Assembly (NCBI RefSeq): GCF_001306145.1
Contig: NZ_LGKO01000002.1
Coordinates: forward strand, 434,001 to 498,000
Reading direction: 5' to 3'
Length of the DNA stretch: 64,000 nt
Origin: Thermanaerothrix daxensis
GTDB lineage: Bacteria > Chloroflexota > Anaerolineae > Anaerolineales > Anaerolineaceae
In this document: positions 1-64,000 of the stretch, in pieces
Numbering within the stretch: position 1 is the stretch's first letter
Layout: the number at the start of each line of letters is the position of its first letter
Made by a program: the position numbers and the translations under genes
The notes under the pieces: model-generated
Seen by the model: the letters and a program-made list of their open reading frames with translations, nothing else
Databases searched by the model: none
What the model was told of the DNA's origin: nothing

Positions 1-2
1 GG

Positions 3-599
3 CGCATGAATTGTATGGCTTGCCATGCGGGTACCGATTTACATGCAGCCGAGGGGGATGCGGCAAAGCATCGCTACTGGGGGGATCAGCAGCCTGCTTG
101 CAAGGATTGCCATGCTCAGGTTGGGCGGGCGGATGACCCTATTCCACAGCATACCATCCACGGAAATAAACTGGCCTGCCAGGTCTGTCACGCCGTGGAA
201 TACACCAGTTGTGATGGGTGTCATGTTGCCATCAGCGAGAAGACAGGCAATCCATTCTTCAAGACTGAAGCCACTTACCTCTCGTTTGTAATTGGTCATA
301 ATCCCTGGCCGAGTCGTGAACGTCCATATGAGTATGTGGTTTTACGCCACGCGCCGGTTGCTCCTACCACGTTTGAGTATTATGGTGAAAATTTGTTGCC
401 CAATTTTGGGCTTTTGCCGACCTGGACCTATGCCACCCCGCACAACATCCAACGCCAAACGCCTCAAAACCGTTCTTGCAATACCTGTCATGGTAATGCA
501 GCCCTCTTCCTGACCGCCGATAAGGTCAAATCTGAAGAATTGGAGGCCAATCGCCGAGTGATTGTTGAGAACATTCCTGCTGCAATTCCAATTCCCTAA
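3..599 (+). CDS. Multihaem cytochrome c family protein, 5' end missing
   Basis: The reading frame is open to the left edge, so the first ATG at position 6 is probably internal and the N-terminus lies outside the window. Five CxxCH c-type haem motifs are visible (CMACH, CKDCH, CQVCH, CDGCH, CNTCH), with extra His residues that could serve as distal ligands. Such proteins carry electrons outside the cytoplasmic membrane. The C-terminal ~90 residues have only one haem motif and no obvious membrane anchor. It ends 27 bp before a secreted rhodanese lipoprotein on the same strand, so the two are probably cotranscribed and may act together in extracytoplasmic sulfur or electron chemistry (inference). 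The exact cytochrome subfamily cannot be named from the fragment. Confidence 0.8.
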   Translation, partial: RMNCMACHAGTDLHAAEGDAAKHRYWGDQQPACKDCHAQVGRADDPIPQHTIHGNKLACQVCHAVEYTSCDGCHVAISEKTGNPFFKTEATYLSFVIGHNPWPSRERPYEYVVLRHAPVAPTTFEYYGENLLPNFGLLPTWTYATPHNIQRQTPQNRSCNTCHGNAALFLTADKVKSEELEANRRVIVENIPAAIPIP

Positions 600-626
600 A
601 ACTCTTAAAGTCACGGAGGAAAAGAA

Positions 627-2360
627 ATGGTACAAAGTAAGCGAACACAATTCCTGATCCTGTTGGTTCTTCTCAGCCTGTTGCTGAATGCGTGTGCCAC
701 CGCCGCGCCCACGCTTGCGCCAACAAACGAACCTGCTACAGCGCCAACACAGGTGCCTACAGCACTGCCTTCACCGACGGTTGAAGCCCAACCAGATGTT
801 GTAAGCCTGTGGACTCAGTTAATTGCCGATTTACCGGCCGAAAAGGGTTTTGGCACGGTCAGCGCTGCCAAATTGAATGAGGAACTGGCTGACAAACCCC
901 CTTTCTTGCTGGATGTGCGTGAAGCCGCAGAGATCGAGAAGGATGGTTATATTGAAGATGCGGTGCATATCCCGGTACGTGACGTTCTCAAGAACCTGGA
1001 CAAACTTCCGGCACAGGACCAGCCCATTGTGATTTATTGTGCCTCGGGTCATCGGGGGGCGCTGGTTCAGGCTGCGCTGAAATTGCTAGGTTATTCCAAT
1101 GTGCGTAACCTGGGAGGCGGTTTGGGGGCATGGAAGAAAGCCAATTTGCCTGTGGTTACCGGAAGCATGCCACCAGCACCAGCGGCTGGTACAGCCCCTG
1201 AGATTAAGGACCAGGCTCTCTACACTCTACTGGACGGCTTTCTAAGCAACCTGCCCGAGGGGTTCTATGCCATCAAGGCGGATAAATTGAACACCGACCT
1301 GATTGAAGGCAAAAAACTGGTGCTGGTAGATGTGCGCACGGCTAAAGAGTACGAAAATGACGGGCGTATTGCTGGTGCCATTAACCTGCCATTCAATGAG
1401 TTTATGTCCCATTTGGGAGAATTGCCCAAAGATGTGCCACTAGTCATTTATTGCGCATCAGGCCATCGGGGCGCCATCCTCATGATGGGCCTGCGTTTGT
1501 TGGGCTATGATGCGCTCAATCTGGCAGGCGGTTTGAATGCGTGGAAAGCTGCTCAATTGCCAGTTGAAGGCTGGGTGGATTGGAACGCCACCTGGAAAGA
1601 TTTTCTGAGCAATTTGCCCAAGGATTTCTACACCATCTCGGCTGCCGATCTTAATGCGGCTTTGGCTGACAAACCGCCTTTCTTACTGGATGTACGCGAG
1701 ACTGCAGAGTTAGAGAAAGAAGGGTATATCAAGGGGGCAGTTCATATTCCGGTGCGTGAGGTGCTCAAAAATCTGGACAAACTCCCAGCCCAAAATCAGC
1801 CCATTGTGATTTACTGCGCTTCCGGGCATCGCGGGGCTTTGGTGATGGCTGCGCTGCGTCTGTTGGGTTACAGTGAGGTGCGTAATCTTGGGGGTGGTCT
1901 GGGGGCGTGGAAGAAGGCAAATCTACCGGTGGAAACAGGCAGCCTGCCCGAACCACCCGTGCCCGGCACGGCTCCAGAGATCAAGAATCAGACTCTCTTC
2001 AAGGGATTGGATGACTTCTTGAGTAATCTGCCCGACAACTTCTATACCATCAAGGCCGCTGATTTGCAGGTGGCTCTGGGTGAAGCCAGTAAACCTTTCC
2101 TCTTGGATGTGCGCACAGCCGAGGAGTTGAAGACAGATGGTTACATCGAGGGCTCAGTCCATATCCCGGTCAACGAGCTTTTCACCCGCCTGAATGAGTT
2201 GCCTCAGGATAAGGCCACACCCATTGTTGTGCTGTGCAAATCAGGACACCGCGGCGCTCTGGCGCTCATGGCTCTGCGCATGATTGGTTACAGCAATGTA
2301 TCCAATCTGGCTGGCGGATTGAATGCCTGGGTGGCTGCGCAATTCCCCGTCGTCAAGTAA
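627..2360 (+). CDS. Secreted lipoprotein with four rhodanese domains
   Basis: 577 aa. The N-terminus is a lipoprotein signal with lipobox LLNAC (Cys23), followed by a Pro/Thr/Ala-rich linker, so the protein is probably anchored outside the membrane. Four rhodanese-like domains follow (about 75-178, 213-315, 333-437, 472-577). Each keeps a candidate active-site Cys: C138, C276 and C396 in YCASGHRGA, and C537 in LCKSGHRGA. Rhodanese domains carry sulfane sulfur as a Cys persulfide. Domains 1 and 3 are nearly identical to each other, and 2 resembles 4, which indicates duplication of a two-domain unit. The start has a good SD (ggagg). The upstream multihaem cytochrome suggests a sulfur or redox role, but the substrate is unknown. 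Confidence 0.9.
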   Translation: MVQSKRTQFLILLVLLSLLLNACATAAPTLAPTNEPATAPTQVPTALPSPTVEAQPDVVSLWTQLIADLPAEKGFGTVSAAKLNEELADKPPFLLDVREAAEIEKDGYIEDAVHIPVRDVLKNLDKLPAQDQPIVIYCASGHRGALVQAALKLLGYSNVRNLGGGLGAWKKANLPVVTGSMPPAPAAGTAPEIKDQALYTLLDGFLSNLPEGFYAIKADKLNTDLIEGKKLVLVDVRTAKEYENDGRIAGAINLPFNEFMSHLGELPKDVPLVIYCASGHRGAILMMGLRLLGYDALNLAGGLNAWKAAQLPVEGWVDWNATWKDFLSNLPKDFYTISAADLNAALADKPPFLLDVRETAELEKEGYIKGAVHIPVREVLKNLDKLPAQNQPIVIYCASGHRGALVMAALRLLGYSEVRNLGGGLGAWKKANLPVETGSLPEPPVPGTAPEIKNQTLFKGLDDFLSNLPDNFYTIKAADLQVALGEASKPFLLDVRTAEELKTDGYIEGSVHIPVNELFTRLNELPQDKATPIVVLCKSGHRGALALMALRMIGYSNVSNLAGGLNAWVAAQFPVVK

Positions 2361-2383
2361 TGACTCATAAAATAGCGTAGAGG

Positions 2384-2421
2384 TGGCCGGGTGGGAGGTG
2401 ATCCTCACCCGGCCAATTTTT
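2384..2421 (+). terminator. Rho-independent terminator after the rhodanese gene
   Basis: A 10-bp perfect stem (tggccgggtg with cacccggcca) encloses a 12-nt loop and is followed by aattttt. It lies 24 bp past the rhodanese stop and reaches the stop codon of the convergent TPR gene. A short A-rich stretch on the left (cataaaat) could let it work in both directions. Confidence 0.8.
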
Positions 2422-4771
2422 AAGAGGATGTGGGGGGAGGCAGTTCTCGTAACAGCTTTTGTAGGGCTAACTCGTATTCGGCTTTGTTGGGAGGATTGAG
2501 GGCAATGATTTCACGAACCATTCGAATGGCCTGAGGGGTTTCACCAAGTTCGATGTAGGTATCTGCAAGTGCATCAAGTTCTGCCACAGCGTGCTCAATT
2601 TGTTGAAGCTGGCGATACAGGTGAGCCAGGCGATAGCGTAGCAGTAACTTTTTCTGGGGATGTTCAAGAATCAGGTCGTGCAGGAATTGAACTGCTTCGT
2701 CAATACGATTAGCGCTGATCAGAAAGTGGATGTAGTTGTCTATTTCATTAAGGGCGGCTGTTTCCTGACCCAGGCGGAAGTGAAGTTCGATAATGCGTCC
2801 GCGCAGGTCACGGTCGTCCGGTTGTAATGTGCGCATTTGCTCGTACGTGCTCACGGCTTGTCGCCAGTCCAGGCGCTGCTGATCAATGTCTGCTACTTTG
2901 CCTAAAATGAGCAGCGCCCAGCGTCGGTACTCGCGAGAAGACTGGGCAATGTGGAGCGCTTCTAAATACGTTTGGCGAGCCTTGTCCAATTCGGCTAGGT
3001 GGTAGTGCGTATCGGCCAGGGCGATGCTTTCCTGGACGGCCTCGTCGGTGCGTCCCTGGTTTAGTAACAGTTCAATTAATTGATGGCGAATAGGGAGTTC
3101 CATCGGCGCCATTTGAGCACTACGCTGTAACAGGTTTACAGCTTGGCTCGTTTCGCCTCGCAAGTGATACAGTTGAGCCACCAGGCGGTACTTATTAACC
3201 GCTTCCTGGGTCATGCCCTTCTGCATCATCAGGTCGCCAATTTGGATGTGCAAAGGCAGGTAAGTAGGTGCGAAACTCAGGGCGCGAAAGGCTTCTTCCA
3301 TGGCCGAGTAGAGCATGTGGCGGGCAGCCAGTTGCCGAACCTGCTCAAGGGCTTCAATCACCCGCGCACTGCGGGTCTCAAGCAGCATTTCGGCCAGCAA
3401 GGGTGGGGGGGTGTTCTCGCTCACTTGCTGCTGCAATTGCTGGCGCGCCTTTCTCAGAAGGTCTCGCCAGTTGGGTTGGGCAATTTGGTGTTCGATGCTC
3501 TCACAGAGGGCCTGCAACTTTTGAGGATCTTTTTCATTACGCTGAGCCTCGATAATTGACTCATAGGCCTGATTAATTCCCTCTACCTGAGGCGGAGGAA
3601 CAGTCTGGGCGTCGGCCAGGCGCAAGGCCTGGAGGTAAGCCGTGGCTGCTTCGCCGTAGTTGCCTAATCGGGCAGCGATGCGCCCAATCAAAAGGAAGGC
3701 AGCCAGGGCAAAATCGGGGTGAGCCGCCGCCCGGTAGAGGTACTGTAAGGCGCGGGCCGGATCTCGCTCGGCGAGTAACAATCCCAGATTGTAGGAGAGC
3801 GCGGGGTGAACGAGTCCCAGTTTTTCTGCGCGTTCCAGTTCCTGCAGCGCCTGAGTGTCATCGCCGTGGGTTTGGGATTCAATGGCCTGGTTGAGATGAA
3901 GTAGCAACCGGGTTAAATCGGCCTGGTTTGTGGGCAGGAGCGTTCCTGTGCCGCGGGCCAGGGCGCTCAATCCCCGGCGTGAGGAGGAAGGTGCTGAGGG
4001 ATTGGCGACGTGCTCGGCCTGATCAAAGAGCAAAGTGGCCAGTTGCACCAGCGCCTGCTGGCGCGCCTCAGCGATGGGATCAAGGGGCTGACGATCTTGG
4101 TCTTCGGTGTCGGTTTGGAGAATTTCGGCCAGGCGCACTGGACCAGTGCCGCCACGTGGTCGGGTGGGTTTAGGTAGGGGGGTGCCGTTGCGCAGAGCCT
4201 GTAAAGCCTGGGTGGCTTCGGCGCTTCCGGGCAAGAGTTCCAATGCATGCTGGACCGTCTGGATGGCTTTGGAAACCTGGTTGTTTTGTTGCAAAAGGCT
4301 GGCTACGGCCAGATAGGCTTCTACGGCTTCGGCTTTACGTCCCAAACGTTCGTAGATAAGGGCCAGCCGGCTGTGGGCCGTCAGGTTTTCGGGTTGCAGA
4401 CTCAGGACCCGCATGAGACTGGCAATTGTTTTCTCAACATCACGGTTCTTGAGGTACAGATCAGCCGCCTGTAGTCCAAGCCGGACGGCATCTTTTAGCC
4501 GCCCCAGCCGTTCGTAAATGCGTGCCATCTTCTCATATGCCAGGGGATCCTCCGGCTGTAAAGCAGCCAGGCGCTGATAGATTGAAAGGGCTTCGTTAAA
4601 CTGCTGTAACTCAAATAGGGCCAAACCAAGGTTACTTAGTGCCTGCGGATCATCCGGAAACTCTTCTAGAGCGCGCCGATAATGTTGCGCAGCCAGTTCC
4701 CAGTTCTGATCCCAGGCCGCCGAATGTCCCTCGTTCATGGCTTGTTGATAGAGCTCGCGATTCCCGGCCAC
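2420..4771 (-). CDS. Large TPR-repeat protein
   Basis: 783 aa, cytoplasmic (no signal peptide or membrane segment seen). Tetratricopeptide-like helical pairs run nearly end to end: about residues 5-200, then a Pro/Gly/Ser-rich break around 195-275, then further repeats from 290 to the C-terminus. Phrases such as ALSNLGLALFEL and AYEKMARIYERLG are typical of TPR. Such proteins are scaffolds for protein-protein contacts, and no catalytic domain is visible. It is the last gene of a minus-strand run after the receiver-like protein and polA, 42 bp downstream of polA, and is probably cotranscribed with them. The partner and process are unknown. Confidence 0.8.
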   Translation of the reverse strand: MAGNRELYQQAMNEGHSAAWDQNWELAAQHYRRALEEFPDDPQALSNLGLALFELQQFNEALSIYQRLAALQPEDPLAYEKMARIYERLGRLKDAVRLGLQAADLYLKNRDVEKTIASLMRVLSLQPENLTAHSRLALIYERLGRKAEAVEAYLAVASLLQQNNQVSKAIQTVQHALELLPGSAEATQALQALRNGTPLPKPTRPRGGTGPVRLAEILQTDTEDQDRQPLDPIAEARQQALVQLATLLFDQAEHVANPSAPSSSRRGLSALARGTGTLLPTNQADLTRLLLHLNQAIESQTHGDDTQALQELERAEKLGLVHPALSYNLGLLLAERDPARALQYLYRAAAHPDFALAAFLLIGRIAARLGNYGEAATAYLQALRLADAQTVPPPQVEGINQAYESIIEAQRNEKDPQKLQALCESIEHQIAQPNWRDLLRKARQQLQQQVSENTPPPLLAEMLLETRSARVIEALEQVRQLAARHMLYSAMEEAFRALSFAPTYLPLHIQIGDLMMQKGMTQEAVNKYRLVAQLYHLRGETSQAVNLLQRSAQMAPMELPIRHQLIELLLNQGRTDEAVQESIALADTHYHLAELDKARQTYLEALHIAQSSREYRRWALLILGKVADIDQQRLDWRQAVSTYEQMRTLQPDDRDLRGRIIELHFRLGQETAALNEIDNYIHFLISANRIDEAVQFLHDLILEHPQKKLLLRYRLAHLYRQLQQIEHAVAELDALADTYIELGETPQAIRMVREIIALNPPNKAEYELALQKLLRELPPPTSS

Positions 4772-4813
4772 GTTTCCCTCGTTCTATCCTGGAGTGGGCA
4801 TACCTTGAAAAAG

Positions 4814-7597
4814 TTAGGAGGAGGTTTCATCAAAGGGGGTCATTTCACCCCAATTCAAGCCCCAACGGGCCTCAGTCAGGAGGGGCACGACCAGTTGGTA
4901 AGCATTCTCCATCACATTCTTTACCACTTGGGCGGTGGCGACTTTCTCTGCTTCCGGGCATTCCAGGACCAGTTCGTCATGCACCTGAAGCAGCAGGCGG
5001 GCCGAAAGACCTGCTGATTCCAGCGCTGTTGGCAGACGCACCATGGCAATTTTCATAATATCCGCCGCTGTGCCCTGGATGGGGGCATTTATGGCTTCGC
5101 GCTCTTCGCGTTGGCGAACGGCAGGGTTGGGGGGATTCTTGAGGTTGGGGAAGTAACGTCGGCGCCCTAACAGGGTTTCCACGTATCCCTGGCGAGCAGC
5201 CAGGGCGCGGGTATTCTCAATGTAATCCTTGACACGAGGAAACTGACGGAAATAAGCCTGCACAAAATTCTCTGCCTCAGCCAGGGTTAAATCGGTGGTG
5301 CGAGTAAGCCCAAATGGGCTCATGCCGTAGATCAGGCCGAAGTTGATGGCTTTGGCGTGTCGGCGTTGTTCTTTGGTGACCTGCTCGAGAGGTACGCCGT
5401 AAATGGCCGCGGCCGTAGCGGCGTGAATGTCCTGGCCTGCCAGGAAAGCGTTGATCATGGCTTCATCGCCAGAGATGTGAGCCACGATGCGCAGTTCAAT
5501 CTGAGAATAATCCACCGAAATGAGCACCATTTCGGGTGCGGCAATAAAGGCGCGCCGCACCAGGCGGCCTGTTTCAGTGCGGGTGGGAATGTTCTGCAAG
5601 TTGGGGTCCGAGGAAGCCAGACGCCCGGTAACTGAGCCGGTTTGATTGAACGATGTGTGTACCCGCCCTGTCTTGGGATTGACCTGCTCGGGCAGTGCGT
5701 CTACATAGGTGGATTTGAGTTTGGAGAGCTCCCGGTATTCCAGAATCATCTCAATAATGGGGTGTGCAGAGCGCATTTCTTCCAGCACTTCGGCTGAAGT
5801 GGAGTAGTGCCCGCTACTGGTGCGCTTGCGCCGATCCGGGGGTTCTAAACGCAGGGTTTCGAAGAGGGCTTTTGAAAGTTGCTGAGTTGAGTTGAGGTTA
5901 AAGGGATACCCCACTATCTCAAAGATCTTAGATTCAATCTCGGCCAGCCGCTGGCTCAATTCACGTGACATTTGGCGTAAGAAGGGTACATCTAATGCGA
6001 TACCGGCTTGCTCCATGCGTGCCAAAACCGGCACCAGTGGCATCTCCACCTCATTAAATAAGCGCAGGGCGTTGACTTCTCTCAGACGTTCTTCGAGTAG
6101 GGGCTTTAAGCGCAAACAAATCTCCGCATCGGCGGCTGCATACGCAGCAACAGTTTCAATCGGCACCTCAGCCATGGAGCGCTGTTTTTTACCTTTGCCG
6201 ATGAGTTCTTCGATGTGGGTCATCTGGACGCCCAGGTAGGCCTCGGCCAATCCTTTGAGGTTGAGGTTGTAGCCTTCAGGATTAAGCAGCCAGGCAGCGA
6301 TCATGGTATCAAAACTTAAGGGAGAAACCCAGATTCCCTGCTCGGCCAGGACCAGCAGGTCGTACTTGAGGTTATGGCCTACCTTGCGCCGTTGAGGGTG
6401 GTTCAGGTAGGGTTGCAGACGTTCACGCACCAGTGCCCAGGGCAATTGGGTTTCCCCGGTGGTGTGTCCAAGTGGGATGTAGTACCCCTCACCTGGTTCA
6501 ACAGCCAGGGAAATACCCACCAGGTCGGCTCGAAGAGGATCCAGGCTGGTTGTTTCGGTATCGAGCGCAAACTCGTCTGCGCGCTCCAGCCGTTCGCAGA
6601 GTTCATCGAGCGCCTGGGAGGTGTTCACAATATGATAGCGGGTTTCAGGTGCTTCGGGACTACCCACTTGAGTGAACGGCAACCCAAAGAGGGGAAGTTG
6701 TGTGGTCGCCGGGGGCGTTTTCTGTTGCAGGGCTTTGAGGCGTGGGATCAAACTGCGGAATTCGAGTTCCTGGAAAAAACGTTCTGCCGCATCAAAATTC
6801 AGGTTACGGGTGCGTGCCCGTTCCAGGTCAAGGGTGATTGGAACGTCGGTGCGAATGCGTGCCAGATCACGGCTAAGGTAAGCCGACTCGCGCCCCTTCT
6901 CCAGCAATGTGCGCAGGCGTGGGGGCAATTCATCCAAATGCGCATAGATTTCATCCAGGGTGGGGTATTGGCTTAGCAATGTAACAGCAGTTTTCTCGCC
7001 GATACCTGGCACACCTGGAATGTTGTCAGAAGTATCACCCACCAGAGCCTTGTAATCCACAATTTGCCACGGGCGAATCCCCAGCAGGGCGACCACATCT
7101 TGAGGGCCATAGTCTTTGGCCTCAGAGAGTTTGTTACCAGCCAGGTTTACGATCACACGCTCGTTTACCAGTTGAAGCAAATCGCGATCCCCAGTGATGA
7201 TCTTAACCCCCAGCCCATTCTCAAGGGCTTGGTGAGTAATGCTGCCCAGAACGTCATCGGCCTCGTAGCCCTCTTTTTCCAAAATTGGCAAGCCAAAGGC
7301 CTCCACCATTTCGTGCAGACGATCAATTTGGGGGCGCAGTTCATCCGGCATTTTGGCCCGTGTGGCTTTGTAATCTGCAAACAAATCGTTACGAAAAGTT
7401 CGCCCGGTATCAAATGCCACTGCCAGGAATTCGGGCTGTTCTTGATCCAGCAGGCGCAACAACACACTGGTAAAACCGTAAATGCCCGTGGTAATCTCGC
7501 CCTTCGTGGTCATCAGGTGCTGACCACCCTTAAGGATGGCAAAGTAGGTACGGTAAGCCAGGGCATGACCATCAATCAGATATAACGTTGGAGGCAT
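4814..7597 (-). CDS. polA: DNA polymerase I
   Basis: 927 aa, the usual length for a three-domain Pol I. The N-terminal 5' nuclease (about 1-290) starts with LYLIDGHALAYR and has the helix-hairpin-helix IPGVPGIGEKTA. The 3'-5' exonuclease domain keeps the metal-binding acidic residues (DTETTSLDP, GHNLKYDLL, YAAADAEICL), so proofreading is probably active, unlike Taq-type enzymes. The polymerase domain has motif A (DYSQIELR), the O-helix region (RRHAKAINFGLIYG) and motif C (VHDELVLE). It fills gaps in DNA repair and replaces Okazaki primers. It starts 12 bp after the receiver-like gene, so the two are likely cotranscribed. Confidence 0.98.
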   Translation of the reverse strand: MPPTLYLIDGHALAYRTYFAILKGGQHLMTTKGEITTGIYGFTSVLLRLLDQEQPEFLAVAFDTGRTFRNDLFADYKATRAKMPDELRPQIDRLHEMVEAFGLPILEKEGYEADDVLGSITHQALENGLGVKIITGDRDLLQLVNERVIVNLAGNKLSEAKDYGPQDVVALLGIRPWQIVDYKALVGDTSDNIPGVPGIGEKTAVTLLSQYPTLDEIYAHLDELPPRLRTLLEKGRESAYLSRDLARIRTDVPITLDLERARTRNLNFDAAERFFQELEFRSLIPRLKALQQKTPPATTQLPLFGLPFTQVGSPEAPETRYHIVNTSQALDELCERLERADEFALDTETTSLDPLRADLVGISLAVEPGEGYYIPLGHTTGETQLPWALVRERLQPYLNHPQRRKVGHNLKYDLLVLAEQGIWVSPLSFDTMIAAWLLNPEGYNLNLKGLAEAYLGVQMTHIEELIGKGKKQRSMAEVPIETVAAYAAADAEICLRLKPLLEERLREVNALRLFNEVEMPLVPVLARMEQAGIALDVPFLRQMSRELSQRLAEIESKIFEIVGYPFNLNSTQQLSKALFETLRLEPPDRRKRTSSGHYSTSAEVLEEMRSAHPIIEMILEYRELSKLKSTYVDALPEQVNPKTGRVHTSFNQTGSVTGRLASSDPNLQNIPTRTETGRLVRRAFIAAPEMVLISVDYSQIELRIVAHISGDEAMINAFLAGQDIHAATAAAIYGVPLEQVTKEQRRHAKAINFGLIYGMSPFGLTRTTDLTLAEAENFVQAYFRQFPRVKDYIENTRALAARQGYVETLLGRRRYFPNLKNPPNPAVRQREEREAINAPIQGTAADIMKIAMVRLPTALESAGLSARLLLQVHDELVLECPEAEKVATAQVVKNVMENAYQLVVPLLTEARWGLNWGEMTPFDETSS

Positions 7598-7609
7598 GGA
7601 CGGTTAACC

Positions 7610-9349
7610 TCAGGAAGCGGCACGATTTTGAGCGATCAGGGCTTCGATTTCTGCATTGCTTGGAGGAGTCTCATCGGCGATCGCCAGATGCATGGGGGCC
7701 CAAAAAGAATCTGGGGCCAGGTCGGCCAGGGCCTCAGGTACTCGATGAAAGAGCCTCCAGGCGCTGTGATGTCGTACAATGTGCACCATGTGGCGAGGGG
7801 TAACAGAGGAAGGAATGGCAATTGTCCATAGGAGATAGTTCGAGGTGACGACCAGGCGCTTAAGCGTCCATCCCAGGCGCTGGCACCAGTGCGGCATCCA
7901 ACGTGTCAGTTCCATGGTCACCTTGGGGTTTTGCAGGGCTTCCGGGAGCGTGGTGACCAGGACGGCTGTGTAGGTGAGATAAAGGGGTTTCTCCGCGGCA
8001 GGCTGGTTGAGGGCGTCCAGGGTCAACGGTTGGGTGTCTTCTACAGAAAGAGTAGGTGAAGAACTTTCAAGGTCTACAGGGTGTTCAGAAGGAAACCCTC
8101 CGGTGGCCACTGCTAAGGCCTCAAAGAAATCCGGGGGTGGCTCAAACGCACCCTCATGTGCTTCTTCGGGAGGCTGAACATCTACCTCGCCGGGTTCAAA
8201 CGTCCAGACTTCCGACCGGATTTCTCCCCTCTCAGATGGACCTGCCTCGGCCATCAAAGTTTCCTCTAACGCAGGGGGTTCAGAAGAAGACACTTCGGGA
8301 GTAAACGCTACTTCGGGCAACCAGTCCGCCTGAAAATCCGGCATTTCCGCACGAACGGACTGTTCCGGATCAGGAGGTGGGGCTTCGGCCAGCCATTGTT
8401 CCAGTAGACTCAGATCCGGAAGGGAAATGCTTTCGTCTTCCCCCTCATCCTCGGGGGTTTTCCATCCATCTGCTTCCATCATCCAGACCAGGGACTCCGC
8501 TTCCGGGGTCGGGGGTTCGGTTTCGCCAGTGCTTTCTTCAGGGGGGCTGGCCGGGGAGGTGGCGGATGCTTCGGCGAGCAAGAGTTCGGAAGTCAGCCAG
8601 GGGGAGGCTTCGAGAGATTCTGCTAATGCTCGACCTTGTTGCCGTGCCCGGCTCAGGAGTGTGGAAGCAGCGAAGAAGACCAACAATAGCGTATGGGAAG
8701 CGAGGGGGTGGGCGTAGAGCAGAATTGGCTTGCTTTGTCCCAAAGGTGTCACATATCGCAGCCATTCACCGTCTCTCAAAAGGCGCTGCTCGCGCTGTTG
8801 CACCCAGGCTTCCAGGTACTCATGAAGCGAGGTTTCGAGGTCTCCGGTTTGGACAAGCACGCGTCCGGCGCTGTAAATCCAGGTCGCTTGTGCGTCGCTT
8901 TGACTCAGGAAGGTAGTCAAGTGCTGGTGAAGTGCTTCCAAGGGCTGAGGCATTTGGGGCGGGGGCGGGAGGATCTTTTCGCCTCGACAAAGGGTCTCCA
9001 CGGCGAGTAACAAATCGGGCAGGTAAAAAGGTTTGGACAGATAGGCCCAGGCAAGGATCGCAGAGGCTTCAGGATGATAAGGGTCGTTCTCCGGTGGAAA
9101 GAGTAGGAGGGGAACATGAGGAAACTGATGTGAAAAAGCCTCCAGGTGTTCCCGCAGCAGGGTATCACCGGTAGGAAAATCTGCGATCAGCAGGTCAACC
9201 GGTTCTTGGGCAAGGCGGTCAAAGATATCCGCCGGAGAGGCACATAGGATGACCCGGTAGCGTCCGGTTTCCTCCAGGCTGAGACGCAGCCATTCGGCAA
9301 ATTGGGCTTGAGGGCTGAAAACCAGGAGATTCTTCACGTCGTTGACCAT
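7610..9349 (-). CDS. Receiver-like protein with a C-terminal degenerate IS200/Y1 transposase-like domain
   Basis: 579 aa from the ATG at 9349; the frame also permits an ATG at 9391, but the receiver fold begins directly at NLLVFS. Residues 5-120 resemble a CheY receiver with the phospho-acceptor Asp (LLIADFPTGD) and Lys (LSKPF), but the N-terminal acidic pair is lost. Residues about 135-245 loosely resemble Roadblock/LC7. An acidic Pro/Glu-rich linker follows (about 250-440). The last ~125 residues align by eye with the TnpA Y1 fold of IS200: the region GWTLKRLVV, then IPSSVTP, HHSAWRLF and the FWAPMH segment. The HUH motif (usually pDHvHll) reads TSNYLLW and the catalytic Tyr is absent. It may be a domesticated DNA- or RNA-binding output domain. 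Function unknown; it lies upstream of polA. Confidence 0.65.
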   Translation of the reverse strand: MVNDVKNLLVFSPQAQFAEWLRLSLEETGRYRVILCASPADIFDRLAQEPVDLLIADFPTGDTLLREHLEAFSHQFPHVPLLLFPPENDPYHPEASAILAWAYLSKPFYLPDLLLAVETLCRGEKILPPPPQMPQPLEALHQHLTTFLSQSDAQATWIYSAGRVLVQTGDLETSLHEYLEAWVQQREQRLLRDGEWLRYVTPLGQSKPILLYAHPLASHTLLLVFFAASTLLSRARQQGRALAESLEASPWLTSELLLAEASATSPASPPEESTGETEPPTPEAESLVWMMEADGWKTPEDEGEDESISLPDLSLLEQWLAEAPPPDPEQSVRAEMPDFQADWLPEVAFTPEVSSSEPPALEETLMAEAGPSERGEIRSEVWTFEPGEVDVQPPEEAHEGAFEPPPDFFEALAVATGGFPSEHPVDLESSSPTLSVEDTQPLTLDALNQPAAEKPLYLTYTAVLVTTLPEALQNPKVTMELTRWMPHWCQRLGWTLKRLVVTSNYLLWTIAIPSSVTPRHMVHIVRHHSAWRLFHRVPEALADLAPDSFWAPMHLAIADETPPSNAEIEALIAQNRAAS

Positions 9350-9354
9350 GTTTT

Positions 9355-9386
9355 TAAGTCTATCACGGCTAATAAGGCTGAGCAAG
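9355..9386 (-). promoter_or_regulatory. Possible leaderless promoter of the receiver-like gene
   Basis: On the minus strand TTGCTC, 17 bp, then TAGACT lies 7 nt before the ATG at 9349. The -10 is weak, so this is tentative. If real, the transcript would begin at or near the start codon, and no SD is present. Confidence 0.35.
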
Positions 9387-9415
9387 CACAATGGTGGCTA
9401 AGTTCGCTTGAAGTC

Positions 9416-9444
9416 TTGGCAACCCTTGGCGGATATGGGATAAT
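9416..9444 (+). promoter_or_regulatory. Sigma-70-type promoter for the wecC-wecB-glycosyltransferase operon
   Basis: TTGGCA at 9416-9421 and GATAAT at 9439-9444 are separated by exactly 17 bp. The expected start near 9451 gives a leader of about 36 nt that contains the SD (aaggtgaggg) before the GTG at 9487. Confidence 0.65.
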
Positions 9445-9486
9445 TCTGGGCTGGCTCGGCATTTTTCGAAGGTGAGGGAAAACTGC

Positions 9487-10770
9487 GTGAAATTCAAAAA
9501 AGTATGTGTTTTGGGTTTGGGCTATATTGGTCTACCTACCGCCAGCACACTGGCCACGCATGGATTACAGGTCGTGGGGGTGGATGTAAACCCCCACATT
9601 GTGCATGGCTTGCAAAACGGCAGGCTTCACCTTTATGAGCCTGGACTGCGCACACTGGTCCAGGCGGCTTTGCGCTCGGGTAATCTCGTGGTGCGCAGCG
9701 AACCGGAGCCTGCAGATGCGTTTATCATTGCCGTACAGACCCCCTTCCTGGAAGATAAACGAGCAGATTTGCGATATGTACGGGCAGCCAGTGAAGCCGT
9801 TGTTCCTCATTTGAGGACGGGAAACCTGGTCATCCTTGAATCCACTTCTCCGCCCTTGACCACCCGAGAGGTGGTAGCACCCATCCTGGAACGTTCAGGA
9901 TTGAAGGCTGGAAAGGATTTTCATCTGGTTTATTCACCGGAACGCGTTTTACCGGGGCAAATACTGCGTGAATTGATCGAAAATGCACGCGTCGTTGGGG
10001 GCATTGATCGGGCTTCGGCCGAGGCTGCTCGTGATCTGTATGCCACGTTTGTGCGGGGTGAGATTGTGCTGACCGATTGCACCACCGCCGAGATGGTCAA
10101 GTTGATGGAAAACACCTTCCGCGATGTTAACATTGCGCTGGCAAACGAATTTGCCCGATTGGCAGACCGTCTGGGCATTGATGTGTGGGAGGCCATTGCG
10201 CTGGCGAATCGCCATCCTCGGGTCAATATTCTGCGCCCTGGTCCTGGGGTGGGGGGCCATTGTATCAGCGTGGATCCCTGGTTCCTGGTTGAAGCGGCGC
10301 CTGATCTGACACGCCTGATTCGTTCTGCCCGCGATGTCAATGACTCTCAGCCCGATTTTGTGGTGGAATGGGTGGAGCGCAACCTGGGGCGCCTGGAAGG
10401 ACGGCGTCTAGCCGTTTTGGGCCTGGCTTATAAGCCCGACGTGGATGACTTGCGCGAAAGCCCGGCCATTGAGGTGGTTCATCGCCTGGTCCAAGCCGGA
10501 GCGCACGTGTGCGCTTACGAACCGTTCAAACCTGAAGCCCAGATTTCAGGCGTGCCGACCGTAACCACGTTGTCGGAGGCGCTTAAGGATGCTGAGGCGT
10601 TGGTGCTGCTGGTGGGCCATTCCAGCCTGCGCGAGATTAATCCACATGAGATTCAGACCCAGACCCCGGCGCGCCTGGCTTTTGACGCGGTAAATGGTTG
10701 GGATAAGACAGCCTGGCAGGCGGCTGGTTTTCGGGTCCTGCGATTGGGGGATGGACGCGGGGATGCCTGA
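9487..10770 (+). CDS. wecC: UDP-N-acetyl-D-mannosaminuronate dehydrogenase family (nucleotide-sugar 6-dehydrogenase)
   Basis: 427 aa from the GTG at 9487, chosen because the SD aaggtgaggg lies about 8 nt upstream and the protein then begins MKFKKVCVLGLGYIGLP, the usual N-terminus; a GTG at 9472 is in frame. The Rossmann motif GLGYIGLPTAS binds NAD. Family motifs include the central Lys/Asn helix (AEMVKLMENTFRDVNIALANE), the catalytic Cys segment PGVGGHCISVDP, and the C-terminal LGLAYKPDVDDLRESPA. The enzyme oxidises UDP-ManNAc (or a related UDP-sugar) to the uronate. WecB, which makes UDP-ManNAc, overlaps it directly, so the pair makes UDP-ManNAcA for a surface polysaccharide. Confidence 0.92.
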   Translation: MKFKKVCVLGLGYIGLPTASTLATHGLQVVGVDVNPHIVHGLQNGRLHLYEPGLRTLVQAALRSGNLVVRSEPEPADAFIIAVQTPFLEDKRADLRYVRAASEAVVPHLRTGNLVILESTSPPLTTREVVAPILERSGLKAGKDFHLVYSPERVLPGQILRELIENARVVGGIDRASAEAARDLYATFVRGEIVLTDCTTAEMVKLMENTFRDVNIALANEFARLADRLGIDVWEAIALANRHPRVNILRPGPGVGGHCISVDPWFLVEAAPDLTRLIRSARDVNDSQPDFVVEWVERNLGRLEGRRLAVLGLAYKPDVDDLRESPAIEVVHRLVQAGAHVCAYEPFKPEAQISGVPTVTTLSEALKDAEALVLLVGHSSLREINPHEIQTQTPARLAFDAVNGWDKTAWQAAGFRVLRLGDGRGDA

Positions 10771-11932
10771 ACGGTTGCGCGTGGTTTCTATCTTCGGCAC
10801 TCGCCCGGAAGCAGTAAAGATGGCGCCCGTGGTGCAGGCGCTGGCGGCTTGTCCGGACATCGAATCACGAGTTGTGGTAACCGCCCAGCACCGCCAGATG
10901 TTGGATCAGGTGCTTGCCGTTTTCAATATCCAGCCAGATTTCGATTTAAATCTTATGCAGCCCGACCAGTCCCTGGCCTCGCTGACGGCTAACATCTTAA
11001 TCCATCTTGATCCGGTGTTGGAAAAGTTGCGTCCGGATTGGGTGTTGGTCCAGGGAGATACCACCACTGTCATGGCCACGGCATTATTGTGTTATTACCA
11101 CCGTATCCGTGTGGGTCATGTGGAGGCGGGTTTACGTACGGGGGATAAGTGGCAGCCCTTCCCGGAAGAGGTCAACCGACGTATTGCAGGGGTGGTGGCC
11201 GATTTACATTTTGCTCCCACCGAGCACAGCCGACGCAATTTACTGGCAGAGGGGGTGCCAGATTGGCGGATCGTTGTCACCGGGAATCCGGTCATTGATG
11301 CTCTTCATCAAATTGTGCGTCAGCCGATGCCGGAAGAGGTCAAGGCTTTGCTGGCGCGTCATGGCATTGGGCCAGGCGGCAAGCGCTTGATCCTGGTGAC
11401 CGCCCATCGGCGTGAAAATTTTGGACGTCCTCTTGAAACCATCTGTCAGGCATTGCGCCAGATTGCCGAGGCGTTTGCCGATTCGGTGCACCTAATCTAC
11501 CCGGTACACCTTAATCCCAACGTGCAAAAACCCGTATATGCCCATCTTTCTGGTGTTCCGAACATTACCCTCATTCCTCCTTTGGACTATTTGCCGATGG
11601 TACACTTGATGCGTCAGGCTACGCTGGTGCTCACCGATTCGGGGGGCATACAAGAGGAAGCCAGCAGTTTGGGCATTCCCACACTAGTGCTTCGGGAAGT
11701 GACCGAGCGCCCTGAAGGCGTAGAAGCGGGCATTTTGAAACTGGTGGGCACCGATGCCGAGGTAATCGTGAGGGAGACGGTGCGTCTGTTGGAAGATGAG
11801 CAGGCTTATGCTGCCATGGCTCAGGCAGCAAACCCCTTTGGGGATGGACATGCAGCCGAACGTATCGTGGGGGCTTTACTGGCTTTTCGCGAGCCCGGCA
11901 TGGGCCGGACCGATGGGGGAAAGCGTGGTTAG
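10763..11932 (+). CDS. wecB: UDP-N-acetylglucosamine 2-epimerase
   Basis: 389 aa from the ATG at 10763, which gives MPERLRVVSIFGTRPEA, the normal family start; in-frame starts at 10751 and 10694 would add residues unlike the family. It overlaps the end of wecC by 8 bp. Family motifs are visible: SIFGTRPEAVKMAP, QGDTTTVMA, HVEAGLRT, PFPEEVNRR, TAHRRENFG, YPVHLNPNV and TDSGGIQEEA. It is a non-hydrolysing epimerase that interconverts UDP-GlcNAc and UDP-ManNAc in the cytoplasm. Together with WecC it supplies UDP-ManNAcA. Confidence 0.95.
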   Translation: MPERLRVVSIFGTRPEAVKMAPVVQALAACPDIESRVVVTAQHRQMLDQVLAVFNIQPDFDLNLMQPDQSLASLTANILIHLDPVLEKLRPDWVLVQGDTTTVMATALLCYYHRIRVGHVEAGLRTGDKWQPFPEEVNRRIAGVVADLHFAPTEHSRRNLLAEGVPDWRIVVTGNPVIDALHQIVRQPMPEEVKALLARHGIGPGGKRLILVTAHRRENFGRPLETICQALRQIAEAFADSVHLIYPVHLNPNVQKPVYAHLSGVPNITLIPPLDYLPMVHLMRQATLVLTDSGGIQEEASSLGIPTLVLREVTERPEGVEAGILKLVGTDAEVIVRETVRLLEDEQAYAAMAQAANPFGDGHAAERIVGALLAFREPGMGRTDGGKRG

Positions 11933-12956
11933 GAACATTTGCATCTGGCCGAAACTGGACAACCTGGGAGGACCGACTTCGTTTCAGCGTCGCCTGATGG
12001 CGGGTTTGCGGGCTCAGGGCGTGGTTGTGCATCACGATCCTGAGGATCCGGGTTGCCAGGCGATTCTGCTCATTGGAGGGACGCGCCATGTGGGTGTGTT
12101 GTGGCGAGCCCGCCAGCGGGGTCTCCGTATTCTGCAGCGGCTGGATGGAATGAACTGGATCCATCGGCGACGTTTTCAAGGGCTGCGTCATGCTCTACGC
12201 GCCGAGTATGCCAATCTAAATCTGGCCTTCATTCGTCGTTTCTTGGCCGATGGGGTGGTGTATCAGAGCCGGTTTGCCCGTACCTGGTGGCAACGGGTTT
12301 ACGGGCAGGGGGAGAAGTGGGAAACTGTAATTTACAACGGCGTGGACCTGGATCAGTTTGCTCCCTTTGGTATGCATGAGCGTCCCGCCGAACGCTGGCG
12401 GGTTCTGGTGGTTGAAGGCCACTTGCGCGGTGGAAGTGTGCTGGGCCTGGAAAGTGCTGTGCGCCTGACGCGTGCCCTACAGGAGAAGGCCCCCCGTCCG
12501 GTGGAGTTATGGGTGGTGGGAGAAGTCCCGGCAGCGGAGCAGGCCTTCATTTCATCCTTGGCCAAAGATGTGACGCTAAACTGGGTCGGAGTAGTTTCAC
12601 CGGAACGGATTGCCTATCTGGATCGTTCGTCGCACTTGCTCTTTTCGGCGGAATTGCATCCCGCCTGCCCAAATGCCGTGATCGAGGCCCTGGCGTGCGG
12701 TCTACCGGTTGCAGGTTTTGATACCGGAGCACTGGGTGAAATTGTGACCCCGCTGGCCGGGCGGGTGGTTCCATATGGCGCTGACCCCTGGCGCTTGCAA
12801 CCCCCGCAAATCGAGCCGCTGGTAGATGCCAGCCTGGAAATCCTGGCTAATTGGGATGCCTTCTCGCAGGGGGCGCGGCAGCGCGCAGAAGCAGCCTTTG
12901 GGCTGGAGAGGATGACGGCTCAATATCTTGAAGCGCTCCGGGCGATCCTGGGTTAA
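11913..12956 (+). CDS. Glycosyltransferase family 4-like (GT-B fold)
   Basis: 347 aa from the ATG at 11913; a GTG at 11925 with an SD-like gggga before it is an equally good start, and the open frame from 11796 lies inside wecB. The N-terminal part has a donor-independent Rossmann half (NICIWPKLDNLGGPTSFQRR, then a Gly-rich loop). The C-terminal half carries the GT1/GT4 signature: VIYNGVDLDQFAP, VEGHLRGGS, and HPACPNAVIEALACGLPVAG with the EX7E-like acidic pair. It overlaps wecB and so is translationally coupled. It probably transfers a sugar, perhaps ManNAcA, in surface glycan assembly (inference). Confidence 0.85.
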   Translation: MGESVVRNICIWPKLDNLGGPTSFQRRLMAGLRAQGVVVHHDPEDPGCQAILLIGGTRHVGVLWRARQRGLRILQRLDGMNWIHRRRFQGLRHALRAEYANLNLAFIRRFLADGVVYQSRFARTWWQRVYGQGEKWETVIYNGVDLDQFAPFGMHERPAERWRVLVVEGHLRGGSVLGLESAVRLTRALQEKAPRPVELWVVGEVPAAEQAFISSLAKDVTLNWVGVVSPERIAYLDRSSHLLFSAELHPACPNAVIEALACGLPVAGFDTGALGEIVTPLAGRVVPYGADPWRLQPPQIEPLVDASLEILANWDAFSQGARQRAEAAFGLERMTAQYLEALRAILG

Positions 12957-12969
12957 CCTGCCAGAGACC

Positions 12970-13491
12970 TCATAGCCCACCCAGGATTAGCCCTTGAGTG
13001 CCGCGACTGATCTCCCACGGGTAGACAATGTACGCATCGGTAATAGCGGCGTAGTAATCCGGACGCGCTGTACCGAAGAGATTGCGGTAGGGGTTGAAGT
13101 GCAAGACGCAGGTATAGGGGATTCCCCCTGCGCCGGTGATGCGATTTTTTACCGCAGTGATGGTGCGTCCAGACCCCCAAACATCATCTACAACCAAAAT
13201 ACGGCGGTTGCGCAACAGGTGATCTTCCGGGAATTGCAGAAATTTGGGCCAGGCCAGCAAGCGGGATTTATCTTTCTCTTTTTCCTTGAGGCTCTCGTAT
13301 TCTAACTCGGCGGGGAAATCCACCGAAGCCGTAAGGATAATGCTCATTTTCAACGCTTCGGCCAGCAGACCCCCAGGAATAATGCCGCCATGGGTGATCA
13401 TCACCATGGCGTCAAACTCTACTTCGAACTGAGGAATAAGGTGGTCAATTAACTGTTCAACATCATTCCAGGTCAAAACCTCACGCCGCAT
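12970..13491 (-). CDS. Phosphoribosyltransferase, purine (Gpt/Hpt-like)
   Basis: 173 aa. The PRPP-binding loop ILVVDDVWGSGRTI is at residues 98-111, and an N-terminal segment VMITHGGIIPGGLLAEAL matches the PPi-binding loop of type I PRTases. The size and layout resemble xanthine/guanine PRTases and their archaeal relatives, which convert a purine base plus PRPP to the nucleotide, but base specificity cannot be read from the sequence. It is convergent with the glycosyltransferase, with 13 bp between stops, and stands 66 bp downstream of the 298-aa membrane protein gene on the same strand side. Confidence 0.8.
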   Translation of the reverse strand: MRREVLTWNDVEQLIDHLIPQFEVEFDAMVMITHGGIIPGGLLAEALKMSIILTASVDFPAELEYESLKEKEKDKSRLLAWPKFLQFPEDHLLRNRRILVVDDVWGSGRTITAVKNRITGAGGIPYTCVLHFNPYRNLFGTARPDYYAAITDAYIVYPWEISRGTQGLILGGL

Positions 13492-13557
13492 GCCTGGCTC
13501 CTGGTCCGTATTTAAGGTTGGTCATTTCTCAATTATACTCGCCGCCATCTTTCCCGG

Positions 13558-14454
13558 CTAAGGCTGGGCGAATTCCAATCGCCATCCGCCGATAAAAGTT
13601 TGACCGTCCGGCGCCTTGCATTGAGGGGGTTGGAGACCTCGCACGGTTTCACCCACATCGCCAGGTCGAACATCGTAGGTGAGATTGGGATCCAGCAGGG
13701 CATCCGCATAACCGGGACTGATGGCGGGGTAAAGCCCAGTGTAGAAGACGTTTTGCCCACCGCTCCAAAACAATGTAATTGGAACTCCGGCCAGGGGCTG
13801 CCCGGCGTTATCGGTCAGGTAAATCTGGAGCAGGCCTGCGGGTACTCCATTTTCGCATAATGGACGTTGGTCAACCAGTTTAAAGGGTGCTTGTAGCGCC
13901 GGGCGCTGAGTAGGTGAAGGCCGGGGGGTAAACGTAGGCCAGGGAGTTAGCGTGGGGGTGGGGGAGGGTGTGGAGGTGGGTGTGGCAATGGCCTGGCCGA
14001 GACCGAGGGTTGGTAAGGAGACTGTAGAAACCAGAGATCCGGAAGCCGGCGTAGGGGGTGCCGGTGATGAAGACGGTGGGGTGGGCTGGGCGAGAGCGGC
14101 TACCAATTCGGCCAATGCCCGCGCCGCCTCGAGGTTATTCCCTTCGGCCAGCCATTGCTGAGCCTGACTGGCCAGGGCTTGTGGCGCGAGGTCACCATCA
14201 AGCAGGTGCAAGCGCAGGCGGGCGCGTTCGAGATTGCCGTTGGACTGGTAGGCCTGGGCGATTAACAGGCGGTAGGTCGCCTTGTAAGATTCGCTCAGCA
14301 TGGCGGGAGCGGTATCCATATAGCGTAGAGGGCTGAGCACCCGTGCAATGAACAACCCAAGCAGGAGCCCCAGTACCAGGCCGGTGAGCAGGTACAAAGG
14401 CGGTTGCGAAGAGGATGCTTCGTCAGGATAGTTGTCCAGGTCGTCGGGAGTCAT
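13558..14454 (-). CDS. Membrane-anchored protein with Pro/Thr-rich stalk and C-terminal beta domain
   Basis: 298 aa. A single membrane segment lies at about 20-42 (LLTGLVLGLLLGLFIARVL). A helical region follows (about 50-120: YRLLIAQAYQSNGNLERARLRL), then a low-complexity stalk of Pro, Thr and Ser (about 125-195). The C-terminal ~100 residues look like a beta-sandwich carrier domain (LLQIYLTDNAGQPLAGVPITLFW). The helical region is paralogous to that of the neighbouring 119-aa protein, with which it overlaps by ATGA. The layout suggests a surface-exposed domain on a stalk. Function unknown; no enzymatic motif was seen. Confidence 0.7.
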   Translation of the reverse strand: MTPDDLDNYPDEASSSQPPLYLLTGLVLGLLLGLFIARVLSPLRYMDTAPAMLSESYKATYRLLIAQAYQSNGNLERARLRLHLLDGDLAPQALASQAQQWLAEGNNLEAARALAELVAALAQPTPPSSSPAPPTPASGSLVSTVSLPTLGLGQAIATPTSTPSPTPTLTPWPTFTPRPSPTQRPALQAPFKLVDQRPLCENGVPAGLLQIYLTDNAGQPLAGVPITLFWSGGQNVFYTGLYPAISPGYADALLDPNLTYDVRPGDVGETVRGLQPPQCKAPDGQTFIGGWRLEFAQP

Positions 14455-14810
14455 GGCGCTACTGTGGGTTGAATTTGAGGCTGGGTCTGGAGGGCCTGGA
14501 AAAGACGCGCCAGGGTTTCAACATCCTCGCGTGCGTATCCCAGTTGCTGGGCGGTTAAGATGGCTTCCTGCACTTTACGCAAAGGCGATTCTCCGAGCAA
14601 GGCCAGGCGCTGGGCGGCGGCGTTCACATCCCCTTCATGTTGATAAATCTCGGCCACCATCAGGACATAATCGGCCTGGTAGTCGGCCCGCAGGGTGTCG
14701 GGCGTTGTGTTTTGGGGTTGGGCAGCCATGATGCCCCATCCCAGGTAGAGTCCCAGCCCCAGTCCTACTGCCAGGGTGAAGAGGAACCCCAAAATGCGCC
14801 AGAGCCGCAC
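14451..14810 (-). CDS. Small membrane-anchored protein, paralogue of its downstream neighbour
   Basis: 119 aa with a GTG start. One N-terminal membrane segment (about 5-30, FLFTLAVGLGLGLYLGWGI) is followed by a helical domain (DYQADYVLMVAEIYQHEGDVNAAAQRL) that matches the equivalent part of the 298-aa protein. The start lies 2 bp after the hutU stop and the end overlaps the 298-aa gene by 4 bp, so the three are almost certainly read as one message. Function unknown. The helical part could be a degenerate TPR-like hairpin. Confidence 0.7.
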   Translation of the reverse strand: MRLWRILGFLFTLAVGLGLGLYLGWGIMAAQPQNTTPDTLRADYQADYVLMVAEIYQHEGDVNAAAQRLALLGESPLRKVQEAILTAQQLGYAREDVETLARLFQALQTQPQIQPTVAP

Positions 14811-14812
14811 GG

Positions 14813-16474
14813 CTAGGGTGTCTCCTTAAGCATGGGGATACGTAGGCCGTGGCGACGGGCCGCAGCAATGGCTTCTGGGTAGCCTGCGTCAGCGTGGCGC
14901 ACAATGCCCATGCCGGGGTCGGCGGTGAGAACACGTTCCAATCGTCGGGCCGCCTCGGGTGTGCCGTCGGCCACAACCACCATTCCGGCGTGCTGGCTAA
15001 AGCCAATCCCAACGCCACCCCCATGGTGAAAAGCAACCCAGGTTGCGCCAGCGGCTGTATTAACCAAGGCGTTCAAAATGGGCCAGTCAGAGATAGCATC
15101 GCTCCCGTCGCGCATTCCTTCCGTCTCGCGGTTGGGGGAGGCAACTGAACCGGCATCCAGGTGATCCCGTCCAATGACAATGGGGGCTTTAAGGATGCCC
15201 TGAGCCACCATCTCGTTGAATTTCAGCCCGGCTTTTGCACGCTCGCCGTAACCCAGCCAGCAAATGCGGGCGGGTAACCCCTGGAAGGGGACTTTCTCGC
15301 GTGCCATGCGCAGCCAGCGATGTAAGTGCTCGTCTTCGGGGAAGAGTTCCATGATGGCTTCATCGGTGCGATAAATGTCCTCGGGGTCGCCTGAAAGGGC
15401 CACCCAGCGGAAGGGGCCTTTACCCTCGCAGAAGAGGGGGCGGATGTAGGCAGGTACGAAGCCGGGGAAGTTAAAAGCATCTTTGACGCCAGCATCGTAG
15501 GCGCGCTGGCGCAGATTATTTCCATAATCGAAGACCTCGGCCCCGCGGCGCTGAAATTCGAGCATGGCTTGCACGTGCCGGGCCATGGACGCCATGGCGC
15601 GGTGCTCGTACTCAGCGGGGTCTGTAGTGCGCAGGACGGCCGCTTCTTCAACGCTTAGCCCGCTAGGGATGTACATAAGCACATCGTGTGCGGGCGTTTG
15701 ATCAGTGACCACGTCGGGGGTAATCCCACGTATCACCAATTCCGGGTAGATGTCTGCTGCATTGGCGATTAGCCCGATTGAGCGTGGAATGCCTTTATCC
15801 AGGCATTCTTCCACCCGTACCATCGCCTCTTCAAGGTCGTTCACCACTTCATCAACATATCCAATTTCCAGGCGGCGGCGAGCGCGTGCGGGATCCACTT
15901 CTACGATCAACCCCACGCCTTCATTCATGGTGATCGCAAGGGGCTGGGCACCTCCCATCCCGCCCAGGCCTGCCGTGAGTACGAACTTCCCTTTCAACGA
16001 CGGCCAGCCGCGTTTGCGCGCCACGGCTGCCAGGGTTTCATAAGTGCCTTGAAGGATGCCCTGGGTGCCTATGTAAATCCACGAACCGGCGGTCATCTGG
16101 CCAAACATCATTAAGCCCTTAGCGACCAGTTCATCAAAGTGCTTCTGGGTTGCCCAGTGTGGTACAAGATTGGAATTGGCAATCAGGACACGCGGTGCAT
16201 CCGGATGGGTCTTGAAGATGGCCACCGGCTTGCCCGATTGCACCAGCAACGTTTCATCATTTTCCAGTTCACGCAGGCACTCTAGAATCGCCTCAAACGC
16301 TTCCCAATTACGGGCTGCTTGGCCGCGCCCGCCATATACTACCAGATCTTGGGGGCGTTCGGCAACTTCAGGGTCCAGGTTGTTCTGAATCATGCGATAG
16401 GCGGCTTCGGTCTGCCACGATTTGCAGGTGAGTTGGTTGCCGCGAGGGGCGCGAACAACGCGCAGTTGAGCCAT
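14813..16474 (-). CDS. hutU: Urocanate hydratase
   Basis: 553 aa from the ATG at 16474, chosen because the SD ggaggg lies just upstream and the protein then begins [12 protein letters not shown]; the frame extends to 16537. Family motifs: the NAD-binding region [21 protein letters not shown], and the conserved cluster [30 protein letters not shown] and HHGGGVGIG, including the active-site Cys/Gly region. It converts urocanate to imidazolonepropionate in histidine breakdown. No hutH, hutI or hutG lies nearby. Instead the stop is 2 bp from a membrane-protein gene, an unusual partner. Confidence 0.96.
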
Positions 16475-16574
16475 AACCTTCCCTCCAGAATCTAGCCAAG
16501 AAATTACCCGCGGTGGAATCACCAGGACATTTTTCATTTTACATCAGAAATGGACAATGAAGATGGAGTGAACC

Positions 16575-16603
16575 TTGCTCTTTGGCGGCTCTCAGGGCAT
16601 AAT
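16575..16603 (+). promoter_or_regulatory. Promoter of the tRNA-guanine transglycosylase-like gene
   Basis: TTGCTC at 16575-16580 and CATAAT at 16598-16603 are 17 bp apart. The -10 box ends 7 nt before the ATG at 16611, so transcription is expected to start at or next to the start codon (leaderless). No SD precedes that ATG, which fits. Confidence 0.6.
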
Positions 16604-16610
16604 CCAGACA

Positions 16611-17717
16611 ATGAACACTGCATGTTCCCAAGCCCTGAACCTTCCTCATGGGCACCTGACCTTTCCTGCCTTTCTCCCCGATGCCACGTGGGGTGTGGTG
16701 CGCAGCGTGGATGCGACCGACTTGTTAGCCATTGAGATACCAGCGCTGATGATGAATACATTTCATCTGGTGCAGAAGCCCGGCGCCATGGTGGTGGAGG
16801 CGCTAGGTGGGTTGCATCGAATGAGCGGGTGGCAGCGCCCCATTTTTACCGATTCGGGGGGCTTCCAGGCTTATTCGCTCATCCAGCAACAACCTCAGCG
16901 GGGGAAAATTAACCCACAGGGCATTCACTACCAGCCCGAAGGACGGCAGCGGAAGTTTCTTCTTACTCCCGAAAAGGTCATTGAATGGCAATTGCGGTTT
17001 GACAGTGACGTGCTCTTTTGCCTGGACGTGTGCACCCATGTGGATGCGCCTCTGGCTGCTCAGCGCGAGGCGGTGGATTTGACAATTGCCTGGGCCCGCC
17101 GCAGCAAAGTGGCTTACCTGCGCTGGCTCGATCAACATCCGCCGGAGGATGGCAGGCGCCCGCTGATTTTTGCGGTCATTCAGGGAGGCGGATCTTTGGA
17201 ATTGCGCCGCCTGTGTGCTGAGGCACTACTGGAGATTGGATTTGATGGCTTTGGCTTCGGGGGCTGGCCGTTAGATCGTCAGGGACATTTGCTCACCGAC
17301 ATTCTGGCATGGGTGCGCGAATGTGTTCCACCGGAATACCCGCTGCATGCTTTGGGGATCGGTCATCCGCAGAACTTGGTCAGCGGTTATCACCTGGGGT
17401 ATGGGCTTTTTGATTGCGCCATGCCCACCCGAGATGCCCGGCATGGGCGGCTTTACCGGTTCACCACCTGGCCGCCCCGCCCTCAACCCGAGGACGAATC
17501 CTGGTGGGAATTTGTGCATATGGAGAGTGAACGCCTGACTCGCCAGGAGGCACCCATTTCTCCCTATTGTGATGCAATTTGCTGTCGCCACTACAGCGCA
17601 GGTTACCTGCGTCATCTCTATTTGCTGGGGGATAGTCTCTACCTGCGACTGGCGACACTGCATAACCTGCGCTTTATGCAGCAACTGAGTATGTCCTTAC
17701 GCCATGGGGGAGTATAG
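16611..17717 (+). CDS. Atypical tRNA-guanine transglycosylase (TGT-like)
   Basis: 368 aa from the ATG at 16611 (leaderless promoter; frame open from 16575). The TGT fold is clear: NTFHL, FTDSGGFQ (D81), AVIQGG, and FDCAMPTRDARHGRLY holding the nucleophile (D268). TGT swaps guanine for a 7-deazaguanine at tRNA position 34. Differences from the E. coli type: the zinc site normally reads CxCxxC but here is C320-D-A-I-C324-C325 with H351, so the second Cys is Ala and a new Cys sits beside the third. The substrate loop GGLxVGE reads GGWPLDR, and the DEC segment is DVC. These changes suggest altered base specificity or a non-queuosine substrate. It overlaps the methyltransferase gene downstream. 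A queuosine-precursor transporter lies 4 kb on. Confidence 0.8.
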   Translation: MNTACSQALNLPHGHLTFPAFLPDATWGVVRSVDATDLLAIEIPALMMNTFHLVQKPGAMVVEALGGLHRMSGWQRPIFTDSGGFQAYSLIQQQPQRGKINPQGIHYQPEGRQRKFLLTPEKVIEWQLRFDSDVLFCLDVCTHVDAPLAAQREAVDLTIAWARRSKVAYLRWLDQHPPEDGRRPLIFAVIQGGGSLELRRLCAEALLEIGFDGFGFGGWPLDRQGHLLTDILAWVRECVPPEYPLHALGIGHPQNLVSGYHLGYGLFDCAMPTRDARHGRLYRFTTWPPRPQPEDESWWEFVHMESERLTRQEAPISPYCDAICCRHYSAGYLRHLYLLGDSLYLRLATLHNLRFMQQLSMSLRHGGV

Positions 17718-17718
17718 C

Positions 17719-18543
17719 GTGAACGAAGAAATGCATTTAGAAGCAGTGGTTCGTCAGGTTTTGGCCCATCCTCGCTATCAGCATCTGGAGCGAGGGTTGG
17801 TACAGGCGTTGGCACGACAGGAACTGGCAAAAGGACGCACTTCCCGCGAGGCTGTTAAGGCCGTGCGTAGCAAACTGCACCAGGTAGCCGCCTCCTATCT
17901 TGAACGTCCCATTGACTATTCAGCCTGGCTGGAACGTTTGCACACGTTACCTCGAGATCGGCAGCACCCGCAGGTCAAAGCATTTTGCCTGGAGATGATG
18001 CGTTTGCACACTTCGACGCGCGAACGCCTGCCTTACCTGGAGGCTTTCTACCAGCAGGCTTTGACGCCGGTGGGTCCGATTCATTCGCTGTTGGACCTGG
18101 CCAGCGGATTGAATCCCCTGGCGATTCCCTGGCTGCCCCTGGCACCCGATGCACAGATAGTGGCCTGGGAAATTTTTGCCGATATGGTAGATTTTCTCAA
18201 CCACTTTTTCACGCATCTGGAAATAACGGGACAGGCGGAACTACGTGACTTAAGCACGACCCTGCCCACGCAACCGTTTCAAGTGGTCTTTTTGCTGAAG
18301 ACCCTTCCCTGCCTGGAGCAACTCGACAAAACGCTCAGTCGCCGACTGGTGGAATCTATTCCGGCAGATTACCTTCTTGTTTCGTTTCCCACTTATAGCC
18401 TGGGGGGACGAGGGAAGGGTATGCGTGTTAACTATGCCCAGCGCTTTGAACAACTGGTTGCCGATAAGCCCTGGACCATCTGGCGCTTTGATTTTCCGAC
18501 TGAACTGGCCTTCCTGGTGCATAAAGGGGGATGCGGAGGATGA
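17719..18543 (+). CDS. 16S rRNA (guanine-1405-N7)-methyltransferase-like protein, copy 1
   Basis: 274 aa from the GTG at 17719, preferred for its SD (ggggag, about 6 nt away) and lying 1 bp past the TGT stop; an ATG at 17704 is in frame. It matches the Rmt/Sgm/FmrO family by eye: HTSTRERLPYLEAFY (97-111), the SAM loop LLDLASGLNPL (124-134), LLKTLPCLE (192-200), and SFPTYSLGGRGKGM (222-235). Members methylate N7 of G1405 in helix 44 of 16S rRNA and give resistance to 4,6-linked aminoglycosides. The acidic residue after the third strand, usually Asp (DI), is Glu (EI, 151). Copy 2 follows by ATGA overlap. Whether it methylates rRNA is untested. Confidence 0.8.
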   Translation: MNEEMHLEAVVRQVLAHPRYQHLERGLVQALARQELAKGRTSREAVKAVRSKLHQVAASYLERPIDYSAWLERLHTLPRDRQHPQVKAFCLEMMRLHTSTRERLPYLEAFYQQALTPVGPIHSLLDLASGLNPLAIPWLPLAPDAQIVAWEIFADMVDFLNHFFTHLEITGQAELRDLSTTLPTQPFQVVFLLKTLPCLEQLDKTLSRRLVESIPADYLLVSFPTYSLGGRGKGMRVNYAQRFEQLVADKPWTIWRFDFPTELAFLVHKGGCGG

Positions 18544-19361
18544 AGCCCGGAGCCGGAGAAAATCCTTGGGTGGAGCGGTTTATTTACCAGGTGCGTCAGT
18601 CTGCCAAATACCGCCATCTGGATCTGCCGGAGCCCCTGTTGCGCGATGTGATCATTCGCGCCCTGGCCCGTTATGAAAAACCGGCCCAGGCCATGGCAGC
18701 CGCGCGGCGGGTGTTGCATCAGGTTGTTGCCCCTTACCTGGGGGATCCAGATTACACCTGGGCCCTTCAGGCGCTGGAGGCTTCGGCTAATAAGGGGTTG
18801 GATGCAGTACGCCAAGTGTGTCTTGAGTTGCTTCGTTCGCATGCCTCTACCCGCGAGCGTTTACCCTTCCTTGAGACCTTCTTCCAGCGTTTATTTGAGA
18901 TAACCGGGACACCGAGTACCGTTCTGGATCTGGCGTGTGGGCTTAACCCTCTGGCCTGGCCCTGGATGGGCTTACCGCCGACGACGCGCTACCTGGCTTT
19001 TGATATTCACCGCCCTCGCGTTGCTTTGATCAATGCATTCTTTCAGCGGTTGGGAATTGAGGGAGAGGCTTTTCACCAGGACATTTTGGTACAACCTCCC
19101 CAAACTCCGGCAGAGGTGGCTTTCTTTTTCAAAGAAATTCATCGCTTTGAAGAACGGCAACCCGGTTGTGCCCGCCCGTTCCTGGAAGCCATACCGGCAC
19201 GCTGGGTGATGATCTCGCTCCCCACACGGAGTCTGAGCCAGCGGCGCGATCTTTTATCCCTCCATCAGCGTCTCATGACCAGGATTCTGGAAGGCCTGGA
19301 ATGGGAAGTGAGGGAGATCGGCTTTGAGAACGAAGTGGTCTTTTGTGTGCGTAAGACATGA
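18540..19361 (+). CDS. 16S rRNA (guanine-1405-N7)-methyltransferase-like protein, copy 2
   Basis: 273 aa. The ATG at 18540 overlaps copy 1 by ATGA; an ATG at 18531 is in frame. It shares with copy 1 the N-terminal helical domain, HASTRERLPFLETFF (101-115), the SAM loop VLDLACGLNPL (128-138) and FDI (154-156). The SAM-site half is more canonical than copy 1, but the rest has diverged: the expected LPxLE after the conserved Lys reads EIHRFE (199-204), and the SLGGRGKGM loop reads SLSQRRDLL (231-239). That loop is expected to be near the active site. The copies therefore have complementary departures, which suggests specialised partners or a change of target. It overlaps the RsmF-like gene by ATGA. 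Confidence 0.78.
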   Translation: MKPGAGENPWVERFIYQVRQSAKYRHLDLPEPLLRDVIIRALARYEKPAQAMAAARRVLHQVVAPYLGDPDYTWALQALEASANKGLDAVRQVCLELLRSHASTRERLPFLETFFQRLFEITGTPSTVLDLACGLNPLAWPWMGLPPTTRYLAFDIHRPRVALINAFFQRLGIEGEAFHQDILVQPPQTPAEVAFFFKEIHRFEERQPGCARPFLEAIPARWVMISLPTRSLSQRRDLLSLHQRLMTRILEGLEWEVREIGFENEVVFCVRKT

Positions 19362-20863
19362 GTCGTGTTCGGTCGTCTTCCCCGTCTGCCGCAGAGCGTG
19401 CCCTAGAAGAGGCGCTGGCACGCTTTCGCCCGTTGCTTTCGGCTGAGGAGTGGCAGGCGCTGCTGGAGGAATTGAAGCGCCCACTTGCGCCTGCCCTGCG
19501 TCTGAATCCCCTTAAGGCGAGTCCCTCCGATGTGCAGACCTGGGCAGAGTGGTATGGTTGGCGCCTGCAGCCGGTACCTTTCTGCCCAACCGGTTGGTGG
19601 GTTTGTGAAGCAACTTACCCGGTCAGTCAGACGATTGAACATCGTCTGGGGTATTACTATATCCAGGAAGCGGCCTCCATGTTGCCAGTGGAGTTGTTTG
19701 ATTTCTCTCCCAACGCACGTCCATTGATCCTGGATATGGCTGCTTCACCCGGGGGTAAAACCACGCACTTGGTAGCGCGTACCAGCGACCGGGGGTTGAT
19801 CATTGCCAACGACTCTTCGCGTGAACGGCTCACCGCCCTACGCTTGGTTTTACAAACCTGGGGGGCCATCAACCTGGCTGTAACGGGATTCCCGGGTGAA
19901 CGGTGGGGCGGATGGTATCCAGAAACATTTGATGCTGTCCTGTTAGATGCCCCTTGCAGCATGCAATCCTTGCGGCCACTGGAAAGCCACCCGATGCGCC
20001 CGATTAGTCCTGGGGAGCAGCAGCGACTGGCACAGCGCCAGGTGGCGCTGTTGATCAGCGGACTGCGCGCGCTCAAGGTGGGGGGGCAAATGGTTTATGC
20101 CACCTGCACCCTGGCACCAGAGGAAAACGAGGCCGTGCTGGAAGCGGCTTTACAGCGCTATCCCGGAGTATTTGAGATTGAACCGGTAGACGACCGCTTG
20201 CCTGCTCCTGCCCCGGCTTTGGAAGCAACTCCCGACCACTCCTTCCCCCCACAGGTGCGTCATGCAGTCCGCCTCTGGCCTCATCGTTTCCACACGGCAG
20301 GATTTTTTGCCGCCCGCTTGCGTAAGGTGGCCTCGTTCCCCTCGGAGTTGGTCACTACCCCACCGCCTAAGGTAAGGATGCCCCTGGCCTGGTTGAAGCC
20401 AACCGAGGTACGAGAGTTGTATGAAGCCTTAAAGCGTGACTATGGGTTGGATTTGCAGCCCCTGCTCGAAATTCAAGCCGCGGGGTTGCTTCGGCGGCAG
20501 AGTTATCTTTACGCCATCCCTCGGGCTTTTGAAATCCATTTTGGTAATTTACCGGTTGTGACGTTGGGGTTGGCTCTTCTGGAGTCCACTCCTGAGGGCT
20601 GGACGCTGACCCATGAGGGTATGGCGCGTTTTGGGCGGCATTGCGAACGGGGGCGGGTGGTGCTCCCGGAGGAAATGGTGCCCGCATGGCTGCGGGGGGA
20701 GGATGTGCCTCTGGTTGTCCCGCCCCCCTGGCCGGCATCGCGGGTGGTGGTGGTCACCGATGCGCGTGGGCGCATCCTGGGACGGGGGCGCGTGCAGCGG
20801 GCTCAATTGAAAAACCTGCTCCCGCGGCGGGTTGTGCTGCAGCGCGCGCCTTTGACATCCTAG
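19358..20863 (+). CDS. RsmF/NSUN-type m5C RNA methyltransferase
   Basis: 501 aa. The N-terminal domain (about 10-105) resembles the RNA-binding part of RsmF. The Rossmann core holds ILDMAASPGGKTTHL (SAM loop), LLDAPCS (Cys that releases product) and YATCTLAPEEN (nucleophile Cys). The C-terminal ~120 residues, with LLRRQSYLYAIP and a PUA-like segment, match the long RsmF architecture better than short RsmB. RsmF makes m5C1407 in helix 44 of 16S rRNA, two bases from G1405. Its start overlaps copy 2 of the G1405-type methyltransferases by ATGA, and its stop overlaps convergently with rsmE. The exact site is inferred from architecture. Confidence 0.88.
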   Translation: MSRVRSSSPSAAERALEEALARFRPLLSAEEWQALLEELKRPLAPALRLNPLKASPSDVQTWAEWYGWRLQPVPFCPTGWWVCEATYPVSQTIEHRLGYYYIQEAASMLPVELFDFSPNARPLILDMAASPGGKTTHLVARTSDRGLIIANDSSRERLTALRLVLQTWGAINLAVTGFPGERWGGWYPETFDAVLLDAPCSMQSLRPLESHPMRPISPGEQQRLAQRQVALLISGLRALKVGGQMVYATCTLAPEENEAVLEAALQRYPGVFEIEPVDDRLPAPAPALEATPDHSFPPQVRHAVRLWPHRFHTAGFFAARLRKVASFPSELVTTPPPKVRMPLAWLKPTEVRELYEALKRDYGLDLQPLLEIQAAGLLRRQSYLYAIPRAFEIHFGNLPVVTLGLALLESTPEGWTLTHEGMARFGRHCERGRVVLPEEMVPAWLRGEDVPLVVPPPWPASRVVVVTDARGRILGRGRVQRAQLKNLLPRRVVLQRAPLTS

Positions 20864-21600
20864 AAATCATTCAACTCATAAAGGATGAATGCAGCGCCAA
20901 GAATGGCAGCGGTTTCCATGCGCAAGATGCGTGCCCCCAGGGAACAGGTTAGCCATCCGGCTTGCTGTGCCCGAGCAACTTCTTCTGGGCTTAACCCTCC
21001 TTCTGGCCCAATTATCAGAGCCACCTGGTGCGGAGGTGTACTCAGGTTGTGGATGGCCTCTCGCAAGGAGCGCTGATTTTCACCTTCCCAGGCCATGAGA
21101 CAAAGGGAGCCAGTGGCTTGGGCGTGCTCGAGTGCCTGCCCCAGTTCGAGAGGAAAATGAATGTCGGGGATGCGCCCTCGGCCGCATTGTTCGGCGGCTT
21201 CCTGGACAATGCGCTGCCAGCGGGGGTGCTTTTCTCGAGCAAGGGTGGCATCCCGGACCAGGGTGCGCTGGGTGATTAGAGGGACAAAGGCGGTTATCCC
21301 CACTTCGGTTCCTTTTTGCAAGACCCATTCGAATTTTTCCCGCTGGGTCAAGCCCAAATAAAGCGTCAGGCGGGTGCGGGGTTCGCTGGTGATGGGCAGG
21401 GTTTCCAGAATGACTCCCGTAACTGCGGAGGGGCGGATGTTTTCCAAACGCACCCGAAAAGCCATCCCGGTATTGTCGAGGACGATAACTTCCTGGCCGA
21501 TTCTCATCCGCAGGACCGCGTGGATTTGATGGGCGGTTTCGGGCGGAAAATTCACTTGTGTGCCGTGTATACAATCCGGGGAAACAAAAAATCGGTGCAT
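20860..21600 (-). CDS. rsmE: 16S rRNA (uracil-1498-N3)-methyltransferase
   Basis: 246 aa, normal length. The N-terminal PUA-like domain starts MHRFFVSPDCI with HQIHAVLRMRIG. The C-terminal SPOUT knot carries the family motifs EQCGRGRIPDI, LIIGPEGGLSPEEV and SLGARILRMETA. It methylates U1498 at the base of helix 44, next to the decoding site. It is convergent with the RsmF-like gene (stops overlap by 4 bp) and divergent from the YhhQ-type transporter. Confidence 0.95.
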   Translation of the reverse strand: MHRFFVSPDCIHGTQVNFPPETAHQIHAVLRMRIGQEVIVLDNTGMAFRVRLENIRPSAVTGVILETLPITSEPRTRLTLYLGLTQREKFEWVLQKGTEVGITAFVPLITQRTLVRDATLAREKHPRWQRIVQEAAEQCGRGRIPDIHFPLELGQALEHAQATGSLCLMAWEGENQRSLREAIHNLSTPPHQVALIIGPEGGLSPEEVARAQQAGWLTCSLGARILRMETAAILGAAFILYELNDF

Positions 21601-21622
21601 GGGTATGGGGTGAGAAAAGGCG

Positions 21623-21652
21623 TTGTGGAATTTGCGTTAATTGGATTATACT
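21623..21652 (+). promoter_or_regulatory. Probable promoter of the YhhQ-type transporter gene
   Basis: TTGTGG at 21623-21628 and TATACT at 21647-21652 are 18 bp apart. The leader (about 41 nt) is GC-rich and may fold weakly, but no preQ1 riboswitch was recognised. Confidence 0.45.
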
Positions 21653-21700
21653 TGGGGCGCGGTTTTTGGAGGCCGCCTCTGAGCCTTGTGGGAATAAAGG

Positions 21701-22429
21701 ATGAATCAGCAACGGACTTCGGAACGTTCCTACCGCTATCTCGACCTCATTACGGCGCTTTTTGTCACCGTACTGATCGTGAGCAATATTGCTTCCTCTG
21801 CCAAGATTGTAGATTGGGGAGTTTCTATTTTAGGAGTTCGTCTGGCATTTGACGCCGGTACTTTGCTTTTTCCCATCAGTTACATTTTTGGCGATGTGCT
21901 GACCGAGGTTTACGGCTTTCGCCGTTCGCGCCGTGTCATCTGGACGGGCTTTGCCATGCTGGGGCTGAGCGCGCTGATTTTTTGGGTAGTGCGTGGCTTG
22001 CCGGGAGAGGCTACTTGGCAGCAATATGCTGGTCAGCAGGCCTATGATGCCATCCTGGGTGGCATGTTTACCGGGGGGATCGTCATTGCCAGCCTGGTGG
22101 CTTACCTGGCAGGTGAGTTCAGCAATTCTATTGTGTTGGCGCGAATGAAAGTCTTGACGCGCGGGCGCTGGTTGTGGACGCGTACCATTGGGAGTACACT
22201 GGTAGGTGAGGGGGTGGATACGGCTGTGTTTATTCTGGTCGCCTCACTGACGGGGGTTTTCCCCTGGTCTCTCTTCGGCACGTTGGTACTGACAAACTAC
22301 CTCTTTAAGGTTGGGGTGGAAGTGGTCATGACACCGTTGACCTACCAGGTGGTTTATGCCCTCAAGCGGGCCGAAAACGAAGATTACTACGACGTCCATA
22401 CACGCTTTAACCCCTTTGCCCTAACCTGA
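21701..22429 (+). CDS. yhhQ: Queuosine-precursor transporter, YhhQ/VUT family
   Basis: 242 aa with about six hydrophobic membrane segments. Family features include the early VSNIASSAKIVDWG, the acidic membrane stretch ISYIFGDVLTEVYGFRRSR, a GEGVDTAVFILVA helix and the closing LTYQVVYALKRAENEDYYD. YhhQ-family proteins import queuosine precursors such as preQ0, preQ1 or queuine. An SD-like aaagg lies just before the ATG. Its place in the same island as a TGT variant suggests that this organism salvages a 7-deazaguanine base for RNA; no de novo que gene is in the window. Confidence 0.88.
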   Translation: MNQQRTSERSYRYLDLITALFVTVLIVSNIASSAKIVDWGVSILGVRLAFDAGTLLFPISYIFGDVLTEVYGFRRSRRVIWTGFAMLGLSALIFWVVRGLPGEATWQQYAGQQAYDAILGGMFTGGIVIASLVAYLAGEFSNSIVLARMKVLTRGRWLWTRTIGSTLVGEGVDTAVFILVASLTGVFPWSLFGTLVLTNYLFKVGVEVVMTPLTYQVVYALKRAENEDYYDVHTRFNPFALT

Positions 22430-22446
22430 GGTTGAGGGAAGGGGAC

Positions 22447-23154
22447 TTAATCCGCTTCCTCGCTCAAAGCAGAGTCGGTAGCCCCCGTGTAGCCCTTACC
22501 GGCGATCACCACTACGTATTCCCCTCTTAGGGGTTCGCTTTCAAAGCGTGCTCTTAATTCGGCGAGGCTGCCGCGGTAAATGGTTTCGAACATCTTGGTC
22601 AGGTCGTTGGCAATAGCAGCGGGGCGGTCGCCATAGACTTCGAGGGCATCTGCAAGAAACTCGCGAAGGCGATAGGGGCTCTCATAAAAAATCAAGGTAT
22701 GGGGACTTTCGCGATCCACTTCCAAAAAGCGGCGGCGTGCGCCAGGTTTGCGGGGCGGGAAGCCGCGGAAGGTGAAAGAATGTACGGGCAGACCGGAGAG
22801 GATGAGAGCCGGGATAAGCGCGGTTGGGCCAGGAATGGCGGTTAATGGGATTCCGGCGGCGATGGCGGCGCGCACCAGCACATAGCCAGGATCGGAAATG
22901 CCCGGAGTGCCCGCATCGGTCACCAGCGCCAGGGACTTGCCCTCCTGAAGCAGTCGTATCAAGCGCGGTAGTACTTTCCTCTCGTTCTCCTCACGGAACG
23001 AAATTTGGGGTTTATGAATATCGTAGTGCTTCAGGAGAATCCCCGTATGGCGGGTATCCTCGCTGACAACGTAATTCACCTGGCGCAAGATCTCCAGGGC
23101 TCGCTGAGAAATATCACCCAGATTACCAATGGGGGTAGAAACCAGATAGAGCAT
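22447..23154 (-). CDS. rsmI: 16S rRNA (cytidine-1402-2'-O)-methyltransferase
   Basis: 235 aa from the ATG at 23154 (SD aaagg about 6 nt upstream); the longer frame to 23373 runs into the azlC region and is not used. The tetrapyrrole-methylase fold is clear: [59 protein letters not shown] and [12 protein letters not shown]. RsmI makes the 2'-O-methyl of m4Cm1402 in helix 44 of 16S rRNA, in the P site. It is convergent with the transporter gene (17 bp apart). Confidence 0.95.
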
Positions 23155-23285
23155 TCTGAACCTTTGATTAAGAATTGGCGCTTCTAATTGTATCCCAAAC
23201 GCCTGAGCCTGCTGGAAGGCAATGGTTATATAATACACGCCAATATGGGCTTTGCCCCTATGAGCAAGCCGGAGAGAGCAGCATA

Positions 23286-23977
23286 ATGAGCAAAAAGGGT
23301 TCCTGGAAACGTTTTTGGGAAGGGGTTCGGAATGAGGTGCCATTTTGCTAATGGGAGTGGCACCTTTTGGCATGATCTACGGTGTTATTGCCCTGGAAGC
23401 CGGGTTATCTCCGCTCCGGGCACAGGCGATGTCGGCGATTGTGTTTACCGGATCGGCGCAGTTTTTGACTGTTCAGCTCCTGGCAAACCTGACCCCGGCT
23501 CTAGTAGTGATCTTGACAGGTTTTGTGGTCAATTTGCGTCATTTGCTTTACAGCGCGTCGGTAGCGCCGTGGTTGCAGGGGCTCTCCGGCCCCTGGAAAG
23601 CGCTCCTCTCATACCTGTTAACGGATGAGGCCTATGCTGTGACCATTATCAATTATCGGCAAAATGGCTAGCGGGTGGGTGAACATTGGTTCTTTCTTGG
23701 TGCTGGCCTGGCGCTGTGGACGACCTGGCAGGTCAGTACGGCGGTTGGCATCCTGCTGAGGACACTGGTACCAGCCTCGTGGGGACTGGATTTTGCTTTA
23801 CCACTCACTTTTATTGCCTTGGTGGTTCCCAGCCTGCGCCATGCGGCAGATGGGGTAACGGCTATAGTGGCAGGTGGGCTGGCCATTGTGTTGGCGGGAT
23901 TGCCTTACAAACTCGGCCTGATACTGGCCAGCCTGGTAGCCATTGCAGTCGGTCTGGGATGGGAGAGGCGGCGATGA
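23286..23977 (+). pseudogene. azlC: AzlC-type branched-chain amino acid exporter subunit, two lesions
   Basis: Read from the ATG at 23286 (SD ggagag), the frame gives [20 protein letters not shown] and then hits TAA at 23349-23351. The matching AzlC sequence [13 protein letters not shown] continues one frame over from about 23345, so a single base seems lost near 23343. That frame is closed again by TAG at 23669-23671, between NYRQNG and RVGEHWFFLGAGLALW; reading through restores a normal AzlC end of five membrane helices, finishing at 23977 where ATGA overlaps azlD. AzlC with AzlD exports branched-chain amino acids. Two independent lesions suggest a real pseudogene, though a sequencing error for one is possible. 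Confidence 0.75.
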
Positions 23978-24297
23978 CAACCTGGTGGATCATCCTGGGA
24001 TTAGGCGGGTTGACTTATCTTATTCGCCTGTCTTTCATTGCATTGTGGAAATACCTGCACATGCCCGATTGGGTACAGCGGGCTCTCTATTTTGTCCCCG
24101 TGGCGGTTCTCAGCGCCATTATTGGGCCTGAACTGGTAATGGTGGATCAACGCATCAACCTTACCCTGGCGAACCCACGCCTGCTGGTGGGCGTTGTGGC
24201 CATTGGGGTGGCTTACCGCACACGTAACGTTTTCATCACCATTCTGGTAGGGCTGGCGACATTTTGGCTACTCCGTTTTAACCTGGCGGGAATGTAA
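23974..24297 (+). CDS. azlD: AzlD-type branched-chain amino acid transport subunit
   Basis: 107 aa with four hydrophobic segments, normal length. The family start TTWWIILGLGGLTYLIRLSF is recognisable, as are PVAVLSAIIGPEL and ITILVGLATFWLLR. AzlD is the small partner of AzlC in the plasma membrane. The ATG overlaps the azlC stop (ATGA). With azlC broken, azlD is probably an orphan that may be translated poorly because coupling is lost (inference). Confidence 0.88.
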   Translation: MTTWWIILGLGGLTYLIRLSFIALWKYLHMPDWVQRALYFVPVAVLSAIIGPELVMVDQRINLTLANPRLLVGVVAIGVAYRTRNVFITILVGLATFWLLRFNLAGM

Positions 24298-24390
24298 AAA
24301 ACGGCCGTAATCAGAGGGTGATGTGTAGACCTATCAAGAAGGCTTATACTTATCAGTGGAGCAAAGTACTGAGCTATTTGTTCATCGAGG

Positions 24391-25524
24391 ATGCTTATGA
24401 AATTATCGCCTTTCAAACTCGAACGCTTTTTTGCTCGCTATGAATTCAATGTGCGCCATGTGTTGTGCGCCTCGGACTGCGAAACGTTTAGCGTGCGAGA
24501 TCTTCTGGCGTTGGAGCCCGAGGCTGAAGCCCGTTTGCTAGACCTGCGTCTGGGCTATACCGAATCCGCAGGTGCACCGAGTTTGCGTCAGGCCATTGCC
24601 GGGCTCTATTCCACGATAGAACCGGATGAGGTCCTGGTGCACAGTGGCGCAGAAGAGGCTATTTTCGCCTTCATGACAGCCGTTCTCAAACCCGGCGATC
24701 ACGTCATTGTCCACAGTCCGTGTTATCAATCGCTGGCCGAGGTAGCACGCGCGCTGGGCTGTCAGGTTTCTTTGTGGCAAGCCGATGAATCTCAGGGGTG
24801 GGGATTGGATCCTCAGGACCTGCGACGTCTGATTCGACCCTACACACGGGTGGTGGTGATCAATGTTCCTCATAATCCCACCGGCTATCTGATGCCTCGC
24901 GAGGTGTTCGATGAAATTCATCGCCTCACCCAAAAACATGGCCTGATTTTATTCTCCGATGAAGTTTATCGCGAACTCGAATACGATCCGGCACAGCGTC
25001 TGCCGGCCGCCTGTGATGTGAGTCCGAATGCCGTGTCATTGGGTGTCATGTCAAAGGCTTACGGCTTGCCGGGCCTGCGGATTGGGTGGGTTGCCACGCA
25101 CCGTCAAGACCTCCTGCAAGCGATGGCAGTGGTCAAGGATTACCTCACAATTTGTAACAGCGCTCCTGCGGAAGTGCTCGCTGAGGTGGCCTTGAGGCAT
25201 CGGGAGACGTTGCTGGAGCGCAACCGGGCCATCCTGAGTCAGAATCTGGAGCATTTGCATCAGTTCTTTCAGCGTCACTCCGAACACCTAACCTGGGTGC
25301 TGCCTCGGGCTGGTTCGGTGGCTTTTCCGCGTTTGTTGGAGGGAGATGTGGAAGCGTTTTGCGAGGCGCTGGTGGTTAAGACCGGCGTTTTACTGGCACC
25401 TGGGCCGCTCTTTGACGACCCGGGGAATCATTTTCGCCTTGGGTTGGGGAGGCGAAATCTACCTGAGGCGCTGGGCCTGTTGGATGCTTTTCTGGAGGAA
25501 TGGCGGGCATTACCCACCCTTTAG
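24391..25524 (+). CDS. PLP-dependent aminotransferase, class I/II
   Basis: 377 aa. Fold-type I landmarks: DLRLGYTESAGAPSLRQAIA near the N-terminus, the PLP-phosphate region SGAEEAIF, NVPHNPTGYLMP (substrate carboxylate/PLP Asn), FSDEVYRELEYD, and the Schiff-base Lys in MSKAYGLPGLRIGW. The closing Arg is in FRLGLGRRNLP. Substrate unknown; it resembles the aspartate/valine-pyruvate-like class. The ATG at 24391 has an SD-like gagg. A -10-like TATACT lies at 24345. It is convergent with the VWA gene, whose stop codon overlaps by 4 bp. Confidence 0.88.
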   Translation: MLMKLSPFKLERFFARYEFNVRHVLCASDCETFSVRDLLALEPEAEARLLDLRLGYTESAGAPSLRQAIAGLYSTIEPDEVLVHSGAEEAIFAFMTAVLKPGDHVIVHSPCYQSLAEVARALGCQVSLWQADESQGWGLDPQDLRRLIRPYTRVVVINVPHNPTGYLMPREVFDEIHRLTQKHGLILFSDEVYRELEYDPAQRLPAACDVSPNAVSLGVMSKAYGLPGLRIGWVATHRQDLLQAMAVVKDYLTICNSAPAEVLAEVALRHRETLLERNRAILSQNLEHLHQFFQRHSEHLTWVLPRAGSVAFPRLLEGDVEAFCEALVVKTGVLLAPGPLFDDPGNHFRLGLGRRNLPEALGLLDAFLEEWRALPTL

Positions 25525-26897
25525 GGCATAAGCAGGCGGTCCACGGCTGCTGCGAGTTGGGCCAGGCTGGCAACTTGAAAGATGTGGGTGCAGAGGGGTG
25601 CATAGAGCAGCATATCTGAATCACCACTGCCCCATAACCAAGGCGGTTCGGGGTTGAGCCAGATCACCTTGCGAGCGCGGCGCGCGAACGCTTCCAGCAG
25701 GTCGGTACGCGGGTCGTTGTAATTGTTGCGCCCATCCCCCACCAGAATCAGGGTCGTGCGCCGATCTAAGGTGCTCAGGTAACGCTGTTGAAACTCGGCT
25801 AGGGCCCGACCAAGATTCGTGTTGTAGTAACCAGGGGGCATGCGTTGCAAAACCTGGTGAATGGCTGCTTCTACTGAGAGATGCTCAAAATCCGGCGATA
25901 TGTATTCCAGGTGGTCAATGAAGGCAAATGCATGAGTATGCCCGAGTTGATCCTGAAGAGCGTAGAGCAGGCTCAGCATGAGTTCAGAGCAAAAGCGCAT
26001 GGAGGTGCTGATGTCGCAGATTGCTACCAGTTTGGGCTTTAGGGTGTGGTCTTTGCGACGCAGTTCAAGCGGTATCAGCCCGTATTTAAGACTGGCGCGC
26101 AAGGTGGCTTTAGGGTCGAGTTGCCCATTGCGGGCGCGATGCATGCGGAGGGCAAGGCGGGTACGTAACGCTGCTGCCAGACGGCGCACCTCGCGACGCA
26201 GCCGATGCATTTCATCGGGGGTGAGGTGCTGCAGGGGGCGCTGAAGCAAGCCGTCTGCTGTGGGTGAACGCGGGGCTTCGGCCATGGCCTGAAGAATGCG
26301 CTCACCAGCATGCTGGCGGAGTTGCTCTTGCCAGGCACTTAAGTTCTCCTGAAGGGTACGGCGCACCTGGGCGATTTTATGGCGATTAAGCCCCATCTCC
26401 TGCAGGTGTTGAAACAGGGCTTCAAGAGCCTCGCGGACTTCGCGGAAGCGCAAGGCTTGCTCAAACTGCCGTGTCAACCAGTTTTGCAAACGCGGGTCGA
26501 GCGGGGTCGCTTGATTAAAAAGGTCATCCAGGTAGGCTAGTTCCTCAGGAGACAAAGGCTGCCCTTCCAGCAATTTTTTAAGCATTTCTTGCAGATATTG
26601 CGAGAACTGGCGTAGGGCTTCGGCTAATTGGCGGGCTTCCTGAGGGGTTAGCCCAGACAGCGCGTTTTGTAAAGGAGGGGGTTCCTGAGCCTGGAAGAAG
26701 AGCGGGAAGAGCCTTTCAAAAATCGGGATGTCGCGGGCATCTTTGATCAACGTGGCACGGAGGCTCAACCGGAAGCGTTCACGGTCTTGCACCCCCAGGC
26801 GCTCAATGGCCTGAAATGCATCAGCGCTTTCAGCCAGGCTAATGCGCACGCCACTGGTACGCAAAGCGGAGATAAACTGAGCAATTCGCCGTTCCAT
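25521..26897 (-). CDS. VWA domain protein, CoxE-like
   Basis: 458 aa. The N-terminal ~250 residues are helical, with the start FISALRTSGVRISLAESADAFQAI typical of CoxE-like proteins. The C-terminal VWA domain has a complete-looking MIDAS DISTSMRF (DxSxS), a Thr region TNLGRALAEF and LVGDGRNNYNDP. The protein works with the MoxR ATPase just upstream (gap 3 bp after that gene's stop region) to remodel or insert metal into a partner enzyme; the target is not in the window. Confidence 0.85.
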   Translation of the reverse strand: MERRIAQFISALRTSGVRISLAESADAFQAIERLGVQDRERFRLSLRATLIKDARDIPIFERLFPLFFQAQEPPPLQNALSGLTPQEARQLAEALRQFSQYLQEMLKKLLEGQPLSPEELAYLDDLFNQATPLDPRLQNWLTRQFEQALRFREVREALEALFQHLQEMGLNRHKIAQVRRTLQENLSAWQEQLRQHAGERILQAMAEAPRSPTADGLLQRPLQHLTPDEMHRLRREVRRLAAALRTRLALRMHRARNGQLDPKATLRASLKYGLIPLELRRKDHTLKPKLVAICDISTSMRFCSELMLSLLYALQDQLGHTHAFAFIDHLEYISPDFEHLSVEAAIHQVLQRMPPGYYNTNLGRALAEFQQRYLSTLDRRTTLILVGDGRNNYNDPRTDLLEAFARRARKVIWLNPEPPWLWGSGDSDMLLYAPLCTHIFQVASLAQLAAAVDRLLMP

Positions 26898-26935
26898 CAG
26901 ATACCCTCAACTGAAAAAGTCCGAACGAAGGGAGA

Positions 26936-27901
26936 TTAGTTCTGCCAGCGGGGACGGGGCGCCGGGGGATGTGTGGGGTGAGTGGTGTCGTCATCGTCAG
27001 GATGGAGAAGCATTCGGCGGGCACGCTGGAGATCAGCCTCGTGCTTGAGCAGGACGCTTAGCGTGGTTTCCAGGGTGTGCGCGTCCAGCGCTGTGGCGTT
27101 GAGCGAAACCAGGGCTTTGGCCCAGTCTAGCGTCTCACTGATGCTGGGAGATTTACGCAGGTCGAGATGGCGCAGACGCTGTACCAGTTCCACTGCCTGG
27201 CGAGCCAGTTTGGGCGCCAGTTCAGGGACTTTGAGGCGTACCACGGCTAATTCCTGTTCCAGGCTTGGGTAATCAATGAAAAGGTACAGGCAGCGCCGCT
27301 TAAGGGCTTCGCTCAACTCACGGGTATTATTGCTGGTCAGCACGACCAGGGGATGGTGACGGGCTGTCAGGGTGCCGATTTCGGGGATGCTGACCTGAAA
27401 ATCGCTCAGGATTTCAAGGAGGAAGGCCTCAAATTCGGCGTCAGCGCGATCAATTTCATCAATAAGGAGAACGGTGGGGGTTTCAGATAGAATGGCTTTG
27501 AGCAAGGGACGGGGCAGCAGGAAACGTAAGGAGAAAAAGACGTCTTCTTCCTGGGCCAGTCGGTCGGCGGCCTCGCGCAGACTTTCGCTGGCTGCCAGAA
27601 GGTCCTGCAATTTATCCCGCAGCAACTGGGTGTAGAGCATCTGTTTAGCATACTCCCACTCGTAGAGGGCCTTTGTTTCATCCAGGCCCTCGTAACATTG
27701 CAGGCGGATGAGTGGGTAGCCAGTGGCACCGGCCAGGGCCTTTGCCAGTTCAGTTTTACCAACACCAGCGGGCCCTTCTGTGAGAATGGGTTTTCCGAGC
27801 GCCTGGCTGAGGTAGAGAACAGTGGCAATCTCGTCGCTGGCAATGTAATTCTGGGCGCGTAACGCTTCTTTCAGGGTTTGTGGGGAGTCGAAGAGGGACA
27901 T
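26936..27901 (-). CDS. MoxR-family AAA+ ATPase
   Basis: 321 aa from the ATG at 27901, chosen for the SD gaggt and the usual MSLFDSPQTLKEAL start; the frame opens at 27940. Walker A is EGPAGVGKTELAKAL, Walker B is VLLIDEIDRADAEFEAFLLE, sensor 1 is LTSNNTRELSEALKRR. MoxR ATPases pair with VWA proteins as chaperones, and here the VWA gene follows 38 bp later on the same strand. A His- and Pro-rich tail (THPTHPPAPRPRWQN) closes the protein. Confidence 0.92.
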   Translation of the reverse strand: MSLFDSPQTLKEALRAQNYIASDEIATVLYLSQALGKPILTEGPAGVGKTELAKALAGATGYPLIRLQCYEGLDETKALYEWEYAKQMLYTQLLRDKLQDLLAASESLREAADRLAQEEDVFFSLRFLLPRPLLKAILSETPTVLLIDEIDRADAEFEAFLLEILSDFQVSIPEIGTLTARHHPLVVLTSNNTRELSEALKRRCLYLFIDYPSLEQELAVVRLKVPELAPKLARQAVELVQRLRHLDLRKSPSISETLDWAKALVSLNATALDAHTLETTLSVLLKHEADLQRARRMLLHPDDDDTTHPTHPPAPRPRWQN

Positions 27902-28167
27902 GGGGTTACCTCTAAAAGCACGAACCAAACGGAACCACACCGGTTAACAGGGGCTTTAATGATTGTTTGTGGGCACGTGAGTGTAGGGGCCGAGATGATG
28001 AGGCAGTTCAAAGATGTCTAAATCATACCATATTCCACCAAATATATCTTTATTTGTAAAGGGGTAGCCGCGAGCAGCTGGAGAGAGTGGAATGCCGACT
28101 GCAAGGGCAAAATCGAAACCAACCACAATGGTGAAGATTTGTTACAATCCACACGGAGCAAAAGGTT
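27902..28167. other. Longest intergenic gap in the window (266 bp)
   Basis: It separates the divergent moxR and sugar-kinase genes. An SD for moxR (gaggt) sits at the left edge. No strong promoter, hairpin or small ORF was recognised. A possible -10 (TACAAT at 28142-28147) precedes the kinase. Confidence 0.5.
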
Positions 28168-29160
28168 ATGGAAGATTATTTCCTGGGCGTAGATGTGGGG
28201 AGCAGTAAAACCCATGCCCTGATTGCAGATGGGGAAGGTCATATTTTGGCCCTTGGGCGGGCGGGAGGCGGCAACCCTGATGTGGTTGGTTACGCTGAAC
28301 TTCGGCATGTGGTAAGTCGAGCAGTTCACCAGGCGTTGGAAGCCGCCTCTCTATCTGTTGGTCACCTGCGGGCGGCTGGTTTTGGCGTGGCTGGCTATGA
28401 CTGGCCCTCACAACGCGAGGGGTTGCTCAGTGTGCTCAAAGAGACCCTGCAACAAGAGTTGCCAATGGAGGCCGTGAACGATGCCGTGCTGGGATTGCTG
28501 GCCAGCCCACGCGGCTGGGGCATTTCTCTGGTTTCAGGCACTGGTTGTAATTGCTGGGGACGCAGCCCCCAGGGGGAATATGCCCATATGACCGGTTACG
28601 GGGCTCTGATGGGGGAATACGCTGGGGCTACGGAATTGGTTGAGCGCGCTGTTCATTGCGTGGCTTACGAGTGGACAGGACGGGGACAACCGACTGCACT
28701 CAGTCGTGTTTTCATTCAGAAGGTGAAGGCCAAAGGGTTGGAAGATTTGATTGAGGGCTTGTGCCGGGGCTACTACACCTTGGGCCCGGAGGCGGCGCCT
28801 CTGGTCTTTGAATGTGCAGCACAAGGAGACAAGGTGGCGCTGGACCTGCTGGCCTGGGCGGGTAGTGAACTGGGGGCCATGGTCAAAACGATAGCACGAC
28901 GGTTGCGGATTATGCATCTGGCGCCGGATATCATTTTGATAGGAAGCCTGTTCCGAGGACATCCCTCTCTTCAGAAATGGGTGGAGGAGGCGGTCTTGCC
29001 GGAGATTCCGGGGGCGCGCTTTGTGCCGATTCAGACCTTGCCGGTCATCGGTGCTGTGGTGCTGGCCATGGAACAACTCCACTGGCCGCGTGAGCGCATC
29101 CGGCAGGCTTTGGAAAGAATGAATTCTCAAGCAGCAGTTTGGCAGGAGGGTGAGCGATGA
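28168..29160 (+). CDS. BadF/BcrA-type sugar kinase (N-acetylglucosamine kinase-like)
   Basis: 330 aa, ASKHA ATPase fold. The phosphate-1 loop is DYFLGVDVGSSKTHALIADG; the second loop is in SLVSGTGCNCWG; the adenosine end is in DIILIGSLFRG. The family includes GlcNAc and MurNAc kinases and acyl-CoA reductase activators, but the context (GH4 glycosidase overlapping by ATGA) favours a sugar kinase. The two may feed an amino-sugar or beta-glucoside into glycolysis (inference). Substrate not certain. Confidence 0.82.
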   Translation: MEDYFLGVDVGSSKTHALIADGEGHILALGRAGGGNPDVVGYAELRHVVSRAVHQALEAASLSVGHLRAAGFGVAGYDWPSQREGLLSVLKETLQQELPMEAVNDAVLGLLASPRGWGISLVSGTGCNCWGRSPQGEYAHMTGYGALMGEYAGATELVERAVHCVAYEWTGRGQPTALSRVFIQKVKAKGLEDLIEGLCRGYYTLGPEAAPLVFECAAQGDKVALDLLAWAGSELGAMVKTIARRLRIMHLAPDIILIGSLFRGHPSLQKWVEEAVLPEIPGARFVPIQTLPVIGAVVLAMEQLHWPRERIRQALERMNSQAAVWQEGER

Positions 29161-30473
29161 AAATCACGATTATTGGTGGTGGGTCAACTTACACCCCGGA
29201 ACTGGTCAGTGGTTTCCTGGAGCGGTTGGATGTATTGCCGTTGCGCGAATTGTGGTTGATGGACATTGACGCGGAACGCCTGGCCATTGTGGGTGGTTTC
29301 GTCCAGCGTATGGTGGAAGCGCGTGGCCGACCCTTTCGGGTTATTCTGTCCACCCACCAGCGCGAAGCGATTGGCGGCGCTTCATATGTCTGTACGCAAC
29401 TGCGGGTGGGTCAAATGCAAGCCCGCCGTGAGGATGAATATCTGGGCTGGCGGCATGGTCTTATTGGACAGGAAACTACGGGAGTTGGCGGCATGGCAAA
29501 GGCTCTCCGCACCATCCCGGTTTTGCTGAATATCGCTAAGGACATGCGCGAAACCGCTCCCGGGGCTTTGCTGATCAACTTTACTAACCCTGCCGGGCTG
29601 ATTGTAGAAGCGCTGAGCCGTTACGCGCCGGATGTGCCCGCGGTAGGGGTGTGTAATGTGCCCATCACCACCAAAATGCGCTTTCTGGAATGGCTAAAGG
29701 AAAGCACTGGGCAGGCGATTGCGCCAGAGCGGGCAGAGTTGAAAACCCTGGGTTTAAATCATCTTTCCTGGCACTATGGGCTTACGGTGGATGGGAAAGA
29801 TGTATGGCCACAGGTGCTGGCGATGGCTATTCGGCAGGCAAAACAGCAAGCGCATCCTGATTGGGAACCGCGTTTTCTGGAAAGCACGCGAATGATTCCC
29901 AATTATTACTTGCAGTACTATTACTACACTGAGGAGAAATTGCGCGAGCAGCGCCAATGGCCACCCTCACGTGCCGAGCAAGTGATGCGGATTGAGGCAG
30001 AACTTTTGCGCCAGTATGCCGACCCCGCCTTGGTAGATTTGCCTGTGGGGCTCATGCAACGTGGGGGAGCGTATTATTCCACAGTAGCGACTCAGTTGAT
30101 AACGGCACATTACAACGATCTGGGAGAGACTCACATCGTTAATATCCCCCATGGTGGGGCGGTAAAGTCGTGGGATGCACGGTGGGTTCTGGAAATGCCA
30201 GCACGGGTATCGCGCCACGGAATCACCCCGCTTCCGGCGGATCCCCTGCCACCATTTGCGTTTGGTCTGCTGGCTGCGGTCAAGTCTTACGAAATACTCA
30301 CCGCTCGTGCAGCGGCTGAGGGGGATTTAGAAGCGGCTTATCAAGCCCTTCTGGTTCATCCGCTGGGACCTGGCCTGAGGAAGGTGCAGGCCGTTCTGGA
30401 GGATATGCTGGCCACTAACTGGCCGTATCTCCCCCAGTTCCATGGGTGGGTCTCTCCGCCAAAAGCCAGGTGA
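29157..30473 (+). CDS. Family 4 glycoside hydrolase, 6-phospho-beta-glucosidase-like
   Basis: 438 aa. The NAD-binding start MKITIIGGGSTYTPEL is diagnostic of GH4, as are DIDAERL, NFTNPAG (141-147) and GVCN with Cys166 and NH201-202 (metal ligands with a divalent ion). GH4 enzymes cleave glycosides by an NAD- and Mn-dependent oxidation-elimination route, often on 6-phosphoglycosides. It overlaps the kinase gene by ATGA and is read as one operon with it. The precise sugar cannot be set from the sequence. Confidence 0.9.
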   Translation: MKITIIGGGSTYTPELVSGFLERLDVLPLRELWLMDIDAERLAIVGGFVQRMVEARGRPFRVILSTHQREAIGGASYVCTQLRVGQMQARREDEYLGWRHGLIGQETTGVGGMAKALRTIPVLLNIAKDMRETAPGALLINFTNPAGLIVEALSRYAPDVPAVGVCNVPITTKMRFLEWLKESTGQAIAPERAELKTLGLNHLSWHYGLTVDGKDVWPQVLAMAIRQAKQQAHPDWEPRFLESTRMIPNYYLQYYYYTEEKLREQRQWPPSRAEQVMRIEAELLRQYADPALVDLPVGLMQRGGAYYSTVATQLITAHYNDLGETHIVNIPHGGAVKSWDARWVLEMPARVSRHGITPLPADPLPPFAFGLLAAVKSYEILTARAAAEGDLEAAYQALLVHPLGPGLRKVQAVLEDMLATNWPYLPQFHGWVSPPKAR

Positions 30474-30486
30474 ATGGACGTACTAA

Positions 30487-30762
30487 CTAAGGGGCGTGGG
30501 AACACGGGGTTGAGAAAGGGGTATCAAAGTGGTACAGGTTGGCGATCAGGTAAACCGGCCAGTACACCATGGTGAAGGCAAGGGAAATTGCGGGTGAGAA
30601 AACCTCCGGTTCAACCCATTCACCTTGAGCAAGGCGCGCCTCCCGGCAGGCGGTGGCCTCTATTTTCCACCCCGCATAGAAGCCTATTCCCAGGGTTGCG
30701 TAGATCAGCCCGCCGATGAGAAGCAGGCGAAGGAAGGTAGAAAACAATTTTGGCACGGGCAC
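30487..30762 (-). CDS. Small two-helix membrane protein of unknown function
   Basis: 91 aa. Two hydrophobic segments (about 9-29 and 57-74) flank a charged loop (WKIEATACREARLAQGEW). No family was recognised. It is convergent with the GH4 gene (13 bp between) and divergent from the mrp operon. Confidence 0.55.
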   Translation of the reverse strand: MPVPKLFSTFLRLLLIGGLIYATLGIGFYAGWKIEATACREARLAQGEWVEPEVFSPAISLAFTMVYWPVYLIANLYHFDTPFSTPCSHAP

Positions 30763-30867
30763 CTCACTAAATGTGCTAACCGCTCAGGTCTCATTTTACA
30801 TTAAATTTTATGCCTGGGATGCAATTTCCCCCCTGAAACATTCTTAATAGAAAACCGAGCAATGTCC

Positions 30868-30896
30868 TTGACAGGGTGGCAATCTTCCTGTAATTT
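30868..30896 (+). promoter_or_regulatory. Promoter of the mrp operon
   Basis: A consensus -35 TTGACA (30868-30873) lies 17 bp before TAATTT (30891-30896). The expected leader of about 42 nt holds a strong SD (aaggaggg) before mrpA. Confidence 0.65.
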
Positions 30897-30944
30897 TATG
30901 CAACCCGTTGCGTGTAGAAAAACATTGAACGGAAAGGAGGGAGA

Positions 30945-33296
30945 ATGCTGGTCATTATCCTGTCGGGGTTCATCTTTGCTGTTTTCATCCCGTGGCTTTA
31001 TCGGCGCTTTGGCGCCCGCAGTGGGTGGTTGTTTGCATTGCTACCCTTAGGCTGGCTGTTCTATTTAGCCGGCCAGGCGCCTCTCGTCTTGGGGCAGGGG
31101 CAAGCGATTGAGGAGCATATCCCCTGGGTGCCTTCGTTGGGTGTGGAATTGGCTTTTCGCCTGGATGGGTTGGGGATGCTCTTTGCCCTTCTTGTTACCG
31201 GAATTGGGGCGTTGGTCATCATTTATGGGGGCGGATATCTGTCCGGGCACCCTTATCAGGGGCGCTTCTTCCTCCTCATCACTCTGTTCATGGTGGCTAT
31301 GCTGGGGGTGGTGCTCAGTGATCACCTGCTTCTGCTCTTCGTTTTCTGGGAATTGACCAGCATTACCTCATTCCTCCTGATCGGTTTTGAGCATCAGCGT
31401 TACGGTGCACGTGCTGCTGCCTGGCAGGCTCTGTTAGTCACCGCGGGGGGCGGTCTGGCCCTTCTGGCAGGATTGGTGCTTCTCAGCCAGGTGGCGGGGA
31501 GCGGGCTGATCAGCGTCATCAATCAGAACGGGGCGGCGATTCGTAGCAGTTCGCTTTACACAGCCGCTTTACTTCTGATCCTGATCGGCGCTTTCACCAA
31601 GTCGGCTCAGTTTCCGTTCCATTTCTGGTTGCCCAATGCGATGGTCGCACCTACGCCGGTGAGCGCCTATCTGCACTCGGCAACCATGGTGAAGGCGGGG
31701 GTATTCTTGCTGGCCCGGCTGACCCCGGCTCTGGCTGGAACTTCGCTGTGGCAGGCACTGGTGAGTAGTGTGGGTTTTATGACGCTGTTGGTCGGGGCTC
31801 TGTTGGCACTGGGGCAACGGGATTTGAAGCGTCTGCTGGCCTACACCACCGTTGGAGCCCTGGGCACGATGACCTTTCTGCTGGGGCTGGGGGGAGATCT
31901 GGCTATCAAGGCTGCGGTAGTGTATATTCTGGCCCACGCGTTTTATAAGGGAGCCCTGTTCCTGGTGGCCGGGGCGGTTGATCACAGCACCGGAACCCGA
32001 GATATCGAACGATTGGGAAATCTGGCCTCCATTTTGCCTTGGGTTACCCTGGCAGCACTACTGGCCGGGATCTCAATGGCCGGTTTACCGCCGGCGTTGG
32101 GGTTCCTGGCTAAGGAACTCTTCTTTGAGAGCCTGATGGAAAGCACCTGGCCGCATTACCTCAGCCTGGGGGGCGCTATCCTTGCTGGGGCCATCACCTT
32201 TGTTGTGGCGGCGCTGGTCGCGTTCAAGCCGTTCTGGGGGCGCACGCAGGATGTTCCTCATCCTCCCCACCCGGTTTCAGTTGAATTCTGGCTGGGGCCC
32301 GTGATCTTAAGCGGTTTGGGGCTGGTGGTCGGTATTATGCCCGCTCTGGCAACTCCGCTTATTCAGGGCGCCGTCCAGAGCATTCTCCAATCTTCTCTCA
32401 AGGTCAAACTGGCGCTCTGGCATGGGATCACGCCGGTATTAGGGTTTAGCCTTCTAACTTTGGGATTAGGTGGACTGGGTTGGGCCTTTTATCGGAGGCT
32501 GTGGCAAGGAGGAGAGATCTGGCGCAAATTGGCTCCTTGGGGTCCGGCTCGTTTGTATGAGGTGGGACTTAATGGACTGCGCCGTTTTGCGGCCTGGCAG
32601 ACGCGCGTTCTGCAGAATGGGTACTTACGTTTTTATGTAATGACCATTGTCCTGACCACAGTCCTGCTGACCGGCTTCACCCTGCTTAGCCGCCTGGCTT
32701 GGTTGGGAGTGGGAGGATGGGGCGATATACGCTTTTACGAATTTGTGGTGGTCGTACTTATGATTGCGGCGGCGGTTGTCATCCCGCGCTTGCGCTCGCG
32801 CCTGGCAACAGTGGCAACGATGGGCATGATTGGTTATGGCCTGGTGCTGATCTATCTAATATATAGCGCACCTGATCTGGCCATGGTGCAATTTGCGATT
32901 GAGACCCTGACGGTCATCCTATTTGTGCTGGCGGTTTATCGCCTGCCTAAATTTACGCGTCTGACCCCCTCACCGACACGCTTTCTTGACCTGCTGGTTG
33001 CCATTGGAGGGGGAATGTTAATGACTGCGCTGGTGCTGATCGTAACGGCACGACCGCTTGTACCGCATATCTCTGATTATTTTGCACAAAACAGTCTGCT
33101 CCTGGCTAATGGGCGCAACGTGGTAAATGTCATTCTTGTGGATTTCCGTGGGCTGGATACCCTGGGCGAGATCACAGTGCTTGCCCTGGCTGGGATTGGG
33201 GTCTATGCTCTGGTGCGTCTGACGCTGGGCCGTTTGATGGTTTACTTCGAAGGATTAGAGGAAGAAGAGGAGGCAGAACATGAGAGGGCGCTCTGA
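30945..33296 (+). CDS. mrpA: Mrp Na+/H+ antiporter subunit A
   Basis: 783 aa, normal for MrpA. The N-terminal half is a NuoL/M-like proton channel with [49 protein letters not shown] (conserved Lys), and [15 protein letters not shown]. The C-terminal part holds the MbhD/MbhE-like helices. MrpA with MrpD forms the ion-translocating core in the plasma membrane, exchanging external H+ for internal Na+. First gene of mrpABCDEFG; SD aaggaggg; ends overlapping mrpB by 17 bp. Confidence 0.95.
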
Positions 33297-33693
33297 GATC
33301 CTGGCTACGGCGGCACGTTACCTGATGCCACTGCTGATTGTTTTTTCTGTTTTCCTCCTTTTGCGAGGTCACAATGAGATTGGGGGGGGCTTTGTGGGTG
33401 GTTTGGTGGCTTCGGTGGCGGTTGTGCTCTACATGATCGCGGAAGGGGTACAAGCCGCTCGCGACCTGCTCAAAATTGAACCTCGTCTTTTGATTGCCAC
33501 GGGGCTTCTGATTGCACTTAGCAGTGCTGTATTTGCCTGGGTGGTCAATCGGCCGTTTATGACCGGCTTATGGTGGAAGTATCCTCTGCCGGTGTTGGGA
33601 AAAGTCGGTACTCCCCTGCTTTTTGATGTGGGAGTTTACCTGGCTGTCATGGGAACAACATTGATGATTCTTTTTACGTTAGCGGAGGATTGA
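33280..33693 (+). CDS. mrpB: Mrp Na+/H+ antiporter subunit B
   Basis: 137 aa with four membrane segments. It matches MrpB/MnhB by size and by [22 protein letters not shown] and [19 protein letters not shown]. It is a structural part of the Mrp complex. The start overlaps mrpA, implying translational coupling. Confidence 0.93.
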
Positions 33694-33694
33694 G

Positions 33695-34096
33695 ATGACA
33701 CTGGCTTTAGCCCTTTTGATTGGGGTGCTGTTTACCGTTGCTTTATATCTAATGATGCGCCGCAATCTGGTCAAAGTGCTCATCGGGCTGATTATCCTGA
33801 GCAATGCCATCAATCTCTTCATCTTCACATTGGGGCGTCTGGTACGCGGGCGCCCGCCGTTGATTCCAGCAGGAGAAACGGCCCTGCAGCCTCCCTATGC
33901 CGATCCCTTACCCCAGGCGCTCATCCTGACTGCGATTGTTATTAGTTTTGGGGTCACAGCATTTGCCGTTGCGCTGATGCGTCAGGCTTATCAGGTTCTG
34001 GGTACAAGTGATTTGAACGAATTACGAGATACCGACATTCAGCCGCGCTATCATCCTGATCATTACCATGCCGAAGACGAAGCGGAGGGTCATTAA
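33695..34096 (+). CDS. mrpC: Mrp Na+/H+ antiporter subunit C
   Basis: 133 aa, NuoK-like, three membrane segments ([25 protein letters not shown], then NAINLFIF, then [20 protein letters not shown]). The conserved polar stretch between helices 2 and 3 holds [14 protein letters not shown] charged His-rich tail follows. It begins 2 bp after mrpB and its stop overlaps mrpD (TAATG). Confidence 0.93.
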
Positions 34097-35595
34097 TGGG
34101 CGATTATCTGGTGTTGTTTCCCCTCATCGTGCCGCTTTTCTTTGCGATTCTTTCGCTGTTTGCCTGGCGGGCGATTACCTGGCAGCGGGGATTGGCCGTG
34201 GTGGGGACTCTGATCCTCTTTTCCAGCGGCATTGCCCTGCTGGATGTTGTTATCCATGAGGGGATTCGCACCGTCCAGATTGGCAATTGGCCGCCTCCCT
34301 ATGGCATTTCGCTGGTGGTGGATGCATTTAGTGCGTTTATGGTCGTTATTGCGGGAGGATTGGCTTTTCTCATCGCTGTGTTCTCCCTTGGCAGTATGGA
34401 TGAAGCCCGCTTACGGTACGGGTTTTATCCGCTCTTTTTTGTACTACTGATGGGTGTGTGCGGGGCGTTCATCACTGGCGATATCTTCAACCTCTATGTG
34501 TGGTTTGAGGTGATGCTGATGGCCTCGTTCGTGCTGATGGCTCTGGGAGGCGAACGCGCCCAATTAGAAGGGGCGTTGAAATATGTGATATTAAACCTCC
34601 TATCCTCGGCTCTGTTTCTCTCGGCTACTGCGGTCCTTTACAGCCTGACCGGTACGCTCAACATGGCGGATTTGTCTATTCGTCTGCGCACCACAATCGC
34701 ACCTGATCTGGTCACCACGGTTGCGGTCATGTATTTGATCGCATTTAGCATTAAGGCCGCGGTATTCCCCTTGTTCTTCTGGTTGCCGGCCTCGTATCAT
34801 ACCCCACCCGTGACAGTAACGGCGTTGTTTTCGGGTTTGCTGACCAAGGTTGGGGTGTATGCGCTCATCCGGGTTTTTACACTGCTTTTCCTAGCAGATG
34901 TGGCCTTCACGCACACTCTTATCCTGGCGTTGGGGGGCTTCACCATGGTAACCGGTGTGTTGGGGGCGGCTGCCCAGTATGATATCCGGCGCTTGCTTTC
35001 CTTCCACATCATTAGCCAGATTGGCTACTTACTCATGGGGCTTGGCCTTTTTACCCAGTCGGCTCTAGCCGCAACGCTCTATTTCATGGTCCACGTGATC
35101 ATTGCCAAGGCTGTTTTATTCCTGATTGCCGAGCTCTTGTATCGCATGGGGGGCTCGTTTGACCTGCGCCATTTGGGTGGGTTTTATCGTGCATACCCCT
35201 GGTTGGCTTTGGGTTTTCTGCTGCCGGCTCTTTCGCTGGCGGGTGTTCCACCGCTCTCAGGCTTTTTTGGAAAACTGGCTTTAGTACAGGCGGGTTTGGT
35301 GGAGGGACAGTTCGTAATTGTGGGCGTTTCGTTGGCGGTCAGCCTGCTCACGCTGTTTTCAATGACCAAGATTTGGAATGAAGCGTTCTGGAAGCCGGCT
35401 TCAAAAGAATTGCGATCCCTGTCTGGTTCGACTGGACAGCGTATGGCGCTGATTCTACCGATTGTCCTGATGGGGCTAATTACGCTGGGTTTGGGGTTGG
35501 GGGCGGAGCCGGTTTACGCCCTGGCCCAGCAAGCAGCAGCCCAGTTGTTGGATCCCGGTGCTTATGTGGCGGCGGTCTTTGGAGGGTTGCCATGA
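34096..35595 (+). CDS. mrpD: Mrp Na+/H+ antiporter subunit D
   Basis: 499 aa, NuoM/N-like with about 14 membrane segments. Landmarks: YVWFEVMLMASFVLMALGG (conserved Glu), SIKAAVFPLFFWLPASYHTPP (conserved Lys), and HIISQIGYLLMG. It is the second ion-channel-like subunit with MrpA. The start overlaps the mrpC stop by one base (TAATG). Confidence 0.95.
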   Translation: MGDYLVLFPLIVPLFFAILSLFAWRAITWQRGLAVVGTLILFSSGIALLDVVIHEGIRTVQIGNWPPPYGISLVVDAFSAFMVVIAGGLAFLIAVFSLGSMDEARLRYGFYPLFFVLLMGVCGAFITGDIFNLYVWFEVMLMASFVLMALGGERAQLEGALKYVILNLLSSALFLSATAVLYSLTGTLNMADLSIRLRTTIAPDLVTTVAVMYLIAFSIKAAVFPLFFWLPASYHTPPVTVTALFSGLLTKVGVYALIRVFTLLFLADVAFTHTLILALGGFTMVTGVLGAAAQYDIRRLLSFHIISQIGYLLMGLGLFTQSALAATLYFMVHVIIAKAVLFLIAELLYRMGGSFDLRHLGGFYRAYPWLALGFLLPALSLAGVPPLSGFFGKLALVQAGLVEGQFVIVGVSLAVSLLTLFSMTKIWNEAFWKPASKELRSLSGSTGQRMALILPIVLMGLITLGLGLGAEPVYALAQQAAAQLLDPGAYVAAVFGGLP

Positions 35596-36071
35596 ACCTG
35601 CTCTTGTTGAACGTATTGCTAGCCCTGGCCTGGGCTGCCCTCATGGGGCAATTTGACCTTTCCAATCTGATCTTCGGGTTTGTGTTGGGGTACTTTGCAC
35701 TGTGGCTGACGGCCCGGCACATTGGTCCCAATTATTTTCGCAAAGTGCCTTTAGCCCTGTTGTTCCTGGGGTTTTATCTACGGGAACTGGTGTTGGCAAA
35801 CCTGCGAGTGGCGCGAATGATCCTTTCACGGGATCTCAAGCGGCTTTTACGCCCGGCCATTGTGGCGGTGCCTCTGGATTTACACAACCGTTCTGCGGTG
35901 GTGTTTCTTGCGAACATGCTTACCCTGACGCCGGGGACCCTTTCTGTGGATGTCTCCAATGATTTGAGAACCCTTTTTCTGCACACACTGGCCCTTGAAA
36001 GCCCCGAGATTACACGTCGCGAGATTAAAGAGGGGTATGAACGCCGTATCAAGGAGTTATTTGAGTCATGA
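35592..36071 (+). CDS. mrpE: Mrp Na+/H+ antiporter subunit E
   Basis: 159 aa. Two N-terminal hydrophobic segments precede the family motif VVFLANMLTLTPGTLSVDV, followed by a short cytoplasmic tail. MrpE is the least conserved Mrp subunit. The ATG overlaps the mrpD stop (ATGA-type). Confidence 0.93.
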   Translation: MNLLLLNVLLALAWAALMGQFDLSNLIFGFVLGYFALWLTARHIGPNYFRKVPLALLFLGFYLRELVLANLRVARMILSRDLKRLLRPAIVAVPLDLHNRSAVVFLANMLTLTPGTLSVDVSNDLRTLFLHTLALESPEITRREIKEGYERRIKELFES

Positions 36072-36331
36072 GCCTGACACTGGTTGCACTGATTATCCTC
36101 TCGGTTTTGACCGCTGGCATGATCTTTACCTTCATCCGTCTGCTGCGCGGCCCCAGTCTTCCAGATCGCATTGTGGCTCTGGACCTGCTGGTGACGCTTC
36201 TTATCGGCGTCATTGCCACCTACGCCATTCTCAATGATCAGTCAGCCTTTCTAGATGTGGCAATCATCCTGGCGCTGGTTTCGTTTTTAGGAACGGTGGC
36301 CTTTGCCTATTACATTGAGCGGAGGGTGTGA
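36068..36331 (+). CDS. mrpF: Mrp Na+/H+ antiporter subunit F
   Basis: 87 aa, three membrane segments with the conserved RLLRGPSLPDRIVALDLL. The start overlaps mrpE by ATGA. Its small size is normal for MrpF. Confidence 0.92.
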   Translation: MSLTLVALIILSVLTAGMIFTFIRLLRGPSLPDRIVALDLLVTLLIGVIATYAILNDQSAFLDVAIILALVSFLGTVAFAYYIERRV

Positions 36332-36747
36332 TGGCGCGTGAGGTTCTTGTTGATGTGCTAATGGTGGGGGGAGCGGTGTTCATGTTTCTGGCCAGCCTGG
36401 GGATTCTACGCATGCCTGACCTCTACACGCGTATGTCAGCCACCTCTAAGGCTGCCACTTTGGGCAGTGGCCTGGTCATGTTGGCCGCTGCCGTTTACTT
36501 CAATGAATTCAGCATCACAGTGCGAGTGCTGGCTATCATCGTTTTTCTGCTTCTCACTGTGCCGGTGGCGGCACACATGATTGCCCGCGCCGCCTATTTT
36601 GACGGTGTGCCCTTGTGGGAAGGCACGGTGATGGACGAACTGCGCGGGCACTACAGCCGGGTGGATCACCGTTTGGAAAGTGAAGTGGTGCCCTCGACCG
36701 AAGCAGTTGTCCCCGAAGGGGAAGAAGGGGATGATTTTACCGCTTGA
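36331..36747 (+). CDS. mrpG: Mrp Na+/H+ antiporter subunit G
   Basis: 138 aa from the ATG at 36331, chosen over the adjacent GTG at 36328 because the SD ggaggg has better spacing; it overlaps the mrpF stop by one base. Three membrane segments, with the family motif LGILRMPDLYTRMSATSKAATLGSGL. A Glu-rich tail ends the protein. Last gene of the operon, convergent with the S9 peptidase (11 bp apart). Confidence 0.92.
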   Translation: MAREVLVDVLMVGGAVFMFLASLGILRMPDLYTRMSATSKAATLGSGLVMLAAAVYFNEFSITVRVLAIIVFLLLTVPVAAHMIARAAYFDGVPLWEGTVMDELRGHYSRVDHRLESEVVPSTEAVVPEGEEGDDFTA

Positions 36748-36758
36748 GGAGCGCTTGA

Positions 36759-38645
36759 TCAGGCACTGAAGAGGACATGCTCTTTGAGAAAGGCTTCTAC
36801 GGTTTGTAGATAATCGCTCAGCGTTTCGGCTTTTCGAAAACCGTGTCCCTCGCCTGGATAGAGGCGATAAATGCAGGGCACCCCACGACGCCGTAGCGCT
36901 TCGACAATGGTTTCAGATTGATTAGGAGGCACAACGCGATCTTCAGCCCCCTGGAAGACGGCCAGCGGGCGTTTTATTTGATCGGCGTAGTAGATGGGGG
37001 AACGCTCGCGGTAGGCCTGCGCGGCCTGAGGCAGGGGGCCAACCAGGCCATCCGTGTAGCGGGATTCGAACTTGTGAGTTTCCATGGCCAGCGTGAAAAG
37101 GTTGCTTACACCGTACAGGCAAATCCCTGCGCGGTAGCATTCGGGGTAACGGGCCAGGACGTTGAGCACGGTGTACCCTCCGGCACTCCCGCCGCGAATC
37201 ACCAGGCGCTGGCCATCCGCCAGCCCTTCTTCGTCAAGCCGTTGGGCCAGTGCCACGGCATCCTCGACATCGCTCACGCCCCATTTGCCGTTTAGCGCAG
37301 ATTGATACGTACGGCCAAAGCCGCTACTTCCTCGGTAATTGAGTTCCACCCAGGCATAACCGCGCGAGGTGAAGTAGGCGATCTCAGGATTGTAACGGAC
37401 GTAGGCCACTGAGGTTGGGCCTCCGTGAACATTGACAATAGCAGGAGGCCGACCTTCGCCCCGGACTTGCGGATGAGTAGGAGGGTAGTACCATGCGTGC
37501 ACGGTCAAGCCATCTTCGGCCTGCCAGGTCAGGGGCTGGGGTCGCGCCAGGTAGAAAGGAGGCAGGTGCTCACTGTCGCTGTGGGCTACGATGTGCCATG
37601 ATTCCCCATCCCAGCGGAGGATGCGATCGGGAGTATCGGGGGCGGAAGCCAGCACAGCAACTTCCTCACGAGAAGGGGAGACCGCAAGTTGTGCCAGCCA
37701 GGTGTAGGGGGAGGTCTCTACAAGGTGAGCGTGTCCGCTGGGTACCTCTACCCACCATAAAGTTGCCTGACCGCCATAATTGCGCAGATAGTACACGCGC
37801 TGCCCGCCAGGGCTCCACCCCACCGAGCGCATACCCTGAACCCAGGCCGGGTAACGCAGGAGCACCCCCTCGCCTTCGACCAGTACTCGGCGCTGGTGCG
37901 TTTCCAGGTCCAGAAGAATTAATTGATCCCAATCTCCTTGATTGGTGATATAAGTCAGAAAGCGCCCGTCTGGCGAGAATTGTGGATGAGTCACGGTCAC
38001 CTGGCCGTCGCCTGCCAAGATCTCCTCGCGTTTCAATTGGGGAGGGTTGCCTTCCAGAGTGCCGATTTTCAGCCAGGTGGCTTCCCAGGGCATGTTGGGA
38101 TGATACCATTCCACCCAGGCCAGCATTTGACCACTGGGGTGCCAGGTGGGCTGCATATAAAAATCAGCCCCCTGGATTAGTTTTATTGGCCACAGATTGC
38201 CTTTCAAGTCAACCAGGGCGAGAAGATCGGTTTGGTGATCTGTCCACACATAGACAACCCACTGCCCATCGGGGGAGATGGCTGGTGCAGCCGCATACCC
38301 AAAAGCAGGGGTAAGGGGTTGTGGAGCCTGATGATGCAGACCACAGCGATAGAGGCGTCCTTGTTTTTCTGCAAAGACAATCTGGTCTTTCCAGGTGGTG
38401 AACTCGCCTCCGCCATAGCCCACCCCGCCACGTACCCACTGTTCCGTGGTCAAATCGCGTCTGGCTCCTCCCGGGGTGGTGGTCACCAAAACACCCTGGC
38501 CGTTGGGGCGTCCTTCCAGCCAGATCAGGTGCTCTCCATCCCCGCTCCATTGCACATCGTCCAGGCGTAAGCGGTGGGCAAGAAAAGAGCCGGTTACCGG
38601 GCTGGGCCATAATCCGAAAGGTAGGATGGGCGATGTTTCGGTCAT
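36759..38645 (-). CDS. S9 family peptidase (prolyl-oligopeptidase-like)
   Basis: 628 aa. Residues about 25-375 form a beta-propeller with PD40-like repeats (SPDGQWVVYVWT, SPDGRFLTYIT). The C-terminal alpha/beta-hydrolase (about 385-628) has the catalytic Ser in RGGSAGGYTVLN, Asp in GAEDRVVPP and His in GEGHGFRK. No signal peptide was seen, so it is probably cytoplasmic. It cleaves short peptides, often dipeptidyl or acylaminoacyl substrates; which one is unknown. It precedes a thioredoxin gene in the opposite order on the same strand (thioredoxin is upstream, 30 bp). Confidence 0.9.
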   Translation of the reverse strand: MTETSPILPFGLWPSPVTGSFLAHRLRLDDVQWSGDGEHLIWLEGRPNGQGVLVTTTPGGARRDLTTEQWVRGGVGYGGGEFTTWKDQIVFAEKQGRLYRCGLHHQAPQPLTPAFGYAAAPAISPDGQWVVYVWTDHQTDLLALVDLKGNLWPIKLIQGADFYMQPTWHPSGQMLAWVEWYHPNMPWEATWLKIGTLEGNPPQLKREEILAGDGQVTVTHPQFSPDGRFLTYITNQGDWDQLILLDLETHQRRVLVEGEGVLLRYPAWVQGMRSVGWSPGGQRVYYLRNYGGQATLWWVEVPSGHAHLVETSPYTWLAQLAVSPSREEVAVLASAPDTPDRILRWDGESWHIVAHSDSEHLPPFYLARPQPLTWQAEDGLTVHAWYYPPTHPQVRGEGRPPAIVNVHGGPTSVAYVRYNPEIAYFTSRGYAWVELNYRGSSGFGRTYQSALNGKWGVSDVEDAVALAQRLDEEGLADGQRLVIRGGSAGGYTVLNVLARYPECYRAGICLYGVSNLFTLAMETHKFESRYTDGLVGPLPQAAQAYRERSPIYYADQIKRPLAVFQGAEDRVVPPNQSETIVEALRRRGVPCIYRLYPGEGHGFRKAETLSDYLQTVEAFLKEHVLFSA

Positions 38646-38675
38646 ATTGCCTCCACAAAGAATGGGGAGTTGGGA

Positions 38676-39005
38676 TCAGCTGTCGAAGTAGGGTGAGAAA
38701 ATCTCCAGTAATCTGGGATAGGGCTGATACCCGTTGATGCGGCCCCGCGGTTCGCCATTTTGAAAGAGAATTACCGTGGGCACGCTAAGAATCTGGTAGC
38801 GGAAGGCCAGGTCGGGGTTATCATCTACGTCCACTTTATAGCACTGCACGCGATTACCAAGCATTTTGGCAAGTTTATCCAGTTCGGGCTCCAGGCGTCG
38901 GCATGGCCCACACCAGACGGCGCTGAATTCAACTAGCACTGGCAGTGAGGCGTTTAGGACTTTCTCGTCAAAGTCGGCCTCAGAAAGAGGGGGGAACTCA
39001 CTCAT
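38676..39005 (-). CDS. trxA: Thioredoxin
   Basis: 109 aa from the ATG at 39005 (a longer frame to 39104 adds an unlikely hydrophobic leader). The active site is WCGPC (C32, C35), followed by the expected DVDDNPDLAFRYQILSVPTVILF with the cis-Pro. It is a normal cytoplasmic thiol-disulfide reductant. The S9 peptidase gene follows on the same strand. Confidence 0.93.
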   Translation of the reverse strand: MSEFPPLSEADFDEKVLNASLPVLVEFSAVWCGPCRRLEPELDKLAKMLGNRVQCYKVDVDDNPDLAFRYQILSVPTVILFQNGEPRGRINGYQPYPRLLEIFSPYFDS

Positions 39006-39079
39006 AACGGGTAGACTCCACGCATAAAGAATAAGAGATATTAAGTATAGCGCATTCCTCGGATTGTGCGCAGATTGGA

Positions 39080-39085
39080 TATAAT
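39080..39085 (+). promoter_or_regulatory. -10 box upstream of the class II aldolase gene
   Basis: A consensus TATAAT sits 65 bp before the ATG in the divergent gap between thioredoxin and aldolase. No good -35 at 16-18 bp was found, so the assignment is partial. Confidence 0.4.
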
Positions 39086-39150
39086 TAGAGCAATTCCTTG
39101 TCAATACAATTTTTGATCCTCAAATTTTCGCTCAGGAAGGAGAGAAAAAC

Positions 39151-40104
39151 ATGATCGTCACAACCAAGAAATTGTTTGAGGCCGCTTATGGCAAATATGC
39201 AATTGGTGCTTACAACATTAATAACCTTGAACAAGCCATGGGACTTTTCCGCGGGAATGTTGAGAGCCAGGCTCCGTTTATTATTCAGATCAGCAAGGGG
39301 GCACGGTCTTACACCCACAAGTCCATGTTGGAAGCCATTATTCGCGCCGCTGATGCGCTCTTCCCAGAAGCCGTATTTGCTGTGCACCTGGATCATGGGG
39401 ATGAAGAAACCTGCTACGATGCGATCAACAGCGGTTTTTACTCCTCGGTGATGATTGATGCCAGCCATGAGGATTTTGAAACCAACGTGGCCATTACCCG
39501 CCGTGTAGTGGAAGCCGCACATGCCAAGGGGGTGGTGGTCGAGGCGGAGTTGGGCCAGTTGGGAGGCGTGGAGGAGCATGTGGCCGTGGATGAGGCCGGT
39601 GCCAAACTGACCGATCCCGATAAGGCAAAAGAATTTGTGGAGCGCACCGGATGCGATTCCCTGGCCGTGGCCATCGGAACCAGTCATGGGGCGTATAAAT
39701 TCTCGGGAGCACAAACGTTGCGCCTGGATGTGCTGGCCGAAATTCAGAAACGCTTGCCGGGCTTCCCGCTGGTGCTCCATGGCGCCAGTTCGATCCCTCA
39801 GGAGGAGGTGGAGCGGATCAACGCTGCGGGTGGTAACCTCAAGGGCGCCAAGGGTGTGGATGAGAATCTCTTCAAGCGAGCCGCTGAGTTGGGGGTGACC
39901 AAAGTTAATATCGACACCGATGGGCGTTTGGTGTGGGTGCGTGTGCATCGCGAATACTTGAAAGAGCATCCCGAGGTGGTGGATTTCCGCCCGATTGGGA
40001 AGATCTTCATGGCGGAATACGCGAAAATGATCGCCCATAAGAACGAGAAACTGGGCAGTGCCGGACGGCTACCGGAAATTCGCAAATTGTTGGGTCTGGA
40101 TTGA
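39151..40104 (+). CDS. fba: Class II fructose-bisphosphate aldolase family protein
   Basis: 317 aa. Class II (zinc) landmarks: GAYNINNLEQAMG, the HLDHG metal/active-site segment (acid Asp next to zinc His), EAELGQLGG, GTSHGAYKFSG and LHGASSIPQEEV, then NIDTDGRLVW for the phosphate site. It interconverts fructose-1,6-bisphosphate with glyceraldehyde-3-phosphate and dihydroxyacetone phosphate; related tagatose or sulfo-sugar aldolases share the fold. SD aggaggag lies before the start. It is followed by a perfect inverted repeat. Confidence 0.93.
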   Translation: MIVTTKKLFEAAYGKYAIGAYNINNLEQAMGLFRGNVESQAPFIIQISKGARSYTHKSMLEAIIRAADALFPEAVFAVHLDHGDEETCYDAINSGFYSSVMIDASHEDFETNVAITRRVVEAAHAKGVVVEAELGQLGGVEEHVAVDEAGAKLTDPDKAKEFVERTGCDSLAVAIGTSHGAYKFSGAQTLRLDVLAEIQKRLPGFPLVLHGASSIPQEEVERINAAGGNLKGAKGVDENLFKRAAELGVTKVNIDTDGRLVWVRVHREYLKEHPEVVDFRPIGKIFMAEYAKMIAHKNEKLGSAGRLPEIRKLLGLD

Positions 40105-40134
40105 CCTCCGGGCAAGCCGCAGTATACGCCAAGA

Positions 40135-40172
40135 ATGAGCCATGGCAGGCATTATTGCCTGCCATGGCTCAT
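40135..40172. terminator. Perfect 17-bp inverted repeat, probable bidirectional terminator
   Basis: The arms at 40135-40151 (atgagccatggcaggca) and 40156-40172 are exact reverse complements around the loop TTAT. It lies between two convergent genes (aldolase ends at 40104, the TIM-barrel protein at 40198). Only a short T-rich stretch (cgctatttt) follows, so its strength as a terminator is uncertain. Confidence 0.65.
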
Positions 40173-40197
40173 CGCTATTTTGGGACTAAGGGGCACT

Positions 40198-41028
40198 TCA
40201 GGCCAGGCTAAGCGATTTGAAGGCTTCGACCTGAGAGCGGATGGCGCGTTCGACCGGCAGGCGCTCAATGCTGGAAGCACCGAAGAAGCCAACCACGCCG
40301 GGCATGCGCTTGAGAGCCACCCCGACGTTGTCGGGTTCATCGAACGGGCCGCCGTGGCAGATCACCATGATGTCCTTGCGCACTTTGCGCCCGGCCTCGG
40401 CCATGCGCATGGTGCGGTCAATGGCTTCATCCAGGCTTAGCGCCACACCAGCCCCAATGCTGCCCGAGGTGGTCAATCCTACGTGGGCTACCAAAATATC
40501 CGCACCAACTTCGGCCATGGCTTTGGCCTGGTCTTCGTCAAAAACGTACGGTGAGGTGAAGAGATCCATCTCATGGGCCAGTTTAATCATCGCAATTTCT
40601 TTGTCGTAGCCCATGCCGGTAGCCTCCAGGTTGGCGCGGAAGTTGCCGTCAATCAGACCCACGGTGGGGAAGTTCTGCACGCCCGAAAAACCAATTTCCT
40701 TCAACTGCTTAAGGAAGACCGGCATCAGGCGGAAGGGATCGGTGCCACAAACGCCGGCCAGGACGGGCGTGTTCTTGACCACCGGGAGCACTTCTGAGGC
40801 CATCTCCACGACAATGGCGTTGGCGTCCCCGTAGGGCATCAGGCCAGCCAGCGAACCCCGCCCTGCCATGCGGTAGCGCCCTGAGTTGTAGATGATGATC
40901 AGGTCGGCACCTCCCGCCTCGGCAAATTTGGCGGAGATGCCAGTGCCGGCACCGCACCCCACAATGGGGCGCCCCGCTTTGACCTGGGCTTCCAGACGAT
41001 TCAGAATTTCCTGACGTGTGAATGCCAT
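40198..41028 (-). CDS. TIM-barrel protein of the phosphoenolpyruvate-hydrolase-like family (Tm-1 C-terminal-like)
   Basis: 276 aa from the ATG at 41028 ([12 protein letters not shown]), with the frame reaching 41037. Conserved blocks: [61 protein letters not shown], and [11 protein letters not shown]. In larger proteins of this type, such as plant Tm-1, this domain is fused after the ATP-binding domain that here is the separate upstream gene (gap 26 bp). The biochemical reaction is not established. Confidence 0.8.
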
Positions 41029-41054
41029 AAACCACAACCCTCCCTTCTTTGGAA

Positions 41055-42278
41055 TTATTGAGATGATTGTTTGCGCAGCATCTCCAGCAGAGTTTCTGCA
41101 ACTTTACCGGAGAATTCAGGATCGTTAATGTTGTAATCAAGTTCTAGGTAGGGGATGTCGGGGCGCAGATTGCGTTTGATGGCGTCAAAGCAAGCGCGAT
41201 CGGCTTCCGGATCCCAGAATGCACCGCCAGGGCTATCCAGCATGGAAACGCCCTTGAGCGGAACTAATACTGCCACCGGCCCTTTGGATTCATTAGCCGC
41301 GCGAGCGATCATTTCGCCTATCTTGATGTTTTCCTCCACGTTGGTCCGCAGTAGAGTGACATTGGGGTTCCACTGGTAGAGTTTGCGGTTGCGGTATTTT
41401 TCGGGCACGGTGTCCATGCCCCAGAAATTGGCCATATCTACACAGCCGGGCACCAGAACCGTCGGAATGCCGGCGCGTGCTGCTGCCAGGCAGCGCTCCG
41501 GCCCAGCACTCAATACGCCGCCGCAGACCTCATCAGCCAGTTCAGTGGTGGTAATATCCAGCGACCCTACGGCGTAACCATCGGTGATCAGGGATTCCAT
41601 CACCCGTCCACCTGTGCCGGTCGCATGGAAGACTAGAACCTCATATCCCTCTGCTTCCAAGATGCTCTTGGCATGGTTGACAGCAGGGGTGGTATTGCCA
41701 AACATGGAAGCCACGATGATGGGCTTGGCCTCGGCCGCTGAAGGTCGCTCCATTTTGACCATTCCGGCGATAGCGCCAGCGGCATTTGCATAGATGACAC
41801 GGCTGATGCGGTTTAGACCGGCAACGTCTACAATTGAGGGCATGAAGGTAATATCTTTCGTGCCGGCATAGGCCGAGACATCTCCACCTCCGACCGTGGA
41901 GACCATGACCTTGGGGACCCCAATGGGCAGTGCACGCATGGCTGTTGTGGCGATGGAGGTGCCACCACTCCCCCCCATGCTGATGATGCCATCCAATTTG
42001 CCTTCGTCGTAGAGACGACGCACCACCACTGCCAACCCCTCAGCCATGATGCGCATGGCTTCGTCTTTATGTTCGCCCGTGGCAAGGTAGGCAATGTCGC
42101 CTCCACCGGCTTTGGCGACCTCGGCCCGGGTGATGTCAGGCGGGAAGGCGGGTTCGCCCATGACCCCGAAATCAACTACCAGGGTGTTAACACCCTCTCG
42201 TTCAATTAATTCTTTCAAATAGGCAAAGTCTGCCCCTTTGGTATCCAGGGCACCGGCAATAACAACGGTTTTGGCCAT
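41055..42278 (-). CDS. Tm-1-like ATP-binding domain protein (UPF0261)
   Basis: 407 aa from the ATG at 42278 ([15 protein letters not shown]); the frame opens at 42284. Gly-rich nucleotide-binding segments include [29 protein letters not shown] and VHRAT-type [13 protein letters not shown]. The family's substrate is unknown, although plant Tm-1 inhibits tobamovirus replication. It is adjacent to the TIM-barrel gene, which together rebuild the two-domain Tm-1. A strong SD (aaggagg) precedes it. Confidence 0.85.
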
Positions 42279-42315
42279 AAACACCTCCTTCCTGTTTTCT
42301 GTTTTTGTGGGTGGG

Positions 42316-43248
42316 TTACGACGGGCTTTTTGCTAATGCCCGTTGTGTTTGATCGGGTTTAAGGTAACTCACCAGGTGGCAAGATACGGCAATCAGGAAG
42401 TTCGCGAAGGGCAATTTCAGGACAATGATAAGAGGTGATTTCGTCTGAAGCAACGTTATCAGGTTTGAGTATTTGGTTAGATCAAACCACTCTCCTTCAT
42501 TTTCAATGCTTCCTGCAGGTTGGGCGCGGACAACACAGCCCTGCTGCCCTCGAACTAAGATGATAGTGGCCATCTGATGAGGAACAATTCGTTGGATTTC
42601 GGCCAAAATACGATCCAGTACCTCATTCAGGTTAAGGGTGCTGTTCAGAGTAGCCGAAATGTCTCTCAAGGCTTCAGCGAAGGCGCGCTGTTCGCGTTCG
42701 GCAGCCGTTCGTTCTTGGACGCGAATCTCTAGTTCTTCGCGTGCTTTTCGTAACTCTTCTTCTTTCAATTTGAGTTCGGTAATATCCTCGTACGTTCCCA
42801 GAACTCCTACGACATTTCCTTCGGGGTCATGGAGCGGGATTTTGTTAGTGACAACCCAGGTGAGTTGACCGTCCGCATGTGTTTGCGTCTCATAGAGTTG
42901 GTAAATAGGAGTGTCGGTTTCCATGACCTGTTGGTCAATTTTGCGATACCATTCCGCTTCTTCACGTGTCCAAGGCAGGTCAAAATCTGTTTTCCCAGAC
43001 ACTTCTTCCGGATCCTCGTAACCGGCATCATTCGCGAAATTGCGATTGCACCATACATAAACAGAATTCCGATCCTTCCAAAATATGGCCTGTGGGATGT
43101 TATCCATGATGAGACGTAAAAGTTGGACAGCGGGATGTGCCAATCCATCCTGCCAATCAATGTCTTGCATCATCAATCCCAAAGCCACAGGGTCAATGGA
43201 TGAATGGGGTCTACCAGAGCGTCGTTCAAGGATTGCCTTGCGTGCCAT
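42316..43248 (-). CDS. PAS-GAF sensor protein, C-terminus apparently damaged
   Basis: 310 aa. A PAS domain at about 42-165 (FWKDRNSVYVWCNRNFANDAG, GVLGTYEDITELK) leads through a coiled coil (about 165-200) into a GAF domain (about 200-265, DISATLNSTLNLNEVLDRILAEI). After SPLIIV the residues stop looking like GAF. The other frame there reads EIALRELPDCRILPPGELP, which does look GAF-like and ends at a stop. A one-base change near 42430 may have broken the protein. No kinase domain is found. The output is unknown, and the gene may be a truncated histidine-kinase relic. Confidence 0.7.
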   Translation of the reverse strand: MARKAILERRSGRPHSSIDPVALGLMMQDIDWQDGLAHPAVQLLRLIMDNIPQAIFWKDRNSVYVWCNRNFANDAGYEDPEEVSGKTDFDLPWTREEAEWYRKIDQQVMETDTPIYQLYETQTHADGQLTWVVTNKIPLHDPEGNVVGVLGTYEDITELKLKEEELRKAREELEIRVQERTAAEREQRAFAEALRDISATLNSTLNLNEVLDRILAEIQRIVPHQMATIILVRGQQGCVVRAQPAGSIENEGEWFDLTKYSNLITLLQTKSPLIIVLKLPFANFLIAVSCHLVSYLKPDQTQRALAKSPS

Positions 43249-43358
43249 CGCCTTGGCCTCCTGCTCTTTTTTACGCTGGACAAGGGGGTTAGGGGTGAAC
43301 GAGTAAGATAACTTCCTTAGGGTCGCTCCTCTAATTCGCCTTTCGCCCTCCTTTTATG

Positions 43359-43386
43359 ATTATAGGCAAATTCTAAGCCGGTTCAA
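43359..43386 (-). promoter_or_regulatory. Promoter of the PAS-GAF gene
   Basis: On the minus strand TTGAAC (43381-43386), 16 bp, then TATAAT (43359-43364). Both boxes are near consensus. The leader of about 100 nt contains aaggaggg. Confidence 0.6.
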
Positions 43387-43451
43387 TTCAAATTCATTAT
43401 GCGCTACAATTTTCACACGATCATCTTTCTGTAGATCGCTTTGTCCCATGC

Positions 43452-43457
43452 TATAAT
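43452..43457 (+). promoter_or_regulatory. -10 box of the zinc-ribbon membrane protein gene
   Basis: TATAAT lies 21 nt before the ATG, with an SD-like aaggga between. No clear -35. Confidence 0.4.
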
Positions 43458-43478
43458 CATCCCAAGGGAGTCCCTCTT

Positions 43479-44000
43479 ATGCTAGAGCCAGGTATTTTGA
43501 GCAACCTTGTCCTGATTCTGACCGGCTTTGCAGCGGCGTTTGTGGCCGCTCTCTGGCTCAGCCTGATTTTTTGGACCTACCGCGATATTCGCCAACGCAC
43601 GCGTGATCCCCTGGTGCACATTCTGGCAACGTTGGTGGCGGCGGTTCTATTTCTGCCGGGCGTGCTGATTTACCTGATTTTGCGTCCCACCCGTACTCTG
43701 GAAGAGGAGTATCAGCGCAGTCTGGAGGAAGAGGCTCTGCTCCAAACCCTCGAAGAGGTTCCCCAGTGCCCGGGGTGCGGGCGCAAAGTGGCTGCCGATT
43801 GGTTGGTCTGCCCGAGTTGCTATACCCGTCTGCGCAAACGGTGCCACCAGTGTGGGCGCCTGATGGAATTGGCCTGGAACATCTGCCCCTATTGCGGGAC
43901 AGCGGTTCCCGGCGCGCGCCGGGAGAACATAACCCTGGACGAGGCTTTGCAGACCTCAATGGCGAGTGATGAGGCCTCCTCGATTGAGTCGTCCCTTTAG
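43479..44000 (+). CDS. Membrane protein with two zinc ribbons
   Basis: 173 aa. Two hydrophobic segments (about 8-30 and 48-68) are followed by a double zinc ribbon: CPGCGRK with CPSCYTRL, and CHQCGRLM with CPYCG. Such ribbons are usually structural or nucleic-acid/protein binding. No enzymatic motif was seen. The charged C-terminus (LQTSMASDEASSIESSL) is low complexity. Function unknown. Confidence 0.75.
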   Translation: MLEPGILSNLVLILTGFAAAFVAALWLSLIFWTYRDIRQRTRDPLVHILATLVAAVLFLPGVLIYLILRPTRTLEEEYQRSLEEEALLQTLEEVPQCPGCGRKVAADWLVCPSCYTRLRKRCHQCGRLMELAWNICPYCGTAVPGARRENITLDEALQTSMASDEASSIESSL

Positions 44001-44014
44001 AACCTTCTTTTCAT

Positions 44015-44029
44015 TATAATCGTTATAAT
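44015..44029 (+). promoter_or_regulatory. Two TATAAT boxes before the PfkB-type kinase gene
   Basis: TATAAT occurs at 44015-44020 and again at 44024-44029. The second ends 7 nt before the ATG at 44037, the spacing of a leaderless transcript; there is no SD. No good -35 was found. Confidence 0.5.
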
Positions 44030-44036
44030 TACCGCC

Positions 44037-44888
44037 ATGCGTTATACCCTTTTTGTTCAACCCGTTGATTATCTGGTTATTGGGCACGTGACCCAGGATC
44101 TCAGCCCGGCAGGGCCGGTTTTGGGTGGAACGGCGGCTTATGCCGCGCTTACCGCACGGGCAATGGGCCTGCGTGTAGGGGTGGTAACGGCTTGCCATCC
44201 GGAGACTGATCTAAGCCCCCTGAGTGAGGTTCAGGTATTGGCCTGGCCTGCGGACTACACGACGACGTTTGAGAACCTCTCGCTCCCGGAGGGGCGGGTG
44301 CAATATTTGCATCGTGTAGCGGCACCGTTGCAATTGAACATGATCCCGGAGGCTTGGCGTAAGGCCCCTATTGTGCACCTGGCACCGGTCGCGCAGGAGG
44401 TAGATCCCAAGCTGGTGCGCGCATTTCCCGATTCGTTCGTTGGGTTGACTCCTCAGGGCTGGTTGCGGGGTTGGGATGCTCAAGGCCGGGTGCATTTCAC
44501 CGAATGGCCTGAGGCTCGTTATGTGCTTGAGGCAGCCAATGCCGCCGTGCTGAGCGTGGAGGATGTGGGTGGGAACGAGGCCATCATTGAGGAGATGCTG
44601 GCTTCCATCCGCGTTCTGGTGGTGACCGAAGGGGCGGCAGGTGCGCGCCTGTACTGGAACGGGGATCTGCGGTATTTCCGCCCTCCCGCAGTGCAAGAAG
44701 TGGATGCCACCGGCGCTGGAGATGTGTTTGCAGCAGCGTTTTTCATCCGCCTGCACCAGACCCGTGATCCCTGGGAGGCGGCACGGTACGCTACTCAACT
44801 GGCGGCCATTTCGGTGACGCGGCCGGGATTGGCGGGGGTGCCCACAGCGGCCGAAGCCCGGGAAAAACTGGTCGAAATTATTCCCTGA
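44037..44888 (+). CDS. PfkB-family carbohydrate/nucleoside kinase
   Basis: 283 aa. The ribokinase-like N-terminal motif is VLGGTAAYAALTARAMGL, and the C-terminal signature with the catalytic Asp is EVDATGAGDVFAAAFF, followed by FAAGxAA-like AARYATQLAAISVTRPG. It phosphorylates a sugar, nucleoside or related alcohol; the substrate is unknown. The gene begins a long co-directional run and ends 17 bp before parA. Its promoter looks leaderless. Confidence 0.85.
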   Translation: MRYTLFVQPVDYLVIGHVTQDLSPAGPVLGGTAAYAALTARAMGLRVGVVTACHPETDLSPLSEVQVLAWPADYTTTFENLSLPEGRVQYLHRVAAPLQLNMIPEAWRKAPIVHLAPVAQEVDPKLVRAFPDSFVGLTPQGWLRGWDAQGRVHFTEWPEARYVLEAANAAVLSVEDVGGNEAIIEEMLASIRVLVVTEGAAGARLYWNGDLRYFRPPAVQEVDATGAGDVFAAAFFIRLHQTRDPWEAARYATQLAAISVTRPGLAGVPTAAEAREKLVEIIP

Positions 44889-44905
44889 GTCGGGGTGGTT
44901 GAAAG

Positions 44906-45712
44906 ATGGGTCGAATTTATACGTTTGTTAATCAGAAAGGTGGGGTGGGTAAAACAACCTCTGCAATTTCCCTGGGGGCTTACCTGGGTTACTACGGGCA
45001 GCGTGTCTTGCTGGTGGATCTGGACCCACAAGCCAATGCTACTTCATCGCTTGGGATTGATAAACGTTCCGTGCGCAGTGGCACTTATGAAGTGCTGTTG
45101 GGACTCCAGCCAGCCGGGGCAAACATCCTGCACAATCCGCGCTTTAAGCTCTCAATATTACCCTCTTCACCAGCGCTGGCTGGGGCTGAGGTTGAATTGA
45201 TCGAAGTCAACAAACGCGAGCACCGATTGAGCCAGGCTTTACAGCCTCTGGTGGAGCGTTATGATTACATTCTGATTGACTGTCCGCCCTCCCTGGGGCT
45301 ACTCACTGTGAATGGAATTGTAGCGGCACGGGATGGCGTGATTATCCCGGTACAATGTGAATACCTTGCACTGGAGGGACTGGGGCAATTGATGCAAACC
45401 ATCCAGCGTGTGCGCGCTTCAATTTTTCCTGATTTGAGTGTGCGCGGGGTTATCCTCACCATGTTTGATGGACGCACCCGCTTGGCATTAGATGTGGTCA
45501 ATGAAGTGCGACGCTTTTTCCCCACCCAGGTTTTTCAGACCCTCATTCCACGCAGTATTCGTCTGGCCGAGGCCCCTTCCTACGGAATGCCCATTTCGGT
45601 CTATGCACCCGATTCCACGGCTGCCAGGGCGTATGCGGCACTGGCACGGGAATTGCTCCAGGGAGATGGGATCACAATTCCGATTTTTGAGACGCAACAA
45701 GGAGCAGCATGA
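44906..45712 (+). CDS. parA: Chromosome-partitioning ATPase ParA/Soj
   Basis: 268 aa. The deviant Walker A is VNQKGGVGKTTSAISLG (two Lys), Walker A' is VLLVDLDPQANATSS, and Walker B is DYILIDCPPSLG. The family end EAPSYGMPISVYAPDSTAARAY is present. It binds the nucleoid and is driven by ParB during chromosome segregation. It overlaps parB by ATGA. No dnaA, rsmG or mnmG lies beside it, so the origin is not placed in this window. Confidence 0.97.
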   Translation: MGRIYTFVNQKGGVGKTTSAISLGAYLGYYGQRVLLVDLDPQANATSSLGIDKRSVRSGTYEVLLGLQPAGANILHNPRFKLSILPSSPALAGAEVELIEVNKREHRLSQALQPLVERYDYILIDCPPSLGLLTVNGIVAARDGVIIPVQCEYLALEGLGQLMQTIQRVRASIFPDLSVRGVILTMFDGRTRLALDVVNEVRRFFPTQVFQTLIPRSIRLAEAPSYGMPISVYAPDSTAARAYAALARELLQGDGITIPIFETQQGAA

Positions 45713-46557
45713 CGCGTAAGGGCGGCTTGGGCAAAGGGTTGGAAGCACTCATCCCCGGCGGACCAGGGACGTCCCCCGAGGGTGGCATCCTGTATGTGCC
45801 GATTGATCAAATTGTGCCTAATCCGCTTCAGCCCCGTGGTAGCCTGGATGCTGAGGGACTGGATGAATTGGCGGCCTCGATTCGCGAGCATGGGGTTTTA
45901 CAACCGCTTCTGGTTAGCCCGGAGGGGGAAGGACGGTATGTGCTGATTGCCGGGGAACGGCGCTGGCGTGCTGCACGCCAGGCGGGTTTAGAAATGGTAC
46001 CAGTGCTGATTCGACCAGCCAGTGACGTGCAACGTCTGGCATTGGCGCTTATTGAAAATCTGCAGCGCGCTGATCTCACCCCTTTGGAAATGGCCGAGGC
46101 CTACCATCAGTTGCACGAGTATTTTGGTCTCTCGCATGAGGAGATTGCGCGCCAGGTGGGGAAGAGCCGTGTTGCTGTGACCAACACCTTGCGTTTGCTC
46201 AAATTACCGCCTCCGGTGCGCGAAGCGCTGGCGGCGGGAAAGATCAGTGAAGGACATGCGCGGGCACTTTTGGGCCTGCCAACCGCGCAGGCGCAGGTGG
46301 CGGTTTTGAGAGTTGTACTTGGTCAAAACCTTAGCGTTCGCCAAACTGAGATGCTGGTGCAGCGCTATCAGGGGCAGCGCCCGGTTGCTAAGGAACGGAG
46401 CCCATCGCCACCGGAGGTACGCGAACTGGAAGCCCGTCTGGAAGAACGCCTTGGCACGCGCGTGATGCTGCGCCGGGGTCGGAAAGGGGGTAGCCTGGTG
46501 ATCCGCTTTTACTCGGATGAAGAGTTGGAAACTTTGCTGAAAGTACTTTTGGGTTGA
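45709..46557 (+). CDS. parB: Chromosome-partitioning CTPase/DNA-binding protein ParB
   Basis: 282 aa. MTRKGGLGKGLEALIP is the typical chromosomal ParB N-terminus. The CTP-binding ParB/Srx region has IVPNPLQPRG, EHGVLQPLLV and AGERRWRAA. The helix-turn-helix follows (SHEEIARQVGKSRVAVTNTLR), then a C-terminal dimer domain. ParB loads on parS sites; no close match to the parS consensus was found in the window. Start overlaps parA. Confidence 0.96.
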   Translation: MTRKGGLGKGLEALIPGGPGTSPEGGILYVPIDQIVPNPLQPRGSLDAEGLDELAASIREHGVLQPLLVSPEGEGRYVLIAGERRWRAARQAGLEMVPVLIRPASDVQRLALALIENLQRADLTPLEMAEAYHQLHEYFGLSHEEIARQVGKSRVAVTNTLRLLKLPPPVREALAAGKISEGHARALLGLPTAQAQVAVLRVVLGQNLSVRQTEMLVQRYQGQRPVAKERSPSPPEVRELEARLEERLGTRVMLRRGRKGGSLVIRFYSDEELETLLKVLLG

Positions 46558-46568
46558 GAGAGGAGACG

Positions 46569-48161
46569 GTGCTGATTCTACACAACGCCCGCATCTACAC
46601 ATTGGATCCTCAGCAGCCAATCGCGACGGCGCTGGCTATCGAGCAGGATCGTATTATTGCAGTTGGTGAGACCCCTGATATCATGGCGTTAGCGCGTTCT
46701 GGATCCGTCATTCAGGACATGGCAGGAAAGGTCATCTTGCCGGGGTTGGTAGATGCTCACATTCACCTGCAGCATTTTGCCCTCAACCTTCAGCGAGTAG
46801 ATTGTGAAACACCTACGCGGGCAGAGTGTTTGCGGCGGGTGGCAGAACGTGTCGCCCAAACGCCGCCAGGCCAATGGATTCTGGGGCATGGCTGGAACCA
46901 AAACGAATGGCCTGAGGGCTTTGGCTCTGCGCAAGATCTGGATGCGCTGACCTCAGCTCACCCAATTTTTCTTACGGCCAAATCACTGCACGCGGCCTGG
47001 GTGAATTCCACCGCCTTACATCTGGCTGGGATTGATGCTCATACACCTGATCCCCCGGATGGTCGGATCCAACGCGATGCGCGCGGTCAGCCAACCGGCA
47101 TTCTTTTTGAAGCGGCAGTGGAGTTGGTGCAACGCTGTATCCCCCAGCCAGGGGTTCAGGAGGTGGCACAGGCGATCCAACAGGCTCAATCTACCTTGTG
47201 GCGTATGGGCTTAACCGGGGTGCATGATTTCGATCAGCGCACGTGTTTCCTGGCCTTGCAAGCCCTGCGCCGCGAAGGTCGTCTCATGCTTCGGGTGCTC
47301 AAAAGCATTCCTGCTGAGTTGTTGGACGAAGCAATTGCTCTGGGGCTGGGCAGTGACTTCGGAGATGCCTGGTTGCGTATTGGCGGAGTGAAATTGTTTT
47401 CGGATGGCGCGCTGGGGCCCCAAACCGCCGCCATGTTTGAGCCGTATCTGGGACGCGAAGACCGGGGGGTGCTCTTCCTGGATGCGGATCAAATTTATGA
47501 GATGGGATGCAAGGCGGGTGAGGTGGGATTGAGCCTGGCCATCCATGCCATCGGGGATCGCGCGAATGCGGAGGTGCTGACAGGGCTGGAACGCTTACGA
47601 GCCTGGGAAACCTCTTTGGGTAAGCCTCACCTGCGTCATCGAATTGAGCATGTTCAACTTCTGCGCCACCAGGATTTAGGGCGCCTCGCGCAGGCGGAAA
47701 TCATTGCCTCTGTTCAACCCATTCATGCCACATCGGATATGTACATGGCCGATCGCCACTGGGGGGAACGAGCCCGTTATGCTTATGCATATCAATCGCT
47801 GTTAGCCCACGGAACTCGTCTGGCGTTTGGTTCAGATGCGCCTGTGGAGTCCCCTAACCCATTCTGGGGCATTCATGCTGCCGTGACGCGGCAGCGCCCG
47901 GATGGCCAGCCGGGGCCGGAAGGGTGGTACCCTCAGGAACGGCTCACCCTACAGCAGGCACTAGAAGGCTACACCCTTGGCCCGGCTTATGCAGCGGGTT
48001 TAGAGTGTTGTCTAGGGCGCTTACGTGAGGGCTATTATGCTGACCTCATCGTCCTGGAAGAGGATCCGTGGAAGATGCTGGCTGACTTGCTCTATCAACT
48101 TCAGCCATGGGCTACCATGGTGGGAGGAAAGTGGGTATGGATCGAGGGGGAAACCGCGTGA
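46569..48161 (+). CDS. Amidohydrolase, YtcJ-like
   Basis: 530 aa from the GTG at 46569, chosen for its SD (agaggag) and MLILHNARIYTLDPQ start; the TTG at 46554 overlapping parB is an alternative. Metal ligands: HIHLQH (VDAHIHL), later GVHDFD, IHAIGDRA, RIEHVQL and FGSDAPVE. The insertion between strands is typical of the YtcJ type. Substrate unknown. It is coupled to the next gene by a GTGA overlap. Confidence 0.9.
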   Translation: MLILHNARIYTLDPQQPIATALAIEQDRIIAVGETPDIMALARSGSVIQDMAGKVILPGLVDAHIHLQHFALNLQRVDCETPTRAECLRRVAERVAQTPPGQWILGHGWNQNEWPEGFGSAQDLDALTSAHPIFLTAKSLHAAWVNSTALHLAGIDAHTPDPPDGRIQRDARGQPTGILFEAAVELVQRCIPQPGVQEVAQAIQQAQSTLWRMGLTGVHDFDQRTCFLALQALRREGRLMLRVLKSIPAELLDEAIALGLGSDFGDAWLRIGGVKLFSDGALGPQTAAMFEPYLGREDRGVLFLDADQIYEMGCKAGEVGLSLAIHAIGDRANAEVLTGLERLRAWETSLGKPHLRHRIEHVQLLRHQDLGRLAQAEIIASVQPIHATSDMYMADRHWGERARYAYAYQSLLAHGTRLAFGSDAPVESPNPFWGIHAAVTRQRPDGQPGPEGWYPQERLTLQQALEGYTLGPAYAAGLECCLGRLREGYYADLIVLEEDPWKMLADLLYQLQPWATMVGGKWVWIEGETA

Positions 48162-49219
48162 ATGTAGCGCCTACGCCGCTTACACCGGAAATCCTGGTCC
48201 CCCGTTTGGGGGATTACCTGGTTGAACGGGGATTTCTCTCTCCCGAAGACCTGGAGGCGGTGCTTAACTATCAGGCTGTTTTGCGTGAGCAGGGGCAGGA
48301 GGTGCCACTGTTGGGGCAGCTCCTGGTCCGGCTGGGCAAAATCAGCCAAAGCCTGTTGGATCATGCGATCACGGAGTATGTGCTTCAATTGCGCACGGCC
48401 CTGGAGGAGAGCAACCAGCAGCTAGAGCAACGGGTGCAGCAACGTACGGCGGAACTGGAGCGGGCGCTACAAAAACTGTCCGAACTTAACCAGTTAAAAG
48501 CTAATTTTGTGGCCAACATCTCACATGAACTGCGCACTCCCTTAACTCATTTGAAGGGATATCACGAGCTCTTGATGTCGGGGGATTTAGGCGCACTGAA
48601 CGAGACGCAACTGCATGCCTTGCGCACCATGCAAAGAGCCATTGAGCGTTTGGAGCGTCTAATTGAAGATTTGATCCTCTTCTCCACTACCGAACGGGGC
48701 AATCTGCCGGTTACGATTCAGCCGATTGATTTATGTGTGCTATGTCGCAATCTGGTCGAACAGGTTTCCCCGCGAGCCCGTGATCAACGTTTATACCTAG
48801 AACTGCGTTGCCCGATAGAAAGTGAGCTGTTTGTATATGGGGACTGGGAAAAAATTGGCTGGGTGATTCATCAGTTATTAGATAACGCGATCAAATTTAC
48901 CCCGGCGGGAGGGCAAATCGTCCTTGCGATAGATCTCATGAACGAGCACGTAGAAGTGAGTGTGACCGATACGGGCATCGGCATTCCGGCAAATCGTATC
49001 CAAGAACTATTTGAACCCTTTCACCAGTTGGATGGTTCTTCCAAGCGTCGTTACGGAGGTACGGGCTTGGGGCTTTCGCTGGCACAGAAGATCATTGAGG
49101 CCCATAACTCGGTGATTTCAGTGACCTCGGAATTGGGGCGCGGCAGCCGTTTTTCCTTCTTGCTGCGGCGCGTTCTCCCTCAGGATAGACCGGAATGGGG
49201 TGGGCATGCCAACCAGTGA
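48158..49219 (+). CDS. Histidine kinase with an N-terminal MshEN-like domain
   Basis: 353 aa from the GTG at 48158 (SD gaggggg, overlapping the amidohydrolase stop as GTGA). Residues about 14-74 read as two halves of the MshEN/GspE-N type: RLGDYLVERGFLSPEDLEAV then LLGQLLVRLGKISQSLLDHA. Some MshEN domains bind cyclic di-GMP; whether this one does is unknown. A coiled coil (about 80-112) leads to the HisKA box FVANISHELRTPL (H123) and a HATPase domain with NAIKFTPAGG, DTGIGIP and GTGLGLSLA. No membrane segment, so it is probably cytoplasmic. A second kinase follows at once. Confidence 0.85.
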   Translation: MNVAPTPLTPEILVPRLGDYLVERGFLSPEDLEAVLNYQAVLREQGQEVPLLGQLLVRLGKISQSLLDHAITEYVLQLRTALEESNQQLEQRVQQRTAELERALQKLSELNQLKANFVANISHELRTPLTHLKGYHELLMSGDLGALNETQLHALRTMQRAIERLERLIEDLILFSTTERGNLPVTIQPIDLCVLCRNLVEQVSPRARDQRLYLELRCPIESELFVYGDWEKIGWVIHQLLDNAIKFTPAGGQIVLAIDLMNEHVEVSVTDTGIGIPANRIQELFEPFHQLDGSSKRRYGGTGLGLSLAQKIIEAHNSVISVTSELGRGSRFSFLLRRVLPQDRPEWGGHANQ

Positions 49220-50408
49220 GTCATCCTCCTCATGGCTTCCCATTGAGGTCATTTTCACCCTTAGCCGTCTGTTTTGGCAGGCTTCTTCCTGGCGCCAGGC
49301 GATGGATGAGGTAATCCAGGTCGTGCGCCCTCATTTTGTGTTCGATAATCTGGTGGTGTATGGGCTGGATCCCGATACCCTTAACCTGGAGGTCGGTTAT
49401 GCGCGAGCGACCGGGCGCGGGAAATCCGCTGAGGCCGATGTGGCCTGGGGAGAGGCGTTGAGCAATCAGGTCGTGGAACAGCGGCGGCTGATGCTTCAGG
49501 AACCGCCGCAGACGGAAGAAGATCGGCTACAGCGGCCCTATATGTTAGGAATTCCGCTCCAGATGGGGGAGACCCTGTTGGGAGCGATGATTTTTATCCG
49601 CTTTGGGGGGCCGCCTTTTGATCCGGAAACTTTCCCTTTTGTGGAATTTCTGAGCCAGCAACTTGCCCAGGCCATTTTGCGGGAGCGACTGGCTCATGAG
49701 GTCTCACGGTTAGAAGTCCAGTACAGCGGACTGCAAGCACAAGAAGATTTCATTTCAGCCCTATCTCACGAATTCCGTACTCCGTTGGGATTTATCAAAG
49801 GTTATACCACCACCTTGCTTCGCCCAGACACTCATTGGGATGCAGCCACACAGCGCGAGTTTCTGAACATTATTGACCAGGAAACCGACCGCATGCAGGA
49901 ATTAATTGATAACCTGCTAGATTCAGCGCGATTACAGACCGGGCGAATTAAGATGAATTTTCAGCCGGTGCGACTGGACTCCTTACTCAATGATGTGGTT
50001 GCGCGCATGCAATTGCGTCATCCCGAGTTGGAAGTAAACCTTCAACTTGATCAGCCACTCAACCCTTTGCTAGCCGATCCCCAACGTCTGGCGCAAGTAT
50101 TTGAAAACCTGCTCTCCAACGCAGTGAAATATGCACCGAATTCTCCGGTTTCCATTACAATAGCCCCAGATGCCGAGGGTGTCCATTTGATGTTTGCGGA
50201 CCGTGGTCCCGGCATTCCAGAGAAATATCGTCAGAAGATTTTTGAGCGATTCTTCCGCGTGCCGGATGTTCAACCCTCCATTCATGGGACCGGACTGGGA
50301 CTGTTTATTTGCAAGCAGATTATTCAGGCGCATCAGGGCCAGATTTGGGTGGAATCGCAACTGGGACAGGGGACAACCTTTCACATCCGTTTGCCCTGGA
50401 AACCTTGA
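49206..50408 (+). CDS. Histidine kinase with an N-terminal GAF-like domain
   Basis: 400 aa from the ATG at 49206 (alternative GTG at 49200), overlapping the previous gene by 14 bp. The N-terminal ~160 residues look like a GAF sensor (LFWQASSWRQAMDEVIQVV, EPPQTEEDRLQRPYMLGIPL, a hydrophobic core). The HisKA box is FISALSHEFRTPLGFIKGY, followed by NLLSNAVKYAPNSP, DRGPGIPEK and GTGLGLFICK. No membrane segment is seen. It is the second kinase in a row, with one response regulator 24 bp downstream. Confidence 0.88.
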   Translation: MPTSESSSSWLPIEVIFTLSRLFWQASSWRQAMDEVIQVVRPHFVFDNLVVYGLDPDTLNLEVGYARATGRGKSAEADVAWGEALSNQVVEQRRLMLQEPPQTEEDRLQRPYMLGIPLQMGETLLGAMIFIRFGGPPFDPETFPFVEFLSQQLAQAILRERLAHEVSRLEVQYSGLQAQEDFISALSHEFRTPLGFIKGYTTTLLRPDTHWDAATQREFLNIIDQETDRMQELIDNLLDSARLQTGRIKMNFQPVRLDSLLNDVVARMQLRHPELEVNLQLDQPLNPLLADPQRLAQVFENLLSNAVKYAPNSPVSITIAPDAEGVHLMFADRGPGIPEKYRQKIFERFFRVPDVQPSIHGTGLGLFICKQIIQAHQGQIWVESQLGQGTTFHIRLPWKP

Positions 50409-50431
50409 GAAAGGAGGGCGGCGTCTCAGAT

Positions 50432-51139
50432 ATGGGTACAAAAATCCTAGTGGTGGATGATGAACAGCGCTACCGTCATCTTCTGCGCGTCAATCTGGAG
50501 TCTGAGGGTTATGAGGTGTATGTCGCGCGGGATGGCATGGAGGCCATTGAGCAGGTGGCGAGCAAACAACCTGACCTGGTCATTATGGATGTCATGATGC
50601 CAGGCATGGATGGATTCACAACTTGTGAGCGCATCCGCCAGTTTTCGGATGTGCCGATAATTATTCTGACGGCACGTGGGGAGGAACAGGACCGCGTCAA
50701 AGGGTTAAATGTGGGGGCGGATGACTACGTGGTGAAGCCCTTTTCGGCGATGGAGTTAGTTGCGCGGGTGCGTGCGGTCTTGCGCCGGGCAAAGACCTCC
50801 CAACAGGGCGTGAGCAAACGCTATTTTGTGCACGGAGACCTTAAGATTGACCTGGCCCGGGCGGAGGTGTGGAAAGGGGATCGTCCGATATTTCTTTCGG
50901 CGACCGAGTACCGGCTGTTGATCCATTTTGCTCAGCATGCCGGGGTTGTGCTCAGTGCGGAAGAACTACTGGCCGCAGTGTGGGGTGATTCCTATCGGGA
51001 GGACAAGGAAATCCTATGGGTCAGTATTGCGCGTTTGCGTCAAAAACTGGAAGATGATCCGCATAACCCCCAGCATATTATTACCCGCCCGGGGCTGGGT
51101 TATCTGATGCCGGCTGAAGAAGCGGGTGCCTCGGGGTAA
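50432..51139 (+). CDS. OmpR-family response regulator
   Basis: 235 aa from the ATG at 50432; the longer frame to 50309 is within the kinase gene. Receiver: ILVVDDEQ, phospho-acceptor D53 in LVIMDVMMPGMDG, T/S and K in LTARGEEQ and VVKPFS. The winged-helix output has LSATEYRLLIHFAQHAG and KEILWVSIARLRQKLEDDP. It binds DNA as a dimer after phosphorylation, probably by one or both preceding kinases. The regulon is unknown. Confidence 0.93.
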   Translation: MGTKILVVDDEQRYRHLLRVNLESEGYEVYVARDGMEAIEQVASKQPDLVIMDVMMPGMDGFTTCERIRQFSDVPIIILTARGEEQDRVKGLNVGADDYVVKPFSAMELVARVRAVLRRAKTSQQGVSKRYFVHGDLKIDLARAEVWKGDRPIFLSATEYRLLIHFAQHAGVVLSAEELLAAVWGDSYREDKEILWVSIARLRQKLEDDPHNPQHIITRPGLGYLMPAEEAGASG

Positions 51140-51155
51140 AATAGGGAGCAATGGC

Positions 51156-51467
51156 ATGGTGACCCAATTTGATGAGAAGGGCAAGTTTTTTACCCGCGTT
51201 ATCACCAAACGCCCGGTGAGCGTGGTTATTCAGACGCCAACGCACCGTATTTGCGGGCAGGTGCATGTCCGTCCAGATGAGCGTCTTAAGGATGAACTGG
51301 ATCAAACCAGTGCGTTTCTGGCAGTTACCGAAGCCACTGTTTATGACGTAACGGGTAGCGAAGTGCTCCTGCATACCCATTTCCTGGCTGTGCAGGCTCA
51401 GCAGATTGTGTGGATTACTCCCTTAGAGGAAATAACCGAATCTCTTGCCGAGTCGAAGAGCGATTAA
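51156..51467 (+). CDS. Small conserved protein, unknown function
   Basis: 103 aa from the ATG at 51156 (SD aggga upstream; frame from 51126). A compact beta-rich pattern is visible (VSVVIQTPTHRICGQVHV, FLAVTEATVYDV, LHTHFLAVQAQQIVWITP). No known family was recognised with confidence. It lies between the response regulator and cpaF, on the same strand and only 3 bp before cpaF. Confidence 0.6.
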   Translation: MVTQFDEKGKFFTRVITKRPVSVVIQTPTHRICGQVHVRPDERLKDELDQTSAFLAVTEATVYDVTGSEVLLHTHFLAVQAQQIVWITPLEEITESLAESKSD

Positions 51468-51470
51468 GTT

Positions 51471-52793
51471 ATGGCAGTCGGTGGAAACGTGTCACCCTCC
51501 TCCTTGCATCCTGATCTGCTTCGGCTCAAAAGCCATCTGGTCAACGCCGTCGCGCGAGAGTTGGAGGGCAAAGACTATATTCAGGGGGAGCAGCGCCGGG
51601 AAGCGGTTCTCCAGGCGCTACAGCAGATTTATAACGGTTTGAGGATTAACCTGGCAACTCCGGTGCGTGAGCAACTCTTCCGAGATGTTCTGGATGAGTT
51701 GCTTGGGTTTGGGCCGCTACAACCCTTAATTGATGACCCCGAGATCAGTGAGATCATGGTCAATGGCCCGAAAAAGGTGTATATTGAGCGACAAGGTAAA
51801 ATTATCAGGACCAATATCACTTTTGCCAATGACGAGCAGGTTATTCGTTTGATTGAAAAAATTGTATTGCCACTAGGCCGGCGCATTGATGCGGATAGCC
51901 CAACCGTAGATGCACGGTTGCCCGATGGTTCGCGAGTCAATGCGGTCATCCCGCCGGTAGCTATTGACGGTCCTACGATCACAATTCGTAAGTTTCAAAA
52001 GGATAAACTGACGGTAGACCAATTGATCGCCTTGGGTTCGCTGACACCGGGAATGGCCGAATTCATTCGCGCCTGCGTGGTTGCCCGTTTCAATATCATC
52101 ATTTCTGGCGGGACGGGCTCTGGCAAAACCACCTTGCTCAACGTGCTTTCGTCCTTCATTCCCGCAGATGAGCGGATCATAACCATTGAGGATGCTGCCG
52201 AATTAAAACTGCAGCAAGAACATGTGGTGCGTTTGGAGACCAAGCCCCCCGATTCTGAGGGAAAGGGGGCCATTACCGTGCGCGATTTGGTGCGCAACGC
52301 TCTGCGCATGCGCCCCGACCGGATTGTGGTGGGCGAAGTGCGTGGAGGTGAGGCATTGGACATGCTGCAAGCGATGAATACCGGGCATGACGGTTCCCTG
52401 ACGACGCTACATGCAAATTCTCCTCGCGATGCCATCTCACGCCTGGAAACGATGTGTTTAATGGCTGGAATGGATTTGCCGATCCGAGTGATCCGCCAGC
52501 AAATTGCCTCGGCCATTGATTTGATCATCCATCAATCCCGATTGAAAGATGGAAGCCGAAAAGTCACTTCGATTACCGAGGTGGTGGGGATGGAGGGTGA
52601 CACGGTGGTGATGAACGAGATCTTTCGTTTTGAGCAGACCGGCATCAATGCGGATGGGCGTGTGTTGGGAGAGATCAAACCCACCGGCATTCGCCCGATG
52701 TTCACGCCACGCCTGGAAGCGGCAGGTTTTAAATTAGGCCCTGAAGTATTTGGGGCAAACCTGAGTGAGATGCTCTCGAGTCGCAGGCGGTAG
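51471..52793 (+). CDS. cpaF: CpaF/TadA-type secretion ATPase
   Basis: 440 aa. The N-terminal domain carries [24 protein letters not shown]. Walker A is [20 protein letters not shown]; the Asp and His boxes include [31 protein letters not shown]. It powers assembly of Flp/Tad pili. No tadB, tadC, flp or rcp gene lies in the window, so cpaF stands alone in a signalling operon; it may serve pili coded elsewhere or have a regulatory role (inference). Confidence 0.92.
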
Positions 52794-52821
52794 CAGATGA
52801 GGATGCGGTCCTGGAGGAGCC

Positions 52822-53505
52822 ATGAATACGCTTTTTGAACAGAGAACACGTCTGCGTACAAAGAAATTGGGCTTGCTCTTAAAAGATGCCCGCTTGGCGC
52901 GGCATCGTTCAACGAGTTCGTGTGCCCAGGCAATGGGATGTTCGGTGGAAGAATATGAGGCCATGGAGGCTGGGCAACAGGCACCCTCGTTGCCCCAATT
53001 AGAAGCACTGGCCTACTATCTGGATGTACCGTTGGAGCATTTCTGGGAAAGCCGGGCCCTTTCTGAAACAGAACCTCCGATGCCGCTTGAGAATGTGCAG
53101 ACCCTTTTAGGGTTGCGCCAGCGCATGATCGGCACTCATCTGCGCTTGGCCCGCCAGCAGCGCAACTTAACCCAAAGCGAATTAGCGCGTCGGGTTGGGC
53201 TGGATGAGAGCACGCTTGAACAGTACGAGACGGGGATGCGCCCAATTCCCTTGCCTGAGTTGGAATTGCTTGCCAATGCCCTGGATCTGCGATTGGAAGA
53301 TCTCTTTGATCAGCGCGGGCCGGTAGGCGAGTGGCGCTTGCGTCATCAGGCGATACAGCAATTCCTGGAGTTGCCGGAAGAACTGCAGGCGTTTATTCGC
53401 AAGCCGGTTAATCGTCCTTACCTCGAACTGGCCATGCGCCTGAGCGAACTTTCGGCGGATAAATTACGAGCGGTGGCGGAGTCTTTGTTGGAAATCACCT
53501 ATTGA
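52822..53505 (+). CDS. Regulator with two XRE-type helix-turn-helix domains
   Basis: 227 aa. Two Cro/CI-like HTH domains are visible (about 14-75: LGLLLKDARLARHRSTSSCAQAM..., and about 98-152: IGTHLRLARQQRNLTQSELARRVGLDESTLEQYE). The C-terminal ~60 residues are helical and probably mediate dimerisation (LELAMRLSELSADKLRAVAE). The regulated genes are unknown, but the neighbouring TPR gene begins 15 bp later. Confidence 0.8.
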   Translation: MNTLFEQRTRLRTKKLGLLLKDARLARHRSTSSCAQAMGCSVEEYEAMEAGQQAPSLPQLEALAYYLDVPLEHFWESRALSETEPPMPLENVQTLLGLRQRMIGTHLRLARQQRNLTQSELARRVGLDESTLEQYETGMRPIPLPELELLANALDLRLEDLFDQRGPVGEWRLRHQAIQQFLELPEELQAFIRKPVNRPYLELAMRLSELSADKLRAVAESLLEITY

Positions 53506-53520
53506 TTGAGGTGAACCGAT

Positions 53521-54066
53521 ATGGCAGCAACAACCGATCCTGTGCGCTGGGAAAAAGAAGCTCAAACCGCCTATGCCCAGGGGGCATATGAGGCCGCCGC
53601 TCAGGCATTTGAGAATGCGGCGTTGGCTTATGAGGAGAGCGGAGAGACACTAAAAGCGGCTGAAATGCGTAACAATGCCAGTGTGGCCTGGTTGCAGGCC
53701 GAACATCCTGAGGCGGCTTTGCGCTGCGTGGAAGGCACGCCGGAACTCTTTGCACGGGCCGGCGATGAGCGGCGGCAGGCGCTGGCGCTAGGAAACCAGG
53801 CTGCTGCGCTGGAGGCTTTGGGGCAGGCAGAGACGGCTTTGAATCTCTACCGTCAGGCTGCAGATGGTTTGAAAGCAGTGGGGGAGATGGAGAATTATGC
53901 GTTGGTCATGCGGCGGATCTCCGCATTGCAGGTACAAACTGGGCGGCGGGTAGATGCACTGCTCAGCATGCAGGCAGCACTGGAACACCAGCCCCGTTTA
54001 TCTCCACGGGAACGAGTGTTAAAATCGCTTATTGGTACGGTTCAGCGTCTTATGGGTATCAAGTAG
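53521..54066 (+). CDS. TPR-repeat protein, small
   Basis: 181 aa, cytoplasmic. Ala-rich helical repeats (AYAQGAYEAAAQAFENAALAYEE, ALALGNQAAALEALGQAETALNLY) read as three to four TPR hairpins. No other domain. It may act with the double-XRE protein just upstream, a common arrangement for regulators with TPR partners (inference). Confidence 0.7.
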   Translation: MAATTDPVRWEKEAQTAYAQGAYEAAAQAFENAALAYEESGETLKAAEMRNNASVAWLQAEHPEAALRCVEGTPELFARAGDERRQALALGNQAAALEALGQAETALNLYRQAADGLKAVGEMENYALVMRRISALQVQTGRRVDALLSMQAALEHQPRLSPRERVLKSLIGTVQRLMGIK

Positions 54067-54945
54067 ATGAGCAGCCTAAACCCCGGTTCAGCCATGATCA
54101 TTGAGCATCAACTCCGCCAGGCTATCCCAGAAGATTTGGCACGTTTGCGACAACTGCTTCGGGATGGAAAGTATGTCCACCGTCATCTGGATTGGCGTTC
54201 CCCTCTGGATTGGTTGGGGTACCAGCCGTTTTGGTTGCTGCTGAGCGGTGAGCGGGTGGAAGCCGCTCTGGCCTGTCCGCCTGATCCTCCGGGAGTAGCC
54301 TGGGTGCGCCTCTTCGCCTGCTCAGAGCAAGAACGCCCAAGTGATGCGTGGCATGCGCTTTTCCCGCATGTGTTGGATGGGCTGGGGCATACTGGCGTGG
54401 TAGCGGCGATTGCCTTGCGCCCCTGGTTTGCCAATCTGCTGGAGCATGAGCATTTCACTCTGCATCAACGTGTTGTCACCCTGTGGCGCAGTCTGGATCT
54501 ACCACCCGGTGAATTCCTGGCATCAGGCCGAGCAGGGGAATTGATCCGTCCGATGCAGTTGGATGATCTGGAGGCTGTGGAGCAGGTAGATGCCAGAGCA
54601 TTTGGGTGGCTCTGGCACAATAGTAGAGGGGATATTCACCGTTCATGGCAACAAGCCGCCTACGCTAGTGTGGCGGTGGTTGGCAGTGAAATTGTGGGCT
54701 TTCAATTCAGCACGCTGAGCCCCACCAATGCTCATCTGGCCCGCCTGGCGGTTCACCCTTCCTGGCAACAGCGGGGCATTGGGTGGGCTTTGCTCAACGA
54801 CGTTATTCGCTATTTCCGCGCTCATCGCGTTTCACAACTGACCGTCAATACCCAACACGATAATCATGCCTCACTTGCCCTTTACCGAAAGGCGGGCTTC
54901 CGTTTGACTGGTGAGGACTATCTGGTTTACCTGTATACCCATTAA
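54067..54945 (+). CDS. GNAT N-acetyltransferase, two GNAT-like halves
   Basis: 292 aa. The C-terminal half is a clear GNAT fold with the acetyl-CoA motif VHPSWQQRGIGWALLNDVI and the tail NHASLALYRKAGF. The N-terminal half (about 10-140) looks like a degenerate GNAT-like or substrate-binding domain. The ATG at 54067 directly follows the TPR stop; an ATG at 54094 is a shorter alternative. Acceptor substrate unknown. Confidence 0.85.
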   Translation: MSSLNPGSAMIIEHQLRQAIPEDLARLRQLLRDGKYVHRHLDWRSPLDWLGYQPFWLLLSGERVEAALACPPDPPGVAWVRLFACSEQERPSDAWHALFPHVLDGLGHTGVVAAIALRPWFANLLEHEHFTLHQRVVTLWRSLDLPPGEFLASGRAGELIRPMQLDDLEAVEQVDARAFGWLWHNSRGDIHRSWQQAAYASVAVVGSEIVGFQFSTLSPTNAHLARLAVHPSWQQRGIGWALLNDVIRYFRAHRVSQLTVNTQHDNHASLALYRKAGFRLTGEDYLVYLYTH

Positions 54946-54967
54946 TGTCGTCTCTAAGGAGGTCTTA

Positions 54968-55675
54968 ATGTCAACATCCCAGAATCCTTCAAAGTCTCCA
55001 AAAAGCAAGAAAATTTCCTATCGTGAATTACAGCAGCAACGCCAGCGCCGCAAACGGATTACGTTGGCGGTTCTGATTGCTTTGGCGGCCATCGCTGTGG
55101 TTGTCGTCCTGATCTTGAGCAACCGCCCAGTGGAGTTTACGCGCCCAGAGCCACTCCCTCGCTCATTGGTGAGCGGCAATTCCGTGGGTGATCCCAATGC
55201 CCCTGTCAAGGTGGAAGAGTTTTCGGATTTTCGTTGTGTGCATTGTGCGGCTTTCTGGCGCGAGTCGGAGCCACGCTTGATTAAAGATTACGTGGCTACC
55301 GGGAAGGTTTACTTTACATACACGCCCTTCTCGTTTATCAGTGATGAATCCTTCCTGGCGGCTGAGGCGGCTTATTGTGCAATGGATCAGGGCAAGTTCT
55401 GGGAGTTTCATGACTACATCTTTGCTAATTACGACTTGCCCATCACCCAGAAATTACTGCGGGCCTTTGCTCAGGATTTGAAACTTGACCTGAATCAGTA
55501 TGATAATTGTATGGCCAGCGGAAAATATCGGCAGAAAACCCAGGAAGATGGCCAGTATGCGCGCAGCAAAGGTGTGACGGGCACGCCAACTTTTGATGTC
55601 AACGGCACACTGGTAGGGCAAACAGATCTTTTTGCCACGATTGACAAGGCGCTGGCTGGGAGCACACAGCCCTGA
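54968..55675 (+). CDS. Membrane-anchored DsbA-like thiol oxidoreductase
   Basis: 235 aa; the ATG at 54968 has a consensus SD (aaggaggt, 4-6 nt). A basic N-terminus (KSKKISYRELQQQRQRRKR) precedes one membrane segment (about 31-51), placing the thioredoxin fold outside. The active site is CVHC (C90, C93), with the cis-Pro loop TGTPTFD. It belongs to the DsbA/BdbD-like group that forms or isomerises disulfides in exported proteins. Confidence 0.9.
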   Translation: MSTSQNPSKSPKSKKISYRELQQQRQRRKRITLAVLIALAAIAVVVVLILSNRPVEFTRPEPLPRSLVSGNSVGDPNAPVKVEEFSDFRCVHCAAFWRESEPRLIKDYVATGKVYFTYTPFSFISDESFLAAEAAYCAMDQGKFWEFHDYIFANYDLPITQKLLRAFAQDLKLDLNQYDNCMASGKYRQKTQEDGQYARSKGVTGTPTFDVNGTLVGQTDLFATIDKALAGSTQP

Positions 55676-55679
55676 AGAC

Positions 55680-55725
55680 TGGTTGATGAGCCACCTTAGT
55701 ACAGACCGAAGCGGCTCATCAACCA
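55680..55725. terminator. Stem-loop between the DsbA-like and DUF554 genes
   Basis: Perfect 13-bp arms (tggttgatgagcc at 55680-55692 and ggctcatcaacca at 55713-55725) enclose a 20-nt loop. The right arm lies inside the end of the convergent DUF554 coding region. It may terminate both transcripts, though a T-run is lacking on the plus strand. Confidence 0.5.
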
Positions 55726-56412
55726 TACCAACGGGGGAGCGACAAAGAGGGCGGGGAGCAGGTTACCTGCCCGGATGGGGCGAATTTCCAGCAGTGAGCC
55801 GATGGCAATTGCCATCAAAATGACCCCGCCAGTGGCGTTCATTTCGGTCATCATCGGAGCACTGATGATCTGCTGTATTTGAGCAGCCAATAGTGTCAGA
55901 CTGCCCTGGTAAACCAGAATCACCAGGGAGGAGAAAAGAACGCCCACGCCCAGACTAGAAGCAAATGCCAGGGAGGCAAACCCATCCAGCACCGACTTAA
56001 TGGCCAGGGTCTGATAATTGCCGCTCAAACCATCTTGAATTGAGCCCAAAATCGTCATAGGACCTACACAAAACACCAGCGAGGCCGTCAAAAAACCGCG
56101 CACAAAGCGCTGGCTTCCGGCGGGGCTTTCCTGACGTGCAAAACGGCTTTCCAGCCACCGACCCAGGCCTTGCAAGCCATCTTCTACTCGCCACCATTCT
56201 CCCAATAGGGCCCCAATTAAAACGCTCCCAAGCGCTACCAGGGAGTTTTGGGTGGTAAGGAACATTTTTAACGCGTAGGCCAGGGTAAATAATCCCAGGC
56301 CAGCCACAACGGTCTGGCGCAGGCGTTCAGGCAGCCGCCCACCCAGCCAAAGTCCGAGCGATCCACCAATCAGTACAGTGGCCACATTAAGCAGTGTTCC
56401 GACACCTACCAT
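55696..56412 (-). CDS. DUF554 family membrane protein
   Basis: 238 aa with about seven hydrophobic segments. Typical family blocks: GTLLNVATVLIGGSLGLWLGGRLPER, GSVLIGALLGEWWRVEDGL, FCVGPMTILGSIQDGL and SAPMMTEMNATGGVILMAIAIG. The family has no settled function, but the Asp/Glu-rich membrane helices suggest ion or metabolite movement. A gap of 19 bp separates it from the adenosyltransferase gene upstream. Confidence 0.9.
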   Translation of the reverse strand: MVGVGTLLNVATVLIGGSLGLWLGGRLPERLRQTVVAGLGLFTLAYALKMFLTTQNSLVALGSVLIGALLGEWWRVEDGLQGLGRWLESRFARQESPAGSQRFVRGFLTASLVFCVGPMTILGSIQDGLSGNYQTLAIKSVLDGFASLAFASSLGVGVLFSSLVILVYQGSLTLLAAQIQQIISAPMMTEMNATGGVILMAIAIGSLLEIRPIRAGNLLPALFVAPPLVWLMSRFGLY

Positions 56413-56431
56413 AATTTTCCCTCACAAGGTC

Positions 56432-56980
56432 TTACGTGGTTTTAGCCAGTGTGGGTTTATCCAGCCCGCTTGCCTGATAGGCATACAATTCCAGAACGAA
56501 GCAGAGCGAAGAAAGGCGGTTGAGATAACGCAGTAGTGCGTCGTTTTCCAGAGCCTTTTGGTGAAACAAAGCGGCTACGCGTCGTTCGGCCCGACGAATG
56601 ATCGTTCGGGCCAGGGATAGGGCGGCCCCGGCCGGTGTATCACCGGGGAGGATGAACTCTCCGGGCAGAGTTATATGCTGGCCGAATGCATCGGTTCGTG
56701 CCTCGAGCCAGGCGACCGAAGCCGAATTAATCTGACGAAAACGAGCGGCGTTTTCAGGGGTGGCTGCCACTTCAGCCATGAGCAGATAAAGATCGCGCTG
56801 AATCTGTAAGATAGTTTGTTTGATATCCTCATTTTGAAGAAGACTACGGGCCAACCCCAAAGCGGCAGTGGCCTCGTCCAGCGTGCCCAAGGCTTCAATG
56901 CGGGCTTCCTCCTTGGGGACACGTCCCTCACCAAGGAGACCGGTGAATCCATCGTCGCCGTTGCGGGTATAAAAAGTCAT
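56432..56980 (-). CDS. ATP:cob(I)alamin adenosyltransferase, PduO type
   Basis: 182 aa, normal. The ATP-binding N-terminus has FYTRNGDDGFTGLLGEGRVPK, followed by ALGTLDEATAALGLAR and the conserved ILPGDTPAGAALSLARTIIRRAERR. It transfers the adenosyl group from ATP to cobalamin(I) to make coenzyme B12. It is probably cotranscribed with the unknown protein upstream (25 bp). Confidence 0.94.
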   Translation of the reverse strand: MTFYTRNGDDGFTGLLGEGRVPKEEARIEALGTLDEATAALGLARSLLQNEDIKQTILQIQRDLYLLMAEVAATPENAARFRQINSASVAWLEARTDAFGQHITLPGEFILPGDTPAGAALSLARTIIRRAERRVAALFHQKALENDALLRYLNRLSSLCFVLELYAYQASGLDKPTLAKTT

Positions 56981-57004
56981 TGGGCGCTCCTCTGTTATTA
57001 TGTA

Positions 57005-57595
57005 TTAGGGCAGAACGTAAAGGAACCAAAAGGTTTCTGGGGGAAAGGCCACCTGGATCTCTGCTTCCCACAGGAATCCGTTCAAGGGGCGCGCTGAGCG
57101 CAGGCGCTGATCCAGCGCTGCCAGAGCCTCGGTGTAAGGAGTGGCATTTGCCGGTACCTCACCAAAGAGGAAGTGTAGGATGGCACGGTGTCGTACCTGG
57201 TAGGCCCAGGTGGATGGTGAAAGGTTAGTCGGAGCTTCCAGAATCTCCTCCACGGCATGTTTCCACAGGTTCAAGCGGCTTGGAATTTCCTGAGTGGCTT
57301 TCTTTTGCCAATTTGCCCGCCAGCGTTCGCGTACCTGTTGAATCTCCCGAGTGAGGTTGGATAAAGTGACCTGTTGGGCTTCCGGCCAGGGAAACGCCTT
57401 CAGGCGGGCCTGGGTCAGGAGCAAATTACCCAATGTCAGGCGGGTAAGGTCCTCGGGAATGGGGTAGCCCGTACGCAGGTTAAGGGGCCAGAAAAGCACG
57501 GGGGATAGCAAATAATCCTCAAGTTCGGGGACAGCGGCTTGTAAAAAGACCCAATCTTTTTCCAAAGCGTTCACATTAGCCTCACGAGAAAACAT
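57005..57595 (-). CDS. Conserved hypothetical protein
   Basis: 196 aa (a GTG at 57574 with an SD-like gagg is an alternative start). Mostly helical with Trp-rich segments (LKAFPWPEAQQVTL, RERWRANWQKKATQEIP). No family, catalytic motif or membrane segment was recognised. It precedes the adenosyltransferase gene on the same strand. Confidence 0.55.
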   Translation of the reverse strand: MFSREANVNALEKDWVFLQAAVPELEDYLLSPVLFWPLNLRTGYPIPEDLTRLTLGNLLLTQARLKAFPWPEAQQVTLSNLTREIQQVRERWRANWQKKATQEIPSRLNLWKHAVEEILEAPTNLSPSTWAYQVRHRAILHFLFGEVPANATPYTEALAALDQRLRSARPLNGFLWEAEIQVAFPPETFWFLYVLP

Positions 57596-57607
57596 CCATA
57601 TTTACGA

Positions 57608-57638
57608 CAACCCGTCGGGCGCATAGGCCGACGGGTTG
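57608..57638 (-). terminator. Stem-loop after the peptide-binding protein gene
   Basis: 11-bp arms (caacccgtcgg with ccgacgggttg) around a 9-nt loop, placed between the binding-protein stop and the next minus-strand gene. The flanking T-run is weak on the minus strand, so it is a probable, not certain, terminator. Confidence 0.6.
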
Positions 57639-57663
57639 CCCATTTTACGAAAGGATACGAAAG

Positions 57664-59364
57664 TTAGGGTGCGGCAGGAGTTGGTGTGGCATCGGTGCGT
57701 TGTAGGCGCGCGGTCAAAAGATGCCACTCCAGGATGGTGGCAAACCGGTCTGCGGTATCAAAGAGGGGGCCAATGCGCACACCCTGGATTAGCCGACTTA
57801 CACCGTAATTATAAACCGGATAGAAAAGCGGTAGGGCGGGTAGTTCCTCGGCAAAGATGACCTGAAAGTTGCGATAGAGCCGCGTGCGCTCGGCAATATC
57901 TGGGGTAATGCGGGCTTTCTCCAGATATTCACTGGCTAGTTTGTGGTCCCATTGGGTGTAGTTCTGTCCACCCGTTGCCTGTACTTGGTCCCAGAACGGA
58001 TAGGGGTCAGGATCGGGTGAACGGGAGAGATTCAGGTCCACCAGGGCCGCCTGGTAGGCGCGGTCGGCCAAACGTTGTTGCACCAGGACATCGTACGGTA
58101 CCGCTTCGATTTGAACGGCAATGTTGAGTTTTGACCAATCTGCCTGGATGGCTTCGGCCAGAGCGCGGTGTTGGGGGGTATCGGGGTAAAGGAGGGTGAA
58201 ACGCAATGCTAGCCCGTCTTTGTTGGTGCGGATGGGTTCCCCTTCGGCTGGTAAGGTGTACCCGGCTTCTCGGAGGAGGTTCTGGGCTTCATCTAGGTTG
58301 TAATCCATGTGGGGGGTCCCTTCGTAGTATGCCCAGGTGCCGGGAAAGATGGGACCATCTGCCAGGATGGCTTGGCCTTGGAGGAGGCGGTCCACCAGGT
58401 ATTGGCGATTAATCGCTGCATAAAGGGCGCGACGGACAGTAGCATCCTGGAAGAAGGGCACGTCCGGATTTTTGAGGTTGAATAAAATCAGGCTGAGTTC
58501 AGGACGGCGCGCTGTGTAGAGGGCCAAATTGGGTTCGGCCAGGGCCTCGGGCAACACATCCGCAGTAATCTGGCTGATACCTTGCACCTGCCCATCCCGA
58601 AACGCCTGCAGGGCCGAACCCGAATCGGGGTAGTATCGGAAGATAATCTGCTCAATGTAGGGTGGGTGAATGTAGTAATCTGGGTTGGCGTTTAACACAA
58701 CGCCTGTAATTTGCCCGTTTTCTACAATCAGGCGGTCAAAACGGTAAGGCCCGGTGCCCACGGGTCGGAGATTGAAATCGGCGTTTACTATCTCATCGAA
58801 GGTTTTACCTTCAAGGAGATGTTTGGGCACTACTCCAAATGTCAGATAATCCAGGAAGGGAGCGAAAGGTTCGGGTAAACGGAACTGGATGGCCGTATCG
58901 CTGAGCGCTTTAACCTCAACGGCTTTCCAAAATTCTTGTAAATCGGTTGGGATGGCGGAGCCCCCTTCGCGAAGTTTTTCAATAGTGAATACCACATCCG
59001 CGCTGGTCAATGGCTTCCCATCATGCCACTTGATATTAGAGCGCAGTGTGAAATTGTAAACAGTGCCATCCTGCGAAATTCCCCAAGATTCGGCTAAATC
59101 GGCTTGGGGGAGGCCGCGCTCATCAAAGCGCAGCAGGGCACTATAAAGCAAACGATCCACATCGCGATCAGCCGGGTTATAGAAATCCAAGAGGGGGTTA
59201 AGGCGTTTGAACTGGCCGATGAGTGCCTCTGTGTAGGCCCCTCCACGGCGTGGCTCGGGTGTCTGAAAGATTGAGGATGGAGTGGGACGTTCGCTCAGTA
59301 GCAGAATACCGACCACCAGGCCGGTGAGAAAGATAATGAGAAGTTGCCAGCGAAAATTTTTCAT
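57664..59364 (-). CDS. Extracellular solute-binding protein, family 5 (peptide/oligopeptide type)
   Basis: 566 aa from the ATG at 59364 (another ATG at 59370). An N-terminal membrane anchor (WQLLIIFLTGLVVGILLL) has no lipobox Cys. SBP_bac_5 hallmarks follow: ALLRFDERGLPQADLAESW, NIKWHDGKPLTSADVVFTIEKL, and ATVRRALYAAINRQYLVDRLLQGQAI, then LPLFYPVYNYGVS near the C-terminus. It binds peptides or related solutes outside the cell. No cognate permease or ATPase gene lies beside it; secG is directly upstream. Confidence 0.9.
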   Translation of the reverse strand: MKNFRWQLLIIFLTGLVVGILLLSERPTPSSIFQTPEPRRGGAYTEALIGQFKRLNPLLDFYNPADRDVDRLLYSALLRFDERGLPQADLAESWGISQDGTVYNFTLRSNIKWHDGKPLTSADVVFTIEKLREGGSAIPTDLQEFWKAVEVKALSDTAIQFRLPEPFAPFLDYLTFGVVPKHLLEGKTFDEIVNADFNLRPVGTGPYRFDRLIVENGQITGVVLNANPDYYIHPPYIEQIIFRYYPDSGSALQAFRDGQVQGISQITADVLPEALAEPNLALYTARRPELSLILFNLKNPDVPFFQDATVRRALYAAINRQYLVDRLLQGQAILADGPIFPGTWAYYEGTPHMDYNLDEAQNLLREAGYTLPAEGEPIRTNKDGLALRFTLLYPDTPQHRALAEAIQADWSKLNIAVQIEAVPYDVLVQQRLADRAYQAALVDLNLSRSPDPDPYPFWDQVQATGGQNYTQWDHKLASEYLEKARITPDIAERTRLYRNFQVIFAEELPALPLFYPVYNYGVSRLIQGVRIGPLFDTADRFATILEWHLLTARLQRTDATPTPAAP

Positions 59365-59383
59365 GGGCATACAAAAGCAAGCA

Positions 59384-59416
59384 GGGGCACTTCCCGTCTA
59401 GCGGGTGGTTTGCCCC
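59384..59416 (-). terminator. GC-rich hairpin between secG and the binding-protein gene
   Basis: Outer arms ggggca (59384-59389) and tgcccc (59411-59416) with an inner cccg/cggg stem. On the minus strand it is followed by tgcttgctttt. It may terminate the secG message or act in the leader of the downstream gene. Confidence 0.45.
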
Positions 59417-59466
59417 CGAATTTTAATTTCTGGGTTCTATCCTTTGCGGGCACGGTAGCCGGATAT

Positions 59467-59688
59467 TTACCGCAAAGCAATGGTCAGGATGGTAAGGATG
59501 AAAAAGATGACGCTCAGGGCAATGGTAATGTTAAAGAGCGTTTTTTCAAGGCCACGGCGCGCGCTGAAAACCTGCGTGCTGTCGGCCCCGGTCAGTCCAC
59601 CCAGGCCTACCCCTTTGTTTTGCAGGATAACGCTAGCGGTCAGTGCAAGCGAGATTATAATCAATGCGATGTCAAGGTAAGTGGTCAC
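59467..59688 (-). CDS. secG: Preprotein translocase subunit SecG
   Basis: 73 aa with two membrane helices and the loop ILQNKGVGLGGLTGADSTQVFSARRGLEKTL, diagnostic of SecG. It assists SecYEG in protein export. GTG start with a strong SD (aaaggagga). Confidence 0.93.
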   Translation of the reverse strand: MTTYLDIALIIISLALTASVILQNKGVGLGGLTGADSTQVFSARRGLEKTLFNITIALSVIFFILTILTIALR

Positions 59689-59752
59689 GTTTTCCTCCTT
59701 TTGGAAGCAACGCCAGGATTATAACGTCTAAATTCGGGAATCGTCAACCGCC

Positions 59753-60826
59753 ATGGAAGAAGTGGTCATAAATCTCCATATGCACACGCGTTATTCGGAT
59801 GGAAGTGGGTTGCATCGAGATATTGTCGAGGCTGCGGCGCGAGCCGGCCTGGACGGGGTCATAGTCACTGATCATAATGTGTGGGTACAAGGGCTGGAAG
59901 GATATCGGGAAGCCCATGGTCGGCGCATCTTATTACTGGTGGGCGAAGAGATTCACGACCGCATGCGTAATCCCCAGAAAAATCATTTGCTGGTGATTGG
60001 GGCTAATCGTGAACTAGCACCGTTGGCAGACTCTCCTCAGAAGGTGATTGATGTAGCGCGCCAGGCGGGTGCACTCACGTTTATCGCCCACCCGGTGGAT
60101 CCCGCTTTGCCCCTGTTTGGTGAGGAGGATATTTCATGGGAAGATTGGAAGGTGTATGGGTTTACCGGATTGGAACTCTGGAATGGGTTTAGCGAACTAA
60201 AAAACGTCATTCGTTCACGCCTTCAGGCTTTCTTCTTTGCATTCTTTCCCCAGTTTGTTGCTCACGCACCGTTGCCAGCCGCCTTGCGACGGTGGGATGC
60301 CCTGCTCCGTGGGGGCGCCCCAGTGGTCGCTGTGGGGGGCTCTGATGCGCATGCTCTGAATTTGCGCGCTGGTCCTCTTCGCAGGACGGTTTTCCCCTAT
60401 GAGTTTCACTTTCGCGCCATTAATACCCACCTTTTGCTCCCTGAGGGGTTGAGCGGGGAATTCATGGCCGACAGGCAGCAGGTACTGGCGGCGCTCCGCG
60501 CGGGTCATTGCTTTATCGGATACGATTTACCTGCTCCTACCCGGGGCTTTCGCTTTACTGCGCAGGGGCGTAATCGTACGGTCATCATGGGAGATTCTCT
60601 GGAGGTTAATGGCGGTGTGACGCTTCAGATTCGTTTGCCCCGACCTGCGGAATGTCGTCTGATTAAAGATGGGCAGGTGATCAAAATATGGAGGCGGCAG
60701 GAAGTCTGTGCCTGGATCACTCAAGAGCCGGGGGTCTATCGGGTAGAGTGCTATTTGCCATACCTGGGGCAGCAAAGAGGGTGGATTTTCAGCAATCCGA
60801 TTTATTTGAAGGCCGCGCAGGGGTAA
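59753..60826 (+). CDS. PHP-domain metallohydrolase
   Basis: 357 aa. PHP metal ligands: LHMHTRYSDGSG, VTDHNV, GEEIHDR, FIAHPVDP and GGSDAHAL. The C-terminal ~80 residues form a separate beta-rich module (GGVTLQIRLPRPAECRLI). PHP proteins hydrolyse phosphoesters, so a nucleotide or sugar phosphatase is likely, with unknown substrate. A TATAAC box lies about 28 nt upstream. Confidence 0.85.
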   Translation: MEEVVINLHMHTRYSDGSGLHRDIVEAAARAGLDGVIVTDHNVWVQGLEGYREAHGRRILLLVGEEIHDRMRNPQKNHLLVIGANRELAPLADSPQKVIDVARQAGALTFIAHPVDPALPLFGEEDISWEDWKVYGFTGLELWNGFSELKNVIRSRLQAFFFAFFPQFVAHAPLPAALRRWDALLRGGAPVVAVGGSDAHALNLRAGPLRRTVFPYEFHFRAINTHLLLPEGLSGEFMADRQQVLAALRAGHCFIGYDLPAPTRGFRFTAQGRNRTVIMGDSLEVNGGVTLQIRLPRPAECRLIKDGQVIKIWRRQEVCAWITQEPGVYRVECYLPYLGQQRGWIFSNPIYLKAAQG

Positions 60827-60831
60827 AAAGA

Positions 60832-61347
60832 ATGGCTGCAACCAATAACGTGATTCGGTTGCTCAAATCTCGTAAGATCCCCTTTGAGGCGTATGAACTG
60901 CCTCCCCAGAAATTAGGGGCTTTAGAAACAGCACGTCGTTTAGGGGTTCCACCCGAGCGGGTTTTCAAGACCATTGTGGTAGTGCGAGAGCAGGGTGGCA
61001 AACCCATTCTGGCGGTTGTTCCAGGGACCTGTGCAGTGGATTTGAAAGCCCTGGCAACTTACCTGGGTGAGAAAAAACTACGCCTGCCCACACAACGCGA
61101 AGCAGAGCAGTTAACCGGCTTGCAGGCCGGTGGCATTTCTGCACTGGCGCTACTCAACCGGGGCTTTCAGGTCGTTGTGGATGAAAGTGCTTTGCATGAG
61201 CCCATGTTTCATGTTTCGGGAGGACAGCGCGGTCTTAATATTCGCTTGCCCGTGCAGGCTTTCCTAGCGCTTACAAATGCGCGTACGGCTGCCATTGGCA
61301 GACCCCTGGCCGAAGGCGAGGACACGGAAGCCGATACTGACTTTTAG
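60832..61347 (+). CDS. ybaK: Cys-tRNA deacylase, YbaK/EbsC type
   Basis: 171 aa from the ATG at 60832 (5 bp after the PHP gene stop; the frame reaches back into it). The YbaK fold includes the conserved Lys in [22 protein letters not shown], and [16 protein letters not shown]. It clears Cys misattached to tRNA-Pro. The stop overlaps the convergent rtcB stop. Confidence 0.9.
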
Positions 61348-62795
61348 CCCTTGATCACCGCCACAGGGCGCAAGCGGGCTACTTTGCGCGCAATTCCCGC
61401 GCCGGCGACTGTCTCCACTACCTCATCTACGTCCTTATATGCCTGGGGGGCTTCTTCGGCCAGGCCCGACATTGATCCTGCGCGCACATGGATACCACGC
61501 CGTTCTAATTCATCCCGCAGCCGTTCGCCGCGAATTTCTTTTTTGGCCTTATGACGGCTGAGCACCCTTCCTGCCCCATGGCAGGTGGAACCCCATGAGC
61601 GTTGCATGCTGGTCTCAGTGCCGATGAGCACCCAGGAGGCTGTACCCATACTGCCGGGAACCAGAACTGGCTGACCCAGGGGGCGGTACTCTTCCGGCAA
61701 TTCGGTGAACCCGGGTCCAAAGGCGCGGGTGGCTCCTTTGCGATGTACACAAACCTTGAGCGGTTTGCCGTTAACCAAGTGGGTCTCTATCTTCCCCATG
61801 TTATGGGCGATGTCGTACACCTGGTGTAAGTGCCAGTTACGCACCTTGCCGGCGAAGACCTCTTCGAATGCACGGCGGGCGGCATGGGCGAGAAGTTGGC
61901 GATTGCAGAATGCGTAGTTGGCAGCTGCACGCATGGCGGCAAGGTAGTTGCGCCCTTCGGGTGAGTCTATAGGCGCGCAGACCAGCTCGCGATCGGGGAG
62001 ACGAATGCCGTATTTCTTAACCGCGCTTTGCAGGTCTTGGACGTAATCGGTGCAGATCTGATGCCCAAAACCACGGGAACCACAATGGATCAAAAGAGCC
62101 AGATTCCCTTCCTGTAAGCCCATCGCTTGTGCGGCTTCGGGATCAAATATCTGTTCGATGAGATCTACCTCCAGGAAGTGGTTACCAGCCCCTAAGGTGC
62201 CCAGTTGGGTGCGCCCGCGTTCTTTGGCTTTGTGACTCACCCTGGTAGGATCTGCATCTTCCAGACATCCTCCTTCTTCTGTGCGGCGCAAATCCTCCTC
62301 ACTGGCCAATCCGCGCTTGAGCGCCCAGCGTGCCCCCAACCGGCAGACCTGGTCCAATTCCTCATGACTCAAGCGGTATTCACCCTCAGTGCCCACGCCG
62401 CTAGGACAATAACGATTTAATGCAGTCGCCAAGTCATCCAGGTAAGGTTCGGCCTGTTCATAAGGAATTTGCGAGGCCAGCAAACGTACCCCACAGTTAA
62501 TGTCGTAGCCGATAGCCCCAGGCGAGACAACGCCATCCGAGACGCGCGTGGCTGCCACCCCACCGATTGGGAACCCGTACCCCTGATGCATGTCAGGCAT
62601 TACTACCACGGGGTCCACCACACCAGGCAAGGTGGCGGCATTGATCGCCTGCTCCAGGGAAAGGTCTTCCAGGGAAGCTTCCAGCAAGCGGCGGGTGACA
62701 AAGAGGCGTACTGAGGCGCGCATATCCTCCCGGTACGTTGCGGGGATTTCCCACTCGTAATCATTAATCTTGCGAATATCCTGCAGGCGAACCAT
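61344..62795 (-). CDS. rtcB: RNA-splicing ligase RtcB
   Basis: 483 aa. Metal and guanylylation residues: [36 protein letters not shown], and the guanylated His in [11 protein letters not shown]. RtcB joins 2',3'-cyclic phosphate or 3'-phosphate RNA ends to 5'-OH ends using GTP and Mn, in tRNA splicing or RNA repair. SD tggaggt lies before the ATG. Archease lies 146 bp upstream on the same strand. Confidence 0.97.
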
Positions 62796-62941
62796 ACGAA
62801 TACCTCCATTAGTAGTTAATCCCGGGGTGACAATGGCTGCGAGGGCGAGAGAAGGGCTGAGAGGGTGGAACTCACAGCACCGGCAGAAGAAAATTGGGCG
62901 ACGGGACGAAATTGCTGGTGGTTTTTAGCGGTGAAGCCTCG

Positions 62942-63358
62942 CTAGACATCGAACGTGAGTGTTGTCTCAAGGCCTTGCGAGGTGGTGCGAATGCTCAGAT
63001 TGTGAAAAGTGACGGCTTTAATTGCCTTATTAAGGTGATTAATGGGCCCTCCCTGTGCTTTGACGTCCAACGAATGATCCTTGATTACGCACTGGAAGGT
63101 GTCAAATGCCAGCCGCTCAGTCTCCTGCAGGTAAAGCAACTCATTTAAGAAGGCCACCAGCAGACTTTCTGCATCCTCACCATTGACGCTGATCTGGCGC
63201 TCAACACGAGGCGTTGGGGCAATTTCTACGCCTTCGAGCCGGTACATCCCCTGGGCGGCCTGGGTAAAAAGGGTAGATAAATCAGGCGCCCATACACGCA
63301 GGGCCCAATCGGCTGTGTGACGTATCTCTTCAAACCCGGACAAAGATTTTTCATTCAT
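62942..63358 (-). CDS. Archease, RtcB cofactor
   Basis: 138 aa, normal. The start MNEKSLSGFEEIRHTADWALRVWAP and LLVAFLNELLYLQETERLAF are typical, ending with the conserved acidic TLTFDV region. Archease speeds guanylylation of RtcB. The 146-bp gap to rtcB contains no gene or strong promoter. It is divergent from the FHA gene with a shared -10 palindrome. Confidence 0.92.
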   Translation of the reverse strand: MNEKSLSGFEEIRHTADWALRVWAPDLSTLFTQAAQGMYRLEGVEIAPTPRVERQISVNGEDAESLLVAFLNELLYLQETERLAFDTFQCVIKDHSLDVKAQGGPINHLNKAIKAVTFHNLSIRTTSQGLETTLTFDV

Positions 63359-63404
63359 GAGAGGTTGCTTCTGATGGCTTCCCTATGGGCCAGACGTTGT
63401 GCCT

Positions 63405-63416
63405 TATAATATTATA
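63405..63416. promoter_or_regulatory. Palindromic shared -10 element between archease and FHA genes
   Basis: tataatattata is its own reverse complement, so each strand reads a consensus TATAAT. On the plus strand the first TATAAT (63405-63410) is 10 nt before the ATG at 63421. On the minus strand it lies about 46 nt before the archease start. No clear -35 boxes. Confidence 0.45.
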
Positions 63417-63420
63417 ACGT

Positions 63421-64000
63421 ATGGGTTTTCGCCTTGAGAAACTGGAAAGCCGCTTGCGCGCCCTGGTCGAGGATTACCTGGGGCGTGTACCCTGGCGCGG
63501 GCGCGAAGAAGATTGGTCGCGACGTCTGTACGTGGCTTTGCAAACGGCTTTGTTAAACCAACCTACCGGCCGACCTCTGCCAGACCTTTGTGTAATTGAG
63601 GTGTCTCCTTCACTTTACGCGACCTGGCATCAGCAGACGGATTGGCAGGCGCCTTTGATACAGGCTCTGAAGGATGTAGCCAATGAGGTGGGGTTCACTT
63701 TCTTGGGAAATCCTCAAATTCTATTGCGCGCCTGCGCAGACCTGGGTGAGGACGAAATCCGGGTCCATTGGAAGTGGGGGGAGGAGATAATGGGCGAAAC
63801 CGCGGTGTTGGACTTCAACGAGCCGAGTCATGCCCACGCGCAGCCTCCAAGACGCGCTTTCCTCATTGTGCAGGGAAAAGATGTCTTTCCACTGGAACAA
63901 AGTGTGATCAGTATCGGGCGACACAGTGATAACATGCTGGTCCTGCCCGATCTCAGGGTCTCGCGCCACCATGCCCAGATTCGTTGTGTGGGCGAGCGGT
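63421..64000 (+). CDS. FHA-domain protein with DUF3662-like N-terminus, 3' end missing
   Basis: 193 codons are visible before the window ends. Residues 1-125 match the DUF3662 module found before FHA domains (RLEKLESRLRALVEDYLG, VEVSPSLYATW). An FHA domain begins near 140 with ISIGRHSDNMLVLPDLRVSRHHAQIR, including the phosphothreonine-binding R, S and H. It is likely to bind phosphorylated partners. The start has no SD and a -10 close by, which fits leaderless transcription. Confidence 0.85.
   Translation, partial: MGFRLEKLESRLRALVEDYLGRVPWRGREEDWSRRLYVALQTALLNQPTGRPLPDLCVIEVSPSLYATWHQQTDWQAPLIQALKDVANEVGFTFLGNPQILLRACADLGEDEIRVHWKWGEEIMGETAVLDFNEPSHAHAQPPRRAFLIVQGKDVFPLEQSVISIGRHSDNMLVLPDLRVSRHHAQIRCVGER

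Follow-up and report, generated by a model that had tools for sequence, protein, structure and literature searches.

A TnpA-like Y1 domain without its HUH pair, fused to receiver and Roadblock-like domains and encoded beside polA in Anaerolineales: a possible regulator of DNA polymerase I

The window analysed here, a stretch of 64,000 nucleotides from the genome of Thermanaerothrix daxensis, carries directly upstream of polA a gene for a protein in which a receiver-like domain (REC), a Roadblock/MglB-like domain and an acidic linker precede a C-terminal domain (CTD) of TnpA transposase fold that has lost its HUH histidine pair, referred to below as dead Y1. This architecture and the exaptation of the transposase domain, taken together, are close to certain. 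Domesticated transposases are a known broad kind, of which the present case, an exapted transposase domain within a three-domain protein, is a new variant. The preferred reading of its role, held at a probability of about 0.4, is that the protein would be an exapted, non-catalytic regulator controlling either polA expression or the placing of DNA polymerase I (Pol I), a task that would be linked to the replication or repair of DNA.

Domain organization of the protein

The reading frame runs on the minus strand from an ATG at 9349 to a stop codon at 7610-7612 and encodes 579 aa (Table 1). Every motif that an earlier reading of the DNA letters (the sequence-only reading) had picked out, namely GWTLKRLVV, IPSSVTP, SAWRLF, FWAPMH, TSNYLLW, DFPTGD and LSKP, is found in it. 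All three domains are present in 31 of the 38 proteins (41 loci) whose CTDs were extracted.

Table 1. Coordinates in the window of the dead-Y1 gene, its parts and its neighbours
Feature	Position	Strand	Basis
Gene for the 579-aa protein (REC, Roadblock-like, linker, dead Y1)	7610..9349	minus	ORF and family alignments
Receiver-like domain, about residues 1-125	8975..9349	minus	Pfam, PDB receivers, model, Foldseek, residue counts
Roadblock/MglB-like domain, about residues 135-261	8567..8947	minus	Profile against PDB, model
Acidic Pro/Glu/Ser/Ala-rich linker, residues 262-445	8015..8566	minus	Sequence
Dead Y1/TnpA-like domain (CTD), residues 446-579	7613..8014	minus	Pfam, PDB profile, model, Foldseek
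HUH motif position, Tyr505-Leu-Leu507 (family consensus Y-L-Q)	7829..7837	minus	Alignment
Catalytic Tyr position, Leu571	7637..7639	minus	Alignment
Promoter-like motif TTGCTC-17-TAGACT, ending 7 nt before the ATG	9357..9385	minus	Kept in relatives
polA, DNA polymerase I (5' nuclease, 3'-5' exonuclease and polymerase domains)	4814..7597	minus	Domain scan
TPR-repeat protein gene, often next after polA in relatives	2420..4771	minus	Domain scan, neighbourhoods

The receiver part scores 14.9 bits with Pfam Response_reg, under the cut-off of 30.2, and matches PDB receivers at E 0.0043, with the model and Foldseek also backing the fold. The receiver Asp and Lys that the sequence-only reading had located in DFPTGD and LSKP are both there, as Asp57 and Lys106, and they are widely kept in the family (Asp in 108/113, Lys in 87/113). 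What had been overlooked is that the acid pair after strand 1, which binds Mg2+, is missing: the window protein has SP at this place and an acid occupies the first column in 9/113 members, so that the receiver may not work as a phosphorylation switch. The central region, likewise overlooked, is Roadblock/MglB-like. Profile A2 of this region matches MglB (3t1s) in the PDB at E 5.6e-7, and in Foldseek the REC-Roadblock model matches MglB 1j3w with a TM of 0.63 of the target and Rag/Roadblock chains with a TM of 0.35 over both domains; among the Pfam matches listed for the 35 single members scanned there is no Roadblock family. The linker has a median length of 148 aa in the family (range 13-566, n=121) and a median net charge of -8.

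The C-terminal domain and its relation to TnpA

The Pfam profile PF01797 (Y1_Tnp, cut-off 23) matches the CTD of the window protein alone with 23.7 bits (E 5.4e-5) and the whole protein with 19.9 bits, under the cut-off, and it is matched at E<=1 by all 38 CTDs examined (the window and 37 relatives), the best at 1.2e-16. When a profile of the CTD family was compared with the PDB, eight TnpA-type chain sequences were found at E values from 1e-18 to 4e-9, with no match of any other type up to E 10. In NCBIfam the CTD reaches 21.0 bits with the IS200 transposase model (cut-off 55) and 15.5 bits with slr1957 (cut-off 77). The AlphaFold2 model of the window CTD, built from 43 sequences (the window and 42 translations from named contigs), has a pLDDT of 89.2, and all 29 matches that Foldseek returns for it at E<=0.001 are TnpA-type transposase entries. 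With VIA-align, counting one row per entry, 15 TnpA entries stand on top with Z 13.0-15.2 and rmsd 1.7-4.1 over 104-123 residues, and the next fold follows at Z 8.1. The claim about the fold is safe because the PF01797, PDB profile, Foldseek and VIA-align matches all point to TnpA; the Y1/TnpA ancestry suggested by the sequence-only reading is thereby borne out, and the structure prediction it had proposed as a check puts no unrelated fold on top.

The loss of the HUH pair was also correctly recognized. The window protein reads Y-L-L at residues 505-507, and the survey of homologues that had been proposed shows the same fusion to be common and the HUH pair to be intact in none of 126 distinct CTDs, one of the two histidines being kept in 10. 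The two positions are mostly Y (111) and Q (100), which makes a new conserved Y-L-Q motif, and further conserved motifs of the CTD, such as FWAPGYL, are new as well. The statement that the catalytic Tyr is gone is right for the window protein and does not extend to the family, where this position is Y in 86, F in 36, L in 3 and a gap in 1 of the 126 distinct CTDs; in the 46 rows left by a 70% identity filter, F stands there in 34, Y in 9, L in 2 and a gap in 1. On these alignments, loss of the HUH pair is the defining change in the dead-Y1 family, and loss of the Tyr is common, not universal. Among 24 control rows, taken from Y1 proteins of the order and the class and including three pairs that are the same gene fetched twice, HUH is kept in 19 and one histidine is missing in five, which represent four genes, one of them fetched twice; partial decay of HUH is therefore not peculiar to the dead-Y1 family. 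A stand-alone Y1 protein of about 141 aa (L241/L275, G046:C435) has Y-V-H and a Phe at the Tyr position and is partly decayed.

Distribution, origin and selection

The dead-Y1 family is spread through the order of the window's organism and is thinner in the rest of the class. A match to the window protein was found in 44 of 61 genomes searched, its own included. A scan with one genome per species gave 199 loci that encode a relative, of which 80 were kept; these carry the labels Anaerolineales, Anaerolineae, Anaerolineaceae, Anaerolinea, Brevefilum, Villigracilaceae and Chloroflexi/Chloroflexota, and one is a MAG labelled Herpetosiphon. The CTD profile matches 180 of 301 genomes of the order; in 17 of these the best match is no stronger than E 1.8e-21 and may be to ordinary transposases. 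A search of the class with the full alignment A1 gave 44/199, a figure in which ordinary TnpAs are mixed with the family and which is no family count. Outside the order and within the same class, a diverged REC-Roadblock-Y1 protein is encoded in 11 of 12 loci (L100-L111), which had been selected from the A1 search mostly for long frames. The Roadblock profile matches 22 of 251 genomes of the phylum, and the one match outside the class has REC and Roadblock without Y1.

In an unrooted tree, 46 thinned family members are split from 15 control Y1 proteins (what remained of the 24 control rows once short ones and duplicates had been removed) by one branch with support of 99/98. This single branch between the family and the HUH TnpAs fits one capture, and the Y1 domain was probably captured from a transposase once. 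Compared with a relative of the same genus, dN/dS is 0.064 for REC, 0.12 for Roadblock, 0.096 for the linker and 0.055 for the CTD, values that are rough because dS, at 0.9 to 2.4, is near or past saturation. The CTD is the most conserved part in this comparison (92.5% identity; linker 64.8%) and is under purifying selection. This selection, together with the branch that sets the domain apart from the HUH TnpAs, upholds the exaptation that had been suggested from the window. Stand-alone CTD paralogues without receiver or Roadblock domains occur in genomes of family f12, in frames of 166-231 aa and in some cases in several copies; a stand-alone paralogue in G047 (L058:6615-7199) is without HUH and has no polA downstream.

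The polA neighbourhood

In the window, polA starts 12 nt after the dead-Y1 gene and is followed by the TPR gene on the same strand, and the UDP-glucose dehydrogenase gene at this locus runs in the opposite direction. The placing of the gene with polA, already noted from the window, holds well beyond it: of 134 CTD loci, a set that includes the window's own locus and the stand-alone paralogue L058, 112 have polA on the same strand no more than 600 nt downstream; without four loci that were fetched twice, the figure is 109/130. Among the other CTD loci, polA is found at 600-5000 nt in 6, less than 1 kb of sequence is left in 3, and no polA is found in 13 although at least 1 kb follows. For fusions outside the order, polA is within 600 nt downstream in 5 of 11. 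This conserved place before polA speaks against mobility, but stand-alone CTD copies also exist elsewhere.

polA was found in 16 of 17 relatives that have no match to the window protein. In the polA surroundings of 14 such relatives, the family gene is absent in 13, although for one of these no more than about 230 nt upstream could be read. The fourteenth, G015, carries a diverged copy. polA directly adjoins the UDP-glucose dehydrogenase gene in three of the 13, the dead-Y1 gene being neatly missing. Some relatives, for instance the one-contig genome G018 (L253), have retained polA and not the dead-Y1 gene, which is therefore dispensable. Partial versions of the protein also precede polA, consisting of REC and Roadblock (L055, L069, L259), of REC only (L256) or of Roadblock only (L257). 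Since these versions are without Y1, the polA link need not run through the Y1 domain, and it may be older than that domain or have outlasted it. Conserved adjacency to polA need not equal a functional link.

Elsewhere in the window, a short protein encoded at 14451-14810 (minus strand) matches the end of DNA_pol_A_exo1 with 20.5 bits (cut-off 23.6), which is probably due to chance, and the 577-aa protein encoded at 627-2360 has, to judge from its sequence, what we take to be four tandem rhodanese-like repeats.

Sequences flanking the dead-Y1 gene

A promoter-like motif, TTG-n-TGATAnACT, stands upstream of the start in 64 of 69 relatives, where shuffled sequences give a mean of 0.02, and also in the window, a count that is descriptive only because the pattern was read off the sequences before counting. 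In all but two of the 64 relatives, hence in 62, the distance from the end of the motif to the start codon is 6-11 nt. A strict consensus promoter scan did not list the window motif at 9357-9385. The spacing of the motif suggests that the dead-Y1 gene probably has a leaderless transcript; genes of this kind are described for bacteria in an earlier report (PMC3160421). Hairpins upstream of the dead-Y1 gene give no signal, being present in 11/71 loci when shuffled sequences have them in 6 on average and in up to 12.

In one clade, made up of family f12 and named relatives, a hairpin lies 3' of the dead-Y1 stop, in the interval before polA, with GCAGAG, TATAAT, a few nucleotides and CTCTGC, additional outer pairs and a T-rich tail. 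Its layout is GCGCAGAG-TATAAT-loop-CTCTGCGC, and an example is L120:6440-6468, from the loci L117-L196, after the stop of the family gene. In the interval that starts 20 nt before the stop and reaches to 200 nt after it, 66 of 126 loci have a TATAAT, and in 53 of these 66 a perfect stem of 6 bp or more surrounds it (after mononucleotide shuffling, mean 0.28 and maximum 2; two of the loci counted were fetched twice). In a pattern-free list of 35 distinct stems the 5' core is GCAGAG in 32 and GCGGAG in 3, and DNA folding of six clade hairpins gives z from -3.2 to -10.5. Pairs 6 to 8 are formed in all 46 distinct hairpins collected with the core pattern, and two-sided changes are seen at pairs 4, 7 and 8; because the pattern that chose the loci fixes most of the inner five pairs, the case for conservation rests on pairs 6-8 and on the pattern-free list. 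Among 301 genomes of the order, 27 have the exact hairpin core; these all belong to family f12 and have it once each, and a control pattern gave 0. All 27 matches are downstream of the dead-Y1 gene on the same strand, at a distance from the CTD match of up to 147 nt in 26 of them and of 1,071 nt in G662. None of the listed genomes of the window's family, its own genome among them, has the core, and the clade hairpin therefore cannot be the target in the window's genome.

Proposed function and alternative explanations

In the preferred reading, a Y1 domain would have been captured from a transposase, probably once, and would then have lost catalysis. The dead Y1 would have been kept as a putative non-cutting, structure-specific module for binding nucleic acid (hairpin or ssDNA), the Roadblock and receiver-like parts would form a platform for dimerisation and protein interaction, and the protein would regulate polA through either its expression or the positioning of Pol I on DNA. 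Control of polA expression would be the favoured form, followed by delivery of Pol I and then by a GTPase-type scaffold; it is preferred because a promoter-like motif precedes the gene, which points the same way as polA, and because in one clade a conserved single-copy hairpin with a -10-like box in its loop separates the two genes. As a mechanism, such control of polA is put forward tentatively, with the odds somewhat against it. The dead Y1 would most simply be a recognition module, since the fold is kept, selection acts beside polA and the clade hairpin carries a -10-like box; secondary structures at the ends of elements are recognised by TnpA proteins, according to an earlier study (PMC6006769). 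We infer that the CTD binds nucleic acid; that its charge is only weakly positive (+1 for the window CTD and a median of +2 for the family, with a lowest value of -12, compared with +5 in HUH-intact TnpA controls) speaks against DNA binding. The most specific form of the proposal, in which the dead Y1 would be a DNA-reading arm that controls Pol I and the loop of the clade hairpin, as the -10 box of polA, its putative target, is rather doubtful; that most of the dead-Y1 family has no such hairpin weighs against it. The chances are about even that this hairpin is a mere intrinsic terminator of the dead-Y1 gene that overlaps the promoter of polA and is unrelated to the protein. The 12 nt after the core are 73% T, and L147 has an unrelated hairpin with a separate TATAAT behind it, both of which suit a terminator, whereas the near-uniform 5' core, between flanks that look unrelated by eye, amounts to more conservation than termination needs.

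The protein could instead be an adaptor that binds Pol I directly or via the TPR protein and delivers it to hairpins or ssDNA on the lagging strand, with no control of transcription. The linkage, which involves polA itself and in many loci the TPR gene as well, would fit such a role, as would a linker of such variable length, which is what a flexible tether would allow, but relatives that have polA and not the dead-Y1 gene count against it, and the adaptor is considered unlikely, if still a serious contender. Marginally less favour is given to a signalling or polarity scaffold, in which Roadblock, an MglA-like GTPase and the receiver would work together as in RomR/MglB, with Y1 as a protein contact only and polA as a bystander. 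The match of the Roadblock domain to MglB and the weak charge of the CTD agree with a scaffold, and the organism's own genome has a small GTPase-like frame of 195 aa (G000:C4:156781-157278, outside the window like all G000 matches); yet the GTPase profile is unspecific, matching 10/10 genomes with or without the dead-Y1 gene and 12/14 control genomes including E. coli, and the scaffold leaves the polA linkage unexplained. That the CTD is the remnant of a decaying IS200 joined by chance to a response regulator is hardly credible: its catalytic residues are gone and profile libraries call it a transposase, but the same architecture and place recur in more than 100 loci, the dN/dS of the CTD is low and the domain has acquired conserved motifs of its own, and the remnant is rejected on selection and synteny. 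A role in repressing resident IS200 elements is not favoured, as the two other PF01797 matches in the genome cover profile positions 60-120 only; they may be Y1 proteins of another layout. A search for defence systems gave no PADLOC match at E<=0.1.

Relation to known systems and significance

Most of what is known about Y1 HUH proteins concerns active enzymes. The dead-Y1 CTD shares fold and sequence homology over about 125 residues with IS200/IS605 TnpA (PF01797; 2ec2, 2fyx, 2f4f, ISDra2 2xm3, ISHp608 2a6o). It differs from TnpA in the absence of the HUH pair, in having Leu (window protein) or Phe (most thinned rows) where TnpA has its Tyr, and in its fusion behind receiver and Roadblock domains at a fixed place before polA in most loci. 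RAYTs, which are chromosomal, non-mobile Y1 proteins, retain both HUH and Tyr, and their targets are dispersed REP repeats. Compared with the CTD model, the RAYT/TnpA-REP structure 4er8 reaches a Z of 8.0 only; unlike in RAYTs, the HUH pair is gone, and the sole hairpin sought, that of the clade, is a single copy where it occurs. The TldR proteins, RNA-guided transcription factors derived from TnpB, offer a parallel idea, namely a nuclease-free transposon protein turned regulator. TldR descends from TnpB, not TnpA, and in contrast to it no guide RNA is implied for the dead-Y1 protein. The polarity proteins MglB and RomR of Myxococcus combine Roadblock and receiver modules in one system, there as separate proteins. 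To our knowledge, no Y1 domain is known in MglB/RomR systems. An earlier study mentions that a few unexpectedly long Y1 proteins, regarded as gene fusions or annotation errors, were discarded (PMC6006769), and no description of the receiver-Roadblock-dead Y1 fusion was found in the part of the PMC literature covered.

The re-use of transposases by host genomes is frequent; here an old, uniformly HUH-less Y1 is tied to polA through an order and beyond, and the Y1 fold would thus serve as a pure recognition module. Automatic annotation may label dead-Y1 genes as transposases and so hide them. If the proposal is true, the recognition of hairpins that once served transposon ends would now set the supply or the placing of Pol I, and the protein would be a TnpA counterpart of the TnpB-derived TldR regulators. 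In a major bacterial group that is for the most part uncultured, it would indicate a so far undescribed level of control over Pol I.
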